38,413 bases of DNA, from assembly GCA_001002135.1 (NCBI GenBank), contig LCLP01000003.1, positions 1-38,413 on the forward strand, read 5' to 3'. The notes beneath the pieces are model-generated. The model was not told the DNA's origin, did no database searches, and was given only the letters and a program-made list of their open reading frames with translations. Numbering within the stretch: the first letter of the stretch is position 1; each line of letters opens with the position of its first letter. This DNA is from Candidatus Pacebacteria bacterium GW2011_GWA1_46_10 (lineage in GTDB: Bacteria > Patescibacteriota > Microgenomatia > UBA1400 > PJMF01). Positions 1 through 38,413 of the stretch are shown here, piece by piece. Both the position numbers and the translations under genes were made by a program.

Positions 1-213
1 ATAAAACCGGGCATGATTCTTGATATAGCTTTCAACCTCCCTGATGCTAATAATCTCTCTTTGAAAGGTGCAGCTCATCATGGCAGAGCGGTCGAACAAC
101 TTTATACTCAAGAGGAGATTAAAAAGTTTGTTAGGACCAAAAATCCAAACAGTTTAAACAACAAAATTATCATGCCACTGAGTATAGCGCGCATCTGGAT
201 TTTCGAAGAATGA
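1..213 (+). CDS. C-terminal part of an unidentified protein (open at left edge)
   Basis: Frame is open upstream of the first ATG at 13; stop TGA overlaps the next start (ATGA at 210-213). Confidence 0.5.
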   Translation: MKPGMILDIAFNLPDANNLSLKGAAHHGRAVEQLYTQEEIKKFVRTKNPNSLNNKIIMPLSIARIWIFEE

Positions 214-1988
214 GAAAAAACCTACTGTTAAAAACCATTATTTTCGCCTTGAGTTTATTGGGAGCATTTTTGCTTACCCAAACCTTGCCCTCAACTGGTG
301 CTCTGGCCGACGAGCGATGTGGCGATGGTTATGTTTGTTGGGATGCTTTCGGCAGTCAAAATAAAACGGTTGTAGCGACCTCTTGCATTGCTAGCGAATA
401 CGGTTATTGTACTGTTCTTGGTACAACTGAGGGTATTTGTTATTGTAGTGGCAGCCCAAATTGTTCTTGTTCCATAACAAACTGGATTTGCGATGGTCAA
501 CCAGTCACTGGCGAAAGTCTGTGTTGGTGTCTAGATGACAGTACACCACCGACAAACTTTGGTTCTTGTGATGCCGGCAATACCTGCACCTATGGCACTC
601 CTGTACCTGATTATAGTAATTTGCAATGCAGTGGCGTGCCAGAAACTCTGACTGGTGGTTGTTGTTACGCAGATGGTACCACTCCCACACCTAGCCCAAC
701 TGATGGCGGTGGCGGTGGCGGCTTTCCTACTCCTACTCCAACTCCCATTTATATAATCGGTGGCAACATTTATGAAGATCCTAACGCCATTCCTGGTGGC
801 TTGGGAGGAACTGATAATCTCTGTACCGGCAATACTTCAACACCTATCAGTAACAGCAACGCCACTGTCAATATCACTCGTCCAGGAGAAAGTAAGACTC
901 AACAAGTCACCGGACCCACTTATAACATTACTGTCAGCACCAATAACTCAGACTATACGGTGGCCTTTGACCTTCCATTTCCGCCAGCAGACCCAGACAA
1001 CCCCTGGCAATGTGCCTGCAACGCCGACCCTTCTGATCCGTATCGCTGCTTGTATACCAACCAACAACCCAATCAGGGTTTGAGAAACTTTTTTATTAAA
1101 CGTGGTGCCTCCACCAGTGCTTGGTTCCAAACTCTTGGTGGTAATTCTTGGGCCTCCGGCAACATTGAGTCCCTCATCCCCGCCACTAGTTGTACACCGC
1201 CCACCTGCACACCCGCTTTAATTGCCAGCAACCCCAATGGAGATCTTGATACTGCCGGATTCCCACTCAGCAACACCGGGGCCATCGTCACCAGCCTCAC
1301 TGGTGGAGTATACATTCATGAAGCCGATAGTAGAGGGAACGCACTCCAAGCGAAGGCGTTGGGGGTAGTGGTGCCAATAGAAAACTACGATTATTTTTAC
1401 GACAAATTTGGCGATCAAGCCCAAATTCTACCCAACGCCGGGAAACCAATTGTGGGCAGTGAGCTGGCCATCTATCAATACACTGGTGACTTGACACTGA
1501 CCGAAAATAATCCTTGGAATCTGACTAACACCGAAAAGATTATTGTTTTTGTCGATGGTAACCTAACCATTGATGACACCGTGGCCGGTGAAAACCGCAT
1601 CACCACCGTGGCGACCGGCGGCGATGCTTTTTTGATGTTCATCGTCAGCGGCGACATCACCATTACCAGCCGCGTCGGCTACGCCGATATTTATACCAAC
1701 CCCGCTGCTCCCAACGTGGCCAATGTCGAGGGCGTGTTTATCGCTGATGGCTTACTGACCGTAGCTGGAGTGGCCGGCGCCACCGATCTTAAGTTTATTG
1801 GGGCCGGCACCTTTGTCGGCTGGAGTGGGGTAGACCTACAGCGTAACTTTGATCCCGGTGGCAGCCCAGAACTGAATAACAACGCCGCCACTGAAGTCTT
1901 CATCTTCCGGCCGGACTTAATCGTCAATGCCCCGCGCGCCGTGAAATCCGCTCAGATGACCTGGCGGGAAATCGAGCCCCGATTCTAG
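210..1988 (+). CDS. Secreted/surface protein: signal peptide, Cys-rich N-terminal region, TP/G-rich linker, C-terminal domain shared with next ORF
   Basis: N-terminal hydrophobic segment; 16 Cys before a TPTPSPTDGGGGGGFPTPTPTP linker; C-terminal half aligns with 2004-3317. Confidence 0.85.
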   Translation: MRKNLLLKTIIFALSLLGAFLLTQTLPSTGALADERCGDGYVCWDAFGSQNKTVVATSCIASEYGYCTVLGTTEGICYCSGSPNCSCSITNWICDGQPVTGESLCWCLDDSTPPTNFGSCDAGNTCTYGTPVPDYSNLQCSGVPETLTGGCCYADGTTPTPSPTDGGGGGGFPTPTPTPIYIIGGNIYEDPNAIPGGLGGTDNLCTGNTSTPISNSNATVNITRPGESKTQQVTGPTYNITVSTNNSDYTVAFDLPFPPADPDNPWQCACNADPSDPYRCLYTNQQPNQGLRNFFIKRGASTSAWFQTLGGNSWASGNIESLIPATSCTPPTCTPALIASNPNGDLDTAGFPLSNTGAIVTSLTGGVYIHEADSRGNALQAKALGVVVPIENYDYFYDKFGDQAQILPNAGKPIVGSELAIYQYTGDLTLTENNPWNLTNTEKIIVFVDGNLTIDDTVAGENRITTVATGGDAFLMFIVSGDITITSRVGYADIYTNPAAPNVANVEGVFIADGLLTVAGVAGATDLKFIGAGTFVGWSGVDLQRNFDPGGSPELNNNAATEVFIFRPDLIVNAPRAVKSAQMTWREIEPRF

Positions 1989-2003
1989 TACACTGAGAAG
2001 AGT

Positions 2004-3317
2004 GTGAAAAAACTCCTGTTATTCATTGGTCTATTGTTTTTTTTGTCTTTTCAACCAGTTTCCGCCAGTTTCGGCGGCGGCATTTACGATGACGCCAACG
2101 CGCAGCCAGAGGGACTCGGTGGCACAGATAGTCGGTGTATCGGTTCCACCGCTAACGAAGTCAGTGGTGTTGGTTTCCAAGTCAGAGCGATGAGAGAAGG
2201 GGAGGACAACCTCGGCACAATCATCAGCAATAGCTATTCTGTAGCCACCTACACGGGTCAGAGTGACTACACCGTCATCATGAACCTGCCGTACCCGCCG
2301 CCAGACCCAGCCAATGCTTGGCAGTGCGCCTGTAACGCCAACCCGCTGGATTCTTATCAGTGTGTCTATACCAACCAAGACCCGGATACCAGCGGCTCTT
2401 TAAATTTCTTTGTCAAGCGCGCCAACGTGCAAAATAACGCCTGGTGGCAAGTCTTTGGCGGTAGTGTTTTTTCCCGTTACAATATTCAAAGTCTAATCCC
2501 GGTTAACTTCAACAATTCCCCAGGTTACTGCAACACTACGCCCGGCTGCTTACCGGCGCTCATCGGCACTGACACCGCTGATGATATCGACAGTCCAGGT
2601 TTTGCTTTCACCCTGAACGGCACCATTTACACCCACGAAACCGGCACCAGTTTTATCCATGACCCTGATCAACGCAGTAATGCCATTCAGGGTTTTGCCG
2701 CCGGCACCAACTTACCCACCGAGGACTATAATTTTTTTGCCAAAAAAATGCTGCAAGACGCCGTTGTACTGCCCAGCTCCCAAAAACCCACCCCAACCAG
2801 TCAACCAGCCATTTACTCTCACGCCGGCAACTTGACGATCGGCACCGCCAATCAATGGCATGTCGCCAACAGCGAACAAATCATTGTTTTCATCGAGGGA
2901 AACCTGGTGGTCGATGATCTTCCTGGAGCAACCAATCGCTTAATTACCGTCGAGCCGGGTGGCACTGGCTTTTTGGCTTTCATCGTTCAAGGTAACGTGA
3001 TCATTACTCCTAACGTTGGCTACCCTGACCTTAACACCAGTCCCACCGATCCTAACTCACCGCTGATCGAAGGAGTATTTGTGGCTGACGGCATTATCCA
3101 AGTGCAAAGCTATCAAACCACCCCCGATTATAAATTGATTGTCGCCGGCACTTTTGTTGGCTGGACCGGCATTAATCTCCAACGCAGCTTTGCCAATCAG
3201 GACGACAACTCACTCAACAACATTGTCCCGGCTGAAAGTTTTGTTTTCCGGCCGGATCTGCTCGTCAATACCCCCACCGTGATGAAAGCCGCCCATTTTA
3301 ATATTCGAGAAATCTAG
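2004..3317 (+). CDS. Secreted/surface protein, paralogue of the C-terminal part of the preceding ORF
   Basis: Signal peptide; shared blocks GGxIYxDxNAxPxGLGGTD, DNPWQCACNA/NAWQCACNA, GTFVGWxGxxLQR, FRPDLxVNxP. Confidence 0.85.
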   Translation: MKKLLLFIGLLFFLSFQPVSASFGGGIYDDANAQPEGLGGTDSRCIGSTANEVSGVGFQVRAMREGEDNLGTIISNSYSVATYTGQSDYTVIMNLPYPPPDPANAWQCACNANPLDSYQCVYTNQDPDTSGSLNFFVKRANVQNNAWWQVFGGSVFSRYNIQSLIPVNFNNSPGYCNTTPGCLPALIGTDTADDIDSPGFAFTLNGTIYTHETGTSFIHDPDQRSNAIQGFAAGTNLPTEDYNFFAKKMLQDAVVLPSSQKPTPTSQPAIYSHAGNLTIGTANQWHVANSEQIIVFIEGNLVVDDLPGATNRLITVEPGGTGFLAFIVQGNVIITPNVGYPDLNTSPTDPNSPLIEGVFVADGIIQVQSYQTTPDYKLIVAGTFVGWTGINLQRSFANQDDNSLNNIVPAESFVFRPDLLVNTPTVMKAAHFNIREI

Positions 3318-3364
3318 CCGCAACGGTTACAGTAGGGGAGTTCAGAGTAAATAGTTTATAGTTA

Positions 3365-3943
3365 ATGACAAGGAATAAATTCTATACACTATTCACTATG
3401 AACTATAAACTCAATGCCGGCTTCACCCTGATTGAACTGTTGGTCGTGGCCACCTTGACAGTGCTCATCATGCTCACTGTGACGTCACTTTTCATGACCT
3501 TTCTTATTACTTCTCAAAAAGCCAGTATTGAACAGCGCGTCAAAAGCGAAGGGGAAGACGCCTTGGCTAAAATCGAGTTCATCTTACGTAACTCCAGAAA
3601 ACTCGTCCCAGGGCTTGATGGTGCTACTACTTGTAATAACGATCCCAATGATCCGATGAATAATCTAGCGGTCGAGGGTTTGGACGGGTACATCACTACT
3701 TTGCAATCATACCCGATTGAGAACCCCAAAATTGCCTCACACTCCGGCGCCATCAACGATTATTACTATCTCACCTCTGATGAAACCACTCTTGCCAACC
3801 TGGAATTCACCTGTTTGACTGGAGCAGAAGATTCTTACTATGTCGGTGTTTCATTTGACTTAAAAATCGGGACCGGCGAAAGCAGCGACCGTGAAACAGC
3901 CGTTGAAACATTTCAAACCGGGATTACTTTGAGAAATAATTAG
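3365..3943 (+). CDS. Type IV prepilin-like protein
   Basis: Class III leader GFTLIELLVVATLTVLIM near the N-terminus. Confidence 0.85.
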   Translation: MTRNKFYTLFTMNYKLNAGFTLIELLVVATLTVLIMLTVTSLFMTFLITSQKASIEQRVKSEGEDALAKIEFILRNSRKLVPGLDGATTCNNDPNDPMNNLAVEGLDGYITTLQSYPIENPKIASHSGAINDYYYLTSDETTLANLEFTCLTGAEDSYYVGVSFDLKIGTGESSDRETAVETFQTGITLRNN

Positions 3944-3946
3944 TGC

Positions 3947-4453
3947 TCATTCCCACCGGCGAAAAACTTGGAGTAAAGTAACATCACGCTCGCCATTACC
4001 AGAGTTCCAACGCATCGTCACCGACACTTGAATCAGTGGATTATTAGGGTCACTCTCATCGATCGTCACCTCAACCTCCCGATAAAAATCGACGCCAGCA
4101 ATCACTATGCCCTGCTCCTCCGTACAAGCTCCCAAAGTAAAACCTGACTTGGGTGCCGGGAGCGTTTGTAAACAGTAAACTCCACCATTACTCAAACTTC
4201 CAAAAAACACATCCCACCCTAAAAGCGTTCTTTCACGCCGAAAAACCTCTATGGCTTCCTGAGCACGCTTTACTGCCTGCGAGCGGTATTCTGATTCGGC
4301 GTTCGTTTTTAATGACAAGGTTAGTCCCGAAACGATCGCGGTCAACACCAATGCCATGACGCCGGTGGCGACCACAATTTCAATCAGACTCGACCCCTTT
4401 TGACCCAGACTATTAACCATTAACTTTAAACTTTTCACTATTACCTTTTTCAC
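3947..4453 (-). CDS. Type IV prepilin-like protein
   Basis: GSSLIEIVVATGVMALVLTAIVSG prepilin motif. Confidence 0.8.
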   Translation of the reverse strand: MKKVIVKSLKLMVNSLGQKGSSLIEIVVATGVMALVLTAIVSGLTLSLKTNAESEYRSQAVKRAQEAIEVFRRERTLLGWDVFFGSLSNGGVYCLQTLPAPKSGFTLGACTEEQGIVIAGVDFYREVEVTIDESDPNNPLIQVSVTMRWNSGNGERDVTLLQVFRRWE

Positions 4454-4485
4454 TATTAACTATTAACTTTTCACTATTAACCGTT

Positions 4486-5001
4486 TCATTGCCAAGCCCC
4501 TTCACTCACCCGACCCTCACGGTACAGTGTGAACAAATAGTTGTTTTCATTGTTGGCCACCACAATATCTTGACTCGCCGCGCCACCAGGCAAAGTCACC
4601 CCAGCATTGAGAACTTGAAAAGTGGTGTCAATGTTCGGACTGACTGTCACATGAGCCGGCAACTGAAATGTTTGAGCAGTATTAGCGGTCCCAGCACCAC
4701 AAACCGCTTGTAGAGATACCTCCGTGGCCGTACCAACCAAATATGTTTGTACCCGATAACCGTTCAGTTGCTCACAGCCACCCAAATCACCCGCCGCCGT
4801 CTTCGTTTGGGCCAGTTGAAAATAGGTCTTTAGCTCATCGACAGCGTTAATCACAGCTCGTTTTTCAGTAAAATTACTGAAAGCTATTAACCCATTCCCC
4901 AATAGCACGATTGAAATAACCACCACCACCAACAGCTCAATTAAGGTAAAACCAGTAGAAGAAATAGCCTTTCTCATCCATCCATTACTCTTAACTATCA
5001 A
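4486..5001 (-). CDS. Type IV prepilin-like protein (real start probably the ATG of MRKAISSTGFTLIELL)
   Basis: GFTLIELLVVVVISIVLLGNG motif; the track start is a TTG inside a heptamer repeat. Confidence 0.85.
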   Translation of the reverse strand: MIVKSNGWMRKAISSTGFTLIELLVVVVISIVLLGNGLIAFSNFTEKRAVINAVDELKTYFQLAQTKTAAGDLGGCEQLNGYRVQTYLVGTATEVSLQAVCGAGTANTAQTFQLPAHVTVSPNIDTTFQVLNAGVTLPGGAASQDIVVANNENNYLFTLYREGRVSEGAWQ

Positions 5002-5072
5002 CTATAAACTATTCACTATAAACTTTTTTACTTCAAACTATTCACTATAAACTTTTTACTTTCACTTTTTCC

Positions 5073-5516
5073 TCAAGGGTTGCTCACTGTATACGGCGTA
5101 TCATCCGGTTCAAGGAGCGCTTCCAGAGTAAAACCCGTGGCCTCAGTCGTGCCACAGTTACCAACTCCCGCCGGCGTATACGTATAGAGTGGAATACTCT
5201 CAGAGCCCTGTGGATCGTAGGGAGTCTCATTAAGGTAACTGCTGATCGTAGTCAACATCGCCGTGTAGGTCGTATCGGGCGGGTAGCACCCGTTATCACT
5301 GCGATACAGCACTAGAGCCTGACGAACCGTCTGTAAGTCAGTTTTTCGCTTGGCGTTGCGGCTGCTTTGACTGGCACTGCGATAACTGATCAAGGCGATG
5401 GTACTCAGAACAATCATGATCGTTGCCACCACCAGTAGTTCGATCATAGTAAACCCTGGAGATTTTTTTAGTTTAAAGTTCATAGCTCGTTTGCTCACTG
5501 TAAATTCGTCAAACAA
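5073..5516 (-). CDS. Type IV prepilin-like protein
   Basis: GFTMIELLVVATIMIVLSTIALISYRSASQSSRNAKRKTDLQTVRQAL, GspG/PilA-like. Confidence 0.88.
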   Translation of the reverse strand: MFDEFTVSKRAMNFKLKKSPGFTMIELLVVATIMIVLSTIALISYRSASQSSRNAKRKTDLQTVRQALVLYRSDNGCYPPDTTYTAMLTTISSYLNETPYDPQGSESIPLYTYTPAGVGNCGTTEATGFTLEALLEPDDTPYTVSNP

Positions 5517-5959
5517 TAATAGTCACCGCCCGAGTTATAACTGCACGTACCGGGCGTCACCGGCAGATCGGCGTTACCCGTACCACTTTCCAAATAAGCA
5601 CAGACACAATACCCGCTGACCGTGCACCCATTGGCAGTGTTGTAGACATAATCACCGCTGTTTCTGGGATCGACCGGCAAACCACCGGGCATGAGTGAGC
5701 CAGAGCCGCTATTATAATCAGCCATGGTACTACAGGCCTCATACGTGCTATTTTCCGCTCGATACTGCTCAAAGGCATCCTGCATCGCTTTGATATCCGA
5801 CCGCCGCCGAGAATCACGGCCAGTTTTTTGGGCCGTCGTAAAAGCCACTGTGCCGATCGAGACCAAAATCCCAATGATCGAAATCACAACCAACAACTCC
5901 AATAAACTAAACCCGAGATATTTCTTCATGTCTTTCTCCTTGTTACTCTGGTACCACAC
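5495..5959 (-). CDS. Type IV prepilin-like protein
   Basis: GFSLLELLVVISIIGILVSIGTVAF motif; start probably MKKYLGFSLLELL. Confidence 0.88.
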   Translation of the reverse strand: MWYQSNKEKDMKKYLGFSLLELLVVISIIGILVSIGTVAFTTAQKTGRDSRRRSDIKAMQDAFEQYRAENSTYEACSTMADYNSGSGSLMPGGLPVDPRNSGDYVYNTANGCTVSGYCVCAYLESGTGNADLPVTPGTCSYNSGGDYYCLTNLQ

Positions 5960-6974
5960 GCAGCTCCAGCTTCGATGACTCAGTCAAGGAACTGACTGTC
6001 CCAGCCGCTGTCACAGCCTGAACAGTCACCTGATAAATACACTCCGTCCGAGTACAAGTATAGGTGTGGCTGACCGCCCCATGCAAGTCAGAAAGCTCAG
6101 TCACTTGACCGTCACCAAAATTAACGATTACCTTTTCTAGTTTATCGCCGCCGCCATTCCTCCAAAAAAGAGCTCGTACTAACCAGCCGAAACGCTCTGT
6201 CAGTGAAAGATTAGCCCGCTCTGCTGCGGTCAGACTATCAGCAAAAGCATCGCCACGCACATCGTTAAAGGTATAAAAAAACTCTACTGGCTGACCAGCC
6301 TGTACGATCACCGTTCTCGTCCCAACAACCGGTGAGGGATCGCTCTCAAAGTTGAGGACGACTGGCTTTTCCACACAGGAGGTATAACACGAGCGCGGAC
6401 AATCAAGTGCTACCGGCTGCCTCGGCTCCACACCCGACTGAGCTGTCTCACTACAACAGCGAAAACCATATCCCTCACAAAGAGTAGGTGGGCCTTGATC
6501 CACCACTAACTCGGGTTCACCGTTATACTTCAATACCGTCCGAATAAAAATATCCTCTTCATACACCGCGCCAGTTCGCCCCAACACCGAAAGCGTCAAC
6601 CCACTTAAGTTTTCCCCTTGAATTAGGCCTGATTGTCCCACCCCTTTTTCTACCAGTCGCGGCAGAGTTGCCGTCCTGATAGGAGAACGGAGCGACTGAT
6701 TAGTCTGACAGACTATCTCCAACACATAATCTCTTTGTGAAGTAAACCGCAACTGAGCGCGCGTCAGTGAAACACCGTCAGGCGGGACGCCGCCAAACTC
6801 TCGACACGATTGACTAAAGCTCGGGTCGGCCGACAACGAGCTTAGTTCTCGGGCATCAGCGCGTACTTGGCTAACGGCCATGGTTAACAGTATCTCCCGA
6901 GTGATCAAACCAGCGAGCACTGCTAAAACAATCAGCGTCACGACCGTCGTAAAAATAATTCGTAGTGTTCTCAT
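5943..6974 (-). CDS. Membrane-anchored protein with Cys-rich middle and C-terminal PKD-like domain
   Basis: One N-terminal TM; VNFGDGQVTELSDLHGAVSHTYTC...YQVTVQAV resembles PKD (FGDG..HTY). Confidence 0.7.
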   Translation of the reverse strand: MRTLRIIFTTVVTLIVLAVLAGLITREILLTMAVSQVRADARELSSLSADPSFSQSCREFGGVPPDGVSLTRAQLRFTSQRDYVLEIVCQTNQSLRSPIRTATLPRLVEKGVGQSGLIQGENLSGLTLSVLGRTGAVYEEDIFIRTVLKYNGEPELVVDQGPPTLCEGYGFRCCSETAQSGVEPRQPVALDCPRSCYTSCVEKPVVLNFESDPSPVVGTRTVIVQAGQPVEFFYTFNDVRGDAFADSLTAAERANLSLTERFGWLVRALFWRNGGGDKLEKVIVNFGDGQVTELSDLHGAVSHTYTCTRTECIYQVTVQAVTAAGTVSSLTESSKLELRVVPE

Positions 6975-7026
6975 CTCATCGGTTTTCTCTCCGACCTTCT
7001 ATTAACCATTCACTATCAACTATTCT

Positions 7027-7845
7027 TTATCCTCCAATCATCCTGACATAGCCCGCCCACAAATCAAACCCCCAGACCAAACTTAGTGCTGTTCCTAACA
7101 ACAAAAATGGTCCGAAGGGAATTGGCTGACGAAACTGCTTTTTACCAATGATCACTAAACCACCGCCAACTACTGCACCGATCAAAAACGCCAAAAAAAC
7201 ACCAACCAAGATTCGCTGCCAGCTGCCCAAGATTAACCCCAGCGGTACGGCCAACTGAACATCTCCAAAGCCAAAACCTTTACCCTTAGTAATCCACCAC
7301 AAACTCAGAAAAAAACCGGTTAAACCCAGTGTCCAAAGTAGTGAAACACCAAAATCAGCCAGTTGCAGCTCGTGGTTGACCAGCAACAACCCTCGGTAGA
7401 GGAGGGTAGCGACCGTCAAGGTGATCAGCGTCCAACGAGGAATAATCAAATACTTGAGGTCACTGACCAAAATCACCACAAATACACTGCCAACCAGTAA
7501 CCAGAAAAGCGGTTGAACAGATTGTAATGGAGCGCTGGTCAAACGAAAGAACAAAAAACCAGCCACATACCACCATAAAAACAAAAAACCGGTCAACAGC
7601 TCGACTAAGGGATGAGCAACATCAATCTTCTGCCCACAATGAGCACAGCGACCACGCAAAAAAAGATACGAGAGAATCGGCACATTTTCAGACCAAGCGA
7701 TAGCTCGACCACAGTGTTCACAGCTGGAACGACCCTTAATCCAGTCCTTGCCATGATGCGTTCGATACACTAAGACATTCAGGAAACTGCCCACCGCCGC
7801 TCCTAAACCAAAAACTAAGGCTCCAATCAGCCAGAAAACCGACAT
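7027..7845 (-). CDS. pilD: Prepilin peptidase (A24 family)
   Basis: GSFLNVLVYR, CEHCGRAIAWSENVPILSYLFLRGRCAHCGQKI and GFGDVQLAVPLGLILG motifs. Confidence 0.95.
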   Translation of the reverse strand: MSVFWLIGALVFGLGAAVGSFLNVLVYRTHHGKDWIKGRSSCEHCGRAIAWSENVPILSYLFLRGRCAHCGQKIDVAHPLVELLTGFLFLWWYVAGFLFFRLTSAPLQSVQPLFWLLVGSVFVVILVSDLKYLIIPRWTLITLTVATLLYRGLLLVNHELQLADFGVSLLWTLGLTGFFLSLWWITKGKGFGFGDVQLAVPLGLILGSWQRILVGVFLAFLIGAVVGGGLVIIGKKQFRQPIPFGPFLLLGTALSLVWGFDLWAGYVRMIGG

Positions 7846-7860
7846 ACAGTCAGTATACCG

Positions 7861-8511
7861 CTACGGGATACAGACACAGTTACCGCTTGGCCCGCACTCG
7901 GCGGTGTTACCAATGGCGTCAGCCGCCGGGTAGTCGGCCGGATAGTTATCAAAGGTGCCATCTCCGTCCGGGTCCAAGCGTTCATCCACTTCCTGCACAA
8001 AAGCTTGAGAGCGCGGCTGGAAACAAGCGTAGGTGCTACTGCCTTGCTCACCAGTGTTATAAACATATAAATAGTTGTACGACGCTTCCGATACTCGGTC
8101 CAAAAAGCTCTGTTTGAGTTCGTCAGCGCCAGTACAGCCAGCCGTAGTGGCAGTGCCCAGTTTTTCACCCACTTTACAAACCCCAGCACTGTCAGTAAAA
8201 CTGCTTGAATCTTCAAAGTGAGTCCAGCTTAAAGCCACATTAGCGGTGTCCGAAGCACCAGTCTGCCATGGATAATACCCATTAAAGGCATAATAGCGGT
8301 CAATGGCACTGATCAGTTGCTCAGCATCAGACCGGCTACCAGTATCCCGACCTCTATTGATCTGCTCAATCGGGTTGATCGCCGCCAACACAGCAATCGC
8401 CAAAATACCCAAGATAGCGATGACGATCAAAAGCTCAATCATCGTAAAGCCGGCTTGGTGCCGGAGGTTTTTCAAGTAGGACAGGAATTTCATAGGCCTT
8501 TTCTCCCTCAA
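7861..8511 (-). CDS. Type IV prepilin, possible major pilin
   Basis: GFTMIELLIVIAILGILAIAVLAAINPIEQINRGRDTGSRSDAEQLISAIDRYYAFNGYYP. Confidence 0.88.
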   Translation of the reverse strand: MREKRPMKFLSYLKNLRHQAGFTMIELLIVIAILGILAIAVLAAINPIEQINRGRDTGSRSDAEQLISAIDRYYAFNGYYPWQTGASDTANVALSWTHFEDSSSFTDSAGVCKVGEKLGTATTAGCTGADELKQSFLDRVSEASYNYLYVYNTGEQGSSTYACFQPRSQAFVQEVDERLDPDGDGTFDNYPADYPAADAIGNTAECGPSGNCVCIP

Positions 8512-8578
8512 GGGTTTCTACTGGTTACTATCAGCGTACACTAAATCAAGTATGCAAGGCAAGCAGGGGAATAAAAGT

Positions 8579-9781
8579 TTAAAATTGGCTAGTCAAACTG
8601 TAGATCGGCATGATGATGGCAATCACCATGGCGCCGACACCAAGACCCAAGACCACCATGATCAGTGGCTCCATAGCGGCTGTCAGGTTTTTCACCGCCT
8701 GTTCACTTTCTGATTCAAAGTATTTAGAGAGTTTTAAAAGTACTTCGTCCAATTTGCCTGTTTCCTCACCGACCGCCAACATTTGATGGAGTATTCCGGG
8801 AAACAAGTCATAGACCGACATCGCTCGAGAAAGCGGCACGCCTTTTTCCACTTTCTGGGCTACTTCACTCATCGCGTCCCGGTATAAAATACTGCCCATG
8901 GCCGCCGAGACTATATTCAACGAACTCAAGAGCGGGACCCCAGAACTTAAAAGCAAGGACAGTGTTCTGGCAAAGTTCGTCAAAATAATTTTTTGCCGCA
9001 GATTACCGATGATCGGCACTTTCAATAACCACTGATCAATCTTGTGTTGGCCAAGTGAGGTCTTGTACCAATTGCGCAAGGCCGCCACCCCGCCAACCGT
9101 CAATAAAATAAAGGCCCACCAAAAACGAGTCAGAAAATTAGCGATGGAAATGAGAATCAGGGTGGGTAAAGGCAGCTCGGCCCCAAAGTCCTTGTACATA
9201 TCTGTGAGTTTGGGGATCACAAACACCATCATCACAAAGCCAACAATCACCATCGCAATCAAGACAATAACTGGATAAATCATGGCACCCTTCGTTTTAC
9301 CCCGAAACTCTTTGTCTTTCTCCAAGTTCTCGGCCAATTTATCCATCACTTTATCCAACACCCCACCTACCTCGCCGGCCTTGACTAACTGGATATAAAT
9401 TCGATCGAAAACATCAGGTTGTCTCTCCAAAGCTTTGGCAAAAGCGTTGCCGCTTTCAATTTCACGCAAGAGGTTACTCACCACTTCGGCCATTGCCGGG
9501 TTGTTTTGATCACGCAAAATACTCAAGCCAGTGGCCAACGGCAAACCGGCACTGACCATCGTGGCCAACTGGCGGGTGAAGTTCACTAGGTCATCATGCC
9601 TCACTTTATTGAGAAATCCAGTCATGAACGACAGGCCGGTGTCACTCTGAGCTATGACATCAATTACCAACAGCCCGCGATTCATCAGCACGCCAGCTGC
9701 CTGCTGACGGTTTTGCGCTTCCACCTTGCCCTTGACTGTTTCACCGTGCGCGTTTTTGGCCGTATAAGAAAAAATCGACAT
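8579..9781 (-). CDS. pilC: Type IV pilus inner-membrane platform protein
   Basis: GspF/PilC family throughout: FTRQLATMVSAGLPLATGL, AVGEETGKLDEVL. Confidence 0.95.
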   Translation of the reverse strand: MSIFSYTAKNAHGETVKGKVEAQNRQQAAGVLMNRGLLVIDVIAQSDTGLSFMTGFLNKVRHDDLVNFTRQLATMVSAGLPLATGLSILRDQNNPAMAEVVSNLLREIESGNAFAKALERQPDVFDRIYIQLVKAGEVGGVLDKVMDKLAENLEKDKEFRGKTKGAMIYPVIVLIAMVIVGFVMMVFVIPKLTDMYKDFGAELPLPTLILISIANFLTRFWWAFILLTVGGVAALRNWYKTSLGQHKIDQWLLKVPIIGNLRQKIILTNFARTLSLLLSSGVPLLSSLNIVSAAMGSILYRDAMSEVAQKVEKGVPLSRAMSVYDLFPGILHQMLAVGEETGKLDEVLLKLSKYFESESEQAVKNLTAAMEPLIMVVLGLGVGAMVIAIIMPIYSLTSQF

Positions 9782-9796
9782 ACTGTGCCTAATTGG

Positions 9797-10906
9797 TTAC
9801 GGTTGTCCCTCACCCAACAGCCGATTTAACTCCGTGGGGCGGAAGGCCGTCATTATCGCTCTCTCTTTAGAAATGACACCCTGTTGGACTAACCTTAATA
9901 AGTCATTTTCGATGAGCGTCATGCCATCAGCGGTGGAGGTTTGAATAACATTATCAATCTGGTGAGTCTTGTTCTCGCGAATGAGATTGCGAATGGCTGA
10001 GTTGGCAATCATTAACTCAAAAACTGCTTGCATTCCGCCACTACTCCTTGGCACCAGGCGTTGAGAAGCCACCACTCGTAAAGTGGCGGCCAACTGCATC
10101 CTGACCTGATCTTGCTGGTGAGCCGGGAAAACGTCGATGATTCGATCTACCGTCTGGGCAGCGGTGGCCGTGTGCAAAGTCGCCAATACTAAATGACCAG
10201 TCTCAGCGATCGTAATCGCTGAAGCAATCGTCTCAAAGTCACGCATCTCGCCAATTAATACCACATCTGGATCCTCACGCAGAGCCGAGCGCAACGCCAA
10301 GTCCCAAGAGTGAGTGTCACGATTCACTTCTCGCTGGGAAATAATGCTTTTATCGGGCACATAGACAAACTCGATTGGGTCTTCAACCGTGATAATATGC
10401 TCGCTTCTGGTGTGGTTAATTTCATCAATTACGGCCGCCAGGGTGGTTGACTTGCCCTCACCCGTCGGACCAGTGACTAAAATAAGTCCTTGTGAAAAAT
10501 GACTTAATTGATGAAAGAGTGCGGGCAGCCCCAGCTCATCAACAGTGCGAATTTTGGTTGGGATCAGCCGCAGTGCGGCGGCTAACTGACCTTTTTCATA
10601 ATAGACATTCACCCTGAATCGAGCTTGCTCATTATATTGATAGCCAAAGTCGAGTTCTTTATTGGCGCGCAAGTATTCCAACTGCTCGGGTGACAAAAGT
10701 GAGCCAATCAGTTGTTCAGCCAACTCTTGGGTGAGCGGCACGGTGTTTTCCGCTGGTGCCAATTGACCGTTTACCCGCAGATGAGGTGGAGAACCAACTA
10801 AAAAATGAAGATCTGACCCATCACGTTGGATTAAAGTATCCAACAGTAATTGGATGTTGAGAGGCTGGTTGGTGAGTTGAGGTTGAATGGGCTCTGACAT
10901 TATCAT
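9797..10906 (-). CDS. pilT: PilT-like type IV pilus ATPase
   Basis: GSDLHFLVGSPPHLRVNG, Walker A GPTGEGKST, EDPIEFVY, LRSALREDPDVVLIGEMRD, ETGHLVLATLHT. Confidence 0.95.
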   Translation of the reverse strand: MIMSEPIQPQLTNQPLNIQLLLDTLIQRDGSDLHFLVGSPPHLRVNGQLAPAENTVPLTQELAEQLIGSLLSPEQLEYLRANKELDFGYQYNEQARFRVNVYYEKGQLAAALRLIPTKIRTVDELGLPALFHQLSHFSQGLILVTGPTGEGKSTTLAAVIDEINHTRSEHIITVEDPIEFVYVPDKSIISQREVNRDTHSWDLALRSALREDPDVVLIGEMRDFETIASAITIAETGHLVLATLHTATAAQTVDRIIDVFPAHQQDQVRMQLAATLRVVASQRLVPRSSGGMQAVFELMIANSAIRNLIRENKTHQIDNVIQTSTADGMTLIENDLLRLVQQGVISKERAIMTAFRPTELNRLLGEGQP

Positions 10907-10911
10907 CCCTT

Positions 10912-12684
10912 TTATTTAGACTCTGCTACTCGCAGTACTTCTTCAATAGTGGTAACTCCCTCCAAAGCCTTGATATAACCATCCTGCTTCATCAGGAGCA
11001 TCCCGTTATCAACGGCCGCTTTCTCCAGCTCAGCGTCAGACTTGCCTTCGATAATCAGGTGACTGACTTGCTCACTAACTGGCAAGACCTCAAAAATGCC
11101 GATGCGGCCAAGGTAGTCAGGCTCGGTCGTTGGCCGGGTGGCCGCCGGCCGGTACAACACCAATTTATTAGGATCGGTCTTACTTTTTTGGCACCACTGG
11201 GTATAGCGTTCACCCAACACCTGCTTCACGTCCTCTACCACCGCCGGGTCAGGAGTGTATTGTTCCTTGTAAGCAGGATTGATCTGCCGTAGCACCCGTT
11301 GAGCCATAATCAGCGTCACGGTGGAGGAGAGTAGAAACGCCTCTGCCCCCATATCTAGTAACCGCGGGATCGCCCCGGCAGCTGAGTTCGTGTGCAAAGT
11401 GGATAACACCAAATGGCCCGTTAATGAAGCCTGGATCGCTAACTCGGCCGTCTCGGCATCACGAATTTCTCCCACCATGATAATGTTAGGGTCCTGACGC
11501 AGGAAAGAGCGCAGCGCGGTGGCAAAGGTCAAACCAGCTTGAGGATTCACCTGGACTTGGCTGATACCAGGAATTTGGTACTCCACTGGATCCTCAATCG
11601 TCATGATGTTGACTTTAGGAGTATTTAGTTGATGTAGCACTGAGTACAAAGTCGTCGTTTTACCAGAGCCAGTGGGACCAGTGACCAGAATAATGCCGCG
11701 AGGGACTTTAATTAAATCTTGTAAATGTTTGAGCGCCAATCCCGTCAAACCTAACTCTTCCAAAGAGGGGACTGCGGCATTTTTCTGCAGGAGCCGCATC
11801 ACCACTTTTTCACCGTGAATCGTCGGTAGGGTGGAAATACGCAGGTCAATTTCCTTCCCATCAGCGATGTAATTAAAACGGCCGTCCTGCGGGATCCGTC
11901 GTTCGTCGATTTTGAGGTTAGCCAAGATCTTAATGCGTGAAACTACGGCATCATGAACGCTCTGCGGCAGAACCAGCCGCTCAGTCAAGATCCCATCAAT
12001 CCGATAACGCACCTTCGTCTTGCCAATCTGAGGTTCAATATGAATGTCCGAAGCTCGCGCTTTGACCGCAAAATCCAAGACCGTCTCTACGATGCGATTG
12101 ATCGGCGCGTCTCTCACTACTTCAGCGCGCGAGGGAGTATCAGCCTTGACAATTTTTTCAGCCCGCAAGTCATTTTGTTCCAAAGCCTGGGTCACTTCAG
12201 AAGAAAGATCTTGAGAGAATTGTTCCGTGAGCGCTTTTTCCAGCTCTGAGGGGACGGCCGCGGCCACCTCCAGACTAAGACCGGTTTTCTGCTTCAAAAA
12301 ATTAACCGCCGCCAAGTCCAGTGGGTCGCTCATGGCCACTTTTAGCACCCGGTTTTCTTTGTCATACGCGTACGGCAACACTTTGTAGCGGCGGGCCACC
12401 CCTTCGCCAACTAGATTTAAGGCCTCAGGCGAAGCGCTCATTTCCGTCACGCGGACTAAGGAGAGATTGTTAAAAGTGGCTTTGGCTTGGGCAATCTCCA
12501 GCTCTGAGGCCAACTTTTTCCCCAGTAACAACTCTTCAAAAGTCTTACCTGTAATCAACTGTTCACTTTTGATTTGATTGAGCTGCTCCTCAGTCAATTT
12601 TTTATCACGCACCAGAATATCGAGAAAATGCTGGGGCGTAACAGAAACAGGGGCTGCTGGTGAAACCTGGGCAGGCTCGGTCAT
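10912..12684 (-). CDS. pilB: Type IV pilus assembly ATPase
   Basis: T2SSE_N-like region, ASDIHIEPQ, Walker A GPTGSGKTTT, FLRQDPNIIMVGEIRDAETAELAIQASLTGHLVLSTLHTN. Confidence 0.95.
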   Translation of the reverse strand: MTEPAQVSPAAPVSVTPQHFLDILVRDKKLTEEQLNQIKSEQLITGKTFEELLLGKKLASELEIAQAKATFNNLSLVRVTEMSASPEALNLVGEGVARRYKVLPYAYDKENRVLKVAMSDPLDLAAVNFLKQKTGLSLEVAAAVPSELEKALTEQFSQDLSSEVTQALEQNDLRAEKIVKADTPSRAEVVRDAPINRIVETVLDFAVKARASDIHIEPQIGKTKVRYRIDGILTERLVLPQSVHDAVVSRIKILANLKIDERRIPQDGRFNYIADGKEIDLRISTLPTIHGEKVVMRLLQKNAAVPSLEELGLTGLALKHLQDLIKVPRGIILVTGPTGSGKTTTLYSVLHQLNTPKVNIMTIEDPVEYQIPGISQVQVNPQAGLTFATALRSFLRQDPNIIMVGEIRDAETAELAIQASLTGHLVLSTLHTNSAAGAIPRLLDMGAEAFLLSSTVTLIMAQRVLRQINPAYKEQYTPDPAVVEDVKQVLGERYTQWCQKSKTDPNKLVLYRPAATRPTTEPDYLGRIGIFEVLPVSEQVSHLIIEGKSDAELEKAAVDNGMLLMKQDGYIKALEGVTTIEEVLRVAESK

Positions 12685-12689
12685 ATCTC

Positions 12690-13409
12690 ATGGAATATAA
12701 TGACAGAAGTCTTATGAGAAAAAAAGGTTTCGTACCACTCTTTTCTGCATCAATTCTACTCACTCTGCCAGAGGGAGTAGAGTACCGATCCGCAGTCAAT
12801 AGTTTTTTGGAGAATCAAGGCTCACGCTCACAGCCATTTTTTTTCAATCCCGACGGAGAGACCGTCACGATCGGCTTGGTACGAGAGTTGTTACGCCACA
12901 GTAGTTTTGCCCGGGCAGCAAGCGAGCCGCAAACGCTGATTGTGTGCGCCGTACATACCACCACTGTACCAGCCCAAAACGCTCTGCTGAAAATCGTCGA
13001 AGAACCACCAGCCAATACTCAACTCATTTTAGCTACTTACCCCGGCCGGACACTGCTGCCAACCTTGATCTCTCGCTGCCGGGAAATCATTTGGACCGAA
13101 TCGAACGACAAACCAACTGCCTCCAGTCCGCCCGAACAGGAGAGTCTTAAAAAATTTCTCATTCAACCTGAAGCTTTTTCTTATAGTGAGCTGATTGATT
13201 TAGCCGAAACCTTCAAAGATAATCAACTCACTCAACAAGTGTTGCGAGCCATCAGCCGCCAACTAGCAGCTGACAATGATCAACCAGTCACCTCGTTTGT
13301 GAGGCGAAGTTTGTTAGCAGCGCTGACTGCTTTGGAAAAAAATGGCAACATCCGGCTCGTCATGGAGCACTGTTTACTCCAAATCAGGCAACAGGCCGCT
13401 TCCACTTGA
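12690..13409 (+). CDS. holB: DNA polymerase III delta'-like (HolB) subunit
   Basis: QNALLKIVEEPPANTQLILAT...LISRCREI is delta'/AAA-clamp-loader-like. Track start 12660 overlaps pilB; ATG 12690 or 12714 more likely. Confidence 0.75.
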   Translation: MEYNDRSLMRKKGFVPLFSASILLTLPEGVEYRSAVNSFLENQGSRSQPFFFNPDGETVTIGLVRELLRHSSFARAASEPQTLIVCAVHTTTVPAQNALLKIVEEPPANTQLILATYPGRTLLPTLISRCREIIWTESNDKPTASSPPEQESLKKFLIQPEAFSYSELIDLAETFKDNQLTQQVLRAISRQLAADNDQPVTSFVRRSLLAALTALEKNGNIRLVMEHCLLQIRQQAAST

Positions 13410-13430
13410 GGTACAAGACTCTTCAAATAG

Positions 13431-15494
<2,064 letters not shown>

Positions 15495-15634
15495 GCAGAA
15501 AGGAACCTGAAAAAAATATTGTTTATTTTTCGACTGATCACTGAGAAAATCTGGCTGATTGGATAACAAAGCGTATACAGACATTTTCGAGATTTGAGAA
15601 GAAGAAAAATAAATAATATTTTTGAAAGGAAATT

Positions 15635-16579
15635 ATGAATAAAACTTACATCATCGGCCACACTAAACCTGATACTGATTCGGTCGTTGCCGCTATGGCA
15701 TTAGAGTATCTTTTCAAACATGAGCCGGCGTTCGGGTACAGTAAAGTAGAGGCCGTGATCACCGATCCACTGAATCCAGAAACAACGTATTTGTTTGAAA
15801 AATTCAGGGTGACCGCGCCCCAGGTAATTACGGCCAATGATATCGGCCAGCAAGATCAAGTCGTACTAGTGGATCACAATGAAGAATCGCAGCGTTTGGC
15901 GGGTTTGGCCAACGACCAAATCGTTGAGATCATCGACCACCACAAAGCTCACTTGAATCTTCCTCAGCCTATTTTTATGACTTTTAAAGTCTGGGGTTCC
16001 TCTAACACCATCATTTATTACCTCATGAAACAAAACGGGGTCAAACCTGATAAAACTCTCGCAAGCCTTATGCTTGCAGCCATTCTTTCTGACACCGTCG
16101 GCTACAAGTCGCCGATTACGACTGATAAAGACCGTAAGTTTGGGCAAGCCTTAGCTGAGCTGGCGGGTATCACTGATATCGATGCCTTTACGCTCGAGAT
16201 TTTCAAGGCCAAATCAAACATCTCTTCACTCACTGACGAACAAGTTGTTCGCAATGACTACAAAGTGTTTGATTTTGCCAAAAAAGTTTTCATTGATCAG
16301 TTGGAAACGGTTGAACAAGCAGAGATTTTAACTCAGAAAAAAGTGGCGCTCTTAAAAGCCATGGCCAAAGTCAAAGCCGAGGAAAAAGTCGATCTGCTGT
16401 TTGTCGCCATCACTGACATTCTGCAGGTCAACACGAAACTGTTAATCCTGGGTGATGAAGAGGCGCAAGTGGCGCAAAAAGCCTTTGGTGGTCAAGTCGC
16501 CGACAATATCCTTGATATCGGCTCAAAAATGTCACGCAAGAAAGAAATCGCCCCTGCCATTGAGAAAGCGTTGCAATAA
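15635..16579 (+). CDS. ppaC: Manganese-dependent inorganic pyrophosphatase (DHH/DHHA2)
   Basis: IGHTKPDTDSVVAA, VDHNE, IIDHH, AAILSDTVGYKSPITT; SD GAAAGGA upstream. Confidence 0.92.
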   Translation: MNKTYIIGHTKPDTDSVVAAMALEYLFKHEPAFGYSKVEAVITDPLNPETTYLFEKFRVTAPQVITANDIGQQDQVVLVDHNEESQRLAGLANDQIVEIIDHHKAHLNLPQPIFMTFKVWGSSNTIIYYLMKQNGVKPDKTLASLMLAAILSDTVGYKSPITTDKDRKFGQALAELAGITDIDAFTLEIFKAKSNISSLTDEQVVRNDYKVFDFAKKVFIDQLETVEQAEILTQKKVALLKAMAKVKAEEKVDLLFVAITDILQVNTKLLILGDEEAQVAQKAFGGQVADNILDIGSKMSRKKEIAPAIEKALQ

Positions 16580-16582
16580 CTT

Positions 16583-19303
16583 ATGAGCGAAAACCAAGAA
16601 AAACAACTACCAATTGAGGGTAAAACCGTGACTAATGGCAACGGTGGTCCGGTGATGGGCTCAATTGAGGAAACCAAGTTTGGCAAGGTGAAACACACCT
16701 CGATTATCACCGAGATGGAAAAATCGTACCTTGATTACGCCATGAGCGTCATTGTAGCTCGGGCTTTGCCTGATGTCCGCGATGGCATGAAACCAGTGCA
16801 CCGCCGAATCCTTTACTCGATGTATAAGAGCGGCATTGTGCCGGGCAGTGCGTATAAAAAATCAGCTCGGATTGTGGGAGACGTCTTAGGTAAATACCAC
16901 CCACACGGTGATTCATCGGTCTATATGGCCATGGTCCGCTTGGCCCAAAACTTTAGCATGCGCTACCCACTGGTTGATGGGCAGGGTAACTTCGGCTCAG
17001 TTGACGGCGATAGTCCAGCGGCCATGCGGTACACCGAAGCGCGGCTGGCCAAAATTGCCCAGGAACTGCTGGCTGACATCGGTAAAAACACTGTGCCGTT
17101 CGTCGACAACTTTGACGGTTCACTCCAAGAGCCGGCCGTCCTACCAACCCGATTACCAAATCTTCTCCTGATGGGTTCTGAGGGGATCGCGGTCGGCATG
17201 GCCACCAAGATTCCGCCACATAACTTGACGGAAGTGGGTAGCGCCATCATGGCCATGATTAAAAAAGGCAAGGCTACAGTCGAAACCCCGGTGCTCCCAG
17301 CCGCAGAAGCCAAGCAAAAGAGCGATTTAGCCAACAATCAAGCGATTGATGCCGTCGTCACTGCTGATCCTCACCAATTGGCCGGTGATTTCGACAGTAC
17401 CATCGAGTTCGAAGAGCTGATGACCGATATCCAAGGCCCAGATTTCCCCACCGCCGGCATCATGTATGACTTTAAAGCGATTCAAGAGGCTTACCGCACC
17501 GGCAAAGGTCGCATTGTCGTACGTGCCAAGGCCGATATCGAGGAAGACGGCAAAAATGGCTACAAAATCATCGTCACTGAACTACCATACCAAGTTAACA
17601 AAGCGCGCCTATTGATGAAAATTGCCGATCTGACCAGAAACAAAAAGATCGAGGGCATTAAAAATCTCAGAGATGAGTCGGACCGCAAGGGCATGCGCAT
17701 GGTGATCGAACTCAAGCGCGATGCCCGCCCTAAAGTCGTCCTCAACAAACTTTTTAAATACTCCGAACTGCAAGACACTTTCTCGATGAACATGGTGGCT
17801 TTGACTAGTGACGGCACGCCGCAGTTGATGAATTTGCGTCAAGTACTCAAAGAATACATCGAGCACCGCCAACTGGTGGTCGTCCGCCGCAGCCAACATG
17901 AATTGATCGAGGCCCGCGACCGCGCCCATATCCTGGAAGGTTTACTCATCGCCCTCAAAAATCTCGACGCGGTCATCGAAACGATCAAAAAATCCAAAGA
18001 CACTGATGCGGCGCGTGTCGCTTTGATCAAAAAGTTTGGCCTCTCTGAGCGACAGGCCATTGCTATTCTGGAAATGCAACTCAAGCGGTTGGCTGCACTC
18101 GAGCGTCAGAAAATCGAGGACGAATACAAAGCCATCAAAGAAAAGATGGACCAGCTGTTGAAACTCTTAACCTCACCCCAAGACATCCTCGACGTGATTA
18201 ATCAAGAAATGAAGGAAGTCATTAACACCTACGGCGATGAGCGCCGCACCAAACTGGTCAAAGGAAAAGTCGGTGAGTTTAGTGAAGAAGATTTGGTCGC
18301 CAATGAAACGACGGTCATTACCTTAACCGAGAGCGGCTACATTAAACGCATGAGTCCCGGCGCTCTGCGCTCCCAATCCAGAGGCGGGAAGGGGAGTGCG
18401 GGCCTGAAAATGAAGGAAGAGGATGTCCTGCAGGCGATCATCAGCTGTACCACTCATGACACGCTGCTCTTGTTCACCAACAAAGGCCGCGTGTTCCGAC
18501 TCAAGACGTACGAAATTCCTGAGGCATCTCGCCAAGCTAAGGGCACAGCGATCGTCAATCTCGTCAATTTACTACCAGAGGAGAGCGTTAGGGCCGTACT
18601 TTCTGTTGATCAGAAACAAGACGCGGAAAAATTCATTACCTTGGCCACTCGTGAGGGCTTAGTGAAGAAAACCGCCGTCAAACTCTACGAAAACATCCGC
18701 CAAAACGGGATTGTGGCTATCACCCTCAATAAAAATGACGAGCTAGTCTGGGGTCGAGTCACCACTGGGAAAGATCACCTTATGCTGGTGACTCATAATG
18801 GGAAATCGATTCGCTTTAGTGAAACCGAGGTTAAGACCTCCCAACGCGACACCAAGGGAGTGAAAGGTATCACTCTCAAAAAAGATGACTACGTGGTGGG
18901 GGTAGAAGCCTTCCCGGATGACAAAAAATATCTTGAGGACACCTCACTCCTGCTGGTCACCGAGAATGGCCTGGGTAAACGCACCCAACTGAAGTATTAT
19001 CCGGTCCAAAAACGCTCTGGTCTGGGGGTTAAGGTCTCGGAAATTACCAAAAAAACCGGCAAGGTCGCTTCCGCGCGTATCTTGAGTGACAGTAACAAAG
19101 AGGTAGTCATTAGCACTAAAGACGGTCAAACGATCAAACTCCCGATCAATAAAAGATCGATTCCAACACTGACTAGGCCAACTCAGGGCGTCATTTTAAT
19201 GAAACTTAAGAGTGACAATCCAGTCGTGGCGGTAGCCGTGACGAGCGAGTTGGAAGAAGCTCCCGAAAAAGCCGGAAAAACCAAAGAAACTAAACAAAAA
19301 TAA
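16583..19303 (+). CDS. gyrA: DNA gyrase subunit A
   Basis: [38 protein letters not shown], GyrA-box-like QSRGGKG. Confidence 0.96.
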
Positions 19304-19322
19304 ATCTTTGCTCGTGAAGTAA

Positions 19323-19405
19323 GATACCCCTCCGTAGAAATGACTCCCGATATTTGCACTGCATTGCAATGCAAATTTGAGGGGTTATTTTGGCAAGAGG
19401 GTATC
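19323..19405. other. Compound stem-loop (three nested stems) between gyrA and tRNA-Ala
   Basis: GATACCCCTC/GAGGGTATC, AAATGACTCC/GGGGTTATTT and ATTTGCA/TGCAAAT pair in nested order. Confidence 0.7.
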
Positions 19406-19426
19406 GGCGCATCTAGTCAAGTTCTG

Positions 19427-19500
19427 TGGACCTGAGGGGATTCGAACCCCTGACCTTCTGCATGCCATGCAGACGCGCTAACCAACTGCGCTACAGGCCC
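19427..19500 (-). tRNA. tRNA-Ala, anticodon GGC
   Basis: Reverse complement GGGCCTGTAGCGCAGTTGGTTAGCGCGTCTGCATGGCATGCAGAAGGTCAGGGGTTCGAATCCCCTCAGGTCCA; G3-U70 alanine identity pair; no encoded CCA. Confidence 0.95.
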
Positions 19501-19530
19501 TTTCATTCATATTGTAAAAGAACGGCAGCG

Positions 19531-19560
19531 ATTGTACCATCAGCCACTCAAGTTTCACAA
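19531..19560 (-). promoter_or_regulatory. Candidate promoter for tRNA-Ala
   Basis: On minus strand TTGTGA - 18 nt - TACAAT, ~30 nt upstream of the tRNA. Confidence 0.45.
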
Positions 19561-19642
19561 CGCTTTGACACTTTTTTTATGATCTTTTTTGATATTCTTT
19601 GTACATGTGTCAACAGCCGCTTTTAAAGCGGAAAGCGGTTAT

Positions 19643-19651
19643 TTATCCACA
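19643..19651 (+). promoter_or_regulatory. Perfect DnaA-box consensus TTATCCACA
   Basis: Exact match in ORF-free DNA; single perfect copy seen. Confidence 0.45.
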
Positions 19652-20027
19652 GCCAGCAAAGAAAAAGTCATACAAAATTAGATTGATATACCAGAGAAAA
19701 TATTGAAAACCCGATATTAGCAGAAATAGAGGTTATCTGCTAATGTCCTAGAGTAATTCTATTGCGAGAAAGCAGCGAAGTAGGGAATAACCGATCATTT
19801 AACCCGTTCACAACAATAGTTTGTCCGTTCATGCCAACCCAAAATCAAAAAGGAGCGTGTTTTTCCACTCTTCGTTTGTTAACGATCGCCGACCAGCGAT
19901 TTTTATCACCTCACGGGACTTGCTGTCGTCCTCACATCACTTTAATTTAAACAATCGAAATATATATTAATAGTATTAATATACTATAAAAAATATCAAA
20001 TACTTTTTTAATATAAATCAATATGTA

Positions 20028-20966
20028 CTATTGTACTTTAGAATGATGTTTTTGATGCACTTTTTTCAACTGTGGTTGGGTGACGTGGGTGTAAATCTGA
20101 GTGGTGGCGATGTTTTTGTGCCCCAACATTTCCTGGACATCTCGTAAACCGGCGCCGTTACTGAGTAAATCAGTCGCGAAACTATGACGAATGCCATGCG
20201 GCGAGAGTTTAATTGGTAGGTGAGCCCGCCGACTATAACGATCCACCAGTCGCTGCACACTTCTGGTGGTCAGCCTCATTTCCTCCCCATCGGCCAGCAG
20301 ATCAGGTTTTTGACCGGCAAAACGGATAAAGATCGGCCGCCAGTTGTCTTCCCGAGAGTTGAGCCAACGAGTTAGCCATTCTGCGGCCTTATCACTCAAA
20401 AATACTACTCGAGGTCGGCGGCCTTTGCCGATCACCCCAAACTCACGCCGGTCGATATCGATCTGATCTCGGTTTAACTTGACTAATTCGCTGACCCGTA
20501 GCCCAGTGGAAAACAGCACTTCCAACATCGCTCGATCACGCAAACCCTGCGGCTTGGCAAGATCCGGCATCTCGAGTAAACGCTGAATTTTTTCGGCGGA
20601 GACAAACTTCATTGGGATTGATTCTGACTTGGGTAACTCCACCTTTTCCGGATGTAGCACTGGCGCGTCGTTTTTCACCAACCACTTGAGCCAGCTACGA
20701 AGGGCAATAATATAGTAGCTTTGGGTCTTTTTGGACAGTGTTCTGCCTTGATCATCAGCAAAACGCGCCAAGTAAACCCGGTATTTGCGCAAAACGTCTG
20801 GATCAAGCTCCTTGAGGTCAGTGTGACCGGCAGCCTCGAACCAGTCGATAAACCGACGGAGATAATGGCCATAATTGCGCACCGTCAACGGACTTAAGTT
20901 GCGTTCCACCTCGAGTGACTCGAGGAAATCGATCATGCTGGGGGAGGGCGCGGTCGAAATTGGCAT
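20028..20966 (-). CDS. Tyrosine recombinase, XerC/XerD type
   Basis: SAM-like N-terminal domain; catalytic STGLRVSEL, K, HGIRHSFAT, LGHKNIATTQIYTHV. Confidence 0.93.
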   Translation of the reverse strand: MPISTAPSPSMIDFLESLEVERNLSPLTVRNYGHYLRRFIDWFEAAGHTDLKELDPDVLRKYRVYLARFADDQGRTLSKKTQSYYIIALRSWLKWLVKNDAPVLHPEKVELPKSESIPMKFVSAEKIQRLLEMPDLAKPQGLRDRAMLEVLFSTGLRVSELVKLNRDQIDIDRREFGVIGKGRRPRVVFLSDKAAEWLTRWLNSREDNWRPIFIRFAGQKPDLLADGEEMRLTTRSVQRLVDRYSRRAHLPIKLSPHGIRHSFATDLLSNGAGLRDVQEMLGHKNIATTQIYTHVTQPQLKKVHQKHHSKVQ

Positions 20967-22378
20967 ACGTTCCTACCCCCAATAGTAGAAGAAAAGCCAC
21001 CAACCGTCAAAAATAAATAAGAAAATAGTGTAAAAAGACCGCTAAATAGGTGAGAATACTATAAGTCATTGTCAGACAGGCGAGTCAGCTGCTAAAACCA
21101 ATAAGTCAAGATTCTCTCGGGCAGATCAACTAAAAATGTATGACACTTTTTCGGTTTCATACCTTTTAACTCGATAATTCTGCCGAAAAAGCGGCTTGAG
21201 GCGCTAATTTAAATTCTGGTAACCGACAGGTCGCCTTTTGCTTATGGTCAAAAAAGTTATTTTGCCCATCCTATTTTTTGAATATAGCAATTTTGCTATA
21301 TTCCATTTTGAGAGCGTTGAGACAAATAACTTACCGTCACTTTGCTACTCACTAATCATTCAGTTTGCCATCTATTTCCAAGCCCATGAGCGCCCCAAAA
21401 ACGGCTGATTCCCGGTTAAACGAGCCATTGGTCGTTTAAGTTAATTAGATTGATGTATCAATCTTTATTTCCAAAACGAGCACCACGGCCACGGCCAGGC
21501 AAAAAAAGCTTCTGCCAGACTACACCAGAGAAAAAACCCTGGTCAACCACAACGGGGCAACCATAAAATCCAGATCATACCAGGCTAAAATTGAGCCTCG
21601 GCCAAACTCAAGAATAATAAGCTGAAAATAAAGAGCAGAGTAATTGAAATAATAGTCTCGGGAACAGGGGAGAAACAACTCAATTTCAGGGGAAAACGGG
21701 CCAAGAGTCAAACCAGGCAGGCTCTAGCCTAGCCTGACATTACGTCGTAAAAGTTATATTGTGCGACATAATTGGCCAGGCTTGTTTGGGCAGGTCGCTA
21801 ATAAAAGGGAGGGGTGTTACCCTTCTCTATTGAAGTGTAAAAACAATCATTCTTTTTATTTCTCCCCATAATTCCACACTGCCCTCAAAAGAGAGCCATC
21901 TCACTAAAGGAGCCAAAAACGGCCATTCGGGTTTTTTGTGCTTTCTTCCTCGGGACTTGGATGTTCCTAGTCCAGGCTAAACCAGGTTAGTTTATTCTTG
22001 CAACATCCCGGCAGATGAAGCAGTAGTGCTGTATAAAACTATATCACTTAGCCTGGTATTGTCCTATAACTTTTTCACGGGTAACCCTATAACAAGTTGA
22101 GTTTTCCACAATGTATCAAACTATATCATCTTCCCCTTTTCTCCCTGGTCCACTGCCCCATTTCTTAGTGCCACTACCCTATTTCTTTGCTGTATCAATG
22201 TTTTTTTCGTAAATTGCAGTCAAAAATAAGTTATATTTCTAATCTGGAAAAACAATATCACTCGAGAAACTTTTCCTTCCTCAAAACCCGGCTTCAAGCC
22301 TAGTTTCCTCTAGTCCACCCTCCCCTTAACCAAAATTAGCCTGGATTCCAGGCTAAAAATCAGCGTTTTTTGACGCGT

Positions 22379-22900
22379 TTATCTTGGGTGATTAAATTCA
22401 CTATCCTCGGCCAGTTTGCTGGTCAAAAATTCTACCACTGCTGCTTGTTCTGACAGGTCTTGATGCCCTTTCAGTTTGCCTAGAATAATAAACACAGCAT
22501 TTACCTCCGTGGTTAAAATCTGATTTTTACTCAATTTTCTGCGAATATCGGGTTTATTGAGTCCTTCAGCCAAGGCCTCAGCCAAGGATGGGTTGTGATG
22601 TACTATCAGTGCATCACGGATGGCTTGAATCAGTAAGCGAGCGGCGCGGTGGGGTTTGGTGCGCGGATCTTCTAAAGACTTTGGATTAGACAAATGACTA
22701 ATGGCATCGATAGCCTTGAGCATATCTCCTTGGTTTCCCCGAGCCAAAAGCTCTTGCAAGGCTTGGTCATCAACAGCCAAGACCGACGCTGCCGTTGTCT
22801 CTTTCACTTGTTTGGGATTACTTGGTGGAAAAACGTCGCCAACGACGCCGTCAAAACCAATAGCTAAACCGGAATATAAATGATGTTCTCTGTTCCACAT
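22379..22900 (-). CDS. Hypothetical protein
   Basis: 173-aa ORF with an ordinary composition; no recognised motif. Confidence 0.55.
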   Translation of the reverse strand: MWNREHHLYSGLAIGFDGVVGDVFPPSNPKQVKETTAASVLAVDDQALQELLARGNQGDMLKAIDAISHLSNPKSLEDPRTKPHRAARLLIQAIRDALIVHHNPSLAEALAEGLNKPDIRRKLSKNQILTTEVNAVFIILGKLKGHQDLSEQAAVVEFLTSKLAEDSEFNHPR

Positions 22901-22950
22901 ACGAAATAGATCCTATCATATCTAAACAAAACAACAAAGATGAATTTTGG

Positions 22951-23718
22951 TTATTTCCAAGGAAACAGGATTAAAAAGATTACCCCGAGAAAAATCGCCA
23001 CCAGCGAGTATTCATTGGCCGTGTTTTGGAATAAGCGCTCCCGCAGCTGGCTCTGCAAAACCCCCAGCCCAATATACAACACCCCCATTACCAAGAGTGC
23101 CACGTGCCAAGCCGGCAGCGGAATCCATGAAAACAGCGTCACTAACTCCACCAAAATCAACGTCAGTAAAATCGTGAAATTGAGAATTTTGCTGCTGATA
23201 AACGGCTCGAGTTTAATCGACCAAAGACCCATCATAATCAGTGGAAAGTGAACTAACCCCACCAACAGCGCGTTCCAATAAAATGGCAGTCGTAGGGAGA
23301 AGATAGCATTCGTGGTCAACATGGATGTAAACAAGCTGAAAAACAGGCCTACAGCGTGAGCAGCATACAAAAGCTGGATGGTTCTCCCTTTGGCAACTGA
23401 GAAAATATTGTTGGTCAAAAACAAACCATACATGCCTCCGCCGAACAAACCCAAGATTAAAACCCGAGTCACCAGGGCACCCGGCAGAAGAAAATAAAAC
23501 AAAGACACCGAGCCGGCATACAAGGCCGGAAATGGCAAAATAGTCAACCACTCGTGAGGTTGAAGATCATCAGCCAAGGCCCAAGCAGACACCAAATACG
23601 TCACCAGCACAAACACTCCTAACCCCCAGTAGCGCCACTCCAAACCGATATATTGAACCAGCAACAATCCCAAACTCAAGACCGCTGAAGCCAAGACAAA
23701 TTTCTCTCTGCGCCGCAT
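22951..23718 (-). CDS. Multi-pass integral membrane protein
   Basis: Seven or more hydrophobic segments; start MRRREK at 23718 lies 6 bp after the yebC stop. Confidence 0.75.
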   Translation of the reverse strand: MRRREKFVLASAVLSLGLLLVQYIGLEWRYWGLGVFVLVTYLVSAWALADDLQPHEWLTILPFPALYAGSVSLFYFLLPGALVTRVLILGLFGGGMYGLFLTNNIFSVAKGRTIQLLYAAHAVGLFFSLFTSMLTTNAIFSLRLPFYWNALLVGLVHFPLIMMGLWSIKLEPFISSKILNFTILLTLILVELVTLFSWIPLPAWHVALLVMGVLYIGLGVLQSQLRERLFQNTANEYSLVAIFLGVIFLILFPWK

Positions 23719-23723
23719 ATTCC

Positions 23724-24284
23724 CTACTCTTTCCCTTCCCATTCCCCTGTACAAAAAACTTCCTCAACGTCATCATGTTCGTTCAACACATCCAGGATTT
23801 TTTGCAGTTGTTCTTGTTGGTTTGAGTCGGTGATCGGAAACGGCATAGTGGTAATATATCCCCCATCATTTCCTCGAGTAAACATATACATCACTGACCC
23901 CGGAGCGCCAATCGAACCACCAAAGCGAGAAAAAATCTCTCTGATTTCACTGGTGGTACGATTAGCATTATTGGTGACAGCTACCACCAAAAATCCTGCT
24001 CCACCTGGCCCATAGCCTTCGTAGCTGATTTCACGCAGCTCACCACCCACTCCCTTCCCTAAACCCACGTCAATTGCTCGCTGGATCTTCTCTTTGGGCA
24101 TGTTTTCCGCCCTGGCTTTCTCCAAAAGCGTTCGGAGAGTGGCGTTATGCTGTGGATCGCCAGAACCACCCTCTTTGACCGCGATCCGAATTTGGCGGGC
24201 TAATTGGCCAAAAATCTTGCCCTTCTTGGCGTCGACCTTGGCTTTCTGGTTTTTGATGTTATGCCACTTGCTGTGACCGGCCAT
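23724..24284 (-). CDS. yebC: YebC/PmpR family protein, short form
   Basis: MAGHSKWHNIKNQKAKVDAKKGKIFGQLARQI and YEGYGPGGAGFLVVAVTNNANRT. Confidence 0.93.
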   Translation of the reverse strand: MAGHSKWHNIKNQKAKVDAKKGKIFGQLARQIRIAVKEGGSGDPQHNATLRTLLEKARAENMPKEKIQRAIDVGLGKGVGGELREISYEGYGPGGAGFLVVAVTNNANRTTSEIREIFSRFGGSIGAPGSVMYMFTRGNDGGYITTMPFPITDSNQQEQLQKILDVLNEHDDVEEVFCTGEWEGKE

Positions 24285-24341
24285 AATTCACACCCTTTCT
24301 CGTCTTCTTCCTAGGCCAAATTGTAGGCGGTAACTTTCAGG

Positions 24342-24370
24342 TTGACAATACATGAGGCTGCCAGTAATAT
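24342..24370 (+). promoter_or_regulatory. Near-consensus housekeeping-sigma promoter
   Basis: TTGACA - exactly 17 nt - TAATAT. Confidence 0.7.
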
Positions 24371-24395
24371 CCTTGGGCAAGCAAGCGACATATTC

Positions 24396-25148
24396 ATGAA
24401 AAAATACGCCACTCTCGTTCAAGAAGCCATCAGCGCAGCCAAAAACCAAGATTGGGAAGAAGCCGTCGAGATTAATACCGAGCTCCTTTCACGGTCAGAA
24501 AACGATCTGGGCGCCATGAACCGTCTTGGGTTAGCTTACATGCACCTCAAAAAACCGGTCAAAGCACGCCAGGCTTTTAAAGCGGTACTGGAAAAAGACA
24601 AGTCCAATCTGATCGCTCGCAAACATTTAGCGAATCTCAAAAATAAAAGTGTCGCCACCGCTCCCCTTTCCAATACCTACTTCATTGAAGAACCAGGGAA
24701 AACCAAAATTACCGAACTGCATCGACTCGCCCGCAAGGATGTGCTTTCCAAACTGCGTGTCGGCCAAACCTGCAAGATTTTCGTCAAAAAAGATAAATAC
24801 ATCTCCGTAGAAACAGAAGATGGTAAATACATTGGGGCTCTGCCCGATGATCTTTCCTATCGACTGAATAAACTGATCAGACGCGGTAACGAATACGCTT
24901 GCCTGATTCACTCGTTTGCCGACAACAACTGCAGTGTGCACCTGCGGGAAGTAAGAACCTCGCCTAAAAACAAGCACCTCCAGTCTTTCCCAGTTAGTAA
25001 AACCAGCACTACTTCTACCCCGGCCAACATTGATGAGGAGTTTTTGATTGAAGACGATATCCCAGTAGAAACGGGTGAACAGGAAGACGACCGTAACGAC
25101 GATTTTGAAGATACTCTCGAGAAAATCAACAAGGGTGAAGACTATTAA
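24396..25148 (+). CDS. TPR-containing protein with acidic C-terminus
   Basis: TPR-like NQDWEEAVEINTELLSRSENDLGAMNRLGLAYMHLKKPVKARQAFKAVLEKD; the ATG at 24396 is downstream of the promoter, so the track start (TTG 24342) is not the real one. Confidence 0.75.
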   Translation: MKKYATLVQEAISAAKNQDWEEAVEINTELLSRSENDLGAMNRLGLAYMHLKKPVKARQAFKAVLEKDKSNLIARKHLANLKNKSVATAPLSNTYFIEEPGKTKITELHRLARKDVLSKLRVGQTCKIFVKKDKYISVETEDGKYIGALPDDLSYRLNKLIRRGNEYACLIHSFADNNCSVHLREVRTSPKNKHLQSFPVSKTSTTSTPANIDEEFLIEDDIPVETGEQEDDRNDDFEDTLEKINKGEDY

Positions 25149-25176
25149 TCCCTTCCTCTAGTCAGGTTTCTTAAGC

Positions 25177-25743
25177 TCAGTTAGCCAAATCATTGCCCAA
25201 ACGCACCACTAAATCAGCGCGATGACGAATAGTTTCCTCAGTATTCACCTGCTTCTCCACTCCCCCCGGCACTAATTTTTCCAGTTTCTCTATCACCAAC
25301 CGACAATCGGGCAAAAATGGGTCGGCGAATAGGACGGTGGTTCTTGCCACTGACGTGTCGTCGCTGGTAGTTCGTACTACTCGGAAATGGTGGCTTTCCA
25401 GCAAGCTAGCAATCCGACCAGCCAAACCTGCTAATGGGGTGGTATTAATGAGCGCGACCGTGCAAGTTGACTGCTCACTCCCATAGTTGAGTTGCTCAAA
25501 AACGGGCGATGGTAATGACGTTAGCGGCTCGTGTATCACATAGTCAGTGCGTTGGTCAAAAACCAGCGCTAACCAAGCTACCTTCTGTGGGAACGACACC
25601 TGGCGATTACTGAGTAAATGGCGCAGTAAAAAAGCCTGAAAACGGGTTTTACTCGTGAGATCGAGGGTAGTTACATCTGCGTGCCACAATTCATCTAATA
25701 AAACACCAATGGAAAGGCTCACGGCGGAGCGAATATATGGCAA
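25177..25743 (-). CDS. LytR C-terminal-domain-like protein (3' part)
   Basis: VALINTTPLAGLAGRIASLLESHHFRVVRTTSDD...ARTTVLFADPF...ADLVVRLGNDL resembles LytR_C; TTG start, in a different frame from the adjacent TM ORF. Confidence 0.65.
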   Translation of the reverse strand: MPYIRSAVSLSIGVLLDELWHADVTTLDLTSKTRFQAFLLRHLLSNRQVSFPQKVAWLALVFDQRTDYVIHEPLTSLPSPVFEQLNYGSEQSTCTVALINTTPLAGLAGRIASLLESHHFRVVRTTSDDTSVARTTVLFADPFLPDCRLVIEKLEKLVPGGVEKQVNTEETIRHRADLVVRLGNDLAN

Positions 25744-25753
25744 CTCTTTTCCC

Positions 25754-25939
25754 TCAAGAACTAAGAGTGGATAGACAGCCTGAAACCAAATCCGACCACT
25801 GCAGTGTGCGCAGCATCAGCCAACCAAGTAAAACCACCGCGACTAATATCACTGGCATAATCACCCATTTGAAAAGAGGGAATGACTGCTTTGACCGCGC
25901 ACGAGTTTTACTGAGGGCAGCACCAACAAAATCTTTCAC
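25754..25939 (-). CDS. Short single-TM ORF, probably the N-terminal part of the LytR_C protein
   Basis: KWVIMPVILVAVVLLGWLMLRTL TM segment ending 10 bp before the next ORF. Confidence 0.45.
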   Translation of the reverse strand: MKDFVGAALSKTRARSKQSFPLFKWVIMPVILVAVVLLGWLMLRTLQWSDLVSGCLSTLSS

Positions 25940-25956
25940 GGGTTTATTATAGGGAG

Positions 25957-26415
25957 TTACTCGCCGATTTTATAACGGATAAAGCGGCTGACCACCATTT
26001 TTTCGCCGATCTTGCCACTGAGGGCTTTAATTAAGCGTTCAACGGTCTGCCCGCCGTCACGGATATATTCCTGAGCCATCAATTCTTTGACGTCTTTGGG
26101 GTTCATCGAGGCTACTTGCATGGCGATTTCATTAGCCAATTTTCTAAATTCGGAGTTTTGGGCCACAAAGTCCGTCTCACAGACCAGTTCAACGAGACTC
26201 GCTACTTGACCGTTGCCATGCACATAACTGGCCACATAGCCGGTTTTGGTTTCGCGATCAGCGGTCTTCTCGGCTCTAGCCAAACCTTTTTCCTCGACCA
26301 ATTTTTTGGCTTTGGCGTAATCGCCTTTGGCTTCTTCAAGCGCTCTTTTGGCGTCCATTACTCTGGCACCAGTTTCCTCACGTAAGTTTTTGAGCTCATT
26401 CATTGAAAACGACAT
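25957..26415 (-). CDS. tsf: Translation elongation factor Ts, short form
   Basis: LREETGARVMDAKRALEEAKGDYAKA and ELVCETDFVAQNSEF. Confidence 0.95.
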   Translation of the reverse strand: MSFSMNELKNLREETGARVMDAKRALEEAKGDYAKAKKLVEEKGLARAEKTADRETKTGYVASYVHGNGQVASLVELVCETDFVAQNSEFRKLANEIAMQVASMNPKDVKELMAQEYIRDGGQTVERLIKALSGKIGEKMVVSRFIRYKIGE

Positions 26416-26429
26416 AACTTCTCTTTTTC

Positions 26430-26482
26430 AACTTTTAACTTTTAACTTTTAACTTTTAACTTTTAACTTTTAACTTTTAACT
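26430..26482. repeat. Perfect heptamer tandem repeat (AACTTTT)7 plus AACT
   Basis: Direct reading; seven exact units plus a partial one in the rpsB-tsf spacer. Confidence 0.97.
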
Positions 26483-26485
26483 GAT

Positions 26486-27205
26486 TTATTTTGCCGCTTT
26501 TTTACCCGCCGCGTAAGCACCAGTTAACTCCTTGAGCACCAAGGACACACTGTTGACTGCGTCATCGTTACCAGGAATAACAATGTTGACCGAACCGGGG
26601 TCGGTATCAGAATCAACCAGTGCTATAACTGGCACCTCAACCATCTCAGCTTCGGTCACAGTAATTTCTTCCCGTTTTGGATCGATCACCACTAAACAAT
26701 CTGGTTTACCTTTGAGACCCTTGACACCTTCAAAGAATCGCTCCAATCTACCGTGCTGTTTTTCTAGCTGCACCCGCTCAAACTTGGTGTAGCCATCGAA
26801 ACGCCCTGAGGCCAAACCTTCTTCAATGTCATTCATCTTGCGGATTGATTTGCTGATCTGGTCCCAATTGGTCAGCATGCCACCCATCCAGCGCTGGGCC
26901 ACAAAGAAAGCTTCCGCTTTCTGGGCCGCTTCTTTGAGTAAATCCCTGGCCTGTCGCTTAGTGCCAACAAAAATCACTTTTTTACCGGCTTGACCGAGGC
27001 TGTAGAGATAGTTGTAAGCAACTCTTAATTGCCGGGCGGTTTTGGCTAAATCAAAAATATGAACCCCATCTTTTTCCATGTGAATATACTCTTTCATCTT
27101 GGGGTGCCACTTGGCGCTGGCGTGGCCAAAATGCATGCCGGCCTCCAAGAGGTCTCGCAGATCATATTCCGGCGCTTTGTCAGGTAAATTTGAAATATCA
27201 ATCAT
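26486..27205 (-). CDS. rpsB: 30S ribosomal protein S2
   Basis: LLEAGMHFGHASAKWHPKMKEYIHMEKDGVHIFDLAKT, RWMGGMLTNW, PVIALVDSDTDP. Confidence 0.96.
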   Translation of the reverse strand: MIDISNLPDKAPEYDLRDLLEAGMHFGHASAKWHPKMKEYIHMEKDGVHIFDLAKTARQLRVAYNYLYSLGQAGKKVIFVGTKRQARDLLKEAAQKAEAFFVAQRWMGGMLTNWDQISKSIRKMNDIEEGLASGRFDGYTKFERVQLEKQHGRLERFFEGVKGLKGKPDCLVVIDPKREEITVTEAEMVEVPVIALVDSDTDPGSVNIVIPGNDDAVNSVSLVLKELTGAYAAGKKAAK

Positions 27206-27326
27206 TGTCTGTCCTTATTCGTCCCGCTTAGCGGGACTCGCTGCTCAACGTCAGATGCAGGACCAAAAACGCGAGAGCGAATACCTTGTAAGGGCAGCAT
27301 TGTATCACACACCGAGCAACCACTCA

Positions 27327-27593
27327 CTATTTTTTTAGAAAATAGTTGTAAGTGCTGGCAAAAAGATAGCCAACCAACCAAGTTCCGGCCGTCGCCGTAA
27401 TCAAACCTTGGATAAATGATCCCCACGTGACATTAAAAACTGAGATACGACTTAGATCAAGCCCGTGAAACCACGATTGGGCAACACTCATGGTTAGATC
27501 TGGCAAAAGGACGACAGCAGCGGCACAAACGACATAGATTACTGCCGTTGTCACTGCCAATGCCTTAGCTGTGGCATTCGGTTCATGTTTCAT
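27327..27593 (-). CDS. Small two-TM membrane protein, DUF5676-like
   Basis: Two TM segments and FNVTWGSFIQGLITATAGTWLVGYLFASTYNYF. Confidence 0.6.
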   Translation of the reverse strand: MKHEPNATAKALAVTTAVIYVVCAAAVVLLPDLTMSVAQSWFHGLDLSRISVFNVTWGSFIQGLITATAGTWLVGYLFASTYNYFLKK

Positions 27594-27595
27594 TT

Positions 27596-28108
27596 TTACT
27601 CACCCCCTTTCAAATCCCAGCGGAAAGTGCGTTCAACAATGCCGCCGATATTTTTTACTATGATAGAGAGACTATTAGGCCTTGGGGAAATAGCGTTAAA
27701 AAACAATTCTCCCTCACGATGATGACCTTCAGGTGGTGAACCTTCCCAAGCAATTGGTTGAAACGAATTATCCTGATCGTCGGCCATAGTGATCACTTTG
27801 GTCAGATCCTGATTCAATTCTTCAGAATGCGTATCTAAAGCGAGCTTAAACTTCCAAATGGTCGAGCTTACTGAAAGATCAGTGGGAGTAACCTCAATAG
27901 TCACGGGTCCTTCTTCACTGGTTTGGGGGGCTAATGCAGTTTGATTGGCCGGAGTTGTTTGAGAAGAAGAAACGCTAGCATCAGTATTCTCCTGTCGAGG
28001 CTGGAGGCGAAAGAAAACAACCAACCCTGCAATAACGATCAAAATGACGAAAATTAGATACTTTATTGAGTTTTGTTGAATTTTCGTAGCTGATACAGCA
28101 TATAGCAT
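27596..28108 (-). CDS. Membrane-anchored extracytoplasmic protein
   Basis: N-terminal TM, Ser/Thr/Gln-rich spacer, then a beta-rich domain. Confidence 0.65.
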   Translation of the reverse strand: MLYAVSATKIQQNSIKYLIFVILIVIAGLVVFFRLQPRQENTDASVSSSQTTPANQTALAPQTSEEGPVTIEVTPTDLSVSSTIWKFKLALDTHSEELNQDLTKVITMADDQDNSFQPIAWEGSPPEGHHREGELFFNAISPRPNSLSIIVKNIGGIVERTFRWDLKGGE

Positions 28109-28527
28109 AGGCCAGCGAGATTAAATATCAGCCCGAGCCAAAAAAGTTGGATTTGGTATTGTCCAATGACTGTCACAATGCCAACCACACCGAGAATGGG
28201 CAAAAAATTAACCAGATAATGAGCGCAACAGGAAACCATAGCCGCGGTGGAGGTAGTCCCAGAAACAACCACTATTCTCCCTGAGATTGCTTGTTTTTCT
28301 TTCATGGCCGCTTTCAACTGGCTATAGAGTCCAACCTGAATACCAAAACCCACCGCTAGCGGTACCACAAAATACCAATACCTGGAAAATTGGTCGAGCA
28401 TAAAACTCCAGCCTGAAACGAGTGAAACAATGGTGACGTACACCAACAACAAAACAGCTGACGCTACTGCGCCCTTGGCCACTGAGGTCATAAAGTTATT
28501 CCAATTTGCCGAGAACCCCAACCACAA
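28063..28527 (-). CDS. Four-TM membrane protein with SCCAH motif
   Basis: Four hydrophobic segments; TTSTAAMVSCCAHYLVNFLPILG. Confidence 0.7.
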   Translation of the reverse strand: MWLGFSANWNNFMTSVAKGAVASAVLLLVYVTIVSLVSGWSFMLDQFSRYWYFVVPLAVGFGIQVGLYSQLKAAMKEKQAISGRIVVVSGTTSTAAMVSCCAHYLVNFLPILGVVGIVTVIGQYQIQLFWLGLIFNLAGLCYMLYQLRKFNKTQ

Positions 28528-28533
28528 TCTTTC

Positions 28534-28659
28534 TTATTCGTCTTCGCTTTTTTCTTCTTTCACCACCATCGCCATGCCGCATTGCGGACAATTGCCTGGC
28601 TGATCAGAGGTTTCTTCCGGGTGCATCGGGCAAGCATACATTGGTTGATCTCCTTCCAT
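28534..28659 (-). CDS. 41-aa heavy-metal-binding-domain protein
   Basis: MEGDQPMYACPMHPEETSDQPGNCPQCGMAMVVKEEKSEDE; YxCPMHPE...CPxCGM motif; SD AAAGGAGG at 28665-28672. Below the track size cutoff. Confidence 0.9.
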   Translation of the reverse strand: MEGDQPMYACPMHPEETSDQPGNCPQCGMAMVVKEEKSEDE

Positions 28660-28718
28660 AACGGCCTCCTTTCTTTTACCAATATACATGAAAACAGCTC
28701 ATTACTGTGTGGGACACG

Positions 28719-28778
28719 TTACTCACTGACTAATTCAACCGCATTCTCCATGAGACTCACTACAGTCATCGGACCAAC
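28719..28778 (-). pseudogene. Displaced 3'-end fragment of folD
   Basis: Minus strand encodes VGPMTVVSLMENAVELVSE*; the intact FolD ends VGPMTVVSLMENAITLAMG. Confidence 0.85.
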
Positions 28779-28799
28779 TCTGACACATATTGTTAATCG

Positions 28800-29708
28800 T
28801 TAGATTTTTAGTTTTTCAACCATTACTCCGGCCAAAATTATCAAAATTCCACCTAAGATTTGCACTGACGTCATCGTTTCTCCCAATAACGGTATAGCCA
28901 TCAAAGCCACAAATACTGGAGTAAATGAGAATACCATCGTCACAAAAGAGGCGGAAGCGTGTTTGTAGGCCGTAAATCTAAATTGTGTAAGAAATATATA
29001 CCCCACAGAAAGAAGTAAAATTAACCAAAAATTAACTGGTAATTGAAGGCTTGTAAAAGCAAGAGCAATCAACACATTTGGTAAAAACCCTAGGATTACA
29101 CTCCCAGCCGCACTCACATTTGAACTCATTCGGTTAGTTGCCATTTTCCCTAAAACGTTATTCCCCAAAGCAATCAGTGCTGCCTGGATTAGAGTGAAAG
29201 TGTCACCTAGAGTTAGCGCTAGTGTTTTACCACTTGTGGTTAACAAATATGCACCAACAAGCAAAACGACTGCCAAGAAAATCTTTTTGTTTGTAATTTT
29301 CTCTTTCAGGAAAATGGCGGCAAAAATGACGGTAAAAATAATCACCATTCTGATCAAGAAAGCGTAGTTGATAGCGGGGCTGTATTTGAGCGCTAAAATT
29401 TCAGTCAGCTTGACTCCAACTGCGCTTATCCCTGCCATCCACAACAAAATGGAGTAATCTTTTCTGGTCAGCTTTTTAATTTCATCTTTTGATTGAAAAG
29501 CCGTAAACAACCAATACGGAAGAGTAAGTAAGGCGGTCCAAAAAAGCACGTTATAAACGTTTTCACCACTCTGAAGAATAATTCTCAATATCACAATGGT
29601 AACTGCCCAGGTAAAAGCGCTTAAAAAAGTGAAGTAAAAACCCCTGCTGATCGTCATAAAAACTGGGCTTGATTGTAACACGCCAAGGATATTCTCAATA
29701 CGCATCAA
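28800..29708 (-). CDS. EamA/DMT-family transporter
   Basis: About ten TM segments in two repeats; typical ...PLLGETMTSVQILGGILIILAGV end. Confidence 0.85.
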   Translation of the reverse strand: MMRIENILGVLQSSPVFMTISRGFYFTFLSAFTWAVTIVILRIILQSGENVYNVLFWTALLTLPYWLFTAFQSKDEIKKLTRKDYSILLWMAGISAVGVKLTEILALKYSPAINYAFLIRMVIIFTVIFAAIFLKEKITNKKIFLAVVLLVGAYLLTTSGKTLALTLGDTFTLIQAALIALGNNVLGKMATNRMSSNVSAAGSVILGFLPNVLIALAFTSLQLPVNFWLILLLSVGYIFLTQFRFTAYKHASASFVTMVFSFTPVFVALMAIPLLGETMTSVQILGGILIILAGVMVEKLKI

Positions 29709-30625
29709 CCCATAGCGAGGGTAATAGCATTTTCCATTAGGCTAACGACGGTCATTGGACCAACACCGCCGGGCACGGGAGTAATGACTGCGGCTTTAGT
29801 TGCTACACTCTCAAAATCAAGATCGCCTTTCGGCTCACCAACATCAATGGCAATTACCCCTTCTTTAACCATCTGACCGGTAACCAATTTGTTTCGGCCA
29901 GTGGCGCTGACTACAATGTCAGCATCCATTAAAAATTTTTTTTGTTCTATTCGGCTCTTTAGTTCCTGTGAACCAATCATTTCTGCAGTACATTCCTCTG
30001 ACTGAAGTAGGGCGTAGAGTGGTTGGCCTAGTAAATCAGACTTCCCTAAAATTACAGTTTTGAAATGCTTTTGGCGTAAATGATTAAAAAGCTGGGTGGC
30101 GTGGAACGCTTCTTTCAAGAGTTCAATCACCGCCTTACACGTCGCGGGTAAGACTTTGCCCTCTTTTTTCCAAGTGCCGTGCTGAACTGATTCTAAAGTT
30201 TTTGGATGGAGACCGTCGACGTCTTTACGCAGAGTGATCGCTGTTACCAACTGCCACCACCATTGTCGGTATTCAAAATCACCTTTTTCTTTAGTCAGTC
30301 CCCTAGTGGTCAGCCAGGTTTGGCGCCAGGGTTTTTGGACAATAATGCCTGTCACTTGGCCATCCTGATTGAGCTCATGAATCTTCTTAATGGCTAATTC
30401 AACCGGATCGTTGATTGAGAACGAATACACCTGGTAACCGATGCCTAAACTCTCGGCCATTTGACGTTTCAGTTCCGTATATAAAGTACTGCCGGCGTCT
30501 TCGACAAACAGCACGGCCGCCACCACTGGCGGCAAACCCTGGGCACGCAGCAAGAGTGCTTTTTGTTCGAGTCGTTTACGGCGTTGTTCGGCTAACTGAT
30601 GGCCATCGAGAATAATTGCTGACAC
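29705..30625 (-). CDS. folD: Bifunctional methylenetetrahydrofolate dehydrogenase/cyclohydrolase
   Basis: YTELKRQMAESLGI, GIIVQKP, KDVDGLHP, ILGKSDLLGQPL, TPVPGGVGPMT. Confidence 0.93.
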   Translation of the reverse strand: MSAIILDGHQLAEQRRKRLEQKALLLRAQGLPPVVAAVLFVEDAGSTLYTELKRQMAESLGIGYQVYSFSINDPVELAIKKIHELNQDGQVTGIIVQKPWRQTWLTTRGLTKEKGDFEYRQWWWQLVTAITLRKDVDGLHPKTLESVQHGTWKKEGKVLPATCKAVIELLKEAFHATQLFNHLRQKHFKTVILGKSDLLGQPLYALLQSEECTAEMIGSQELKSRIEQKKFLMDADIVVSATGRNKLVTGQMVKEGVIAIDVGEPKGDLDFESVATKAAVITPVPGGVGPMTVVSLMENAITLAMG

Positions 30626-30682
30626 TCGAGTATTGTAACACCTTTCTAGCCTGGAATTGACTGGTTATACCTTTAAAAACTG

Positions 30683-30725
30683 ATATCGCAAATTTGCTAT
30701 AAAAAATATCGCAAAAATGCTATAT
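30683..30725. promoter_or_regulatory. Two adjacent operator-like inverted repeats upstream of folD
   Basis: ATATCGCAAATTTGCTATA and ATATCGCAAAAATGCTATAT. Confidence 0.5.
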
Positions 30726-30764
30726 CTGAAAATGAGGACTCAGAAATCTGAAACTTGCATAATT

Positions 30765-31598
30765 CTATTGAACTATGTCTTTGATTCGCTGAACGTTTTC
30801 CGCGTCGGGACCACTACCATTAATCCCCGGAACCTCGGTAATAATCGGCAATTTGGCAATATGTTTATCATTGAGAAAGTGTTTTAAATCCGCCTTGGGG
30901 ATCTGTCCATCACCAATGTTTTCGTGGCGATCACGACCAGAGTTTAGGGGGTCACGGCTGTCGTTGACGTGAATACACCAGAGTTTATCGAAGATACCCA
31001 AGCGGCCTATTTCGCTCAGCGCCTTTTTCAGCGGATGCCCAGCGGCAAAACTATGACAGGTATCAAAGCACCAGCCAAGCCGCGGTGAGTTGACCGCTTT
31101 CAGCAACCACGCTACCTCCTCCAATCGCCCACCGACCTTGCCGTTATGCGCCGCGGCGTTTTCGATTAGTAAATGCGAGTCCTTCGGCGTGTCGAGCGAG
31201 AGTTCTTTTAGTCGAGAAACCAGCTCTTTTTTGACCACCTCGAATCCCCTGCCCTGATGACTGCCAAGATGAACGATGACCCCAGCGCCACCGATATGCG
31301 CGTCAAAATTGAGGTCGTGCTTGAGCGCATTCATGGACTTTTTGATCAGGTCTGGGTTATCAGAAGCAAGATTGACTAAGTAAAGAGCGTGCGTGAAAAT
31401 TGGTGTAACGTCGTATTTTTCCTGAGCCGCTTTCACCTGCTTGGCGTCAATCCGTTCGAGTGGAGTGCGAAACCACATCCGTGGACTACCGGAAAACACT
31501 TGCAGCGTATTCGCACCAATCTCATGGGCGCGCTCCACTGCTTTATCAACTCCACCAACCGTGGACAAATGAGCGCCGATTCGGCGAATGTCTGACAT
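30765..31598 (-). CDS. nfo: Endonuclease IV
   Basis: IGAHLSTVGGVDKAVERAHEIGANTLQVFSGSPRMW, GWCFDTCHSFAAG, HVNDS. Confidence 0.95.
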   Translation of the reverse strand: MSDIRRIGAHLSTVGGVDKAVERAHEIGANTLQVFSGSPRMWFRTPLERIDAKQVKAAQEKYDVTPIFTHALYLVNLASDNPDLIKKSMNALKHDLNFDAHIGGAGVIVHLGSHQGRGFEVVKKELVSRLKELSLDTPKDSHLLIENAAAHNGKVGGRLEEVAWLLKAVNSPRLGWCFDTCHSFAAGHPLKKALSEIGRLGIFDKLWCIHVNDSRDPLNSGRDRHENIGDGQIPKADLKHFLNDKHIAKLPIITEVPGINGSGPDAENVQRIKDIVQ

Positions 31599-31618
31599 AA
31601 AAATTTTATAAAGTTCGG

Positions 31619-32401
31619 CTACAGTTTCTTAAGTATGTCAAAAAGAATTGGCTGCAGCTCATTTCTACTCCAAAAAATAAAATCAGATTTGTCACTAACC
31701 TCATTGCCATTCCACTCAGAAACATGAAAACCAGCTTCTTTGGCAATCACTAAACCAGCGGCGTAATCCCAATAATCTCCAGTGTCTATTAGCGCATCGA
31801 ATTTTCCTTCCGTCATACCTTTAACCACATAAGCGGTGCTGCCCAGCATTCTTACAATTGGGGTTATCTCCAAAATTCCTTTAAAAACTCCTAATGTTCT
31901 TTTTCTCTGTCCAACCGTTTTGCCGAAATTGATGGCAATTGAAGAGCTTTTTATATCTACCCGAACATTGCTTATAGGTTTTCTTTCTCCAATGTACGCA
32001 CCCAGCCCTTTAACAGCCCAAACATAACTCATATCTATTGGATCAAATATTACTCCAACCACAGGCTCTTGATTTTTTAATACACCAATGGAAGTAACGA
32101 ACTGAGGCAAACCTCTGACAAAATTTTTGGTGCCGTCAATTGGGTCAATAACCCAAGTATATTCGCCTTTACCAGGATTTTTACCAGATTCTTCTCCCCA
32201 AATACTATGATCAGGATATAATTCTTTTATTGTTCTACTAATGACCTCTTCAGCTTGCTTATCAACTTTCGTCACATAATCCATAAGATCAGTGGGTTTT
32301 TTGTCGTAAACTTCATTATTCTGCAGATAGTTCTGACGAATAACTACGGCTGCTTTTTTAGCAGCTTCGATGGCAACTTTAACAAGCGCTGAATCAGACA
32401 T
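31619..32401 (-). CDS. Inositol monophosphatase family protein
   Basis: WGEESG, WVIDPIDGTKNFVRGLP, DYWDYAAGLVIAKEAG; start MSDSALVKV avoids overlap with glyA. Confidence 0.92.
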   Translation of the reverse strand: MSDSALVKVAIEAAKKAAVVIRQNYLQNNEVYDKKPTDLMDYVTKVDKQAEEVISRTIKELYPDHSIWGEESGKNPGKGEYTWVIDPIDGTKNFVRGLPQFVTSIGVLKNQEPVVGVIFDPIDMSYVWAVKGLGAYIGERKPISNVRVDIKSSSIAINFGKTVGQRKRTLGVFKGILEITPIVRMLGSTAYVVKGMTEGKFDALIDTGDYWDYAAGLVIAKEAGFHVSEWNGNEVSDKSDFIFWSRNELQPILFDILKKL

Positions 32402-32412
32402 AAAACTTTCCC

Positions 32413-33732
32413 TTACTTCCACGTAAACAAAGGAAACTTGCTAGCCATTTTCTCCACCTCTTTTCTGATGGCGAGCAGTTGTTTATTTTTACTGGCTTTG
32501 GCGCGGAAATCGCGGATAAACTGCTGACGCAGTTTTTTATCCGCCGGCAATTGCTCGTCCTTCACAATTTCAACCACGCGGGCAATCCAGGCCGCGATCT
32601 GCCGCATCTCTTTCTCCTTCATGCCACGAGTGGTCACCATCGGTGTACCGAGCCTCACTCCAGAGGGATAAAACGGCGACATCGGCTCATGGGGAATGGT
32701 ATTGCGGTTGGCGTAGATCCCCGCCACGTCCATGGCGAAGGCGACTTGCAAGCCGAAACCCTGACCATAATTGGTGAGGTCAATGAGCATTAAGTGAGTT
32801 TCTGTTCCATCGCCTACCAACTTGAGACCCTGTTTTTGCAAGGCCGCTGCCAGCGCGTCCGCGTTCCGGCGAATCTGTTTGCCGTAGCGTTTAAAAGCCG
32901 GAGTCATCGCTTCAGCTGCCGCAATGGCAATCCCCGCCGTAGTGGCATTGTGCGGGCCACCTTGAAGCGCTGGAAAAACGGCTTTATCGATCTTGTCGGA
33001 TAATTCCGGATCACGTTTCAAACCAGCCGCCGTGACCAAAATCATCGCCCCCCGCGGGCCGCGGAAGGTTTTGTGAGTCGTTGACATGACCACGTCAACA
33101 TACGGCACAGGATTCGGATGCTCACCCGCGATCACTAAGCCGGTGACGTGGGAAATATCCGCCAACACATAGGCGCCTACTTCCTCAGCAATCTCACGAA
33201 ACTTTTTGAAATCCATCAAGAATGGATAGGCGGTGTTGCCAATGATCATCAGTTTAGGCTGGTGTTTAAGAGCCAGCTCGCGCACTTGATCAAAATCAAT
33301 TCTAGCTCGGTCATCCAGGCCATATTGGACTGACCTAAAATAGCGACCGGAAAACGTTACCTTAGGGTGACCATGAGTTAAGTGCCCCCCACTAGCCAGT
33401 GCTAAACCCATCATCGTATCGCCTAGCTCAAGCAAGGCAAACTGCACGGCGCTGTTGGCCGGCGAGCCGGAATAGGGTTGGACATTGGCATGTGGCACAC
33501 CAAACAATTTTTTGATTCGCTCTTTAGCTAAATTTTCAATCTCATCAATAATTTGATTACCCTCATAATACCGCCGACCAGGATACCCCTCCGCGTATTT
33601 GCTCGACAAACTACTTGATAAGACTGCCGAAACCTCAGGTGAAATGTGATTCTCAGACGGAATCAAGCCGATCATCTGCCGCTGACGCGCTTCTTCTTTT
33701 TTTACTAGCTCAAAAATAATATTTTTTTTCAT
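32413..33732 (-). CDS. glyA: Serine hydroxymethyltransferase
   Basis: GLIPSENHISPEV, YAEGYPGRRYYEGN, MSTTHKTFRGPRGAMI. Confidence 0.96.
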   Translation of the reverse strand: MKKNIIFELVKKEEARQRQMIGLIPSENHISPEVSAVLSSSLSSKYAEGYPGRRYYEGNQIIDEIENLAKERIKKLFGVPHANVQPYSGSPANSAVQFALLELGDTMMGLALASGGHLTHGHPKVTFSGRYFRSVQYGLDDRARIDFDQVRELALKHQPKLMIIGNTAYPFLMDFKKFREIAEEVGAYVLADISHVTGLVIAGEHPNPVPYVDVVMSTTHKTFRGPRGAMILVTAAGLKRDPELSDKIDKAVFPALQGGPHNATTAGIAIAAAEAMTPAFKRYGKQIRRNADALAAALQKQGLKLVGDGTETHLMLIDLTNYGQGFGLQVAFAMDVAGIYANRNTIPHEPMSPFYPSGVRLGTPMVTTRGMKEKEMRQIAAWIARVVEIVKDEQLPADKKLRQQFIRDFRAKASKNKQLLAIRKEVEKMASKFPLFTWK

Positions 33733-33874
33733 GGTTCCTTATTGCATTTTACTGTAAAAATTACCAAACAGCTCAAGTACTTAAACCAAGACACAGTTAT
33801 TAAGGGAAATTAACAAGTGGAGAGGGTAGAGAAAAAAGTGAGACGAGATTTAATCATGACTAAGATTATAAAAC

Positions 33875-34540
33875 CTATGCCGGCGTTTGCTCAAGCCTCT
33901 TACGACTGGCCCAATAATGCTCGATGGCTTGTTTACCAAAACCAATCTCGACAAACCGGCGTTTGATTTCTTCTTTGTCTATTCCATTATTTTGCCAGAT
34001 TTGATCAAGCTCCTCCATCGTTTCTAACGCTTCATAGGCAAAGATAATCCAGTGTGTAGTTTCTTTGACCCAATAGTCTAATGCCGCCGTGGAACGTGGT
34101 TTGCGAAAGAGAGCAGCCAAAATCACTCTCTCCACACCCAAACTCTCCAAATATGACTTAACAAGTGTCAACTGTTCGCCAGTGTCAGTTAAGTCATCCA
34201 CCACTAACACGCTCTTACCTTTCATCTCTGTCTCTTGCTGCTGTGAAAACTGCTGGTTCATCCGTGCCTCACCCTTACGACCAATGCCATCATACGAACC
34301 AACACCAAGCGTGGCGGTTTTATCCAGTTTTAAGTGTGAAACGTGCAAATAACCAAACAAACTGCGGGCTACCGTCCAACCACCTTTGGCCAGCGGCACC
34401 AAATAATCGATGTTTCTTTCATTACTGACAATTTGTTGAGCCAGCAGAGCAGTCAAGTAGTTGAGTGCTTCATCGTCAACGTAAATATATTTCGTTTCTT
34501 CGCCGGGGAAAGCAATGGTTTTAAACTCGGTCGAGTCCAT
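33875..34540 (-). CDS. Phosphoribosyltransferase-domain protein
   Basis: LVPLAKGGWTVAR and PRPP-binding loop VLVVDDLTDTGEQL. Confidence 0.85.
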   Translation of the reverse strand: MDSTEFKTIAFPGEETKYIYVDDEALNYLTALLAQQIVSNERNIDYLVPLAKGGWTVARSLFGYLHVSHLKLDKTATLGVGSYDGIGRKGEARMNQQFSQQQETEMKGKSVLVVDDLTDTGEQLTLVKSYLESLGVERVILAALFRKPRSTAALDYWVKETTHWIIFAYEALETMEELDQIWQNNGIDKEEIKRRFVEIGFGKQAIEHYWASRKRLEQTPA

Positions 34541-34619
34541 AGCGGATTATAAACACCAAACTCAATTTTTGTCGAGGAGTTCAGTAACTATAACAAATTG
34601 TATCATAAAAATGAGTAAA

Positions 34620-35453
34620 TCAAGATTTAAGATAATAAATCACTGCCACTAAATCTTTGGGTAAGTCAGTCTCAAATTTCACAATTTCTTTCTTTCTCGG
34701 ATGGGTAAACTCCAGCGAGGTGGCGTGCAAAAACTGGCGAGGACACCAAAGGGGATCAACCTTGGCGCGCTTGCGGCCAATGTATTTAGTGTCACCAACA
34801 ATCGGGTGTTGCTCATGGGCCAGGTGGACACGAATTTGGTGGGTGCGGCCGGTCTTGGGCAGGCACCGCACGAGTGAAAAACCCTGTTCATACAGCCGTT
34901 CATTTTCACGAATACTGTGAGCGCTCTCCCCCACTATTTCCTCAAGTTTTGGCCAATTAAATCCACTGAATACCTGCTCAACCGTATATTGGGTTACTGC
35001 CGGACGGCCGGTGATATCGGCCGCAAATTTCTGGCGGTCCATTGACGAGCGGGCCAGCGGCACCGACAGCGTCCCCCGCTCTACTCGAAATTTACCATGG
35101 GTAAGCGCGAGGTATTCTTTTTGTGTTTGTCGCTGACCAAACTGCGTCAGTAAGTTTAAGAGACTGCCCGGGTGTTTGGCAAAGACCATCACCCCACTAG
35201 TGTCCTTATCCAACCGGTGCACCATCCCTTGTCGTCCACGGTAAATTTCCGCTGGCGAACCATACTCAATTGAAAAATCGTCCGGCAGCTGTGATTGCCA
35301 GTCATCAGGAAAACTTTTCCCTTGCTGGCGCTTGGCAAACCAATCTTGCAGTGTTTCACCGGCCACTGATTTGGCACGGTTGGTCACCACTCCACTCGGC
35401 TTGGCAACGACCACAATGTCTTGGTCTTCAAACAATACCTCAATACTTTGCAT
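34620..35453 (-). CDS. RluA/RluD-family pseudouridine synthase
   Basis: MVHRLDKDTSGVMVFAK, KTGRTHQIRVHLAH, FLHATSLEFTHP. Confidence 0.94.
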   Translation of the reverse strand: MQSIEVLFEDQDIVVVAKPSGVVTNRAKSVAGETLQDWFAKRQQGKSFPDDWQSQLPDDFSIEYGSPAEIYRGRQGMVHRLDKDTSGVMVFAKHPGSLLNLLTQFGQRQTQKEYLALTHGKFRVERGTLSVPLARSSMDRQKFAADITGRPAVTQYTVEQVFSGFNWPKLEEIVGESAHSIRENERLYEQGFSLVRCLPKTGRTHQIRVHLAHEQHPIVGDTKYIGRKRAKVDPLWCPRQFLHATSLEFTHPRKKEIVKFETDLPKDLVAVIYYLKS

Positions 35454-35455
35454 AC

Positions 35456-36301
35456 TTATGATTGTAGCGGCGGCGTCACTTCCTCACTCTTGCCTGATTT
35501 GGCAAACCGCTCCTTAAATGATTCCGGCAACAGCGGCTTATCCGAGCGGCGCAGCAACACCTGCACTCCCAAGATCGCCCCGAGCAGATACAACCAAATA
35601 TCCAAATTAAAACCAAACACCGGAAACTCCGGCAAACGGAACAAAAGCATCAGCGCGCTAAAAACAGCAAAGAAAAAAGTAAACGTACTAATCAGAAAAC
35701 CAGTGTGAGCTGATTTTCTGCCTAGCCGGTACCACTCAAAAATCCGGTAGCGACTCTCGGCCCAATGCAGATACACATACAACAGCAGATAAAAGATGGC
35801 AAAATACAGTTGCACCGGGTGAGTTTTCTCGATCGACCCAGGAAAAGTAACCCCGATCGGCAGTTGGGTAAACTTCCCCCGACCGGCACCACTCGTAAAA
35901 TCAGCGAGCGAACTAAACAGTAACCACACCGCCAAACTCAACGACCAAAAATCCAAGACTTCATAGGCATCCCACTTTTTTCTGACCGCAAAACGATACA
36001 AAAACAAGGTTGAGATTACCAAAAACGCCAATTCATGTGTACCCGGTTTATTGACGACACTCAACCACTCAAAAATACTCCAACCAAATTGACCAAAATG
36101 AAGCAACACAAAGACCAGCCGCGCCCCAATGGCTCCCACGATAAACGACAAAAGAAAACCGTCAAATAGTTGTAGCTCTGAGTAATGTTCTTCTTTGCCG
36201 CGGCGCCAAAAAGTAAAACCACTGACCAAAAAGCCAAGTAGCAATACTACGGTGACGGTGGAAAGGCGCAAAGCGCCCAGTGAAATTAAGGTTGGCCACA
36301 T
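35456..36301 (-). CDS. Lgt-like multi-pass membrane protein
   Basis: Seven TM topology and THPVQLYFAIFYLLLYVYL; start MWPTL at 36301. Confidence 0.65.
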   Translation of the reverse strand: MWPTLISLGALRLSTVTVVLLLGFLVSGFTFWRRGKEEHYSELQLFDGFLLSFIVGAIGARLVFVLLHFGQFGWSIFEWLSVVNKPGTHELAFLVISTLFLYRFAVRKKWDAYEVLDFWSLSLAVWLLFSSLADFTSGAGRGKFTQLPIGVTFPGSIEKTHPVQLYFAIFYLLLYVYLHWAESRYRIFEWYRLGRKSAHTGFLISTFTFFFAVFSALMLLFRLPEFPVFGFNLDIWLYLLGAILGVQVLLRRSDKPLLPESFKERFAKSGKSEEVTPPLQS

Positions 36302-36326
36302 ATTCGTACAGTATATAATAGCGGTC
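36302..36326. promoter_or_regulatory. Divergent overlapping promoter
   Basis: TATAAT (+, 36314-36319) and TATACT (-, 36310-36315) inside a 25-bp spacer between divergent starts. Confidence 0.5.
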
Positions 36327-36773
36327 ATGCTTTCTGTTGCACACGCTGCCACCGGCGCTCTGATTGCCAGTAAACTCCCTCACCCCGCACTCTATATTCC
36401 CCTGGCCATCGGGGCTCACTACCTCGAAGATTGGACTCCTCACTGGGATGTTGGCACGGGCCTGACCAACGGCACTCGGACCAAACGCACCGCTTTTATC
36501 TTGGAAATATTTGACCTGATCCTGACAATCGGGGTGATCTATTTCTTTTGGCAAAATTCAGCCGCAACCTGGCAAACCCATATCTGGGTCGGCGCCCTGG
36601 CCGGCTTGACTCCAGATCTGATTGCCACACCAAAGATTTTTTTAAACTGGCAACTATCAATCCTAGAACCTTTCAACGCTTTCCATGAGAGTTTCCACCA
36701 TTCGATCCCGAAAATTGCCATGGGGTTGTTGCCACAAATTATTCTACTAGTGGTAATTTGGTTCTTGCGTTAA
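36327..36773 (+). CDS. Small integral membrane protein, possibly metal-dependent-hydrolase-like
   Basis: AHAATGALIASKLP...HYLEDWTPHWD and FHESFHH; track start 36195 is inside the divergent gene. Confidence 0.65.
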   Translation: MLSVAHAATGALIASKLPHPALYIPLAIGAHYLEDWTPHWDVGTGLTNGTRTKRTAFILEIFDLILTIGVIYFFWQNSAATWQTHIWVGALAGLTPDLIATPKIFLNWQLSILEPFNAFHESFHHSIPKIAMGLLPQIILLVVIWFLR

Positions 36774-36781
36774 AAAACGAG

Positions 36782-36865
36782 TGCCAAGAGAGGGAATCGA
36801 ACCCTCAAGGAGTTGCCTCCATGGGTTTTTGAGACCCACGCGTATACCAGTTCCGCCATCTTGGC
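36782..36865 (-). tRNA. tRNA-Leu, anticodon CAA
   Basis: Reverse complement GCCAAGATGGCGGAACTGG...GTGGGTCTCAAAAACCCATGGAGGCAACTCCTTGAGGGTTCGATTCCCTCTCTTGGCA; long variable arm; no encoded CCA. Confidence 0.94.
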
Positions 36866-36948
36866 TTCGTGGCGCCTCTGGCGCCTGACAGGTTATTGTA
36901 ACATCTCACTTGCGTTTTTTGACGAACTTCGCCATAGTGAAAGAGCCT

Positions 36949-37182
36949 ATGGAACTATTGCAAAACATCCTCCATCAAGCCTTTGCCATCGACAGTATTT
37001 GGTCGGTCGTGACTCGAGGGTTAATCTGGCTAGGCATTGCGCTGGTCATCATCGTCAGTATGGATAAACCGGATCCGCAACAATCCATTAAAGATTTAAA
37101 GTCAAACTTGGGTTTTTTCTTGATGTTTCTGCTCGTTGGCGGCGGACTCATCTATCTGCTCTTTGGCTTTACGACTGTGTAG
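36949..37182 (+). CDS. Small two-TM membrane protein
   Basis: MELLQNILHQ... with two hydrophobic segments; 3' end overlaps dnaB 3' end by 14 bp. Confidence 0.6.
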   Translation: MELLQNILHQAFAIDSIWSVVTRGLIWLGIALVIIVSMDKPDPQQSIKDLKSNLGFFLMFLLVGGGLIYLLFGFTTV

Positions 37183-38413
37183 TCCCTTTTTCCATACCGT
37201 AGAAGCGCACGCGATCACCGCGGAAGAAAAGTTCTATCTCTCCCAGCGGCCCATTGCGGTGTTTGGCAATCTTGAGCGACACTTGTTCACGAACACTATC
37301 ATCTTTGTGATAAAGGAACATCACCACATCGGCATCCTGTTCAATCGAACCAGATTCCCGCAGGTCCGACAGCTGTGGTGATTTTTCTCCTCTGCTCTCG
37401 ATGGCCCGGGACAATTGTGAGAGCGCCAGTACTGGAATCCGCAGTTCGCGGGCGATGTTTTTCAGACCTTGCGAGATCTCACCCACTTCCTGAACCCGAT
37501 TCTCTTGGTTGCGACCATGCGCCAGCTGTAAATAGTCCACAAATAACAGATCAATATTCTGCTCGGCCATCAGTTTGCGCGCCTTAGTGCGCATTTCGTA
37601 AATGCTCATACCAGGGGTGTCGTCAATGAAAATCTGAGCTTCAGCCAGCACTCCCATCGCATCAGACAGTTTCAAAAAGTCCTGCTGGTCCAGCCGGCCG
37701 GTCTTCAGTTTCCAAGCATCAATATCAGCCTGAGCGACCAATAACCGGTCAACCAGTTCTTCTCTGCTCATCTCCAACGAGAAAAAACCAATCTTTTTCT
37801 TGGCCAACACCGCCGCGTTCTGAGCCATGTTGAGCGAGAGGGCAGTTTTTCCCATACCTGGACGAGACGCCAAGATAATGAGGTTTGAACGCTGTAAACC
37901 AGCCAAGAGTCGATCAAGGTCTTGGAAACCGGTCGGGACACCACGCAGCTCACCGCCTGATTTTTGCAGTTCATCAATGCGATCAAAACTCTCAACCAAG
38001 GTATCTTTGAGCAGAATAAACGAGCGGTCGGATTGAATTTGTGAAATCGAAAAAACTCGCTGTTCAGCCAAGTCCAAAATATCTTTGACATTACCACCGG
38101 CGTCTAGCGCCAAGTCACTTACTTCACTTGCCAAGCTGATCAGTGTCCGTTTGATAAAGTGCTCACGCACGAGTTGAGCGTACGCCGTCACGTTGGCCGC
38201 CGTGGACAAAAGGTTGGAAAGCTTAGTAAGTTCCGCCGCTCCGCCGGCCTTGGCCAACAATTTATTTTTCTTCAACTGCGCGGTCAGCGTCACCACGTCG
38301 ATCGGCTCACGCTTCTCGTACAAATCGCGCATGGCTTGAAAAATAACTTGGTGAGCGGGTGCATAAAACGTCTCCGGACCGACAAACTCGACTGCTTTGA
38401 CGATCGCGTCTGA
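37169..38413 (-). CDS. dnaB: Replicative DNA helicase, partial at right edge
   Basis: GVPTGFQDLDRLLAGLQRSNLIILASRPGMGKTALSLN, FVDYLQLAHG, LSQLSRAIESR; frame open to 38413. Confidence 0.95.
   Translation of the reverse strand, partial: SDAIVKAVEFVGPETFYAPAHQVIFQAMRDLYEKREPIDVVTLTAQLKKNKLLAKAGGAAELTKLSNLLSTAANVTAYAQLVREHFIKRTLISLASEVSDLALDAGGNVKDILDLAEQRVFSISQIQSDRSFILLKDTLVESFDRIDELQKSGGELRGVPTGFQDLDRLLAGLQRSNLIILASRPGMGKTALSLNMAQNAAVLAKKKIGFFSLEMSREELVDRLLVAQADIDAWKLKTGRLDQQDFLKLSDAMGVLAEAQIFIDDTPGMSIYEMRTKARKLMAEQNIDLLFVDYLQLAHGRNQENRVQEVGEISQGLKNIARELRIPVLALSQLSRAIESRGEKSPQLSDLRESGSIEQDADVVMFLYHKDDSVREQVSLKIAKHRNGPLGEIELFFRGDRVRFYGMEKGTTQS

Follow-up and report, generated by a model that had tools for sequence, protein, structure and literature searches.

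The folD gene in the window examined here, a stretch of 38,413 nucleotides analyzed as a whole, received an insertion at its 3' end, and a second folD 3' end was left beyond the inserted DNA. Intact folD lies on the minus strand at 29705..30625 and contains the Pfam domains THF_DHG_CYH and THF_DHG_CYH_C; its last 60 bp (29705-29764) translate to VGPMTVVSLMENAITLAMG and the stop codon. The remnant, also on the minus strand, occupies the 60 bp at 28719..28778 and translates to VGPMTVVSLMENAVELVSE, stop codon included. Relatives have empty sites at this position, the body of folD is of native kinship, and the remnant has a native-like tail. We interpret the remnant as the displaced native 3' end of folD.

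The repeat formed by the two ends consists of the first 38 bases of the remnant (28741-28778) and the matching block of the intact gene (29727..29764, minus strand, encoding VGPMTVVSLMENA), which are identical at 31 of 38 positions. This pair is the longest direct repeat within 27200-29850 (D1, spacing 986), and the runner-up match to the block anywhere in the window reaches 22/38. A chance match was dismissed, since the binomial expectation for 31/38 is about 3e-8 per window (7e-7 per genome). All seven differences are synonymous and fall at codon position 3, where 25 of the 108 single changes possible in the block would be synonymous; under neutral decay after a duplication, such a pattern has a probability of about 4e-5. 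It follows that, during their divergence, both ends belonged to working folD genes. The first-pass annotation had reported the relic, its 31/38 match, and the synonymous nature of every difference, and our translations and alignments confirm all three. The last six residues, which follow the block, show no agreement (VELVSE in the remnant, ITLAMG in the intact gene). The longest identical run inside the repeat is the 8-bp GTTGGTCC (28771..28778, minus strand), which forms the repeat's first eight bases as well as the right junction of the insert; upstream of it, the alignment finds no similarity between the two copies. The remnant follows the eamA stop codon in the same reading frame and, having no upstream start of its own, is not an ORF by itself. 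Derivation from a piece of another gene was dismissed on the grounds of this missing start and of the lack of any counterpart in relatives.

The space between the 38-bp copies is filled by an EamA-type transporter gene (Pfam EamA, E 2e-26). Its ORF of 302 amino acids, open from 29708, begins upstream of the part common to homologues, and these suggest an ATG at 29657 as the start, 47 nt past the folD stop, giving a gene at 28800..29657 on the minus strand. The earlier placement of eamA exactly between the two copies holds in that the gene fills this space, with the correction that translation probably starts at 29657, inside the 302-residue ORF. The GC content of eamA is about 0.39 compared with about 0.45 around it, making the gene AT-richer than folD and most of the surroundings. 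Homologues are patchy in distribution, occurring in two genomes of the family (G005 and G071) and in a few of another family of the class, and close ones are found in records titled TM6, Parcubacteria group, and uncultured bacteria, which, with a genome of 0.9 Mb, suggests that the host belongs to the CPR/Patescibacteria. The 47-nt spacing suggests that folD and eamA were adjacent in the donor. The samples of the order, class, and phylum and the genome collection yielded no donor in which eamA follows folD, and none of the EamA homologues seen there lay beside folD.

Comparison with the folD loci of close relatives, which the first-pass annotation had proposed as a check, uncovered sites lacking eamA, two of them in the same genus (tails LDLVSA and IELLDM). 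In these two genomes (G001 and G002) and in the sister genus (G010), folD is followed by rpsB, with neither eamA nor a second folD end, at distances of 520, 125, and 147 bp, respectively, between tblastn matches. Every other relative checked, in the family and the order, has an empty site too, and eamA is absent from the position beside folD in all of them. No second VGPMTV end was found in the other folD loci scanned, and the folD end is not reused as a site among relatives. Within the taxonomic order to which the window belongs, folD is located upstream of rpsB and tsf in 50 of the loci compared, the usual gene order in the family being glyA-nfo-folD-rpsB-tsf. The gap between folD and rpsB takes in new DNA readily, because it exceeds 400 bp in 25 of the 50 loci and the rpsB-tsf interval does so in 0 of 50. 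The folD-rpsB interval is hypervariable (L032-L106), its contents differing between genomes. In one locus (L084 of G063, 4628-5520), folD is seemingly split by a frameshift or stop, either as a pseudogene or through a sequencing error.

A second block of genes separates the folD remnant from the rpsB promoter (27327-28659, minus strand), encoding a heavy-metal-binding (HMBD) peptide, a membrane protein, a protein of no assigned family, and a DUF5676 protein. The block is absent from this position in relatives and patchy in the order, and we interpret it as a second, unrelated acquisition. The motif AGTGAGT occurs at both of its edges (27322-27328 and 28721-28727), possibly by chance. The rpsB leader (window 27206-27310, minus strand) is also present in L032-L044 and most of L071-L105. 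In this leader, the rpsB Shine-Dalgarno stretch AGGAN' can base-pair with an NTCCTG motif located about 30-75 nt upstream, and N and N' covary in all four ways (G/C, T/A, A/T, and C/G) across about 33 members of the order. No Rfam family fits the leader, which resembles an autoregulatory uS2 leader of the pseudoknot type and may perhaps be of more interest than the folD insertion.

The origin of the two folD ends was examined by treating the body and the tail of the protein separately. The tree for FolD residues 1-245 placed the window gene in a clade with G001, G002, and G010 with support of 99/98, identifying this part as native. For residues 246-306 the window gene fell outside that clade, and its membership in the clade was not rejected by the AU test (p 0.4). 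Of the two separate trees suggested in the first-pass annotation, that of the 5' part was thus decisive and that of the 3' part gave no resolution. Within the 3' part, residues 251-290 have a best identity of 65% to the genus versus 78% to another genus, the lowest genus-versus-other balance among the 40-residue windows compared. The folD tails of the genus and its sister are LDLVSA, IELLDM, and IELLK. In comparisons of six residues each, VELVSE of the remnant scored 14, 11, and 13 against these (family mean 7.2), and ITLAMG of the intact gene scored 4, 0, and 5 (family mean 5.0), with its best scores against other genera. These six-residue comparisons are suggestive of a native-like tail in the remnant and of a tail unlike the genus in the intact gene; at the codon level, comparison of the remnant and the intact end with the genus involves a short, saturated stretch. 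Most likely the last codons of folD, at least those for ITLAMG, are foreign, and the switch from native to foreign is perhaps located around codon 250. From the position of the body in the genus clade and from the tail scores it would follow that folD, itself native, acquired eamA along with a foreign tail at its 3' end, and that its own tail was displaced. The same proposal in the first-pass annotation, of an insertion carrying eamA and a substitute 3' end, is borne out by the empty sites, the genus-like remnant tail, and the native body.

Two other accounts of the folD ends bear on these data. Either a local duplication of the host folD end or the arrival of a foreign remnant with the downstream block, the intact tail then being native, would fit the position of the remnant between eamA and another inserted block (27327-28659). 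The tail that resembles the genus is, however, that of the remnant and not that of the intact gene, and the synonymous-only divergence and the wholly different last six residues also argue against this account, which we consider highly improbable; local duplication was dismissed on the divergence and the unlike tails. In the second account, a whole folD plus eamA would have come from a close congener by a left crossover upstream of folD, and the remnant would be the last of the native folD. Such a replacement accounts for the remnant and the tails as well, and a donor from within the clade of the genus and its sister would be invisible in the tree of residues 1-245. Given an intact tail unlike the genus on a body like the genus, a crossover inside folD is simpler, and we regard replacement of the entire gene as rather unlikely. 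The xenologous replacement raised as an alternative in the earlier reading amounts to the same event with its left crossover further upstream; because of the kinship of the folD body with the genus, it would take either a close donor or a crossover late in folD.

The mechanism that we favor begins with incoming DNA, from a bacterium with eamA after folD, that would have struck native folD following uptake of a linear fragment by transformation. On the left side, the donor DNA would have paired with the homologous, conserved 3' stretch of folD, letting the resident 5' part run into the donor tail and keeping the gene whole. On the right side, behind eamA, an illegitimate join to resident folD at the VGPM codons (GTTGGTCC) would leave the resident tail stranded as the 60-bp remnant. 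We consider transformation, with one homologous crossover, one illegitimate join, and no integrase, to be somewhat probable. Transformation is favored because no integrase was found in the insert or among the listed folD-rpsB ORFs of relatives, the tyrosine recombinases are only Xer-like, and the recipient has competence genes. The genome contains predicted DNA-uptake genes, with a ComEC domain (E 1.2e-40) and DprA (E 6.8e-62), and type IV pilus genes, as judged from ORFs, lie within the window. Uptake via ComEC and competence has been stated for Patescibacteria (PMC12455944), and homology-facilitated illegitimate recombination (HFIR) is known in transformable bacteria (PMC3240628). The mechanism also agrees with a repeat differing only synonymously, with empty sites in genus, family, and order, with a native body, with a genus-like remnant tail unlike the intact one, and with a patchy, AT-rich eamA. 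Against it, the samples yielded no donor with folD then eamA, homologous pairing is inefficient when the block is short and only about 80% identical, the AU test (p 0.4) gives no statistical backing to a foreign origin of FolD residues 246-306, and the event occurs in one genome only, so that an assembly join is possible.

A site-specific integration, as read in the first-pass annotation, would have involved an element with a copy of the folD end in its attachment site. Recombination at GTTGGTCC would then have completed folD with the tail supplied by the element and left the host tail at the element's far end, the integrase being deleted later or acting from elsewhere. Known integrations into 3' ends have exactly this geometry, the remnant begins at the 8-bp identical run, and synonymous-only differences are expected of an attachment site obliged to restore the gene. 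The identical run is nonetheless just 8 bp, the insert is just 986 bp with eamA as its sole gene and no integrase, and the folD end is not struck elsewhere among relatives. No integrase was recognized among the listed folD-rpsB ORFs of 24 relatives with a gap >430 bp, these ORFs being judged by eye rather than with a profile library. A search of the genome for recombinases of the tyrosine class found two only; one is XerC/D-like by NCBIfam at scores below the curated cut-offs, and the other is Xer-like as judged from its length and sequence only, leaving no dedicated integrase of this class. We therefore do not retain the site-specific reading as our first choice and consider it possible but unlikely.

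The event itself is real and well resolved, the mechanism is inferred, each ingredient is already known, and the result is an ordinary kind of HGT scar. Taken by itself, the folD-eamA case is one event. The scar makes visible a way for a streamlined CPR-type bacterium to acquire a gene while a core enzyme stays undamaged. We give little credence to the idea that CPR bacteria use the conserved 3' codons of their housekeeping genes as general landing sites at which single foreign genes enter without integrases; if it were true, the incoming fragment would mend the gene end that it breaks, rendering the event harmless. A short synonymous-only copy of a gene end beyond a newcomer gene provides a search signature that could gauge integrase-free gain across CPR genomes.

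The arrangement at folD can be compared with elements that integrate into the 3' ends of genes. At the 3' end of icd, the site of phage 21 and e14, the differences are mostly synonymous. As with 3'-end integrative elements, the insert at folD is flanked by directly repeated copies of the 3' end of the gene (38 bp, 31/38). SGI1 integrates at the 3' end of trmE (PMC8409611). The folD locus resembles both the trmE and the icd cases in that the gene works with a replacement 3' end and has its original one beyond the cargo; it differs from SGI1, phage 21, and e14 in having no integrase, one cargo gene, and an occurrence in one genome. Among the 15 literature titles listed for folD and integrase, in a search that also matched the word 'fold', none named folD as an integration target. 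HFIR proceeds by one homologous crossover, which fixes a linear fragment in place, and by illegitimate joining of the fragment's other end (PMC3240628). At folD, the right junction shows no similarity upstream of GTTGGTCC, and placing the left crossover would take a donor sequence. The folD case differs from HFIR in that it is read from a scar and its anchor is short and diverged, and in that the join lies within the same gene, leaving behind a copy of that gene's end.
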